Source of the DNA: Adineta ricciae
Lineage: Eukaryota; Rotifera; Eurotatoria; Adinetida; Adinetidae
Assembly (NCBI GenBank): GCA_905250025.1
Contig: CAJNOJ010000001.1
Coordinates: 992,001 to 1,056,000, forward strand
Length of the DNA: 64,000 nucleotides
Reading direction: 5' to 3'
A program made the translations under genes and the position numbers. Below the pieces are notes generated by a model. The model searched no databases, was not told where the DNA came from, and saw only the letters and a program-made list of their open reading frames with translations. Below, one piece after another: positions 1 to 64,000 of this stretch (positions are counted from its first letter, which is position 1; each line of letters opens with the position of its first letter).

Positions 1-813
1 GGCGGTGGTGACTTTGTTGTTATACGAGCAAGTGGCACCGATGCTTATAATAGTTATATTTATGATCTCGGCACAATTGATTCGGTTGAGACGTTATTGA
101 TTAATTCTCGTGAGCTGGCGAATGATCCTGAAGTTGAACGAACACTTCTGAATGCGGAAGCTGTCTTTATTGCTGGTGGTGACCAGGCAAATTATGTGAA
201 CTTTTGGAAAAACACCAAAGTACACCACGCACTTAATTATTTACGTAATACAAAACTAATACCCGTTGGTGGTACTTCAGCAGGTTGCGCTATTCTTGGC
301 AATACTTATTTTGCTGCTCTTGAGGGAACAATTACTTCAATCGAAGCACTTGATAATCCCTACAACAAATATCTTACTCTTGGCTATAATGACTTCTTGA
401 AACAGCCGTATCTTTCCGATGTTGTGACAGATTCTCATTTTGCTAATCGAGATCGACATGGTCGTCTTGTTACGTTTCTTGCTCGTATGAATAAAGACAC
501 GGGAATCTTGGGACGTGGTATTGGACTTGACGAGAAGACTGCTGTTTGTATTGAGCCAAGTGGAATCGGAAAAATTTACGGCAAAGGAACAGCATACTTT
601 TTGCATCAAAAAGGAATAAATAGCACCCCGGAAACGTGTTTGAACGGGTCCCGCCTCGATTGGTATCAAAATCAAAGAGCCGTACGAGTCTACAAGGTAC
701 AAGGCACCGATGATGGTACAAATATTTTCGATCTCAAAACATGGGCTTATGGAACTGGTGGCCATCATTTGTATTATTACGTTAGCAGTGGTACACTTCA
801 TATTGCTTATTGA
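1..813 (+). CDS. Cyanophycinase-like protein (peptidase S51), 5' truncated
   Basis: The frame is open from base 1 to the stop at 811-813, so the start lies outside the window; about 270 residues are visible and no intron is needed. The segment VGGTSAGCAILG (about 274-309) matches the S51 nucleophile elbow GxSAG, with Ser as the likely catalytic residue. FIAGGDQANY, DSHFANRDRHGRLVTFLAR and GIGLDEKTAV also follow the cyanophycinase pattern. Family members are serine exopeptidases; bacterial ones cleave cyanophycin (a multi-L-arginyl-poly-L-aspartate) to beta-Asp-Arg dipeptides. The substrate here is unknown, because animals are not known to make cyanophycin. A prokaryote-like, intronless gene among intron-rich animal genes suggests horizontal acquisition, as is common in bdelloid rotifers. 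It could instead be another S51 dipeptidase. Confidence 0.85.
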   Translation, partial: GGGDFVVIRASGTDAYNSYIYDLGTIDSVETLLINSRELANDPEVERTLLNAEAVFIAGGDQANYVNFWKNTKVHHALNYLRNTKLIPVGGTSAGCAILGNTYFAALEGTITSIEALDNPYNKYLTLGYNDFLKQPYLSDVVTDSHFANRDRHGRLVTFLARMNKDTGILGRGIGLDEKTAVCIEPSGIGKIYGKGTAYFLHQKGINSTPETCLNGSRLDWYQNQRAVRVYKVQGTDDGTNIFDLKTWAYGTGGHHLYYYVSSGTLHIAY

Positions 814-1041
814 CAGAATTTTCATTTGAGTAACTACATTCACGAAGTGTCTATTTTTGATTGTGATTAATTAAGTAAAGAAAGATTTGCCTCACGTTGT
901 TTTGTAATTCAGTCATATCAGATAGCAGCGCCCACTATTGATTCATTATACAACATTGGTTCGCGTGAATCGACTGAATTGATCTGTTTCATCGATAACA
1001 AACATTCATTCATTCGTTGATGACAAAAACCTAACTTAAAC

Positions 1042-1566
1042 ATGTTGACTCGTTGCCGTCTGGTGCTTCTTATCAGTCCCGTCCTTATTGCTATTATCGT
1101 TTATCCAGTCTCATTTGATGGGAAACAAGTTGCCTCTATCGATGCGCCGATAGAAACGACTTTTGATGTTTTCATAAAAAATCTATGGAAATTTCATCCA
1201 TTTATTGTTGACGTAAAAGAATTGAAGAAAATCAATGAAACTTGCTCCTATTATGAAATCCTCGATCAAATACCGCTGTTTCCATCAATGAACATTAGCC
1301 TCCCAGCCCCATATTATGTCGAAATGAATGTCGATCGGAAAACGTTTTGCTTAACAAGCTCGATTTGGACGTCATTCTATACTATGCATGCCTATCATCA
1401 ATGTTGTATGCATACGAATACGTTAAAACCGTCAACAACGATAATTACGGATCAATTTACTGGCAAATCTTGGATGATTTTTCAGAATTTTGTAAAAAAG
1501 AATATGCTTATTTCACACAAGACATCTTTGGAAAAATTACGACATGAAATGCTAATATATTCTTAA
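1042..1566 (+). CDS. Small START/SRPBCC-like protein with N-terminal hydrophobic segment
   Basis: A single-exon frame of 174 residues. Residues about 5-22 (RCRLVLLISPVLIAIIVY) form a hydrophobic signal or anchor segment. ASIDAPIETTFDVF then resembles the first strand and helix of SRPBCC/START-like ligand-binding folds, and the end (SHKTSLEKLRHEML) resembles their C-terminal helix. No catalytic residues are recognisable; the fold usually binds lipids or other hydrophobic ligands. An overlapping 66-residue frame in the second half (1347-1547) is also open, so a frameshift or an alternative reading cannot be excluded, but the helix pattern favours the long frame. An AATAAAG polyadenylation-type signal lies near 1640. 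The fold call is inference from weak patterns; the open frame itself is clear. Confidence 0.55.
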   Translation: MLTRCRLVLLISPVLIAIIVYPVSFDGKQVASIDAPIETTFDVFIKNLWKFHPFIVDVKELKKINETCSYYEILDQIPLFPSMNISLPAPYYVEMNVDRKTFCLTSSIWTSFYTMHAYHQCCMHTNTLKPSTTIITDQFTGKSWMIFQNFVKKNMLISHKTSLEKLRHEMLIYS

Positions 1567-4092
1567 CACAAGATGGCAAGACCCTTTTCTATGTCTATAA
1601 ATATTTTCTAAACAATATGTTCATTAGAAACTATAGATAAATAAAGATAAAGTGAGTTACTGATATTTCCATTCACGCTCTACCTATTCCAGGGCTATGC
1701 ATTATTTTTAGATTTAATGCATGTCATAATCACCGAAACCAAAAATGCTGCGAGGCGTCTGCTTGCCGGCATGAATTTGACGGTCAAAAAATAGACATTT
1801 TCACCCATCAGTACAATCGCTTATGAGTATTTGATTTTAGCCACAAGTAGACCGAATGCCGATAAAATAAGAAGAAATTCTAGTGCAAAGTTAATAGTAA
1901 AACTTTGCTAGGTAAGTTTCTTTTGCAAAAACAAAGAAAACATTTGCTTCCAATCGACAGCAACTTATTCCGAATAGGGTACGTCACTCTTGTTTGATAA
2001 AATTGCTTGTAACAACCATTAAAAGCGTCATAATTTGTTTTTATGATTTCAATGGTGTGTCGCACTCGAAAACTTGATTAAAATCCTCTGCTAGTATTTC
2101 ATCAAACAACTGAAATGCAACAATCACAGAGTGTCTATCAACCTGCACAGCCTTGATCGAAAGACGATACATTTATCGATCGTAAATAAAAAATTTCACT
2201 CGATGAAAAAATTTTCTTATCTCATCGTTTTCTTTATCGAATAGTGACTCGACGCACACGAAGAGTACAAGAAAAAAAATCCTTCGCTATCGTTCCCTTC
2301 TTTCTCATTTTATCTGTACGCGTTATGTATGACGTATTTACGATAAATACTGATACTCATCGAACGTTTTCATACGAGGTCATTATGTACACATATATTC
2401 GAGAGCAAAAAATGATCAAACAACTAGAAGAATGACAAAATAAGAATCCCCCAAATGAAAGGATGAATGTAGTTTACAAAGCATGTTATCGCGTGATATT
2501 CAGAAAAAGGTAGTGTTTTTTTCTTTATCAGCAGGTCTTTTCTTTCTCCTTTTTGTTCTTGCTGATCAAACTATACGTCGTGCTACTCCATTTACATATT
2601 AACTAGGTAATGTTTAACGTTTGAATTGACTTTATCTGGATGGAATATTTTCTTTTATTATGATTATTATTCTATATGTAACGAATGAAAACTTCCGTTC
2701 TCTGGTGATTCTCGAAAATTCTTCAGTAAACTGGCGTGCCGAGTCCTGTGTTCTGTGTTTTTTTTTCTTTTTCCTTTTGCCTTAGAATATAACTGTTGAC
2801 GCATGTGAAACAAACAGAGTGAGTGGAACAACTATTTCTATTTCTTTCCTGTATATTCGCCTACGTCTTGCTAATAAATCACCCCCCTCCCCTGTCGTTT
2901 CCAGATGAGACAAGGCTATAGTCTCTCGCTTTTCTTTCTTTTCCTTTTTATTCCTCTCATCGTATTTCTAACGATATATTCTCGACGAGCAGCTGTCGCG
3001 TGTGGTTTTTAGCAGTAGATGGAGAAGAAGAATGAGAAAGAGAAAAAGGGAGCATGCGTTGTCGTCGTGATATTATTACTTGATTTGCCCATCGACATAA
3101 GCATGAAGGCGGCAGTAGTAGCAACAAATAACAAAAATATTGCTGTTTCTTTTTATCTGAATCATTTTTTGTATGATTGAGTAAGTGAAGTGATTTTGTT
3201 TGCGATTCTTTTTTTTTACGTTTCTGCCTTTTTTTTCTTTTTCGACAAACGAAAGAGCAAAGGTAGTATGCGTAATACGGATGACGATGATGCTTTCATC
3301 TTCAAATAAGTAACAGGCTGATTGTAGCCTATACGTAGCATAGTGCGTGTGTGTGTGTGTGTATAAGAGAGACGAAGAAAAAAAACGAAAGAATCGTCAA
3401 TGCACTACTCGAAAGTAAAAAAAACATACACAATACAATGTTGTGAGTTGTTACAGTAAGTTGTTGAATAATTCAATGATGTTCAAATCGATTCATTCGC
3501 TAGTAATTGTAAACTGGCTGAATAGAAATGCATTTGGTAAGGAGATTTATGGACTTCGGAGGCTTTTTTCTCTTCTCATCATATCCTTTTCCCTTTTGTC
3601 GCCCTCTCTCCCTCTCTTTTTCTTTCAATAGTATAATGCGTATGCATCTTATGAGAACAAGGTCTCGCATCGTTATGTGTAGCTAACAATAAAAATCATC
3701 GAACAAAGGCGATGGATGACTTTATATGAATATGTAGGAAATAGGAACGGGATGTAAGTTATATGCATCTTATTCAGCGTACATATGAGCGAACACTAGA
3801 TGAGAGAAAAATCGTAAGTATGACTCAATCCGTGTTTGTGTCAATAGGGTTAATCTCTGTATAATGCGAAATATAATTAAAGAAGTGTCATTTTTCTTTT
3901 CAAATGACTGGAAGAAGATGACTAGACGATGCATTGAGGACGCATTGAACTAGTTATGTAGGATAAAGAGGAAGGCCATCGAAACGACTATCTATTCGAT
4001 CGATCGGTAAAAATAGCGATGTCTATATTTATAATAGATTTTTTTTTCTAGATATTTTTTGTTTGACTGTTTTCATCTTGATTACGAAGAAT
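1567..4092. other. Intergenic, no gene supported
   Basis: About 2.5 kb of AT-rich DNA rich in T and C tracts. A (GT)n microsatellite lies near 3344-3361. A short Cys/His-rich stretch can be read on + at 1712-1826 after a TTTTTAG acceptor-like site, but no start codon or partner exon was found, and the opposite strand is equally open there. The right half probably carries the promoter and 5' UTR of the ankyrin gene that follows. Confidence 0.5.
3344..3362. repeat. (GT)n microsatellite
   Basis: About nine uninterrupted GT units, within the intergenic region upstream of the first ankyrin gene. No function is suggested. Confidence 0.8.
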
Positions 4093-4858
4093 ATGTTGAC
4101 TGAAAACAATTTTCATCATCATAATGCAAACTCTGCAATTCATCAACACCGTAGCCACTATGCTCCTTATCAACAACCATCGAATCCAGGTAAATCGTCT
4201 TCATCGCAACAACAGCAGCAGCAACAGCAACAACAACAACAACAAACAGATTTACAAATGCCGAAATTTGATTTACATCATGCAGTTCGAACAAACGACG
4301 TAGCCGGTATCATCAGAGCGCATAGCCGACTTCGGCAACAGCCACTGGTGGCCGATGCTTGTCTGCTGGATTCTAATGGACATACACCACTTTACACCGC
4401 GATTTCGAATGGGAGATCAGCCATGGTTGATCTTCTTCTGCATCTCGGTCATAATCCTGTAAGGATATAAGATTCATTTGAAAGTCGGGTACATTCGTGT
4501 ATGCGTTATATTTTAGTATTGCATTTCGGTTGCTCGAGAATCAGCATTAAATGTTGCTATAGGCTACGGTCGTCTCGATATTATAAGTTATCTATTAGCT
4601 CGTGGTTTTCCTGTCGATTACGCCGGCTTTGAAAACAAAACACCCTTGGAACGAGCGATTGAATGCAATCAAGGATCTGTTGTTGTCACTCTGCTCAAGT
4701 CTGGCGTTGATTGGCGTCGGTACGAAGAACGACGTAAAACGGGTGATAAGTCGCTTGTTGAATGGGCACTGGCTCATGAACATCCTCAAGTATTAGGCGT
4801 ACTTATTGATCTCTATGGTGATGATGAATCTGTATTTAATCAAATCGGTATGATGTAA
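4093..4858 (+). CDS. Ankyrin-repeat protein with His/Gln-rich N-terminus
   Basis: Two exons: 4093-4458 and 4517-4858, joined in phase 0 across a 58-base GTAAGG...TTTTAG intron. The first ATG of the open frame is at 4093. Residues about 1-55 are His-, Ser- and Gln-rich, with a run of about 13 Gln (from about 4207). Ankyrin repeats follow: NGHTPLYTAISNGRSAMVDLLL, then ESALNVAIGYGRLDIISYLLARG and KTPLERAIECNQGSVVVTLL. Ankyrin repeats mediate protein binding; no catalytic domain is present, so the function is unknown. A donor-like GTATGA at 4848 could extend the gene, but no convincing downstream ankyrin exon was found, so the stop at 4856-4858 is used. A second ankyrin gene lies near 10 kb; the two are not evident duplicates. 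Confidence 0.75.
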
Positions 4859-5582
4859 ATCAACACATCATCTTACTGTATATAAATATCCAACCGTACA
4901 TGTATATCAAACAAATCAGTTTCAGGTATCCATATTCTACTTTCTTCTTATTTCTTTCTGTGTACAGTGTAAATAGAAAAAAAACCGAGAGAGAAAAAAG
5001 TTTACTAGCCCGGTTTCGTCTCATTAGAACATGTATATGTGTGTTTCATTGCTTCACAATCAACTCTGATCGTTGTTTGTTTCTATAGATGTGTCTATGA
5101 TTAAGGAACAGTTTTATGTACATTTCTCTCTCTCTCTCTCTATATATATATATAATCTATACTATTCATTAACAATGTATTTGTCAGTGTTTCATCTGTG
5201 ATTTCTTCGGTCATTTTTTGTTCTAAATGTTGTATAGTTATAATGATGCAGAGAAAACAAGAAAAAAGATCGCTTTCATTTGTATATTTTTTGTATATAG
5301 AAACAAAAAAGATATATTTGTGTGTATGACTATTTGACTTGTATATATCATAATTTCAACCTTTGTCTTTTCCGATTTGTATGTAAGTGTGCGTGTACGC
5401 GTGTGTTTTTCTTCATTAGGAAAAAAGAATTAAACATGTGAGAAGAATATAAAAATTTGTCATTAATTGTGACGTCAACGAATATAATTAATCGGAGAAA
5501 AGAGACGCATCGGTTTACTCAATGAGTTGATTAATGAAAGATACAATGAATGATTCCATTGTTCTAGTTTTATTTTTGTATA
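4859..5582. other. Convergent intergenic spacer
   Basis: Holds the 3' ends of the ankyrin gene (+) and COX18 (-). A (CT)n(AT)n microsatellite lies at about 5127-5153. No coding exon seen. Confidence 0.6.
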
Positions 5583-6837
5583 TTACAACTTTGAGTACCA
5601 TTTCAATGTTCGAAAAAAAAGAGACCATTTATCTTTCCATAAATTCCATCGTGTTCGAATAGGTTGCGGTCCAAAACGAGATGGTGTAAGATGCAACATT
5701 TGTCGTATGCGCGGCAATTCCAAGAGCATGGTTTGCGCGAGTTGTAACGAACTATTCAGCGTCCAGAAGAGTACGATTCCCTAATTTGTGTAACAAATAA
5801 AGGTGGTCATATCGAAATTAGATCAGGAAGTTTTCGAGAACCCTACCGCTGGTAATTTAACAGCGATCAGACTGAAACCAATCACGATTAAGCGAGTTGC
5901 TCCACGCTGGATTCGGCCAGCTGAGACAAGTCGTTGATTAGCCGAACCCGGTTTTTGTATGGAGTTAAACTAGCAAGACGAGCAGAGAATATTTGAGTGA
6001 ACAAAGTCAAGAGCAATCATACAGTGATGTTTAGCAAACTGGGTATCAGAAAACCAAGTGATAAAAGGCCATAAGGATCTGCCTCCGCCAGATTTTGAAA
6101 CCATAAGATACCCTCCTGAGACATTGTTGCTGTAGAAAAGTATATTCCACGTTATACTTATCTAATAGATAAATCAATCTTATGGCAGATACTTACGTAG
6201 TGTGTTAGGCGACATGCAAATCATTCGAATACCGAATGTAAAGTAAATCCACGGAACGGAACCAAATAATGCGAGAACCAATAATTTACCTGGATGTATA
6301 TTATGTTTCGCATAACCGCGTTTCGTCAATTGAAGTGCCTATTTTCGTCCGAGTTCGTATCTATTACATAAATACTAATTTTACCTCTCGTTTCAACTGC
6401 TTCTTTTCTTCAATGATCGTCGCTGTCTTTCCTTGCATTGCTTGTATACTCAACATTCGCATTTGTGGCTCTAATTCGTTCACCACGCTACGTTGAACAG
6501 TTTGCAAACGGTCGATAAAACGTTGTTGAGTTATAGTCACTGCAGCACCAACAACAGCACGAAAAGCAACTGTCGACAAGGCAATGGTTGCCCACCATGG
6601 TAATGCTAAACCATCGTGAATATATACAAGACTATTAGCAACGAATTCAGCAGGTGTCTGAACGAAAGTTTCAAATGCAATTGTTGATGTCGGTTTCTTT
6701 TCAAAGTTCTGAGATTGTTCTTGGAGAACTCTCAATAATTCAGTTGATGATGAATTCCATCGCTGAGTTAACACAGATGTAACTCGGTGGGAGAAAAACT
6801 GGGAATGTAAAACAAACGAACGTCGGTACAATAACAT
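5583..6837 (-). CDS. COX18: COX18, mitochondrial Oxa1-family insertase
   Basis: Five exons on the minus strand (6837-6385, 6338-6197, 6129-6023, 5969-5847, 5780-5583) join with consistent phases into 340 residues, close to the usual COX18 length. COX18 inserts and translocates the C-terminal part of COX2 across the mitochondrial inner membrane. The N-terminus is Arg/Ser-rich like a transit peptide. LPWWATIALSTVAFRAVV is the first Oxa1-type helix. Exon 2 holds KHNIHPGKLL (the Oxa1-family HP motif) and the helix LFGSVPWIYFTFGIRMI; exon 3 has EGILWFQNLAEADPYGLLSL; exon 5 has GIVLFWTLNSSLQLAQTMLL, typical of the COX18 C-terminus. An AATAAA lies just downstream of the stop. Exons 2-5 are too short to show as long open frames. 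TRAPPC12 lies 140 bases upstream on the same strand. Confidence 0.92.
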
Positions 6838-6977
6838 GCTGATTTCTTCGACACTAATCTGAAAAAAAGATTCACATGTTCTTTTCAGATAACTTTCTCA
6901 TCTTGACTGTGCTCTACCGAACAAAAAAGTCTGTTTTGTTTTTCATTATTTATTTCAATTTAAAATATAGAAAATGT

Positions 6978-8297
6978 TCATGTCTGTAGTTTCAATGCTG
7001 TTAAACTAAATCCATCACCAACATATTGACTGATATAATCGACTAATTCGTGCTTTTTCTGTGTAAATCGAAACGACTCCAATTCATAAATAGTGCACAT
7101 ATTAAAAATAATAGCTTCGTGGATATTTGTCGCCTTATCCCGGATTAGTTTCTCGTATAAATCCAAGGATTCTTTCATTTTGGACATGTAAAGTAAAATG
7201 ACACAGTGGTTGTTAACTTCAATTGGATTCTTCATTGCAGTCAATAGCTTATTGCTTGAAAAATCATTTCGAAATAGAGAAAAGAGTTCTTTGGTTAGTA
7301 GAAAGCCATCCGAGAGGTTCTCCTTCGATGGTAGCAGACTCAATGCGCGATCAAATGCACGTTGCGCGTTGAGCTCATCGCCTGTTTGTAATAAAATTCG
7401 TACTATTAATAAATAAATTTCAATTTGTTGCTCGACTGGCTCATTTTTGACTATTTGATTTTCTAAAATCGATATAATTAGATCCATACGCTTCATTAAG
7501 ATATAACAATTAGCTATAGAGTACAGAATACGTAAACGTCTTCGATGCCACAATTGTGTTTGATCCTTTGGTAAAACGCTTAAGATGGTATTGGTTATCA
7601 TCAGCAAACGAAATAGACGATCAAGACCATCGTGGAAATGGTTGGAATCCATGTAGATCGGCAGTTCAGCATGAAGTAAGCGTAAGCTAAACGGAAGCTT
7701 TGATATGGAATTGAGATTACCAAAGGTTTCAAATTCGCTTTCAATCGTTTGGAATAATCGAAGTTTAATCAAACAAGCAAAACGTATAAACCAAATGTGA
7801 TAATCCGACGGGTTTTTCATTAGATATGTTATTGTCCAATCAACGGCACTACGCCAGCATTGCTGTCGAAGGAAATTATTTAACGCTTCGAGAGTCTGAT
7901 GATCGCCGCGCAAAGAATCGTAGGTAAGTTCGTTTTCCGTTGACTTCTTCGATGTCATCTGTCGAATTGGATTGCCAAGATATTTATCGAGAATCAAACG
8001 AGGCATTGAAGCTGACGAAGCAGATTCGAATAGCCATAAATCTGACACATCGAGTTCGTTCAAACGTGCACGTATAGACAATGCCCATTGAGGATCGTAC
8101 GCGTACCAGATACTCTGCGAAGACATCAGATGTGTAATGTAATGAATTCGTCTTTTTTACTTATCAAAAGACACACGGTGACTCATTGGTGGAATGATTC
8201 CATTGGCTGAATATTTTGTCAATACGCTCAAGATAGATTTTTTTGGTTTTTGTTTACCATGACGTGAATATCATGCGGCATATCTTGAAAATATTTC
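6978..8297 (-). CDS. TRAPPC12: TRAPPC12 (TRAPP III subunit, TPR domain)
   Basis: The core is one exon (6978 to 8114 or 8126), about 380 residues of TPR-like helices. Its end (HEAIIFNMCTIYELESFRF ... QKKHELVDYISQ) matches the conserved TRAPPC12 C-terminus. TRAPPC12 is a subunit of metazoan TRAPP III, acting in ER-Golgi traffic and autophagy. The frame could start at ATG 8126, but a good acceptor (TCTTCGCAG) ends at 8115 and joins in phase 0 to an upstream exon at 8297-8258 encoding KYFQDMPHDIHVM. A further exon around 8325-8395 is possible but unproven, so the true start may lie near or beyond 8400. Compared with the human protein the long disordered N-terminus is reduced or not recovered. COX18 follows on the same strand. 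Confidence 0.85.
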
Positions 8298-8399
8298 CTG
8301 AAATTTGCATTAGAACTGTACTTCTTTGTACCCTAGCGTCATCTGTATTGCACTGGGCTCAGGGTGATAAAATAAAGGAACAGTATGCTTTCTATAAAT

Positions 8400-9982
8400 A
8401 GCCATGAAATTCATTTACCACCTTATACCCTTGAGCAGTTTATTTACAGTCACTGAAGACGGTTCAAGCACAAGATCATCTCTTCTGAGATTAATTATCC
8501 GAAAAAAAGATTCGATCAAAGCACGATCCTGCTGTTTGTCATGTATATTCCATCTTTTCTCTTCTTTCACACTCATCATTCAACAACAGTAATACATAAA
8601 CATTCATTCGTTTGTCATATGAATTATTACTATCAACATGCAAACAAAAAGTCAGTGTATATAGAAGATAAATATACGACCGCAATTCCTATTAATCAAC
8701 TTTTGCACCTGAAATACGAGCTGATGTGAGAAACGTAAATTTATTCTTCCAACACAATCGATGAGAAAATGAAGGCTTTGCAAAAACGAAGAAAACCGTT
8801 CGCAAAGGGCAAAACAAAGCAACTTGTCATTCAGTCGATTTTTCGTTCTTAATGCCCTTTTTGCCTAAATATATATATACCAGAAACGAAAGATGACTTC
8901 GTTTTAGTACCTTCGTCGCATGATTTCCTATATAGACACCCTTATTCGAGGTAACTAGGTGTAATTTTTAGACGGTCTATTGACATGAGCGATCGACATT
9001 CTGTTTCTCACATAATGAGCCTTTTCCTGTGTGAACGTGCTTTAGGATGAAAACTTTGTCAAAAGCATACAATTAAATCACAAGTTATCTTATACATCTG
9101 AAGAATTCGAAGTTTCCTACAGAGAAAAGAGGATATTTTTCAATTAATTTGTATCAACCGTCTGGATGAGAATAAATTTAGTATAGTATTAATCTGCGCA
9201 AATTACAAGATTTCGCGTACATTCGATAGGAGACTATCTATGCAGATCACGTAACAATCCAATAAATGTCAATGTTTATACAATAGAAATATTTCACATC
9301 AAAGCCTAGATCAATACGGTCGATGGTAGAAGGACGGCAGATTGTTCACATATGGAAAGTTTTCTCACGCCTGCATTCTGTTTTTTTTTATCGATTCTGT
9401 CGAATACTAGTGATTACTGAGAGATAAATTGACTTGAGGAGAAACAACTGCAACGAATGAATTCTCTTGATTAGGCTTCTTCCTTCCTCGCCTCCTTCCT
9501 TCAAAGTATCTCTTGATCACGCGTACTGTTCGTGCTCTGAGCTACTTCAAGGGCGAAAAAGAAAGAAACAAACGACGATATAAAAAGCAAAGCCACATGT
9601 TGACGACGTGATCAGTATCAGACGTTTCTCTCTCTCCATTTCTTTTTTTTCTCCTTCTAACAGAGCATAAATATTGAGTACGAAGTCAGTTTCGTAAATC
9701 TAACATTAGTGTCTATAGTGCTGTGCTTTACAACGCACATTCATAAGTGAACTGCGAAAAAACTTTTCTAATCACTTTGTAGGTAGGTTACATGATTGTG
9801 TAAGAGAAGAAAGCAAAAGAACACAGAAATAGTACAAATAAGACTTTATAGGCCAAGTCATTTTTGCATTTTATAACCTTCAGAATATACTGACATTTGA
9901 AACGAAAATTTCTGTCAGAACAAAAAGAAAAGAGAACAAATATTCATTCTTCCTCTTTTTTCACATTTTAGTTACATTTCAC
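8400..9982. other. Intergenic, no gene supported
   Basis: AT-rich region between divergently transcribed TRAPPC12 (-) and the second ankyrin gene (+). The first few hundred bases may hold 5' exons of TRAPPC12; a candidate minus-strand stretch encoding DDLVLEPSSVT lies near 8440-8485, but its splice phase could not be reconciled. The rest shows only short accidental frames. Confidence 0.45.
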
Positions 9983-10789
9983 ATGGCATCAGTTGAGACT
10001 TCCGATATATATTATCCTCTCTCATGGATAAAAACGACAACTGATCTTATCCTCAGTCTATTCAGTAGTCCACAAAAGACCAAACGTTCGTTGCCCGAAG
10101 AGGCGGAATGCGGATCTATCGATGGGATCAAATGCTGGCTTCGAGAAGGTACGGCTTGTTTTTCTGCCAAATCAATCTCTATAAAATTCAGCTGATCTAG
10201 GTGCTGATATTGACGCAAGCGATGCTTATGGGTACACACCACTGATGAATGCTGCTATGCTCGGTCGACTTGATGTTGTGAAAGCGTTAATTGAAGCCGG
10301 AGCTGATATACAGAAACGCGGTCAATTCGGCTACACAGCCTTGCATGCTGCTGCTCAAAGTGGACATTTGGATGTCGTACAAGCACTCGTCAAATATGGA
10401 GCTAGTGTTAATTGTAAAAATGATGATGGAGATATTCCTCTGATTCTCGGTATGTTTGAAGAGACAAAGCAAATAAGAAAATATTTATCATTCGTTCTAG
10501 CGGTTCGTGGTACCCATGCAGAAATTATCGACTATTTGCTTAAGGCTGGTTCTGACATTCATCAGAATGGTTGGCTTGGACAATCAGCTGTTCACACAGC
10601 TAGTGAGTTGTAGCGCAGAACAAATGAAATCGATTTCATTTTTCCTCGCTTCTTTCAGTTGCCAATGGAGATCAAGCAACAGCCGATACGCTTCTGAATC
10701 GTGAAATGATGATTGGATGCTCATGTTCGGAATCTCATCGTCATGCTCAAGAGCATCTTCGACAAACATCTTGTCCCACGCATAATTAA
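9983..10789 (+). CDS. Ankyrin-repeat protein, 215 residues
   Basis: Four exons: 9983-10148, 10201-10449, 10501-10602 and 10659-10789, all joined in phase 1 across 50-56 base GT-AG introns. Residues about 1-55 include a possible hydrophobic helix (WIKTTTDLILSLFSS). Four ankyrin-type repeats follow: AYGYTPLMNAAMLGRLDVVKALIEAGADI, FGYTALHAAAQSGHLDVVQALVKYGASV, GTHAEIIDYLLKAGSDIHQ and WLGQSAVHTAIANGDQATADTLL. The C-terminus is Cys/His-rich (MMIGCSCSESHRHAQEHL). It is probably a protein-interaction adaptor; no enzyme domain is seen and the family is not recognised. The frame lost at 10450 and 10603 is recovered exactly by the two introns, which shows the gene is intact. Confidence 0.8.
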
Positions 10790-11314
10790 AATTCAAATCA
10801 TCGTCATCTATAACCGGTGTATTATTCTTTTGCAAGACGTTATTGCCATAAAGGATAAAACGTTTTTCGTCTTCAATATCTGTTCGTCGTGGTTCGTTTT
10901 TGTCTTGATTTTCTTTTCTTATTCTCACCATATGTACATAAACACGAAAGGAAACGTCGAAGAAACCTATTTTTTATTGTTATAGTTTTTTGTACGAAAG
11001 AAAGTGTGCGCGCCTGTTTCTTTCTCGTTATGTTCGCTATGGAGGATGTGTTGAAGATAATTCGTATTTATATATATATACCGATAAAAACCGAAGGAAA
11101 ATAATAAAATTACAATAAATTTCACTTGTAATTTATTTCTCTAAGGATAAATCAAAATCGATGGCATGTGTATATTGACAGAAGAAAGTAGAGGCCAAGA
11201 AGAAAAATAATTTAAGTATATAAATATTGATTTAGTTTTGTAGTGTATGTGTATAGAAGAAATGGGTTTTTGATTTCTGACAATGAGATGGAGAACAGAT
11301 CTTTCTATGAGATT
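10790..11314. other. Convergent 3' spacer
   Basis: Lies between the ankyrin gene (+) and NDFIP (-). AATAATAAA and AATAAA motifs at about 11102-11118 fit polyadenylation of the + strand gene. No coding exon seen. Confidence 0.6.
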
Positions 11315-12603
11315 CTAGTACCAATTGAACACATCCGATGTTTGTCCTTGTTGATTGGCACGATTTTTAACGGCTATATACGAGAGTAATCCGCGAATGA
11401 AAAGAAAGAAGCCAGCAAACAGAACGATGGCAAAGATGAAGTTTTGTGCTGGATCGTACACTGCTGCTCGAGGAACCGATGGTGACGTGAAATTACCATT
11501 GATAAATGAAGAACTGTGGAATCCACCATAACGCGTCACTGTGATCCATTTAGCCACACTCAAACCAAATCCTGACATTGCACCGAAACGGGCGGCAATG
11601 GTTGGAATTAGACAAACAACAGCAAGAAAACCAAGCCAATTGAAGAAGAACGCAATAATGCTAAAGACAAACAACAGATTTTTGGTTCTTGCCGAAGAAA
11701 TTTTCAACTTACAAAGCCATCAAGAATGTGCAATCTGTACCAACATCCAAACTGGACCCTGTCGTGAACCAAGCGGCGATTGCTGGTTGATTTGTTTGAT
11801 GAGATGACTAGTGAACAGGAAATAGGAGTATGCAAACATACGTAGTTTTCGATGCATACCTGTTCATTGCCATGCAAATCGATGATTTCCACAGGTGAGA
11901 TGTGAGGATAATGCGGTAAATGATCCGTATTACGAACTTTACTTGGATCAACGAGACAGTAAGGCGGCGGAGCTTCGATCTCTACAGCCGATGCTGATGC
12001 TGAGTTGTCATTCGCATCTGTTGCTGGTGTTATTTCGTACGCTGGTGGTGGTTCATCTAAAACAAACAGTTGTTTTTATTTGATTGATCAAAAGAAAATT
12101 TTGTCAACGTCAAAGACTTGTCGAAGCGAATCTTAATTAATCAAAATGTCAGCAAGTAATTAGCGAGATGTGAAGCTCTCGAGAGCATTCGAATGGAGGA
12201 TAATTCGGCGTGATCGTCTCTTCGTCGAACAAGGAAATATTTATGTATTTTAATAGACATTTAATGTGATCGACAAACGACATCCGTCGGTCAAATCTAA
12301 TTATAAGCGTTGATTATGTTCATTTCGAAATTAGGATCGTCCACTCTCATTTATTATGCAGCAGACAAATTCAATCATGTGTTCCTTTGAAAACTTTCTC
12401 GTTTATTTTCTATTGATGAGAACTCGCCGTATATGCCATTCTTTTTCACTCGTATTTCGTATCAATAGATAATCGGTGGGAGGGAAAGTACCCAAAGGAC
12501 ATAAAACGGCTGAGGGCGTTTCAATTTTACCTGGTGGTGTCGTTGTCGTTCGATCTGTTGTTTCTGGTGGAATTGGTTGTTCCGTGGAACTGTTTATGCT
12601 CAT
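11315..12603 (-). CDS. NDFIP: NDFIP, Nedd4-family-interacting membrane protein
   Basis: Four minus-strand exons (12603-12531, 12056-11860, 11807-11713, 11660-11315) join in frame to 236 residues. The cytosolic N-terminus is Thr/Pro-rich and has two PY motifs, PPPAY and PPPY, which in this family bind the WW domains of Nedd4-type HECT ubiquitin ligases. Three membrane segments follow: CTFLMAFIIAFFFNWLGFLA, the GFGLSVAKWITV region and FIFAIVLFAGFFLFIRGLLSY. The signature FFFNWLGF and GAMSGFGLSVAKWI match NDFIP1/2. These Golgi/endosome adaptors recruit and activate Nedd4 ligases to ubiquitinate membrane cargo. The PY-bearing exon is absent from a simple long-frame reading and appears only after splicing. 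One gene here covers what vertebrates split into NDFIP1 and NDFIP2. Confidence 0.92.
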
Positions 12604-12958
12604 AATAGACGATGAATCGACGGAGAAGATCAGATAAATAAACTAATCTGAAATGAAAACAATTCATTGTTTTAATCGACATTTAGAAAAATAGTACGAA
12701 GTGTAGCAGTGAAAAGAGAAAGAGAGAGAGAGAAAACATGAATTTTCTGTGAATGGTATCGAGAACAACAAGAAGTAAGACAAATACGATCTGATTGCAA
12801 GAAAGAACAGGAAAACAATAATACATTGATTTGGTTGTTTTGTACAAAGACGGAAGAAAAGAAAAGGAAATGACCTGATTTGGAACTCGAACAGAGGAAA
12901 GATGATAATTATGAAATCACTGTATTCACAAAAAAATATATTGACTGATAGATGGTCT
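12604..12958. other. Spacer between NDFIP and TAO kinase
   Basis: Both neighbours are on the minus strand. It holds the promoter and 5' UTR of NDFIP and the 3' UTR of the TAO kinase. No exon seen. Confidence 0.6.
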
Positions 12959-16978
<4,020 letters not shown>

Positions 16979-17850
16979 GTTTGATTCTTTTAGAAATTAT
17001 GCTTTAGGTACATCTAAAAGAAAACAAAAGTCACGGGAAAGAATTCGTTACAAGTCTATGAGTGAGTGAGTGAGTGAAGCGAACGCGCGATGTCTTCTTC
17101 TTCTTCTTCCATTGCCATTTTCTTGTTTAACAAATAGGCTTTTTTTCTTCGTTCTTCTTCCTTTTACTTGTGTCGACGACAAAGAGGACGCTACTGAACA
17201 ATGACGAAGAAAAAAAAGTAAAACAAGAGGCTTTGCTTGTTGTTATTCATTGACTTTACTCATTGAGTGATTCATTAATGTCGAAAAACATTGATTTCAA
17301 TGAAATGAGGAAATCGCTTTATTTAGCGATGCGCAGATTAGTTTTCATACAACGGAAAGCGATGTCAGAAGTAATTACTTCGAATTCTTCCGACTATGGA
17401 AGTCTATCGTTCAACAGCAAGAAATACGAGTCAATTCGGATGCTGTCGATGCACGTGTAAAGAGTTGAAATTGCTAAAACATTGTCTTGTCCTCTGCTTT
17501 TTGTTTTTCGAAATCATCTGGACATGATGCAAATAAGTGAAAATGAACGACTTGCACGAAAGGAACATACAAAAAGCACATGTTTTATATTCACTGTACA
17601 AGTAAAAAAAAAAGTAAAAAGACAAACAAACAAAAAATGAAATTTCCGTCGATTTCAATCGTCGATCAGGCACAAATTCAATTGAGAAACACGAGTTCTG
17701 TTTTTCTTCGATTCGAACGTTGTAATTAGAAATAGTTTGCTTTTGATTATAGAAGAATAATAGTAACGATGATAAAAAAAAATGCACCGGAAAACACACG
17801 CACACACACACAAATCACATTTCTACTAGCAGGCTTTATTCTTTATCAAA
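16979..17850. other. Spacer between TAO kinase promoter and USP32 3' end
   Basis: Both flanking genes are on the minus strand. It holds GAGT repeats near 17060-17080, TTC-rich tracts, and a minus-strand AATAAA just after the USP32 stop (about 17836). No coding exon seen; the 65-residue frame at 17263-17460 has no family resemblance. Confidence 0.55.
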
Positions 17851-23315
<5,465 letters not shown>

Positions 23316-24270
23316 ATTTTCATATTTTTCTCATCTCGTTTGATTCCCCTAGAAGAAAACTCGAAATTGTTTTGTTGTTTTGGTTTGAAAGAAAAAGAAA
23401 AATAATAACAATTATTAATAATTGTGTCGAAGTCGTCAGCGATTATTATATTGGTTATCATGTTAAGCAAATAAAACTAATATAGATGTTTATTAGAAGT
23501 AGGAGATTTAGACCAGAGCGCCATCTTTTTATGGATGCGTGAATTGTAATGTTTGAGATGTGACGTGTCTTTGACACAGTCAAAAAAGGAAACTAGACAA
23601 AGTAAATGTCAGGAAAAAGAACACGAATGTTTTTCTTGGAGGTTTACACGTGAAAAAATCAAATTGGAAGAGAAATGAGTATCATCAATGAAATTTTTCT
23701 TGAATTTCTTTGAGAATTGAAAAAAAATCATAGATGTGTATTACAGCAAAGCTTTCGATACAGATGACAAATTATGTTTCACAAGCATTTATTATTTGAC
23801 AGGAAAGTGTTTAATCACACGTATGCTCAATAATCATTAGGAAAGATAATGTATGAAAATGACGAAAGAAAAATACGAACTAACAGAAAGGAAAAAAAGA
23901 GAAAAAGAATGTATTACAATCAATCTTTCTTTGATTTTCCTTCTCCGTGTTGCATATGTATTAAAATTTCACTGATAATCAATCTTAATCAACCTAGTTC
24001 CGTTTTCGTTGTCTTAGATATATGAAATTCGACTCCGAAGACATCTAGTTCGACGTGATCTTCCAAATCGAACATCGTGCTTTTGCTGCTTTAATTATAT
24101 TTTTTTATCAAGCGTCACGCTTGATCAATACATATATTTTGTTACTCTTCGACAAGGTTAGTTTTATTGTATATTTGCAGTAACCAAAGAGGAAAGAAAC
24201 TGTTTGAGATACGTATACAAAACGAAAGATTGTTTTTATTTTAGAAGTGATTGATTCGAAAAACTTGAAA
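23316..24270. promoter_or_regulatory. Divergent intergenic region USP32 / ORP2
   Basis: About 955 bases separate the two start codons, which face away from each other, so both promoters and 5' UTRs must lie here. A TTTTATTTTAG acceptor-like site just before 24245 suggests a 5' UTR intron of ORP2. No coding exon or clear core promoter motif was identified. Confidence 0.5.
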
Positions 24271-27046
24271 ATGGCCAATGATGCAGCTGCGGATGAATTC
24301 TTCGATGCCGACGGTATATAATTCATGTTATTTTCCTTGTCTAAAGCTTATGATTGATGAACGACATAGTCATGAACGTAGGCAGACAACTTTAATATTA
24401 CTGACGCGTGTTCTCGACATATAATGATTTATGATCTTGTCCTTTGAGTAAAGTGTCCGAACAAAACGATAGACGTTCATAGTAACTTTTTCAAATCAAT
24501 ACTACCGAATTGTCTCTTCACCCGATTTCACTCATCGATGTTAGAAACAATACTAGATTGTCTACAAAACTAGAAGTAGAAACAAAATGTGGCTGTCTTC
24601 AGATATGATAGAACATTTGTATTAGCACTAATGACAAATAGATTTACCTGCTGGTGCTTTTTCATCACTAATCATTTGAAACAAATGAATAAATACCCCC
24701 GAATATCTCTCCTCTTATATAGACATCGATCATTACACGAATGGTATACAACGTGACTTGATGAGGAGTTGGAATACCCTCTCGCGAAAGCAATTCGGTC
24801 GGTATGTATCCTCTTTCTAACCAATAATTAATCTTTGAATAACAAATGGCGTGATCTAAGATGACTAATTAAAGAACTAAGTCTTCTCTCTTCTTCGTTT
24901 TTTTCGCTAGTAAAACACATGAAACAAAACGATACGTAGTCAGGTATACATTATTTATTCGGATGAGTGCGCAGATAAATCCATGCGATGTACATTCATC
25001 ACACTTCACGTTATTCATATCTTTCGTATTATCATTTTCTTTTCTTCATTCTTCTGCTATATAATATTCAATCCGACGAGCATTTTCGTTCTTCTTTTGT
25101 TACACTCTCGAATTTGAGTTATTAAGTACAGTATACGAAAGCCACACCGCTCTTTAGTTTTCATCCTAATGGCATCATCGGATAATCTATATTCTTCTTT
25201 AAAGAAACATGCTGGACGGTAAGTTGAAATGATGACAACTAACCAAGAACAAGAGAAAATTTGTTGGCTTATTCTCACTAACACCTTGTCGCTTTTGTTT
25301 AGAACAAAACTTCCAGTATCAATGTTCGATCGGTCGCAAATAAGTATTTGGAGTATACTTAAACAATGCATAGGCAAAGTATACTCAATGATTAATAAAA
25401 GGAAACGAGTTGCTTTTCTTTTGTCTACAAATAGGAACTATCGAAAATCGCCATGCCGATTGCGTGGAATGAACCTGTTTCATTTTTACAACGATTTACA
25501 GAAAATGTACTTTATTCATACTTACTTGACAAAGCTGATGAATGTTCAGATCCGATTATGCGAATGCAAGTATGTTCAATTGAACATAAGAAAAAGTCGC
25601 TTTCATGTATCTTGTTATTAAGTACGTTGCCGCATTTGTTGTGTCATCGATCGCAAGTAATATTGATCGTTTATCAAAACCATTCAATCCCTTGCTTGGT
25701 GAAACTTATGAATTTACTCGGTGAGTGATGATGAATTCAATTAGTCTAACATGGTATCTTCTCTTTCAACTGATTTTAGTGACGATTTACCTTTTCGTTA
25801 TTTCTCGGAACAAGTTAGTCATCACCCGCCTGTTAGTGCGTTTGTATGTGATTCAAAAGATGGAGGGGCTCGATGGAAATTCTATGGAAGTATTTTACCA
25901 AAAGCAAAATTTTCTGTTAAGAATATGGAAGTGAATCCGAAAGGATTGTTAACATTGGAATTGAAACGGTAACCCATAGCTAAACCATCGACTTTTCTCT
26001 CAATCTATTTATTCCTTTTCAGACATAAAGAAGTCTACACATGGGAAAGTGTCACTTGTACAATTCATAATATTGTCGTCGGTCGACTTTGGTTTGAATA
26101 TGTAAGTTGATGGCTTTCGCGTCGGATAAAACTTCCATGGAATTTTCCTTCACAGCATGGTACTGTAGAAATTGTTAATCATTCCAATAAGATGAAAACA
26201 GTTCTCAATTTCAAACCGTATTCATGGTCATCGAAAGAATTGCATAAAGTTGAAGGTTACATTCTCGATTCTCGGTAGGATATCTGTATTTCATTTCCGT
26301 TGAACAAAAACACCTGAATTTTATGAATAGTAAACACAAAGTACGTGGCCTGTATGGTTACTGGACAGAAGCTTTGTATTCGATTGATATTGAACATTTT
26401 GAATCGTTTTTAAAACAACAAAAAAAAGAGGCAAAACAAGCTTCGAAGAATTCTCAATATCGTGCCACAAGTTCGGCAGCCTCGGCAGAAGGTGCCGATC
26501 CGGATGAAGATGTACCAGATATTGATGTATCTCACGAACAACTTAATCTACCACCGAATTCATTAACGCTCTGGCGAATTATTCCAAAACTGGAATACGC
26601 CGATCAAGTAAAAGTCGCACAAATTCAGTGAAAAAACATTTTGCTTTTCTATGGCTTTCTTCTAGTATTACAATTTTTCGATATTCTCCATGGCACTAAA
26701 CGAATGGACTGAAGAAGATCGTAAGACACATCCGCCATTGCCACCAACTGATTCGCGATTTCGTCCGGACATTCGTATCATGGAAGAGGGTAACATTGAC
26801 CGAGCTGGAGATGAAAAAACTCGTCTCGAAGAAAAACAACGGCAAGTGAGACAAGCTATGGAAAAACGTCGAGAACATTGGCAACCAAGGTAAATCTTTC
26901 ACCCGATGTTTGCAAACTAACCTCGATTAATTCTTCTTTTCAGATGGTTCCGTCTTGCTAAACATGAAGTAACTGGAGATGAAGTTTGGGTATCCAATGA
27001 AAAATACTGGCAACGAAATTGGTCAAATTGTCCAGACATCTATTAA
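24271..27046 (+). CDS. OSBPL2: ORP2-type oxysterol-binding protein
   Basis: Twelve exons (24271-24313, 24723-24801, 25132-25218, 25303-25378, 25435-25569, 25623-25720, 25780-25968, 26023-26101, 26156-26274, 26331-26607, 26666-26889, 26944-27046) join without a phase conflict into 502 residues. It lacks a PH domain, like the short ORPs. The ORD begins near [26 protein letters not shown] and the family signature [12 protein letters not shown] follow, then [26 protein letters not shown] and a terminal NCPDIY, as in ORP2. EFFDADD at residues 9-15 resembles a FFAT motif for binding ER VAP proteins. ORP2 moves sterol and PI(4,5)P2 between membranes. Exon 3, encoding a segment rich in basic and hydrophobic residues, has no clear vertebrate counterpart and is the least certain exon. 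Confidence 0.93.
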
Positions 27047-28294
27047 TCTGCAGTTATACTTACATATCGACGGTGCTCATTTCCTTTTTCTTATGTCTAT
27101 AAATTGATCTTGAATGTCATTTCATTGCATGGATAGACATATTTATAGTTAAACATAATTTCGCTCAATATAAATACAAACTATTGAAAAAAAAAACTAT
27201 AATAAAACCTCTATATGTGGACACTGACTTCTTCTTTCAGCCCCAAAACTAATAATAACTTCTATAATATCGATGATAGATAACTCGATATCTTCACAAA
27301 GAATGAAGATAGAATATGCTGTGTACATTAGACTATGCCAAACAATTAACCAGTACATGTAACAGAAAGACATCAGAAAATAACAAGACAATTAATTTTA
27401 TTCTTCTGAGAAACGATTAATCCTACTGCTACTATCCTCTTTTCATAGTCTTTATGCCCGTAGATCAATTTCTCAAAAGAAAATTTGCTATGACCAGTTG
27501 TTTGATCAGATAAACTGGCCTTTCAATATAAAAAAACGCTCTACATCGCTGTCTAGAAGCTTCGCTCATGGCTGTTGCTCCAATATATTTCTTTACAGAA
27601 TGGTCCACACGTATTCCAAACTCTAGCGTACGCGATGAATTTCACTCCGTATTATTTATGAAGAATAGCTAATTAACGATAATATTCATCACATTAGTTG
27701 AATTTTATCATTCACTGAGGCAAAAAATGGTAGTACTAGATTTGAAACAGATTGAAAAATTCTGAGTGAAAATTGGTAATAGTAAACACTTCCATTAAGT
27801 GCTCACTTTTGATGAGATCGATTAACATTCACGTTACAGAGGTTGCACTATACTTTCTCGTACTCTAATGCTGAAATGTTACAAACGAACCTGGTTTTCT
27901 TCTTCTGAAATCGATTAGCGGAAAACTCGAAAATGAATGTCGCAAATACGTGTAATTACGTTTGTACTATCTATTTGCTGTAAACTCGACTAAACATACG
28001 CATCTTTTCATTCATGTCTAAATACGTGTGAAAAAATATATTCCTTTAGACAATTACATCGTACACTTAAAGAACGGTCGGTTTGATCATTATATTGTGT
28101 TCTATGCATTGAGTCACGATTGTTTTCACCTGTGGCTTATACGTAAACCGTTATATGTTCGTAAAGGACGCACTTTTGCCTTAATTGAGAATGATGCCTG
28201 GGTTTAAGTATGGGAACGCAAAAGCATATATATATACAATCTACACAATTTTCTTTCTTCATTCAATCAGATTACATTCGCATTACAAACAAAT
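27047..28294. other. Intergenic, ORP2 3' UTR and ABCG promoter
   Basis: AATAAAAC at about 27200 fits ORP2 polyadenylation. The rest is AT-rich with only short accidental frames. A TATATATA tract lies at about 28228-28237, about 60 bases before the ABCG start; it could be promoter or 5' UTR. Confidence 0.5.
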
Positions 28295-30433
28295 ATGCCT
28301 TCTGCTCAAGTAGCTGTCATTACAGAGAATACTGTCGATGTCAAATCACCGTCTCAAAGTTCGGAAAAACAGCAGGTCATAGAGATGCGCGATGGTGACA
28401 CTTTGCAAGTTCAAATGTCTGTTGATGGTGCTCAAATCATATCCGCGTTATCACCACGTATCACAGTGACCTTTCATAAGGTGTCCAAAGTAATCAACGT
28501 TCCCGCCAAAATGATCGATCCAACATCGAAAGAGCGATTTATTCAACGAACTTTACTCGATCAAGTTTCTGGCCAAATTCACCCGGGACAAGTCGTTGCG
28601 TTGATGGGTCCATCAGGTTGTGGTAAAACAACCCTGTTAAATACACTTGCCGGTCGAGCATTGAGTGGCGTCACTGGCGATATTTGGTTCAACAAGCAAC
28701 GCTATGATAAAGCCATGAAGCGTAAACTCGCTTATGTTCTTCAGCAAGATCTATTTTTCGAAATGTTAACTGTCAAACAACAATTGACATATACGGCTCT
28801 GTTACGGTTACCAAATAACCTATCCAAACAAGATAAATTGGCCCAAGTTGAACAAATTATTGACCAATTACGTATTCGAAAATGTGCCAATACGCCAATC
28901 ATGTTAGTATCAGGTGGCGAAAAGAAACGTGTCAACATTGGAACGGAATTGTTAACAAATCCCAGTGTTATCTTTCTTGATGGTAAGTTTTTCAAAGATT
29001 AATACCATTTTAAGCAAAACAAAGCTCATTCGTTCCTTTTTCTTTCTCTAGAACCAACATCCGGTTTGGATAGTACATCAGCCGTTGCTCTAGTAGAAGT
29101 GCTTCGTGAATTAGCTATGCAAGGCAAAACAATCATTACATCGATCCATCAGCCATCGTCACAAATATTTCAGTCGTTCGATCAATTGATACTCTTAGCT
29201 GATGGGAAAACGATTTATATGGTAAATTGAGTCATCTATCTATTCGTTTGAAAATAACGCAAGGTATTCTGTTTTAAGGGTAATCCGTCTAATGCTCTCG
29301 CGTATTTTGCTACAATGGGACATCATTCTCCAGCACAATACAATCCAGCTGATTATGTTATGGATCTGGTGAATCAAGATATGAGCATTCGCGAAGAACT
29401 TAAACAAGCCTATCTTAAAAATCGAATTGTAGCCGATGGCAAAGCTATATCATCACAATCTTCGTCTGCCGCTCAGCAGTATCTCTTTCCTGAACCATCT
29501 GGTAATGAAGCAGATTTAACCAATCCAGACAATGTAAATTTGATTCCGACTAAAAAGGAAGGCAAATGGCCACTGAGTTTTCTGCCTCAAATGTTAATTC
29601 TCTGCTCTCGGTCATTTCGCTTAACTGGCATGTCTCAACTGACATTGCTTAATACTATGCAAGCTTTGGGTTTAGCTATCGTCAGCGGCTTATGTTGGTT
29701 ACGAATGGATTTTAGCGAAGATACACTCAGTGACCGTTCATCATATATTTTCTTCCTCATGACATTCTGGCCATTGCAAACATTAATGGGTGGTCTCCTA
29801 TCGTTTCCATTCGAACGATCAGTTATTGAAAAAGAACGTGCAAGTGGTTCATATCGTCTATCATCCTATTTCATAGCCAAATCTCTAGCCGAAGGTCCAT
29901 TGAAACTTATTTTGCCAACATGCTTTCTTATTATCAGCTATTGGATGGCCAATATTAACCCAAACTTTGGTATTTTTCTCGCCATTCTCGTGTTTCAATT
30001 GGTCGCTATTCTTGTGGCTGAATCTCTTGGTCTTCTACTTGGTGCAGCATTAAAAAATCTGCATCATGCAATCACTGCTGCAACAGTCATCCTACTCTCT
30101 CTTATGTTGGTCGGTGGATTTTTCGTCAAACATCTTCCTCATTGGTTAGGTGTCTGGGGTAAATGGTTATCATTCTTTAAGTATTCATATGATGCCTGTT
30201 TACAACTACAGTTTAAAGGTGACCGAGTTTATTCATGTGTCGATGGTTCAATTATTGCTTCATGTCGAAATAATACTAGTGGGACGTTTTATAGCAAAGA
30301 TGCACTCCAATATTTTGATATTGGAATTGGCATTGGTTGGAACTTTTTCGTGCTCATTGGCATGTTCTTTGCTTTCCGAACGCTGGCATACCTGGCTTTA
30401 CGTTTTATCAACAATCATACCGGTCGTGCATAA
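28295..30433 (+). CDS. ABCG-family half-transporter
   Basis: Three exons (28295-28982, 29052-29221, 29279-30433) encode 670 residues. The nucleotide-binding domain comes first: Walker A MGPSGCGKTTLLNTLAG, Q-loop VLQQDLFFEMLT, signature LVSGGEKKRVNIG, Walker B VIFLDEPTSGLD (split by intron 1 after FLD) and switch His SIHQPSS. A membrane domain follows with about six helices, including AIVSGLCWLRMDF, FFLMTFWPLQTLMGGLLSF, FFVLIGMFFAFRTLAYLAL and the ERASGSYRLSSYF element typical of ABCG. ABCG half-transporters dimerise and export sterols, lipids, pigments or xenobiotics. It resembles the ABCG group that includes plant and protist WBC transporters; the substrate cannot be read from sequence. The ATG follows a possible TATA tract by about 60 bases. 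Its 3' end faces the membrane protein gene on the other strand. Confidence 0.92.
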
Positions 30434-30757
30434 GACTTTAAATGTGCATATTTTCCCTTTGTTTTTATATAATATTTCCCTAAATAGTTGACAAATAAAC
30501 ATTGTAAAAAGAAATTCGACCCAGTATTTTCTTATTTTTGTCTGTCAGTCGGCTGTCGTTGTCGAATTAGATAATGAATAGCGATTAAAGTCATATCGAG
30601 ATCCGATTTTGATATATGACAATCGGTTGCACTATTGTCTGGAAAACGTCGTAGAAATTCATCTTCGGAACGGAATAAAACAAACCGATTTATTTCTTCT
30701 CAAATCAGATAAAAAGAAACATCAACGAAACGATAGGGAAAAAACTAGAATCTTGTT
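30434..30757. other. Convergent 3' spacer
   Basis: An AATAAACAT motif at about 30493 fits ABCG polyadenylation. No exon seen. Confidence 0.55.
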
Positions 30758-32052
30758 TTACATATCGAGCCAGGCATGTTCATTTGTTGTGCGTAGCAAT
30801 TGCATATGTGTATGATTAGCAATAAGAATAGTTCCGCGTGCATCGATAAATTCGAATTTGGTTGGCCGGTGAATGTTTGTAAATAGCTGACCAAGCACAT
30901 GACTATTCAAATCCTTAATTTCAACCATTAGATCATCGTATAGTGAGTAATAACGATGGAATGGATCGAGTAAAACCGGCAAGTGTGGAAGGTTCAATTC
31001 GAAATGATGTCGTACGATAGCCCGATTAGCTTCGTGTCGTGTTTGAGATTGTTGGCTACCATGCCAAAGAACGAGAACGTTATCACAAGCTACACCGAGA
31101 AAATATGGTGCGCCGATTGTCTCACCAGGGCATGAATGAATTAAACCATGAGCAACTGCTCCATCATCATTAATCAACGACATACGACACTATAGAAAAG
31201 AAGGAATCTATCATGAAGATAAGATCAATATCAAAGAAATCTACAGTATGTGCTTGAGGATCTAATTGTGTATAGACGATGTGTTCTTCGGTGGTATTTG
31301 TTTCAAATTTAGTCCAACGTTCATTGAGTAAATAGTCATCTTCTTGTTCATGAATAGTGATGCCTGTTCGTCGATCGGAACTGAAAAATAATCGTTCGCC
31401 AGACTTCGTATTGACAAGGATATGTTCGAGATGGCGATGGGCATGATCTAGCCATGGATGTTGTAGAATGTTCTTTGTCCATAGTTTTGGATTGACGGGT
31501 TCAATCGCGCCGAGTTTAAGTTCTTTTTCAATCCAATGACGCGTCGCTTCACGGCAAAGATCAGCATCGTGAAGTTTATGGCATGCACAATGCGGATTCG
31601 TTTTGCATGATTGCAGACAATGTGAATGACTTGGAATACAATGTGACGGATTTTTTGTTGAATGTATAAATGTGGCCGGGCAAACACATGCCGTCGACAG
31701 CTTACCTATCTTAACACACGGTGTCCATGGTTCTGTCTAATAAAAAGAAGTTTGGATTATTAGAAGAAAGTTGGTTTGGACGTACATGATCTTGTGATAA
31801 CAATTCAAGATGAGGCATGATGCGTCCTTCTTCCATTTGCCGACATGTATTTCGTCGGGTAAGAACGATAACCAGAAGTGTTGTGCCAAGTAATAAAAGT
31901 AACGCTAATAAAGTCGGATACAGATATGATTTGATGCTTGATAATCGAGATTTAAGCAAATGTTTATCATTGTAATCAGTCGTATCGGCGTACATTTGTA
32001 GTTTTTTATCCGCAGAAGACGAATTCACGTTCGCGGTTGAATCAGGAACCAT
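30758..32052 (-). CDS. Unrecognised type II membrane protein with Cys-rich stalk
   Basis: Three minus-strand exons (32052-31786, 31736-31245, 31189-30758), all phase 0, encode 396 residues. The start is ATG 32052; the frame extends upstream only through non-ATG codons. Residues about 1-42 are polar, 43-64 form one hydrophobic helix (YLYPTLLALLLLLGTTLLVI), followed by TRR, so the N-terminus should be cytosolic and the rest extracellular. Residues about 96-150 contain nine cysteines. The remaining 240 residues are a soluble, His-rich domain with no motif I recognise; FIDARGTILIANHTH near the end faintly recalls Cache-type sensor domains, but this is weak. It could be a receptor-like or surface protein. 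Confidence 0.75.
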
Positions 32053-32618
32053 GATAATGCGCACAGTATCTGACAGTGACGAGAAAATACAGAAGAATAA
32101 AGTTCGTCGATGTTTACTTCGATGTTTAAATAGTGCAAAGAAGTGAAAAGAAAGCGCAAGAGAGAGAGATTACTTCGAAAACGTAATATAGATCGCGATT
32201 AAATCAATAGAAGAAGAAGAAGAAGAAAAGGCGTGTTTAATATATTGTTTTCATTTTCCTTGGGGAATCGTTCTGGTCCATGTAGTTTGATATGATTAAT
32301 AAATACAATGAAATTTGACAATGCAATATTGTTAATTTATCATCCTAAAGTTCTCTTCTTTTCTCCCGAGTTTGGTCATTTTAGGTAATCAGTTAACATT
32401 AATAAGATAAACATTTTACTAATAGTTCATGACATCAACCGAAAGAAGAAGGAAAAAAGCTAATATTTTCTCGTCTACGTGCTTCTATTACCAACGAGAC
32501 GTTAATCAACATTCTATTCATTGTTTACTGTGAGAAATTAAAATTGAAAGTATGAATAACTTTTTTGTGCGATATAAACATTTCACTGATGAATCCAGGA
32601 AATTTCCATTTAAACGGA
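32053..32618. other. Spacer between two minus-strand genes
   Basis: Contains a (GAA)n tract near 32211-32228 and otherwise AT-rich DNA. It must hold the promoter of the type II membrane protein gene and the 3' UTR of the small gene. No exon seen. Confidence 0.5.
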
Positions 32619-33098
32619 TCATTTAATTATTCGATGTCGTTTGGCCTTATCTCGGCTGGTTGCATAAGATGATTTCTGAGCTAAAGAACGTCTTTTCTTC
32701 GACTTGTTCGAGACAACTAACACATTGATAAGAATGCAAAATAGATGCTAATCGAAACGCATGAACAATCATTAGATGGCTTGTCAAACATATATAGATA
32801 TAAGATTGCTTGGGTTTCAAATAGTGTTTCCATTTGTTCTTTGTCATTAATTCGTCGGGATACAAATGGATCTTGTCTAAACACTAATAAATATTTTTTC
32901 TAACATTGATTCGAGCCGAAAAACGGAAAATCATGTGCGGATGATAGATGAGAAAAATAAGGAAAGAAACGTCTCGATATTTTCCTAGACAACGTCGACA
33001 TTTGCAGAGAAATACGAGATATCAGAAAATCGAACGTTGAATGACTTTTTACTCGCCTCATTTCCGCTATCAGCAGCCTGAGCAGTATTATCCGACAT
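32619..33098 (-). CDS. Small three-exon gene, 86 residues, unknown function
   Basis: Exons 33098-33053, 32883-32767 and 32716-32619 join in phases 1 and 1 to a complete frame. Exon 1 gives MSDNTAQAADSGNEA; exon 2 gives MFRQDPFVSRRINDKEQMET followed by LFETQAILYLYMFDKPSND; exon 3 gives a basic tail rich in Lys, Arg and Ser ending KRHRIIK. The second intron is 50 bases, the usual size here; the first is 169. The composition (an ordered acidic/hydrophobic middle, a highly basic tail) looks protein-like rather than random. I do not recognise the family. The basic tail could bind nucleic acid or microtubules; that is a guess. No single long open frame covers it, so it is easily missed. Confidence 0.6.
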
Positions 33099-36033
33099 TG
33101 TATGTATGCAACGGGCACTCTTGATTTGTTTATTCAAATCTTTTGCCTCTCAATGATGTCCTTCGATTTTTTGCTCTTCATCAAACAGAGATTGATCGAG
33201 ATCGATAGATGACACATGTGTATCTCCCTACATATGTATGATAGTTCTATGCTCAGTTGATAATATTTTGCGATTGACATTTGTGCTGCTCACATACTTC
33301 TTTTCCTCGCGCGCTCTCTCTCTCCTGCGCGCCGTGGTAGTCGTAACACATGCATCCGGCAATGACGATTTATTGATTCGTTGATGTTTCTGTTTCTTCT
33401 CCTGTTGTTCGTGTCACTGTTAACGACGACAATGATTAATTATCTTGTTGAAGAAGTAAGACCTTTGTTTTACTGAACAGTTGTCATTCTTGATCGAACC
33501 CCTGCGGCAAAGAGTTTAGCGTTGGCGTTATCATCGTCTCATTGTCACTCGATAAAAACTATCCGAAAAAAAAATAGTGAAATGTCAAGTTTTCCTTCTG
33601 TGTGTTTTTTCCTTTTTCTTTCCCTTACTATTTGATTTCAAGTATTAACCCTACGGGTGTTTCATGTTCACATTCAAATAATAACAGATGACGATCGTCA
33701 AAGAATAATAGCAAGCATAACGAAAAACATCATACATAGAATCTTCTTCCTCCTTCTCTCTCTCCTCCGTCTCTTCTATGCATCTGTGACACTGGCAAAG
33801 AGTGTATGTACGAGTCTGTATGTTAATCAGTTCCTCAATATTTTTATGCTCGAGAGTTTGCCAAGGTAGGATCGGAAAAGGAAAAATGGCATTGGCATTA
33901 AGCATTCTTCTTCGATTCGCAACAAATTAAACTCATTAAGGTAGAATTTTCAATGAGTCTGCTTCGGGAAAAGTAGAATCCTGACAAGATGGCAATCTTT
34001 CGAGATCTAAAAAACGTGACTAGATCTCTTTGAGTTGGTATTTTCTTCAACTTGTGCTTTTCTCTCTTTTTCTCCTGCTTCTTCTTCTCTTTCGTCTGCT
34101 TTTTCCTTATCTTTCTCGTTCTGTTACTTGATAGCTAGTTTCTCATCGCATCAGTCAAATGAATGCCAATGTTTATCGACTGTAGGGGATTGGTCTCTGC
34201 GAAGGAGTTTCAGCGTTCATCGATGATGAAAATATTGAGAAAACAAAATGTATGTATTTGTCTTAGCTTTTTTTTTTCGACAATCCTCAATAGCCAGATT
34301 GATTGCTCGTTCATCATACTGAGTATTGCTGATTAGACATGAAGAATGAAAGAGGAAAACTAAGAAGTCGAATGAGAGAAAAAAAATAGAATGCAAGTAA
34401 AGATTACTCAGTTTATCGATTGAGTGTTCGACTCTTAATGTCTTTCTTTCTTTCTTTTTCTCATTCTCTTTTGTTCTATATTTCCTAATTAATAACGAGA
34501 TGCAGATTCGATCTTCTTGTCTACACCACTAACTAACTTGAGATTGTCTGTTGTACTAATGTAAAGAAGTTATACTATCCAGTCAAGAAAGAGAGCATAA
34601 GTCCTTTGACCGAGACAATGAGTAAACATCGGCAAGATTGGTAAGGTCGTATATGGATAATAGCTTATGTCACTTAATGTTCATTTCTTTATATAAATAC
34701 CCATTTGGCCATTTTCCCTCGATGGTCTTTACGTGTTAGCCTAGTTTTCATCTTGATGACAACTGTTGATATTGATTTGATGTGCTACTCTTTTCATGCT
34801 TAAAATTGTTTTCGAAGGGAAAGAAAGAAAGAAAGAATCTTATAGATACAAAGAACACCAATTGATGCGATTCATATTATTGTCAACTATGAAAATGACT
34901 GTATTATGTCGTAGTCAATCATTTTCTTTTCCAGTCATTATATTTTTGAGAAATAACACCAGTGAATTATTTTCTAGTCAATGCCATTGCTAGAAAAGTT
35001 CGACGTCAACATTACTAACGACATATTGTTGTCAAAAACGATGAAAATATCCGTTCTCTCATTTCTGCTCTTCCTCCTCTCTTCTTTATCGTTTTATGTG
35101 TCGAGCAATCATGATTACCTGTGTAACGTCATATATATATATAATAAGAAACATGTTAAATAATCCTATGCTTGGGATAGAATAGCAACACAAATGATGA
35201 TGATGATAATGACTAGCTCTAATTGTCTTTAGATATGCGCATCCCCAAAGAAAACATTCTCTTCATTTCGCTATCGCATAATAATCATTGCTTCAGTTCT
35301 ATTACGAGACGAATCAAGCATCTTATAAGCGATTTACGCTTCTCATCATTCACTGATGATGAGATGAGATCGATCAAAGAGATAGAAGTAAACATGTAGT
35401 GTAAGCATGCGCGCGATATTGGTAGCGCACTTGCTTTACAGTTGGTGTCACTGTTGATGAAAACAGCAGGAAGACAGAAAGAAGAGAGGAGAGAGAGAAG
35501 GAAGAGAACATAGGCTATACTGAGACAAGAAAAGCAAGAGAAAGAATACAGTGCAGAAGCATAAAGAATTTCATTAGTGACAAGGAATAAGATGCGCGCT
35601 CCCAGTATTTACATATAGGACCGAGAGCGATTGACGCAAAAGCTATTGTATTGTTCGCATCTTTACAAAATGTGCAACGACGTTCATAAGCGTTGCTAAT
35701 TTAAAGACGACGGGGACGCAAAGCAAATCAAATGTAACTATTATTTGATGCGGTTCATTTGTTTGTAGTTTTGTCAAGAGAATCTTCACTAATACTTTTC
35801 CGATCTCTTTTCAATTTTCACTCCGCATCAAATTAATAGATTCTTCCAGACTATTTCCTCCTTTTTTCTCATTCTATTCACAGATAAAATAAACATCAGA
35901 GTATACGGCAACAACAACGAGCAAACATCAATTTACTCTTCGCATCATCGAGCTGTACCTGTGTATGTGATCACGTGTTTAAACTTCTTCGGTATTCTTA
36001 CTCTTCCTGCCGTTATTGAATAACATCGTTCAC
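33099..36033. other. Intergenic, no gene supported
   Basis: Nearly 3 kb upstream of the TRPC gene. Low-complexity CT/TTTC and GA tracts occur (33300-33330, 34441-34460, 35470-35500). Several 60-80 residue frames are low-complexity accidents. It probably contains the promoter and 5' UTR of the TRPC gene. Confidence 0.5.
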
Positions 36034-39000
36034 ATGTCGCGAGCTATACAACGTCTGATGAAAGATTATCGAAAGGCGGAGAAATTGGTGGGAAATTCAG
36101 GCAATGAACCCTTCGTTGATTTGGCCAGTGCAGCTTCATTCACAACGCAAACATATGCACAGACAATGGCACAGATACGGCGAGATCCTGAGTTGACTCC
36201 TAACGAGAAAAAATATCTCGTTGCCGTTGAACGTGAGTAAAAGTCTGTCTTTCATATTTAGGTTTACTTCAAAGCATACTTAGATGGAGTCATTAATCTT
36301 AAATAGAACTCGACGCCGTACTGCATCATTAAATAAAGAAATGATGAAAAAGAGACTCGAATTTATGATTGTAGATCATATCTATGTGTACCATTGACAT
36401 GCCTAAGAAGACCTCGAGGCAAAAGCAGGACATTAACCATGAAGATTATATCAAATTCAAAACAAGGCAGATAGATAGAAAGAACGATGTCGAACTAATG
36501 GAATTCCTCTGTGTCTCTGAAAAAAAAATGCAAGGATAATGCCGAAAGAAATTAGTTCGTTCTAATCGAGGAGCACGGCACAGATGTTTCGACATTTCTT
36601 GAATATTTAAAGAAATTTATTCGATTGACGATGTTTATGTTTATAGGCGGTGATATGGCGACAACTCGGCGCTATCTGGATATCGCTTCTCATGCATCAA
36701 CAATTTTACTTGATGATGATGTATCACTTACACCGATAAATATTAATTGTCTTGATCCATTAGGACGTAGCGCATTGTCGATAGGTCTGGATTTATAAAT
36801 CTCTAATTGAATTATCAACAACGTCGGTTTTTCTTTCTTTGTGTTTGATTGTAGCTATTGAGTATGAAAATATCGAAATGATCGAATTACTGCTCAGCTA
36901 TAATGTTGATACAGGTGAAGCGCTGCTGTATGCCATCGACGAGGAATTCGTTGAAGGTAAATGAACTATTGGTTTACAATTGATTAGATAATCGTTGTAT
37001 ATAATCATATTCTTGACAGCTGTAGAATTACTTCTTCAACATGACGATCTAAAACAACAACAGCACAAGAACAACAACAACGACGAAGATAATAGTCGAG
37101 TAAGTCAGTTGTACATCTTTTTTGTTTATTAATGATAAAGGACATCATCACTCTGTTCTATCTCAGAATTTGATCGATGTCATCAGTAGATAATTTGCTA
37201 CTAGAAAAGAAAATATTGACAAAGCTGAAATCCAATTTCAAACAGTGTTTTTCTTATCATGAGAATCAAAGATCAGATGATTATCGTGTCATCTCGATAG
37301 TTATGATTACATAAAGAGAAAGCAATTAGCTAAACAATTCCTACGAATAGAAATAACATCCAATTCTTCTTTCTAATTAAGTACTCGAATGCTCAAATTC
37401 TAAACGATAAATCCAATCCATTATTCACCTTGGCCCAAGATGAACTTGAAAAAGAAAAGAAAGAGCAACAACATCAAGATGTTACTCACAAGGTAAGCTT
37501 CGACATCTCGCTCTCAATTAAGTAGACTCAGTTTTCACATTGCATACGTAAATGAATGCATGTTATTACATATATATCTATGTGGGGAGAATAGTTTAAA
37601 TCGGCCTGGTCTTACTTACGTCCATCGAAAACAAATGCTTTATCGATGAATGAAACTGGCACTACCGAGGATGAAGAGGTAGGTGATTTTGTTGACTAAT
37701 ACAGACAACAAAATCTACAAAGCGATTACAAACAACCTGCCCTCCTTATACCTTGTCTATCTACCAAGATATTTTCTTTGCAATTCATTGCTTGGCATAT
37801 TACCGTTGAGTTTCTTTCGCAATCGATCAGCTAAAAGATAGCATTTCTTTGCTTTGTGTACTATTTATCTACTAGTTTAGCTTATACCTTCTGCATGACA
37901 AAATCGGGTGATTTTTTAAATTATTTTTCATCCGTCCCTATTCTTTAATTTTACTTATTATTTGCAATGTACACTGGTATCTTCATACAATCGTTTTGGT
38001 TATTTTTTTGTACCGTTCTTCTTCTTCTTCTTCTTCTTCTCCTTATTCTTTGTTTTTAGAATCCGAAATCTAAATGGGCATTTCTCCTGCAGGCAGTACG
38101 AAAGAAAGAGCAGCAGCAATCGGTAGGCGTTCTGACCACATTCAAAACGAGATATATCAATATAATCTCTTCCAGTTTTTTTCACATTTTGACGTGCATG
38201 ACACTTGTTAATGATTGTCGTCGCTGCTCCCTTTCACTTTCGCACACACACACACACACACGTACTTTTCTTTTTGTTGCATATCTATTCACAAGCGCCT
38301 ATGATTTATTCCTGTTGTTGCCTTTCACTTCTGTTCACGCAATGTCACAGATAACAAAAAAGAGTGCAACACCCACGTAGATTTTTTTATTATTTCTCTA
38401 GCAGCTTGTGTTGCGTGTGAGTGTGAATAGAAACTTGTACATGTTTAGTTTGATTGTGAATGTATCTCGGAAAATCCTACAGAACGCAACAGTATTCATA
38501 CCCTATAGGCTACCTGACTAAGCAAACGAAACCACATGACATTTATTTGCACAATAGTTGTATGTGTGTGTAAACAAACAAATCATTTCACATTAGGAAA
38601 ACAAAACGGTGGATTTGTGCTTTTCAATACATTTATACATGTTTTAGGTAACTGAACAATTGAATTTGAGCACATCTCGATCGTATACACCTGATATTAC
38701 ACCAGTTATATTGGCTGCTCATCGAGATAATTATGAAATACTTAAAATTCTACTTGAAAGAGGTATACAAATATGATTTGTTGGCACATTTACTTACGTA
38801 TCTAGATATGAGATTGGTAACATTCCCTTGTGTCCTATACTTTCGAATATTGGTACTGCGAAGAGCTGAATGATACTTAGGATAGGGTTTATCCTTCTTT
38901 TCGAGAATAGATCTGATGCCTTCATTCGATTCTCAGTCTAGTGTGTCTTGAACAAAATCAACTAATTAGAAATAGATTCTCGGCGATGTTCACATTCTGT

Positions 39001-42000
39001 ACCCATTTTTGATCTTGAGAAATAGACCTTTTAAGTATGATCGATCAATGAAGACGTCGAAGTCGGACTTACTAGTTCTAGTGATTCGTATTTTCCTAAT
39101 CATTTTCGTTTATTCTAGGCGAAAAAGTAACCGAACCACATGATGTTCGTTGTGATTGTGAGAAGTGTATTGTATATAATAAAGAAGACAGTTTGCGACA
39201 TTCGCGATCGCGCATAAATGCCTATAAAGCTCTTTCATCTCCATGTTACATATCATTGTCAAGTCGTGATCCCATAATGACCGCATTTGATTTAAATCGT
39301 GAATTGAAACGTTTATCGCGGATCGAAAATGAATTCAAACAAGAATATGAACAGCTTGCTCAGCAATGTCAAGAGTATAGTGCAGCTCTCCTAGCTGAAA
39401 CTCGTTCGTCGAAAGAATTGGAAATTATTCTGAACTATGATTCTGAAAATCCACCCGTTCTGTCCGAAACACCAGAGAAGATGCATTTGTCAAGATTAAA
39501 ACTAGCCATTCGTTATAAACAGAAAAAGGTAGACACTCTTGCAGATAAAGTTCCATTTTTTATTCGTTCATTTCTAGTTTGTTTCACATTCACATTGTCA
39601 ACAATTATTGGCTTCACTATGGTACGAAGGTTTGCCAGGTTTCCGTCGTCGTCACTCAGTGATAAAAATATTAATAACTGCACTTGTTGGCCTACTGTTT
39701 CCAATTTTATCAATTGCTTATTTAATCGCGCCACGTAGTAGTATCGGTCGAATTATGCGACAACCGTTCATCAAATTCATTTGCCATTCGATTTCTTACA
39801 TTTTCTTTCTCAGTGCGTATACAGATGTTTTGCTTGGTTGAAGAAGCTTTCGCAACTATACATTTTTTTATTTAAGTTTTACTGTTTGTTGTTTCATTGC
39901 GTATTGATTTTGGTAAACTGCTGTCGGGTATAGAAGATGAAGTGAATGAAAGGCGTGGTCCACCGCCTAATCCTGTCGAAATTGCGGTACGAAAAATCTC
40001 TATGAAACTAAGAATTTGCCTTCATACTTTCTTTCGTTCAGATTATGTTCTATGTTGCTGGATTTATCTGGGCAGAAATCAAACAGCTGTATCAAGAAGG
40101 CATACATCAGTATATGGTAAGTGAACCATTCGGAAGTACTTCAAGTGCCAGTGTTCATTCTGCTAGGCGGATACGTGGAATTTATTAGATTGGGTTACGA
40201 ATTGTCTTTACGTCGCGACGATCGTTCTTCGCGTGATGGCTTTTATTAAAGTATGGTTTAATCAAATTTGAAAAGAATCTCATTGCAGTGCTTGTAGGTC
40301 AATCGAGAAGAAACTGATCTTCAACGGAAATTGATCAGTGTCCAAAACACTCCTATTCCATCCAACATTACCCATACATCTGTACATAATTTATCTACAG
40401 GACCAGTAACGTTTTCTACTGGTCACAATGTCCGTCGACGAGATTGGAATGCATGGGATCCAACGTTAATCTCCGAAGGAATATTTGCCGCAGCAAATAT
40501 CTTCAGTTCATTGAAACTCGTCTATATTTTCACGATAAATCCACATCTAGGACCATTACAGATCTCCTTGGGACGTATGGTTCATGATATATTGAAATTT
40601 AGTGTTCTGATTCTACTTGTTGCGTTCGCATTTGCGTGTGGCCTCAATCAGTTATTTTGGTACTATGCTCGAATGAAGAAAACTGAATGTGATCAAGATT
40701 CAACACCTGATGAATACTGTGCAAAAGAGATTCATAAACATTTTTCAAAGTAATGGATACTTTTTTCTTAGATGAGTTGTGTTAGAAAGATTCTTTTTTC
40801 TTTCTTTGTTTTAGTCTGTTTGAATCGTTACAAACACTCTTCTGGGGAACGTTTGGTCTAATTGATTTACAAACGTTTCAAATCTATAAAAAGCATACTT
40901 TTACGATGTTTATTGGCTTGTTAATGTATGGAGTTTACTCATCCATTATGATCATCGTCTTATTGAATATGCTCATTGCTATGATGAGTAATTCATATCA
41001 ATACATTGCGGTAAGTGATTCGCTATTTTCGTTTCTAATGCATAGAAATATCTATTTAGAATTCCACGGAGACTGAATGGAAATTTGCACGGTAAGTAGA
41101 AGTGATTGTCCAATCGAATAATTTGATGTTTGTCTCGGTTAAAGGGCAAAACTTTGGATTAGCTATTTCGAAGAAGGTGGCACGTTGCCTCCACCATTCA
41201 ATATTGTTCCAAGTCCGAAATCGATTTGCTATGGCTTTTCGTACATGTACCGCCGGGTTTTCGGTTGTTCAAAAAAGCATCTGAGAAACAGATGGCAAAG
41301 TATCAAGGTAATTGAAGAACCTATCGAAATCACCAGTCATTATAACAGCTATATTTGTTAATCTACTCTAGAAGTTACTAAGTAAAATCAACGAACGCGA
41401 AATCAAATACCAAACAGTGATACGTGAGTTGGTCAAACGGTACATAATGAAACGCCAACAAAAGGATCAAACAGAAGGCGTGACAGAAGATGATCTAAAT
41501 GAAATAAAACAAGATGTATCTGCATTTCGGTATGGCATTCCGCTGAAGGCGCTTTCTCCCACAACTCTCTCGTTCTTCATGTGCGTTTAGATTTGAACTA
41601 TTGGAAATTTTGAGTACGAATGGCTTCAAAGTGCAATCGATGAAGAAAAATCCAGGTTTGTATAATTGAATCAACGTATGAAAATGTTATCTTTTGTTCA
41701 TAATCAACATCTTAGACACAGGCAAATTCGAACCAGTAGAGGAAACAATAAGATGTGAGAATGTTTGCTGTGACTTGATTGCACTTCTTCTTTTCTTCTT
41801 ATCTCATTCGTCTCGAAACGGAGTTTTTCAACACTTTCATTCGTTTTAGCTGCACGTGTTGGTCGAAAACGTGGCAAGATGAATCTGGAAAAAACAATTA
41901 ACAAGAACATGTTCGATGTGTCAACATCAATTCGCGATACAAGTCCATTACAAACATCGGATTTGATGAAAAACGATTCACACGAATCATTCTCGTCCAC

Positions 42001-42544
42001 ACCCTTATCGTCAATCCTAGCACATCCGAAACAGAAGTTAACCGCCCAATTCAAACGCGCTATAACAATGATTAAACAACGAAGTGAACCAGCACATGAA
42101 TCGACAACACCACAATTTCTCACTTCAACCTCGGTGCCTGATAAGTCAACCTTGTCGATCGATCCAACGTTTCTGACAAGTCTAATCGAAGAATCCAATC
42201 CTGATGATGAACAACATGAAAGATCGAACCTACCTTCATCAAAATCACAAACATGTGTGCATGTGAAATCGCCAACGCTGACTTCAATGTCTCATCATGA
42301 AACAAATTTAAATCCGCCGTTGACTTCAACTGTCATCAATTTGGATTCGAATACTCAAAACTATCATGATAATGAACATGATCTATCGTATCGCATGAAA
42401 TCAAACTTTCAACATACGCAGCCGACTGTCAATCAGCAGATCATAACACCACACACAACTCCATCATCAACGGCCCTAAGTCGAACCCGGTCATCGTCCT
42501 CAACCACAACAGGTGAAGTAACGATATTAGAAACAATTCTTTAA
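36034..42544 (+). CDS. TRPC: TRPC-family cation channel
   Basis: Twenty-one exons from ATG 36034 join in frame to about 1201 residues. N-terminal ankyrin-type repeats include [20 protein letters not shown], then the TRPC landmark [20 protein letters not shown], and [10 protein letters not shown] just before helix S1. [10 protein letters not shown] precedes S2. The pore region is [11 protein letters not shown] with S6 [20 protein letters not shown]; the TRP box is [14 protein letters not shown], then [20 protein letters not shown]...[16 protein letters not shown] is the usual C-terminal calmodulin/IP3-receptor-binding area. TRPC channels are Ca-permeable plasma-membrane channels opened downstream of phospholipase C. 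The tail is long and Ser/Thr-rich. This isoform ends ETIL, a class I PDZ ligand. Exon 7 has two in-frame acceptors (38060 or 38093). Confidence 0.94.
38016..38041. repeat. (TTC)n microsatellite in TRPC intron
   Basis: About eight TTC units inside the intron before exon 7. It may serve as an extended polypyrimidine tract for the acceptor at 38059. Confidence 0.75.
38247..38262. repeat. (CA)n microsatellite in TRPC intron
   Basis: About eight CA units within the 525-base intron between TRPC exons 7 and 8. Confidence 0.75.
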
Positions 42545-42850
42545 TCATGAATTTCTTTCATCATATCATTTCTTTGCATATATCTATTGTTTTCTTATTA
42601 TTCATCGATATTGTTTTCCTATTATGTAAGTGCTACGCTTAAGTGCTTATAGATTAGACAGCTGCATGAGGCTTAAGATTTTGGTCGAACGTCATATCCA
42701 AGAGATAGTTTATTACATCGCTAGTGAGACTATTTTAATTCACATAGAATTGAAATGACGGTAAGTATCTTTGATTTGATACCTCTGTTTTGTTGAAATG
42801 TACATATATTTTTCAATACAAAACTATCGTTGACTTGATCCTTTATTTAG

Positions 42851-42957
42851 GTTATCTGAACCTATTACGTGTTGGTCGTGCACCTATGGCCTCTCCTGAT
42901 CCTCTGTCGTTAACTTCTGACGAAAGTTGCCAAACTCCTGATTTAGAACTTCTTTAA
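42851..42957 (+). CDS. TRPC: Alternative 3' terminal exon of TRPC gene
   Basis: After a TTATTTAG acceptor this stretch encodes GYLNLLRVGRAPMASPDPLS and continues in frame to a stop at 42955-42957, ending TPDLELL. It joins in phase 1 to an internal donor (CAACAG|GTGAAG, exon end 42512) inside exon 21, replacing the last 10 residues and the ETIL terminus. Codon use and composition look coding. Whether both forms exist or only the spliced one is not decidable from sequence. Confidence 0.5.
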
Positions 42958-43917
42958 CTATACTCCGATGAATCTAGTTTTTCTTTGTGATATGATATTC
43001 TCTCGTGTTCAACAACAGTATTGAATCGACTTCATGTACATGCAACATATGATGCCTTATGATTCTCGTCTCTTGTTCTATATCCATATGTATCATTTGT
43101 CTGTGTGCTGTGTTCAGTTTTCATCTTCTTCGTCTTTGTGAGCTGCCCATTATCAGATAATGTATTCGATCTTATCAACATAGATTTCATACACATCTTA
43201 TTTTGTTCCTATGATATATGTATAGTGTTCTTGTTTTCTTAAATTAACATAAAAACCGCCAGTTATTTTGTGAAAATATGACTTGAAAAGAAGATCTATG
43301 TTCCTAGAATGGCTATTGTGTTCCTGAACATCAGATGAATGCTGATACTTTTGTTCTGCTCGGTGTTCTATGACGACATCAACATATTGAAGGACGTGGG
43401 TGTTTTTTGATCATGAAAATTTCACGAAGATACTTTTTTGTGGTAAAACGAATAGAATTAGTAGAAATCATTTATCAATGATGAGTAAGACTTAATACGA
43501 CACTTTCAACTCTCACTGGTGATCAAGAAGAATGTGCACAATTGAATTTGATCATCGAACTTCTTTTTACACATAGTCGATTACAAATAGCAAGTGAATA
43601 TAGATGTAGATTTATTTGGAAAGAAAAATATTCGGAATCATAGTTTTGCTCAATGTTTGTCATCATCGGCTGGATTTTTGTAATGATTGGTAACATCTAT
43701 AAATAAAGAATAGTATTGAATACTAATAGGTTTCATTCATCAAGAAGGATTATTAACACTCTAGATTTCAATCTAAAAGAGTCGATGACTTCACCCTCAA
43801 ATCACTCAGCTAATAAGGACAAATATATGATGACATCAGAGCTGGAAAACACGCGAAGTTATTCGCTCATATAGAAAATGATAAATCTACTAGGAATACA
43901 TGGCCGAATAAACAGGT
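42958..43917. other. Convergent spacer between TRPC and secreted-peptide gene
   Basis: AT-rich; carries the 3' UTR of TRPC, with AATAAAGAATAG near 43702 as a possible poly(A) signal, and the 3' end of the minus-strand peptide gene. No exon seen. Confidence 0.5.
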
Positions 43918-44290
43918 TTACAAATTATTGTCATTACCGTTATCGAACTCATCGACTGATCGACCCCAGTGTTTCAATTGCGCCATTGTATCATGATATT
44001 GTTTCATCTAAACAAGAAAGAACAGATTGTTAGATGGAAAAAAGACAAATTTCCTCGGTCAGTCTTACGCGATCAATATTACGATCAGAGTCACTCAAAA
44101 CATGATACTTAATTGGACGATTCGGAACTATTGACATAGGAAAAGAAAAGTTATCGATCATCAACATCCTTCAATCAAACGTTCACATACTGGATATATC
44201 CCGAAATAATTGATAAGCTTGACATGATGAGAATATGAGAAAAAGACAAATAGTTAGAGACAAGATAAGGTATGGACGATAAAGTGCCAT
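43918..44290 (-). CDS. Small secreted peptide precursor B (candidate amidated neuropeptide)
   Basis: Three exons: 44290-44191, 44127-44069, 44007-43918; introns of 63 and 61 bases; phases 1 and 0; 82 residues. A clear signal peptide (MALYRPYLILSLTICLFLIF then SSCQA, probable cleavage after CQA) is followed by about 57 residues without cysteine. The stretch from DISIPNRPIKYHVL through QLKHW is followed by GRS, so Gly could supply a C-terminal amide after cleavage at Arg, and an acidic tail follows (VDEFDNGNDNNL). A putative 36-residue helical amidated peptide starting ISI matches the length and start pattern of the egg-laying-hormone/DH44/CRF superfamily, but identity is low. The gene sits directly downstream of a second secreted-peptide gene on the same strand. 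Confidence 0.6.
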
Positions 44291-44626
44291 GTATTCGTTG
44301 TTTGAGAAAAACTAATGTAAATATGTAGTTTTACGCTCAATGTATTATATATTCCAAGTAATTTTATTTCCTCTCTGAATAAACGCGATTGGCATTGATT
44401 AGTTCAGAATTTTGTTATTATTTTTGACATTTATGTCATCACGAATCATTTTGTCTGAGAGAAAAACCTTCTGTTTAATCGCACATGTCATGCAAGCAGT
44501 TTTCTTTCTTAGACAAATGTATAGAGCAGATAATTAAATTTACTTCCTGGTAAAAGAAAATACGGAAAAGCAGAATGTCTTCATGTTAATAATTCATTGT
44601 ACACAAACTATTTTCTAAAATTCATT
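44291..44626. other. Spacer between tandem peptide genes
   Basis: About 336 bases between the stop of peptide gene A and the start of peptide gene B. It would hold the A 3' UTR and the B promoter. AATAAACGC at 44379 reads on +, not on the genes' strand. Nothing else seen. Confidence 0.4.
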
Positions 44627-45224
44627 TCACCAAACGTCCTTGCGTAGGTGGTCTCGTTTCAACGTATGATGAGAGTAGAGATGCTCGATCAGTACAGATG
44701 ATAACCGACTGGCCTAGACGATTTCATTTCTGATAGTTTCGATTCGGAGTCTAATTTTCAACTCGAGAAATCTCTTGATGTTCGAAGTTTATTAAAGATG
44801 TTCAAAACAAAGGTCAGCAAAGATTCATTATGTAACAGGTTGTGTTTAAGCATAGGATACGATCGGCATTCAATGCGGTACTTTGCGTAAAAACCATTTA
44901 TGAAGTAGAAAGTCATACATTAGAGCTCGCGATCGACTTTTATCCTTTTTCGCAATCTTGGTTTCACGATACCATTTGGAATGATCAAGATCCAAACCGG
45001 ATTCCATCGAAATCTATGCATATCTCATCAGTTTGAGTAGAAAAGGCTTGAAAAACTATTTACTTCTCTGCCATATTGCCGTTGAAGTGAACCTGTGTGA
45101 AAAAAAAGAAGAAAAAAGTCGATATAACATGTTAAATCCTATTGAAAATCTCACCGATCGTTGTGGAAAGATGAATAAAAAGTAGAGATAAAATGACAAC
45201 ACACGAGAATGTTGGATATTTCAT
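44627..45224 (-). CDS. Small secreted peptide precursor A
   Basis: Exons 45224-45155, 45092-45064, 45013-44882 and 44713-44627 join in phases 1, 0 and 0 to 105 residues. MKYPTFSCVVILSLLFIHLS is a strong signal peptide, with probable cleavage near TTIG. The rest is basic and cysteine-free: SLQRQYGREISMESGLDLDH, an AKKDKSRSR segment with dibasic sites, then LMYDFLLHKWFLRK, and a last exon with LIEHLYSHHTLKRDHLRKDVW. The first three exons are well supported by phase; the last, after a 168-base intron, is less certain. Exon phases (1, 0) and the element REIS/RDIS are shared with gene B, suggesting an ancient tandem duplication. The family is not recognised. Confidence 0.5.
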
Positions 45225-48220
45225 AGCTGTTAAACAATTTCGCGTAATCTTGGGAGTCACAGGCTGACCTTAATCTTAATTGATGAGTAATAGGAAAGAA
45301 AATCTTTTTCTTCACAATTTATAGTCGTATTAACGCATCCATTTATCAACTGGAGAAGAAAATTAGGAATCTTCAGTAGTTATTTATAGAACAAACAACT
45401 TTCCTTATAGTACTTTAATTCGGTACTTTTCAAAAATGATTTAAATATATATCACAAACCAAGCATGTATTTCACACGCAACAATTCACGGCAATCAACT
45501 GTGAATTTTCTACAGACTCGTCGGAATCCATTCTACAGATGTTTTATACAAAGATACACCTTCATCGTTTTGAACTTAATTAACGCCATGCAGACGAATG
45601 ATGACGTGAGAAAGAATTGGTATCAATTATGCGTGTATCTATTTTAAGAAGAAAATCTTCGGCACATTGATAGTCGAGATCACTTTTATTTCAGATCGTT
45701 GTGACTTTTGCGGACAAGAAAGTAATCAGTGACGTTTAAGTTGCATTGAACGGAAATTTGTAATAGATATTCGAATATATCCCTTGACGGAAAAGAGACA
45801 AGAGAGATGATGTAAAAAAGATTGATGTTGAAGTGAACAAACGACGGCAAATGAGAATATTTTCATCCATTTTATCATTTGTCGGACATGTTATCGAACC
45901 CTCGTAAACGAAAGAAACAAATAATTAACGTAATATACTCAATTTCACCGATCATATTTATAATCATTATGAAACATGATATATGTCAATAATTTCCAAA
46001 ACAACCTTCTAGTCAAAACTGTATTAATCATCAATTACGAAAAGAAAACTTCATGATAAAATCGAACAGCTTTTTATTCTAAACATTAATGTTCTCATTA
46101 GCAATTACATATGTAGATGTATTTTTCCTCTCACAACCTATTCAATTAATTGTTGTCAAGGACATCTCATTCTTCATGGCCTATCATTACTTATTTTTCT
46201 TCAGTTCATCGAAGTTTAATTATGATTTGTAGAAAAGAAGAAGATTTCGACGATGAATCACATGAAATGATCGATATAAATAGTTCGATCGAGATTGTTC
46301 CGATGGCATCTTTTTCACGATGACTTGCGCGTGTTGCTAGTCTGTTTTCCAGACAGACCATTGATAGAGATCAGAAACATGAATTTTGATGAATGATAGT
46401 CAGCTGCTAGTTATGCGTTCGCCTTCGACGACGACACAGATTCTTCGAAATTTGCTTGGTTTGGTTTACTCATAATTATAAACGAACGATATAAAGACAC
46501 TCATCGATCTCTCTTTGTGTCAAATGGACATTGTCGAAATGGGAGGATCCTTGTCAAAGAAATGAACAGGTTTAATGATCAATATATTCAACGTGTGAAT
46601 CGAAGAGACTATCTTTGAAACAAGCGACAAAGTAGAATAACAAACGGATAGAAATGAAAACTGACATTGTTATTCTGGCAAGTGTCGACCGATCTGTATG
46701 TATGCAACAGCAATAGATAATCACCCATCTGTCTGTCACTCGTTTCCTTATTTCATTTCTTTTGCACGTCAGAGATGTGTGAGAGTCGGTAACGCCCACC
46801 CTCGGGCATACATATATCTGGCTCGCTTTCTATCAAACGAAGTCCGTTGCTCTCTTTCTTGTTCTTTTGCAAATGATCCAATTATCATTTTGATGTGGAG
46901 AAAATGAATAACAATGGAAATCTTTTGTCTAGGTGATAATTCACATCAAGAATGTCTTTATATTCAATTGCGTTTGGATTTGCGAGAGAGAGAGAAAGAA
47001 ATTCGTTCATAGATGAGAGTTATACTCGTGTTCGATTAACTGACATCTAATGTGCTCCCTTTCTCATTCATCGTCTCGAAAGTGATTTCATTTTAGGGTA
47101 TATACCTACGTGATGATGGTATGTCACACTCGTCCAACGTCGCTTTTTCTCCTATATACTGTCGATTAATTCAATGATTGATTGAATATATAGATAAACA
47201 AATATCAACGTCATCAAGCAAGGAGATGTAACCACCATGATCAAAATCAGTCGTTCGGTTGCTCTCGGGGTTTTTTCTTTTGCTAGTTGAGCGAAAAAAA
47301 GAAAGAGACCAAAAGAGAAATTCTTTTCCTCTGTATTGATCATATGCGGAAATATGTTTTGTGATAACCATCATTTACTAATTCATTTCATTTCTTGTTC
47401 AATACCGAACTATTCATTTGACAACTAATTTAAGTCGCTCTCTAGGTGGTATACAAGATGATAAAGCAGACTTGAAAACTCGAACTGTTGCATCATTCAT
47501 CAATTTGTGTTTCCTTTCTTCAAACGCGTTCAACAAATATTGCCGCGTCGTAATTCGACTTGATTGACGACTAGATATTAGCTTTTTTTTTATTGCAAAT
47601 CAAACATTATTTATCTTTTCTATCAGCCAAAAAAATTTGTACCAAATATCTATAGTGAAATATTATTACAGACCGAATAAAAAAAAACCTATTAATTATC
47701 ATTTCTTCCCTCCTCTTCGTTCTCTCTTTTTGCTCTTGCTCTTTGTATTTTTCCAATCAGATAAGACATACTTCTCGTTTATCATTGGACGAAATCAACC
47801 ATTTAATCAATCGGCCAATCGAGTTGCAAATAACTTCAGAACAAGAAAAAGAGAAAAAAAAACGCGCTGAGGAGAAAATGACTGTCTCTTGCCTTCTCTC
47901 ATTTCCTTTCGCATGAATGCATTTATCTGATTAGTCGTCAGTAGAAGAAGACACAAATTGCCTTGCACATCGAACCATAAAACAAGAGAGAGAAGTAAGA
48001 GCAAGAGGAGAGAGAGGGAAAAAAGACGAAAGAAATAGAATCTTGCAATCTACCCAGTCAGACATAGAAAAAATAGTTGTTGTTATCTATGTTACCGGTC
48101 GACGCGTGTAACTTGTAGTTTCAACAAAAGATCCTATCGGAGACAAGATATCAAAAATTTCGATAAAACCCTTTTTGTGTCTTATCATTACATTCTTTAT
48201 TCAATTAGATCAAACTAACT
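45225..48220. other. Intergenic, no gene supported
   Basis: 3 kb of AT-rich DNA between peptide gene A (-) and the GATA gene (+). Scattered 60-80 residue frames on both strands have no family resemblance. GA-rich tracts lie at 46984-47000 and 47986-48020. Likely holds both promoters. Confidence 0.5.
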
Positions 48221-49995
48221 ATGGATACGTTTGAAGCGTCAGCAAATCATCGGAATACCTGGCCGAATTATTCAACGGAATGTTATTCAACTGTTGACTA
48301 CTATCGACCATATGGAGCAGCACGTAATTATATTTTAATCAATGAAATATATCTTATTTTCATTTAAATTTCGTTTTTCAAGCTTTAGCGTCGCTTCCAT
48401 GGGCCGAACCAAGTAAATATTCAGTTAGTAATTGGCCAGCACAATCATCATCAGCATTTCCTTATCCACCTTCTCATTCACAACCGCCTAATGCTCACTC
48501 AAACTTCCCTTCAACTATTGCATCATCAGTGGCAGCAACAGCAAATTCGTCTTCATTCGGTCAGACTTATTATCCACCCACACCACCGAAAGACTTTCCT
48601 CATGATACTCTACTTGATTCATCGAACAAGCAACAGCAACACAATATATCTCCAACAACGAATTCAACAGTCTATCCTTCGCATCACAATTGGGGTCACG
48701 TTCTCAAAGATTCATCCCTCTTTTGGTCAACAATGAAATCATCACCAGATTCCCAAGCGAAAAACCTCAACTCAAAGAAAAAACCTAGTCAAGGTAAGTT
48801 GAGAATAAGGCCGTTGACATCATCATCATCATCATCCTTGATTGTTTTTCTTCTAGCTGAAGGGCGGGAATGTGTTAATTGTGGAGCTAAAGCTACACCA
48901 TTGTGGAGACGTGATGGTAATGGAAATTATTTATGTAATGCTTGTGGACTTTATCATAAAATGAATGGACATAATCGTCCATTGATTAAGCCAAAACGAC
49001 GTCTCGTGAGTAGCAAAAGCAAAACAAGAATTAGAAATTCAAATGTGCTATCATTCTCGTTTTCATAGTCAACAGTTAAGAAAACAGGCGTTCATTGTTC
49101 GAACTGTAACACGAGTACAACAACATTATGGCGTCGAAATGGACATGGTGAAAGTGTTTGTAATGCTTGCGGATTGTATTACAAACTTCATAAGGTNNNN
49201 NNNTGATTAAACCAAAACGACGTCTCGTGAGTAGCAAAAGCAAAACAAGAATTAGAAATTCAAATATGCTATCATTCTCGTTTTCATAGTCAACAGTTAA
49301 GAAAACAGGCGTTCATTGTTCGAACTGTAACACGAGTACAACAACATTATGGCGTCGAAATGGACATGGTGAAAGTGTTTGTAATGCTTGCGGATTGTAT
49401 TACAAACTTCATAAGGTAAAGAAAAATCATTCGGAGACAAAGATCACTTGAATTGCCAAGACAGAGTGGAAAAAGAAAGAAAACAATAACCAGCGAATGT
49501 GTTGATTACGGGAGGATACAATTAGTGTAAAATCGCTTCTCACAATTAGATGTGTGAAAAGATTCGAATAGTTTAAACATGCTCCTAGATGATTCTTTTC
49601 TTCTCTTTCAGGTTAATCGTCCAATAACATTGAAAAAAGAAAATATTCAAACACGTAATCGCAAGCCCAACAGCAAACGGAATGAATCATGTAGTAGTAA
49701 AGATAAAGATCCATTTCCTTATGGACTCTTAATGAAGAATGAAGCTGCATTTAATGGTTATCACGCTCAAGCAGCTGCAGCCATGGCAGTCAATAGTGGA
49801 TCATCATCGCCCTCATCATCAGCTGCATACGCAGCTGCAGCAGCATTTCATCCTCTATTTTCAACATCCATGCTCTCATCAATCGGCACAACAGGTACAT
49901 CAACATCGTCTTCATCAACATCATCATCACCGATTAAATCCTCGTACATGCCAAGTCAACAACATCATGTTGGAGTTTATCCACCGTACTTTTGA
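48221..49995 (+). CDS. GATA-type transcription factor (two zinc fingers)
   Basis: Exons 48221-48323, 48383-48793, 48857-49005, then one copy of the second-finger exon (49069-49194 or its repeat 49290-49415), then 49612-49995. With one copy the product is 390 residues. Finger 1: [20 protein letters not shown] then [20 protein letters not shown]. Finger 2: [20 protein letters not shown] then [14 protein letters not shown], continuing into the basic tail [18 protein letters not shown]. Both are C-X2-C-X17-C-X2-C and bind WGATAR DNA; the finger and tail details resemble the GATA1/2/3 class. The N-terminus is Ser/Pro-rich and the C-terminus Ala/Ser-rich, as in activation regions. The duplicated exon beside an N run is an assembly artefact, so the gene is probably intact. 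Confidence 0.92.
48983..49417. repeat. Assembly duplication around a 7-N gap in the GATA gene
   Basis: 48983-49196 is repeated at 49204-49417 with two visible substitutions (48990 G versus A, and one in the intron near 49046), separated by seven N. The block contains the end of the first-finger exon, an intron and the whole second-finger exon. Near-identity beside a gap suggests two haplotypes or overlapping contigs joined end to end rather than a real duplication. Confidence 0.85.
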
Positions 49996-52905
49996 AAATC
50001 AACATTTTTCGTTATATATGTATATGTATACCGAGGAGTTCATCTTCTTATTTTTTTATTTCATCTCCTTTTTCTTTCTGACTTTCTTTTCGATTTCTTT
50101 CGCATGTTGTACATTGTGTTTGTTCATTTATATCAAAAGTCTTGTTTTTCTTTTTCGGTCTTCATTCTTCAATACAGCAGTAATAGATTCTGCCTCAAGC
50201 TTATTCTTCATTCCATCAAAGATAAATATCGCAAATATGCAGCAAGCTGTTCTAGTCTCTTTCTCTCCCCTTGCTTTCTCGCCACATACATACACATCGA
50301 TGTATATAACCGTTAAACGATGATCACTACTAACATGGATATCTATCTATTTATCTATCTATCAATCGATCTATCTATTTCTTGTCGCCCGAGGACACTC
50401 CATCATCATCTTCTTCTTCTCTTTATACGACGTTTGTTCATTGAATCACCTAGGTAAACATCACCATATGGACACCGTTATGGTTGAGTTCATTAGCGGT
50501 ATATTGAAGCAAAAAAAAAGACACGATATGGGCGGGCAAGTCAAATGAAAAAGAAAATGAAAAATCTCATTTGCCATGTACTTTGAAAACGAGAAGAAAG
50601 ATTAGAAATGATAATGAAAAGAATGTAAAGTTGCTTGCATTAAACGTTTCGATCTACATTTATCAAACAGAATGCCATGTTCGATGGATTTGATAATCTT
50701 TTATGATTGAGTCATGATTACAGGTAAGTGTAAAGTTCGCACAGAACAATCATTTTCATTCTTTTTCATCTTCTACACACGCCACTGTTGTCGGCATCGT
50801 TTCTAGTAATTTGCTTTCGTTTTTTTTTATTGCTTCCATCGACAATCACCATTCATTACTCGCTGTGTGCTCGACATAAATGTGCTAACGATACAAAATG
50901 TAGAACCGATAATCGATAGGATTGTTTGATGACGTGATATTCTCTTTTCTTCTTTTTTCTTCTATCATTATCAACTAGTCTCATCATCATCAAGGCTGTA
51001 TTGGCATGTTCGTGTTAGTTACGCATCAATCGCTAGTGGATCCACAGGTTCTTCTCTTTCAATGTCGGCAGGGTGTGGTTATCACTATCTATTTTCTCTT
51101 TTGTAGGAAAGAAAAGAAGACGAATATGAAAAGCTGTCTACACAACATGACACCATCTGTAGACTTGACTTTGACCAGAAGGCAATTGAACACGACATCA
51201 TGAAGTCAAGGTATCATATCCAATAATGTCTAAACACGAACGATCGAGTGACAAAATCGTATTTATCTTTTCTTCAACTTCTTCTTTTGTTTTTCTACTT
51301 GTTTGATCTTCTTTCTTGACACCTAAACACAACAGAATGGATGTGCTTCAATGAGCGCCAAGTCCAATAGTTCATTAGATTTGACACATGTACTGTTTGC
51401 AATGGATGGGAAAGAAAAGATAAAGAATGAATGCTTCTGAATCAAATGTGTCAAAATTAAGTTGATACATTTATATACATATTCGACAATTTGGTTTTTG
51501 TTTCTCTTTATAAACAAAGATTCAGCAAACTCACATGCTGAGCAATTAGCGAGACTTTTTTCTCTAATATAAATATTGCCGTTATGTTCAATTCATTAGT
51601 ACCCAACGGCGAATTCTATTTATCGTTGATCTCTATTCAGCTAGTAGATAATCGTCATGTAATTCCATAGAGAAAATAGCTGGCTGAAAGAAATAGACTG
51701 GAATGAAAACATCACGCAGATATGGTGAACAAAGATTGATCCCTAAAGTACAACTGATTGTTCATCGGATCTTCTTTTTCCAAGTGATTTATTAGATTCT
51801 CTCTGTTGAACAATAAACGAAGTAATTAGCTTTTCTCATAGTGATAAAAACAAGTCATGTGTAAGACAAGATAAGGAAGAACAGAAGACTTAGAAATAGT
51901 CTGGTCGATGAAATATGACAGAATGTACTTATGTTAACAACAGCAGCGGAATGACTTTGATCAATAAGCGTAGAGGAGAAAATGGTTTGTCTATTAAAAA
52001 GCAATAAGAAGTTAATCAGAAGTCAATCTTTGACAAGGGCCAAAAGTTTGATGAACTTCAAAGAATTGCGCATCATGGGCTTCGTAGTCACGGATATGAT
52101 GAAATTGATCCTGAGCAATGCTGTAAACAACATTTATTTCAGATATTANCTTATGTTAACAACAGCAGCGGAATGACTTTGATCAATAAGCGTAGAGGAG
52201 AAAATGGTTTGTCTATTAAAAAGCAATAAGAAGTTAATCAGAAGTCAATCTTTGACAAGGGCCAAAAGTTTGATGAACTTCAAAGAATTGCGCATCATGG
52301 GCTTCGTAGTCACGGATATGATGAAATTGATCCTGAGCAATGCTGTAAACAACATTTATTTCAGATATTAATGAATGAAAACGATAAAACCCAACAGTGA
52401 AAAAAAAACACACTCATCATGGACACATCGTACGTGTGATACAACGATAGGAGTATAGTAGTCATGTATAGTACACAGCAAACATCTTTCTTGTCTTGAG
52501 CGACATCTACAAACAACGCCGAATCATTTGTATGTCGGATATCAAATACTTTTTATTTGCGAATCCTCTACAAGTTCGCCAAATGTCGCTGCTGTTTTTT
52601 AAACAATGTCGTGATCCTTCTGACGTTTTTCTAATATAATAATATAGATTCTAGAGAGCGGTAGTAGTAACATTTACTAGCAACAAAAACAACAACAACA
52701 ACATCAATCATAGCAAGGAAAATAAAGACGATTAACCTCTCTTGCAGGTAAACAATGTATTTGTAAATTTCTCAAGAAAAAAAACAAACTCTTTTTTTTC
52801 TTCAAATCAGTTCGAAAAACACGACTATGAACAACAACATGAATATATTGAAATAGCTTGTTTTTGTATGCATCGAACGGATCACAAATCTGATTTCCTA
52901 TCCCA
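49996..52905. other. Intergenic, GATA 3' UTR and promoter of next gene
   Basis: T-rich DNA with (ATCT)n near 50340-50375. No coding exon supported. Contains the 221-base duplication described separately. Confidence 0.5.
51928..52370. repeat. 221-base direct duplication around a single N
   Basis: 51928-52148 is repeated at 52150-52370, apparently without change, with one N at 52149 between the copies. The exact repeat abutting an N is typical of a failed overlap join in scaffolding. No gene is affected. Confidence 0.85.
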
Positions 52906-53127
52906 ATGAACTTTCATTATTCAACAACTACGACGCACCGTCCGCAAACTACTTCTTCACAGTAAATCACATATTTTTCTCGTCAAATGTTCTATTGCGT
53001 ATATTACTAATTAGTTTCAACGAAGACGCACGCTGTGATAACGAGGTTAATTTAATTTTGGAAAAAAACTACAATCAACAACTTTTCGAACAATCAACTC
53101 ATTCAGAACAACAACAACAACAACAAG

Positions 53128-53169
<42 letters not shown>

Positions 53170-56100
53170 CACAGCAACAACAGCAACCAACAGAAGCACA
53201 AACAAGGTACCTAGTTGCATACCTTTCTGCGGATGATTCTTTATTATTATTTTATTTTATTAAAGTGCTGTCGTAAGTCAAACAGATCAATACTACTTCA
53301 TGCCGATTCGGGAACAAAGTTCAACGATGGCCTTACATACAAATAATAACTCAAGTAAGAATTTTTCCTGAATAATAACTGCGCCATCTTCCATGAGGCG
53401 CTAATTACAGTTTTGCACACTTCATATAACATGAAGACGTTCACGAACAGATTATTTTGAAACCTTGTGACGTAAATGAAATTTAATATTCCTGGTCTTT
53501 GTGAACGCCAAGGGGGTTTTCTTCTTTTGGATTTGAAAAACTGTTGATAGAATGTGACTCAAAGTTATTCATCAATGTTTTAGCAGTGGATAATACTTCA
53601 ATAATGTCAGTCGTGCATGATAAACCGCCCAAACTTGATCTGTTTGATTACAATGCTACGACTAAGTCGAATACAAGTTCTTTTGCATCGGCAGCTTCAA
53701 TGAAAGGAAATACGAATTACTTAGACGATACCGATCTGGCGGGTTTGTTTGCCTCATCAATTGTTTCTATAACTCGATCAACGACATCAATGGATAAGAA
53801 TGATATAACAGATAATCCGAATACATTGGATGATATCTTTTTTCAACAAGTTAGTGAACTTGTTTGTGCATCGCAACAAAATCCTCTTGGCCCACCCCCT
53901 GGATTTGAAAATTTCCACTTTGACACAACGTCATCGTCATCGGATAGTTTAACTACAGTTTCCTCCATTAGCACTGCTGCTGCTATTGGTCAATCAAAAA
54001 TTTCTACTTCAGATACAACTAATTTTAGTCAGTTATTACCTTCGACGAAAGTCGGTAAGTCATTCGAGATGTTCTCCATTTTTGTCGGCAGCACACTGTC
54101 CCATTGCTCGTAGATGTTAGCCAACAATCAGCACTCATGAACGGCAACGTTTGCTCATCATCATCCTCTCATTCGTCATTTGCATCTGATGATCAAACGA
54201 TATTTTTTCCATTGGGTGCTCATCTCTATTCATCATCAAGTCAGATTTTTCCCATCAATACGCTCTCGTCCGGAACAAGCAATTCAATGGATTCGAATGC
54301 AAAACCATTTCTACCCAATAGTCTTTCAACGAACGCGAAACATTTCGCTGCATCGGATAAAAGTGGTGGAACGAGTCCAAAAGTGACAACACAGATTGAT
54401 AATGATACCTTATCAAAAGATAGAGATGCAACGCCAAACCAAATTTTCCATTCGCCTGATTTATTTTTCACAAATGGCCAAGCAGGTATGAACCGACTTC
54501 GCAGACAGATACATCTTTTCGGGCACACATGATCACGCAGTTGAACGAACGCAGATAGTTATGTCAACGAGATTAATGAGTTGAAAGTAGAACGTTTGGA
54601 TAGAGGAGTCAAACAAATCGACATGAACGCTGTGCATGCTGAGTGATGAACGAAGAAGATGAAGGTCTCTTCGTGTTGTTAGGAATTTGGAATGACCACT
54701 TCTTGCATTTTTTAAATGAGATTACCGTGCTTAATTAATGATTAAAAAGTACGATATTACAACAGGAGACTCTCAAAGATTGGTACGATAGTACAGACAA
54801 ACAAGTGCATCAGGAGTTTTGTTGTTCGTCCCTGGTAATGTTTAATTTTTGCAGATTTTCCTCCAGCGAAACCATCATCTAATAAAACTTCATCTGCATC
54901 AACGAATCGGCAATCGTCATCATCAGCATCGTCGTCAACATCATCCTCGATCGATGATGCACTCATTCAACTTAGCCAACAACAACAACAACAGTCACAA
55001 ACACAAGTGCCAGCAGTTAACAAGCTCTTCTCAGATGATTCGCTTTCAATATTCAATTTTCCAACATCAAAACCAACGACACACATTGATAAACAACAGC
55101 GCGCGGTTCATGATAACATCAACGTTCTGGCTTCAATGGCAGCAGCTTCAACGCCCATCACACCCGAATCACCTTGGCAACAGCCAACAACTCATCCTAA
55201 CATGAATGCTCAAGCAAAACTGCCATCGATGCGTCAGCAACAACAGCCATCTGTTGTTCCACCGTCGCCATCAAAAAATTGTTCTTCAAGTATGCAAGAG
55301 TTAATGGAGAATCTAAATGAACTTTGCTATCGTGGCTTTGACGAACTTAACGCACTTATTCAAGAACAACGATGGGTAAGACCGACTCTGTCTATTTGAA
55401 AGTAGATTAATTAATGTCATCCCTTCCGCGAGTCGTTCACGTTACCCATCTTCGAAAAAAAAGAGACATCGTATATTTCATTCCGAGATACACAGCAAAA
55501 AAAGAAAGATCTCTGCCGGATACGACCTCATTAGGCATGATGAGTGCTCTCGGAAAACACCGACGGACATTATTGAAGAGGAAGAAATTCTAAGAAACTA
55601 ATATTTATTATGAATTATTCTCAATAACCAGCTGCAGACTGAAATCTGTCATATTTGCCCCTCCTCTATGAATGATGTGTTTATTTGAAAAGTCTTGAAA
55701 TGCATGACTTATTCTCTCTTCCCTAGGTTCAAAATTATCTCAATATCAGTTCCTCGTCGTTGCCTTCATCGAATTTACCATCAGGAAATCTCAATGATGT
55801 GAAATGTTGCTCGTCACGTATACTAATCGTACCCGAGTATTTTATCTTCAAGTGTAAAAAGGTGGAAGTTACTGTAAGTGTTGAGTATGGCATTGATAAA
55901 GAACGTCAGTGTTCACTTCGATATGCTCTTCTCCGTTTCAGGCAAGTCACGTTTACAATTTATTAGCAACAGGCCGGCCGGAATTACGTTTACGAGATTT
56001 GATGTTTGTGTTCAAATCATGGAGAGAAACGATTGCTAACGCGGAACATGTTCATCAGGAAGAAGATGTCAAATTGCGACTAAACACTGAACATTTCCCT

Positions 56101-57504
56101 TCGTATTACATGAATGAAACTATATTACAAGCAGGTAAGGAAGAGATTTTTTTCTCATTTGGAAACGTTTCAAATAATTTTCTTTTGATGGCACATGAAA
56201 CGAGTTGCTCATTTTATTCTTTCATTGATGACATCCTGTGCAAAGCTAGAATTAATATTGTTTCTCGCCTGTGCGATATGAAATTATAAAGTGGAACTTT
56301 GTGCATCGTTTGATATACCTAAAACTTTTCCCCCATTCGGGTACGTTCTTTTATAAAGCTGATTAGAACGTACTTTGCAATTTTTCTTCGAGCCATCACC
56401 CTCTTCTCTCGATTATAAACGCAATCGGGTAGCTTCATTGACAGTTAAATTTTACAGGTGGAGAAACGGAAATTAGTTTATTTCGTAGCGGACCATTACT
56501 TTAACATCCGAACCTCTCATGAGTTTCCAGTGGGTTAAACTTCTTTTCTTCTTTGAGACATCGACTACTCAGTGTAAAAATAACATACCCTAACAGGAAG
56601 AAGTAATGGGCATTTTTCATGAAAATATTTCATAAAAAAACGGTCTACAATACATCTATGAATACTTGAGAAGCTTCTTCACAAAGAATGACTAGCACGT
56701 TTGTTACTTATAATGGTGAGACAACAACGAATAGACACAGTGTTCTCTTGAGTTCGTTCACACTCCTTAACTCCCGTGGATCATAGAAATTACAAATTAA
56801 AAATAAGCCATGTCTATCATTCGGGAACATATGACACCGAGTTTTTCCGCTGAACAATATGATCTCTCTCCTTTCGTCAGCCGGTCAAATTAACCTTGAT
56901 AGATTCGACGGTATTTTCAGACTGTATTATCAACTACAGGATGGAATCATTCATTTAGTATCTGATTGACAATGATAGGATTTCAGATGTAGTTGACAGT
57001 ATTTGCAAAGCTTAGAGACAATATGTAATTTTCTTCGGTTTCCTTTTGTCACTTAACATGCAATAACGCTTTGGAAAAATTAGTTGTGGATAGGAAAAGG
57101 ATAACCTTTATGTTGATCTATCATTATGAGCTCGATTCTTTTCCCAAAGCTCAATGGACATATTTTGATCTAGGAGAAATCTTTTAGTCGAGATAAAAAC
57201 AGGAAGAATTCTCGGCGGTGTAGGAATTATGAAATAATTAACACTCTTCGTCTTGTGTGTTGCAGTTTTTGAACGAGCTTATCTCGTAATTCGACAACTT
57301 GTCAGTATGACACAACAAGCTCGTGCTGCTTTTCAATACGCTACATTAAATGTCTTTCAAATGTCGTCTCGACAACCAAGTCAAAGCTCGTCGAATCTAT
57401 CCCAGTCATCCAATTCCATAGGTCTCGCTCAAGTACAAGGAATACAACAGCCCAAATCCTCGTCGATTCATCGTCTAAGTGGTTCTATGCGAACAACACC
57501 TTAG
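52906..57504 (+). CDS. Gln/Ser-rich protein, possible MEIOC-like C-terminus
   Basis: Nine exons (52906-52961, 53015-53206, 53266-53354, 53584-54054, 54114-54485, 54855-55375, 55727-55873, 55942-56134, 57266-57504) join in phase to 759 residues. The first 550 are disordered: poly-Gln from a CAG run near 53107-53187, Ser-rich blocks, PLGPPPGFENF. The last 200 are ordered and helical: ELMENLNELCYRGFDELNAL, SSRILIVPEYF, HVYNLLATGRPELRLRD, SWRETIANAEHVHQEE and QLVSMTQQARAAFQYATLNV. The order (Cys-Tyr helix, RxLIV element, late (S/T)xxARxA helix) recalls the MEIOC domain, a YTHDC2 partner that controls meiotic mRNA. That match is weak. The last intron is 1,131 bases, unusually long here. Confidence 0.6.
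53107..53187. repeat. CAA/CAG triplet tract coding poly-Gln
   Basis: Imperfect CAA/CAG repeat in exon 2 of the Q/S-rich gene, encoding about 25 Gln interrupted by Glu and Pro. Likely length-polymorphic. Confidence 0.85.
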
Positions 57505-59025
57505 TTTAGTAATCTTCGATAGATAGGAGAACCGGTGATGAATCGCGAGAAAGAAATTCTCCAAAGGCCAGAATTGTCTTGTTTTTCTCAATAACATCTC
57601 GTGTTTCCCTTTTGTTTTGTATGAACACTTATTCTTTCTTTCATGAAATTCCCGACCTCAATGACAAATGAAAACAACAAAAAACTGCAGAAGTATTTTC
57701 TTCTTATCGTTTTCTTGTTTCGTTATTGAAAATTGTTTTTGTCTAGAATATCGAGATGTGCATCTTCTCTCTGAATTGTTCCTTGTCTTTTATGTGTAAT
57801 AAACGAAAAGTTAATCGATTGGTTTCTCATTCTTAAATGTGTTTCATCTTTTTCTTGCTCTATGATTATTATTATTCTTAATGTTCTCTCTACAGTCGCA
57901 GCACGTTTTCTTTTTCTTTCCTTCTCTTTTTTGTAATAAAAACACAAGAAAATAGTAGGCTTTTTTTTCATGAAAAAAAAATGTATTCGAAGAAAGTCTT
58001 TTTCTTTCTTTTATTTAAGATAAAATATGATTTGTTACTCTCCAACGGTACGTTGCAACGTTAATGCTGGTAATATGACAATATTTATTCGTAAATAATC
58101 GGATTAATCGGTACGTTTAATATAGTAAATGTTAACTTTGATAAAGAGAGAAAAACTTGGAAAATAGATTTTTCCTGTTACGTCATAAACTGTGTCGACA
58201 TGTCATCCCTGATTATGTCGTTGTTGTTTTTGCTTACTAGAAACGTTTTTCATCGACTTGAGTGGCTTCACATCGAAGACTAAAAATAATTACTCTTTCC
58301 TGGTCTTGCAAAGCAAGCTTCGATAAGATGATAGGCAGTGAGTAATGAGTGTTTTTCTCGTTCAGGCCTGAGAAGTTTGGTGAAATATTAACATCTATTC
58401 ATGTTTTATATGCATCACAAAAGACGTTCTTTCTTGTCTTGAGTCGTCGCTGCAGAATGGAGTCTGCTTTTGCTTTTTACTATCTAACATCTTAAATGTC
58501 AAAGACCGCACTCGAACGCGGAATGTGAACTTAAGAATGAAGAAGAATTTCATCATTTCATGCTCGTTCTTTTTCTTTCTCTTACAAACGCTACTGCCTA
58601 AATGAAGTTCAGAAGGATTCTTTCGCGTAAAAAATATAATTATAAGCGTTCAGTTCGCTACACACGCGCCGCTTGCTGGCGAAGAAATTCTACGTGGAAA
58701 AGAATCTAGATTTTCGCATGAGTTAAAGCTCATATTTTCCTTTCTGTTACGTTTTTATAACAGGATGTATGGATGTACTCTCCGCTATGTTGTAAATATT
58801 TACCTTTCACGATTATTGAACATTTTCTCGATGTGTTCTGTCTGTTTTTTTTTTGAGAAAGACTAATCATGAAGTGGCTGTACCAGAACTTTTTCATATT
58901 CGACTGCAACGAATGGAAAACGCAAGAGAATTACAAAATCTTTCATTTTAGATTTGTATCGGACGATTGAATGTGTTTATAATATATTTCTAATTGAATA
59001 TTTATCCCCATTCAAATATATATGC
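57505..59025. other. Intergenic, no gene supported
   Basis: Lies between two + strand genes. T-rich tracts at 57890-57990; AATAAACG near 57798 and AATAAAAAC near 57935 may be poly(A) signals of the upstream gene. A TTTTAG acceptor-like site at 58946-58951 may end a 5' UTR intron of the nuclear receptor. Confidence 0.5.
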
Positions 59026-61196
59026 ATGACAACTAGATCCCTTGGCCCCTGTTTGGTATGTGACGCGCCAGCCGTTGGAATCAACTTCGCTGTTCCAACA
59101 TGTGCTCCGTGTAAAGCATTTTTCCGCCGAAATGCCGTTAAACTTGGCGTAAGTTTCTTGTTACTCGAAAGATGAATCCGAGCTTTCAAAATTTCTTTGT
59201 CTAGAGACGAGATTACATCTGTCAACAAGATGGTGATTGTCCCGTTGCGTATAAATCACGTCGGTTTTGCAACTGTTGTCGGTTAGCGAAATGTTTTCGA
59301 GTTGGAATGCAAAAAACTTTAATTCGATCAGAAACTGAACGCGAAGCAAGGAAACAACTGGTTGAACAAAATCGAAAAAGACGGTCTCAATATGATATGA
59401 CAACAACAACTACAGATCTGGTAGGAAATGACTAACATTCATCGATCAGAACTCAGCTTTGTTGGAATTGCTTCGCTAAGTCTTCGTGTCACACTAGCCG
59501 GATTAGTAAATGAGGTGTTAACATTACTTCTAGTCGAAAAGCTTTGATAAATGGCAAAAAAGAACGCGATTTTGTATAGATGACACTGGTTGACGTTTCG
59601 CTGAACGATTTTGAGTGCAAGAGAGAATTTTGTGTATCGATTTACTTCAGCATATTTTATTTGCTTTCCAAGTAAGTTGGCCATATGCAATCAGCAATCT
59701 CATGAGAGATACAGTCGAGACAGCTACCCCCAGAGATCTCCATTCTCCAGATATTAATTATTAATCAAAAACGTATTCGTCATCATACGTATGAACGGAA
59801 TAAAACTGAGTTGTAGAAATGCTCACTGCATATTCCAATGTACCGAATAAACTATTCACCCTCAAGTCTTTGTTTTCGACTAAAATTTCCCATCGGAAAG
59901 CCTGTAACTCACATCCTTGTCTCATCTGTTCTATTGTGCTGTTTTGCATTGCTTGATACCGTAGTTATATTTAATTCGCAAACTATTTTGGTGACTTAAA
60001 ATAATTATTTTAATTAGAGAAGCAGATGTCTGGTGAGTCAATGCCATCGGTGCACATACATCAGTTCTATCTTTGAGTATATCTCGTAATAGATCATAAC
60101 TTTGATGTTTTTTTTAATAGAGAAAGAAAAAAATACCTCAGAAAATAATTATGTAAAATCGAATGTAATGAAATCGATTTTAAAATCATGACAATGGTTT
60201 TACGAAAGTAATTATACTTAACCACCAGTTGCTTTTAGATACTTCAAGAGCTTTTCAATAGCAACATTCATAACTTTTATCTAGCATTCTGTAGACCTCT
60301 TCTACCATTAGTAATAGAGAGCTTTTCGGCGTTTTTTCTTTGATTAACTAAAATTACATTGAACCCATTATGTTTCTTTTCAATATTCGCAGATTCGACC
60401 ATCAAACTTATTGATTGTACCAAGTAGTCAATCTCGATGGTTGTCCTCGCATGATCAAACTCTTCTTACGAATATCATGAGTGCATATGAGCGAACATGT
60501 ATAGCAGCAAAATTATCTCAAAGTCCGGTGTTTCCACGAGCACGTCATACTACGTTGCATATGTTTCTTAACGATTATACCGAACGGCAAGTTGCTCTGG
60601 TCAAATACTTCAAACTCATACCAGAATTCGATCGCTTGTCGATCAGTGACAAAATACGTTTGATTCGAAATCACTTTTGCTTAGCACTCTCTATCAATGA
60701 AGCCACACTTTCTCTAAGTATATCCCAACAATTAATCGATTCTGTGTCAGCGTTATATGACACTCAACTAGCTGGCGAACTCATTAAATGCATTGCATTG
60801 CTACACGCATATACCAGCGATCGGATGTTGCTTAAACTACTTCTAGTCGTTATCAGCCTATCGAGCGGCATAAATCGATATAGAAATGATACAGATATGG
60901 ATCGCATTTACGATGATACACTATCTATTTACCTTGCTCAAAACGTTTACGTCGAGCTCTTGTGGAAATACTGCTTATCGCGTTTTCCATCCGAAACATA
61001 TGTGGTCAAGTTTTACAGTAAACTCATTCGAGATCTACTTTGCACACAACGTATTTGCTTTATGACGGAATCGTACGTCAACGGTTTAACACATGAAATT
61101 CAACAGATGGAACCATTAATACAAAGTATGTGGCCAATTGAAAGCGCACCGGAAGAAACGGATATTGATCATAATTATTTGATCGAGATGTCATGA
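59026..61196 (+). CDS. Nuclear receptor (ligand-activated transcription factor)
   Basis: Exons 59026-59148, 59205-59420 and 60393-61196, all phase 0, encode 380 residues. The start is the first in-frame ATG, five codons before the DNA-binding domain. Zinc module 1 is C-X2-C-X13-C-X2-C (CLVCDAPAVGINFAVPTCAP then CKAFFRRNA). Module 2 is C-X5-C-X9-C-X2-C (CQQDGDCPVAYKSRRFCNCC then RLAKCFRVGM). The P-box reads CAPCKAFF rather than the common CEGCKGFF. The C-terminal 240 residues are helical and include FKLIPEFDRLSISDKIRLIR, which fits the helix 3-5 signature of ligand-binding domains. The subfamily is not assignable by eye; divergent lineage-specific receptors are known in rotifers. Ligand and target genes are unknown. 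A 972-base intron separates DNA- and ligand-binding parts. Confidence 0.9.
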
Positions 61197-61814
61197 TTCA
61201 AACACAAAATCGATGTTGTACAACTGTATCTCTTTCGAACAGTATTTTGTTTTCATTAAAAGTAGTAGAAGAGGAAAATCAAGGCAAGTGTTTTTTGGAA
61301 AAAGCCAATGAACCTTCAAAATATCTTCTATACACCTCATTGTAGACGAACTTTTTTTCTGTTCTTTTGTCGATGTACTTCTAGTGAATAAAATACAGCA
61401 CGAAACGTTTTTCTCTTTAGTTCGAACACATTGTATAATCCCGCACCTATTAAATATACGTCTATGATTATTTTAATAAAGAATAACGGTGACCAGACCT
61501 ATTTTTTTTTAAAGCACAAGTACTTTTTAATGCACCGCATGATCAACACGTCGGTTTGACCAATCGAGTTTGATAAAGTAGCCAAGCAATTCTGCTGATC
61601 TACTTATCATTTTTACACATTTTTCCTCTCAGTAGTTAAAGTTCATACAGAGTAAATTAGTTCACAAGTTTCAACCAGCTTGATAGCAATATGTGCAGAA
61701 GCAATCACCACACTATGCCAACTTCTGAGAAATGAACTGCTGTCTTTGTGTGAGGGTACATTGAAGTGTTACATTTTCCACTCGGAGCAGTACTAGTCAT
61801 TTTATTTCTCTCGC
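61197..61814. other. Convergent 3' spacer
   Basis: Between the nuclear receptor (+) and the CMPK2-like gene (-). AATAAAATAC (about 61386) and AATAAAGAAT (about 61475) are possible poly(A) signals for the + gene. No exon seen. Confidence 0.55.
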
Positions 61815-62601
61815 TTAAAGCAGGTTAATAATGTCATTAGCAATATCTAGAGTTGCTTTATTACCGTCAATAACATGTAAATTACGACTGGGTATATGAT
61901 TTCGATAGAGAAAATCCAGTCGTCGACGAAAAGATGCTTGTGCAGCGAGTTGTTTTTCTTCCAATGTAACGGGAACCCGAGCTGCTCGTTGAGCGATACG
62001 TCGACATCGTTCGATTTCGTCGATTTGTATGTAAATGATCAGCCTTGGCTGAACTAAATAAGGTGGCCATGTAATATTAATCTGCTCATTGTCATCTGTC
62101 TTTGCCAATTGATAAGCTATCGTTGACGGCCAATAGCGATCGAGAATAGTGATTGTATCTTGTTGATTTCTTAGTTCATAGGAAACAATTAGATTCCCTA
62201 GATTGTAAAATGCACGACGAATTGATTCGGGCTGAGCGTCGAAATAGGTTCGAAATGAAAGCAATTGACTAGGTGGTGTAGATAATAGACGTGCCTTTTG
62301 TCCACTTGCATTTAATTGCTGCAGTAATTCATTTGCTAATGTCGACTTTCCACAACCGTCAAGGCCTATGTAAAAGCAGAATTTAATTTCAATAAGTAAA
62401 ATTTGACGTTCAATAGTTACCTTCAAGGTCGATGCAATTCACGGTTAACTGATCGTTATGCAATTCCTTGTTATGAGGTCGAAGATCAGCTACTAACTGT
62501 TCTTCGACGCTGTTTAATATAGTGGAGAAAAATGTTTGATTGAACGCGTCGCAAGTTTGGACAGTTCGAATATGATCACGTAGTAGTTGCAAAATTTCCA
62601 T
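61815..62601 (-). CDS. CMPK2: CMPK2-type thymidylate/UMP-CMP kinase
   Basis: Two exons (62601-62421 and 62365-61815, phase 1) encode 243 residues. The P-loop EGLDGCGKST spans the splice junction. TPPSQLLSFRTYF, IRRAFYNLGNLIVSYE and ILDRYWPST match CMPK2, the mitochondrial nucleoside-monophosphate kinase with a thymidylate-kinase fold. ERCRRIAQRAARVP is the LID-like Arg region, and NLHVIDGN is near the end. CMPK2 phosphorylates dUMP, dCMP, CMP and UMP in mitochondria. Vertebrate CMPK2 has a long N-terminal extension with a transit peptide; here only about 60 residues precede the P-loop and no clear transit peptide is seen, so location is uncertain. Another P-loop thymidylate kinase is the alternative. 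Confidence 0.88.
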
Positions 62602-62848
62602 CCTGGTGTCTTAACCGAAGATAGTACATTACACTCGACATAAATAAACGGCGTTTTTTCCCAGAACTTTGTCTTTCTGTCATACAGAAAAAAAAACGTC
62701 ACTGGGTAAAACACGCTCGATGAGTCATCAGTAAACACTCGTACTCATTTAGAAAGTACATTTAGCTCGCGGCGATTGCTAAACCATCTCAATTCATTCA
62801 TTATTTATTCTATATATAGAAAAAAAAGGACGACGTTTTATATAAAAC

Positions 62849-64000
62849 TCAAATAAACGGCTGGCAAAGTCGAGCGATTGTTAATGAACAAGTATTTGAT
62901 TGTCTTAAAGTGTTCTTAACTGAGTCGATGTTGAAATTCCAAATAGATTGTTCGTTAATCTAAACAAAAATTCCTTCGAACTATTATTATCAACTCGAGT
63001 GAAATGACTACCTTCAAGATAATATCATTAGTTTGAATGCAGTCTGTACCCGTAGAAGATTCAATAGCTATCACTTGATATGTATGTCTGTGTTGTCTGG
63101 ATCGGAATCGTTTGAAATTTGTCTCTTTTGACCGTTCCAGTAACGGACGACGACCGACGAGAATCGAATACGGAACTGTACGAGATAGACTCAATTGCAC
63201 TGAGCTAATTGTCATTTTATATAAAGAAATATTCTTTGGATTATCTATATTCACAACAAATGTTGTATAGTAATCTTGAGATGACGCTGAGGATTCATCG
63301 AATAGGTCCGGGAGAGTAGCAATGTTATCTCCATTCATACTTATCTCATCGTCATCATCGCTATCATAAGTGTCGCGATTGTCATTTTCTGCAGATCCAT
63401 TGTGGCCTTGTTCAGCTGCCTGGCCAAAAGATAGAGGTAACCGATCAAGCATGAGAGTGAAGTCAACAGGAGTGCATTGATTTTCTATCCTATCGAGTAA
63501 ATTGTACAGTTGGGCATTATCATACTGTTTCATCGGTGGCGATGACGAACGTGTTTGCCTAGTCGAGTTTTGAATAGCTGATTCATTTGATACTAATGAG
63601 CGTGGAAAAAACCGTCGATTAAAAAGTGAATCCACTGATCTCGCGTTTTTTAAAGGATCTACTGCTGTCGTAGATATCGCTTCGCTTCCATCAACACGTC
63701 GAGCTACTGGTTTGTATAAAGTTTGTGTTACTGGTAGAGCCGAGGAAGATGCATGAGATGTTTGTGAACTATCATGTTTAGTCTCTAGTTGTGTAACTTG
63801 TGGTTTCGGTAATACATTTTTCGGTGATTTTTGAACATGCCCAGTGTCGTTAGCTTTCCGAATATTTGAAGGTTTCCTGATTGAACGTTTTAGAGAAGAT
63901 GTTGAAGTTGAAGGCTCTTTGACAGATTGATTGGCATTGAGTTGATGAGTTTGAGAATCATGCGATGGATTTGCCGAAAGTACTGAACTGGCATGCACGT
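62849..64000 (-). CDS. PDZ-domain protein, 5' end beyond the window
   Basis: The frame is open to the right edge (no ATG visible; the first codons in the window read VHASSV), so the N-terminus is missing. Exons: edge to 63012, then 62959-62849, joined in phase 0 across a 52-base intron; about 366 residues visible. The first 250 are disordered and Ser/Thr-rich, with an acidic run (YDSDDDDE). The C-terminus looks like a PDZ fold: a basic strand region (YSILVGRRPLLER), then DCIQTNDIILKINEQSIWNF (PDZ pattern GDxIlxVNg), DSVKNTLRQ, and a final strand CSLTIARL. PDZ domains bind short C-terminal peptides; this is probably a scaffold. The carboxylate-binding GLGF loop is not obvious. Confidence 0.7.

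Follow-up and report, generated by a model that had tools for sequence, protein, structure and literature searches.

An amidated RxRF or RxRY end is regarded as the signature of NPY/NPF signalling (PMC6389622), and the hallmark intron of the corresponding genes interrupts the RF/RY arginine codon after its second base (PMC7314547, PMC8536682). In abalone NPF, modelling finds the contact between the C-terminal residues and the receptor loops to be critical (PMC8536682). For gnathiferans, an in-depth neuropeptide survey has been called the next frontier (PMC8557429), and rotifer NPF-type genes would add to what is known of their neuropeptides. Among the open papers listed on rotifer, bdelloid and Adineta neuropeptides, no title is on the subject of rotifer NPF.

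Here we analyse a 64,000-nucleotide stretch of the Adineta ricciae genome (the window) and a small gene within it, referred to as the MALYRPY gene. With a probability of about 0.7, it encodes a secreted precursor of one peptide, derives from NPY/NPF-type genes of the same genome, and has changed the receptor-meeting end. The genome searched is that of the window itself, 130 Mb in 1033 contigs; contigs are numbered C1, C6 and so on, the window lying on C1.

Structure of the gene and its predicted precursor

The MALYRPY gene has three exons on the minus strand, between 44290 and 43918 (Table 1). A sequence-only reading of this DNA had proposed an overlooked secreted-peptide gene here, with MALYRPYLILSLTICLFLIF, tiny exons and a Gly-Arg-Ser amidation-type site at its QLKHW-GRS end, and this proposal is borne out. 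The junctions it named, 44191/44127 and 44069/44007, are exact: when the splicing is read out, both introns are GT-AG, with phases 1 and then 0. Judged from its sequence, the MALYRPY gene is real, as the same three exons and phases recur in copies on C6 and C65, which places it far above chance.

Joining the exons gives a precursor of 82 amino acids, laid out as a signal peptide of 25 residues (cleavage placed by eye, without a predictor), a 42-residue peptide (YQLFRDISIPNRPIKYHVLSDSDRNIDRMKQYHDTMAQLKHW), GRS and a short acidic tail. The predicted product is the 42-residue peptide with a Trp-amide end. The mature peptide had earlier been taken as 36 residues starting with ISI; no cleavage site precedes ISI, and the by-eye signal cleavage yields 42 residues from YQLF.

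Table 1. Features in and around the MALYRPY locus (window coordinates)
Feature	Position	Strand	Description
Exon 1, MALYRPY gene	44191..44290	-	ATG, signal peptide MALYRPYLILSLTICLFLIFSSCQA, peptide onset YQLFRDIS; phase 1 at its end; C6 and C65 carry this exon too
Intron 1, MALYRPY gene	44128..44190	-	63 bases, GTATGT...ATAG
Exon 2, MALYRPY gene	44069..44127	-	IPNRPIKYHVLSDSDRNIDR, contains the P-x-R-P of the family; ends in phase 0
Intron 2, MALYRPY gene	44008..44068	-	61 bases, GTAAGA...TTAG
Exon 3, MALYRPY gene	43918..44007	-	MKQYHDTMAQLKHW-GRS-VDEFDNGNDNNL, stop
Proposed amidation and cleavage site GRS	43965-43957	-	in exon 3, MALYRPY gene
Proposed MKYPTF gene, with MKYPTFSCVVILSLLFIHLS	44713..45224	-	signal-like start, speculative splice chain; unsupported
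TRP-type channel (TRP_2, Ion_trans)	38.6-43.2k	+	neighbour gene
GATA zinc finger	48.3-49.1k	+	neighbour gene
ABC transporter	28.2-30.4k	+	neighbour gene

Homologous copies and neighbourhood

A DNA search with 43918-45224 found one place besides itself, C6:939222-939283 (81% identity over 62 bases), which is exon 3 with its acceptor (window side 44012-43951). The C6 and C65 precursors have 92 and 94 amino acids. Their peptides end in HLRYW-RRS and HLRYW-RRA, so that the amidation Gly of the window gene is Arg in both; with Arg-Arg after the Trp, these peptides could be free acids. L, W, R and an MKQY block are retained across the three copies.

Between 61 kb and 25 kb of the window, translated frames find their counterparts in C6:920-960k, arranged in the opposite order. 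The MALYRPY gene is flanked by the TRP-type channel gene on one side and the GATA-finger gene on the other, and a stretch of the TRP-type gene is present three times, on C1, C6 and C65. Bdelloid rotifers are degenerate tetraploids, and homologous copies in conserved order fit such an animal without proving it. C6 and C65 (93.6% identical across 3.2 kb) resemble an allelic pair, and C1 is without such a partner in the assembly. Upstream of the MALYRPY gene, window 44300-46340, opposite C6:936.1-938.9k, resembles neither C6 nor C65 detectably at the DNA level, while both flanks are similar; the C6 counterpart holds a coding-like stretch, recognised by eye (L002, about 1-460).

NPY/NPF-type genes in the same genome

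A scan of the genome with the Pfam model Hormone_3 (PF00159) matched 18 stretches, with C67, C214, C31 and C28 (both exons together) above the cut-off. The places taken in exclude C33, C71 and C681. Eight precursors were spliced and three single-frame ones read, and C67, C214 and C392 were read and spliced only in part; C50 gave no convincing precursor on reading. Nine of the 11 precursors, all except C163 and C110, were scanned against Pfam. In that scan C16 (E 3.2e-14), C28 (9.3e-14), C31 (1.9e-8), C1:609k (7.5e-8) and C13 (2.7e-7) exceed the Hormone_3 cut-off, and C80 (1.5e-5) falls below it. The NPY/NPF-type relatives sit on other contigs, save C1:609k, which shares the window's contig at a distance of 0.4 Mb.

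The gene at C31:116862 is a canonical NPF, ending ...NYYAIIARPRF-GKR with an intron inside the RF arginine codon, the last exon being a guess; C67 and C214 are canonical NPF genes like it, with the same intron. C28 and C16 end in RPRF-GRS and RPRF-GRA, and their introns are in phase 1 before PPPxRP and in phase 0 before VHEYY. Two more NPF-type groups are without RPRF: one has GRWRV/GRWRS before Arg-Arg (C1:609418, C13:428833), the other KLV before Arg-Arg (C80, C163, C110). The genes of the KLV group are open within a single exon, with no intron within the reading frame. Ka/Ks is 0.11 for C1:609k/C13 (synonymous sites saturated), 0.43 for C80/C163 (bootstrap includes 1) and 0.26 for C80/C110 (bootstrap below 1), which favours retention, at least for some of these RPRF-less pairs.

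The precursor tails of C28 and C1:609k resemble single EF-hand calcium-binding loops (FDVNGDNSIAPDEF; FDINHDHIITKSEF), with Pfam EF-hand_6 matches at E 6.2e-5 and 5e-4, below the cut-off. It would be unusual for an NPF precursor to carry an EF-hand.

Descent of the MALYRPY gene

Hormone_3 does not match the window precursor in the Pfam scan, where its only match is a membrane-protein DUF over the signal peptide (E 0.039), and it scores C6 at 17.0 bits (E 0.006) and C65 at 17.5 bits (E 0.0042), below the cut-off of 28.7 bits. With the C6 peptide as genome query there are nine matches. Four are to two exons each of C6 and C65, and one is to the window gene (E 0.003); C80, C163 and C110 follow at E 0.013-0.051, all three likewise picked up by Hormone_3, and the last, C395 (E 9), we reject as chance. 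The C28 precursor as query has 14 matches at E up to 10. Each falls at a Hormone_3 place, and neither the window gene nor C6 or C65 is included.

A profile of the three copies (window, C6, C65) matches a profile of seven NPY/NPF-type genes (C28, C16, C1:609k, C13, C80, C110, C31) with probability 93 and E 3.5e-7 over 37 columns, and the alignment places QLK opposite RPR. The score is 37.8, and none of 200 column shuffles exceeds 16.4; the window peptide alone scores 26.0 against the seven-gene profile (200 shuffles, maximum 19.8). A Moniezia NPF scores 40.0 with the seven-gene profile and only 11.8 with the three-copy profile. The NPF link of the MALYRPY gene thus comes from same-genome paralogues as intermediates, together with shared introns. 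Both introns recur, in the same places, in seven of the eight spliced intron-bearing genes (window, C6, C65, C28, C16, C1:609k, C13); four of the seven profile genes have both and exceed the Hormone_3 cut-off, and two of those four retain RPRF-Gly-Arg. Against solved structures, the three-copy profile has eight matches (best E 0.13), none an NPY-type chain; the seven-gene profile has 44, including NPF and pancreatic-polypeptide-type chains (best 1k8v, E 0.001). In a tree of 12 short peptides, the window gene groups with C6 and C65 (94/88) on a long branch (0.97), with deeper forks weak.

The window gene, C6 and C65 retain P-x-R-P, with PxxP spacing, although exact NPY positions are not comparable. 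They have lost the C-terminal RxRF/Y amide, and they are also without the intron in the RF arginine codon, which is present in C31 and absent as well from C28, C16, C1:609k and C13. By homology, then, the MALYRPY gene is an NPF descendant, yet not a canonical NPF, since both the amidated end and the hallmark intron are missing.

Alternative readings of the gene

The sequence-only reading had suggested kinship with the CRF/DH44/ELH superfamily and a profile search against neuropeptide families. For the MALYRPY gene that search leads to the NPY/NPF-type genes instead, and membership of CRF/DH44/ELH now looks highly improbable. What speaks for it is a length near 36-42 residues, the letters ISI and a helix-like, cysteine-free sequence. 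Yet ISI is unconserved, being LPV or IPV in C6/C65, and the Pfam models CRF and ELH match neither the window precursor nor C6 or C65 at E up to 10; four peptides of these types score 6.6-7.7 against the MALYRPY profile, and of the two models CRF was run over the genome, where none of its four matches is above the Pfam cut-off. A place in the PrRP/short-NPF branch is doubtful too, if less remote. Genes of this branch have a phase-1 intron near the peptide start, within its N-terminal or central part (for PrRP, PMC7314547), as does the window gene in its intron 1, next to which stands an extra phase-0 intron; sNPF peptides end in M/T/L/FRF(W)amide, so that an RF- or RW-amide is possible (PMC6389622). 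Against this, the window peptide ends in K-H-W (R-Y-W in the homologues), neither R-W nor R-F, a P-x-R-P start and a match that runs along the entire helix fit NPY/NPF-type genes, and echinoderm PrRP-like peptides are without the two prolines (PMC7314547).

A stronger contender, which we still consider unlikely, is a decaying NPF duplicate whose C-terminus drifted once signalling had ceased, the window copy now losing function. That the window copy sits on a long tree branch and that C6 and C65 do not have the amidation Gly would fit such decay, as would the protein changes, which against five outgroups are commoner on the window side (4-6) than on the C6 side (1-2); this difference is not significant, however (largest chi-square 3.57). 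Frames and splice sites are intact in all three copies, and the block of retained residues also argues against drift. For the window/C6 pair, Ka is 0.44, Ks 1.29 and Ka/Ks 0.34, and only 0.1% of bootstraps fail to put pN/pS (bootstrap range 0.38-0.79) below 1. The C6/C65 Ka/Ks of 0.33 is not decisive for that pair, since its bootstrap (0.12-1.06) reaches 1.06.

The second proposed gene

Only one of the two secreted-peptide genes put forward by the sequence-only reading has found homologues. The other, MKYPTF, does have a signal-peptide-like, strongly hydrophobic start at 45224. From 45092 the frame runs only as far as ...FSSLFYSN before a stop, so its splice chain requires an extra junction that had not been listed. 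Used as genome queries, two versions return only the locus itself (2/2 and 2/3 matches); the third match of the latter, on C3 (E 0.03), lies antisense to what we take to be a TAF1 exon, so we regard it as chance. Neither C6 nor C65 shows a match at its syntenic place, two C6 tblastn matches (E 0.62, 5.0) lying elsewhere, and the 44-residue version matches no Pfam family.

An equally hydrophobic start with a usable first splice occurs in 0.8% of 1000 shuffles (43240-46400, minus strand). The same rule also yields four plus-strand candidates in the window: 33384; 40906, inside the Ion_trans exon of the channel gene; and 42547 and 43059, both close to the TRP-type gene's 3' end. With a looser test, at least one minus-strand candidate appears in 16% of 200 shuffles. 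The MKYPTF gene is therefore unsupported, though not disproved.

The tandem duplication once proposed for the two genes falls away, as MKYPTF shows no similarity to the MALYRPY gene, whose true relatives are NPY/NPF-type. The REIS/RDIS motif is not a shared element, since, as we read the proposed chain, the junction that interrupts it is in phase 0 in one gene but in phase 1 in the other; in the MALYRPY homologues the place reads GELP/GEIP.

Possible processing and signalling

We propose that signal peptidase would free YQLFRDISIPNRP... from the MALYRPY precursor, and that a convertase would cut after Gly-Arg, the Gly becoming the amide of a 42-residue product whose last residues are ...AQLKHW-NH2. 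Such a monobasic site behind the amidation Gly is known, with mass-spectrometry proof, from a starfish PrRP-type peptide (PMC7314547), and RPRF-GRS in C28 suggests that the Gly-Arg-Ser of the window gene is inherited. The N-terminal P-x-R-P and the stretch RNIDRMKQYHDTM retain the NPF scaffold, with the canonical RPRFamide swapped for L-K-H-W (L-R-Y-W in C6/C65). Given the critical C-terminal contact in abalone NPF, a changed end implies that the receptor has changed too, that the peptide is an antagonist or that the gene is decaying. Most likely, the MALYRPY peptide signals via a changed NPF-type receptor or blocks one; its expression, cleavage, amidation and receptor are what we infer here.

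A wider reading, tentative and at rather less than even odds, is that NPF-type genes multiplied in this lineage and that three branches (QLKHW/HLRYW; RWRV/RWRS; KLV), intact over homologous copies, rebuilt the receptor-meeting end, giving NPF-scaffold ligands without the RxRFamide key whose receptors co-changed. Paralogues that keep the scaffold, secretion and exon plan but are without RxRF/Y would make ligand-receptor co-evolution testable in one genome, with canonical NPF genes as controls.

Comparison with known systems

The MALYRPY peptide shares its length and the absence of cysteines with ELH/DH44/CRF peptides, but no sequence or profile match. With NPF/NPY (Hormone_3) it shares a signal peptide that leads straight into a single peptide of ~36-43 residues, P-x-R-P near the start, a [YH]-ending pair (QYY/QYH) ahead of the C-terminal part and the profile match via same-genome paralogues; it differs in its Trp before Gly-Arg-Ser, where an RxRF/Y-amide end would stand, and in having no arginine-codon intron. 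The C28 and C16 genes agree with it in the position and phase of both introns and in Gly-Arg-Ser/Ala after the peptide, but they retain RPRF and exceed the Hormone_3 cut-off. A departure from the canonical RPRF/Y end is also described for a hymenopteran NPF with a KARYamide end (PMC6389622); there the Arg-Tyr-amide is still in place, whereas in the window gene it has been replaced.
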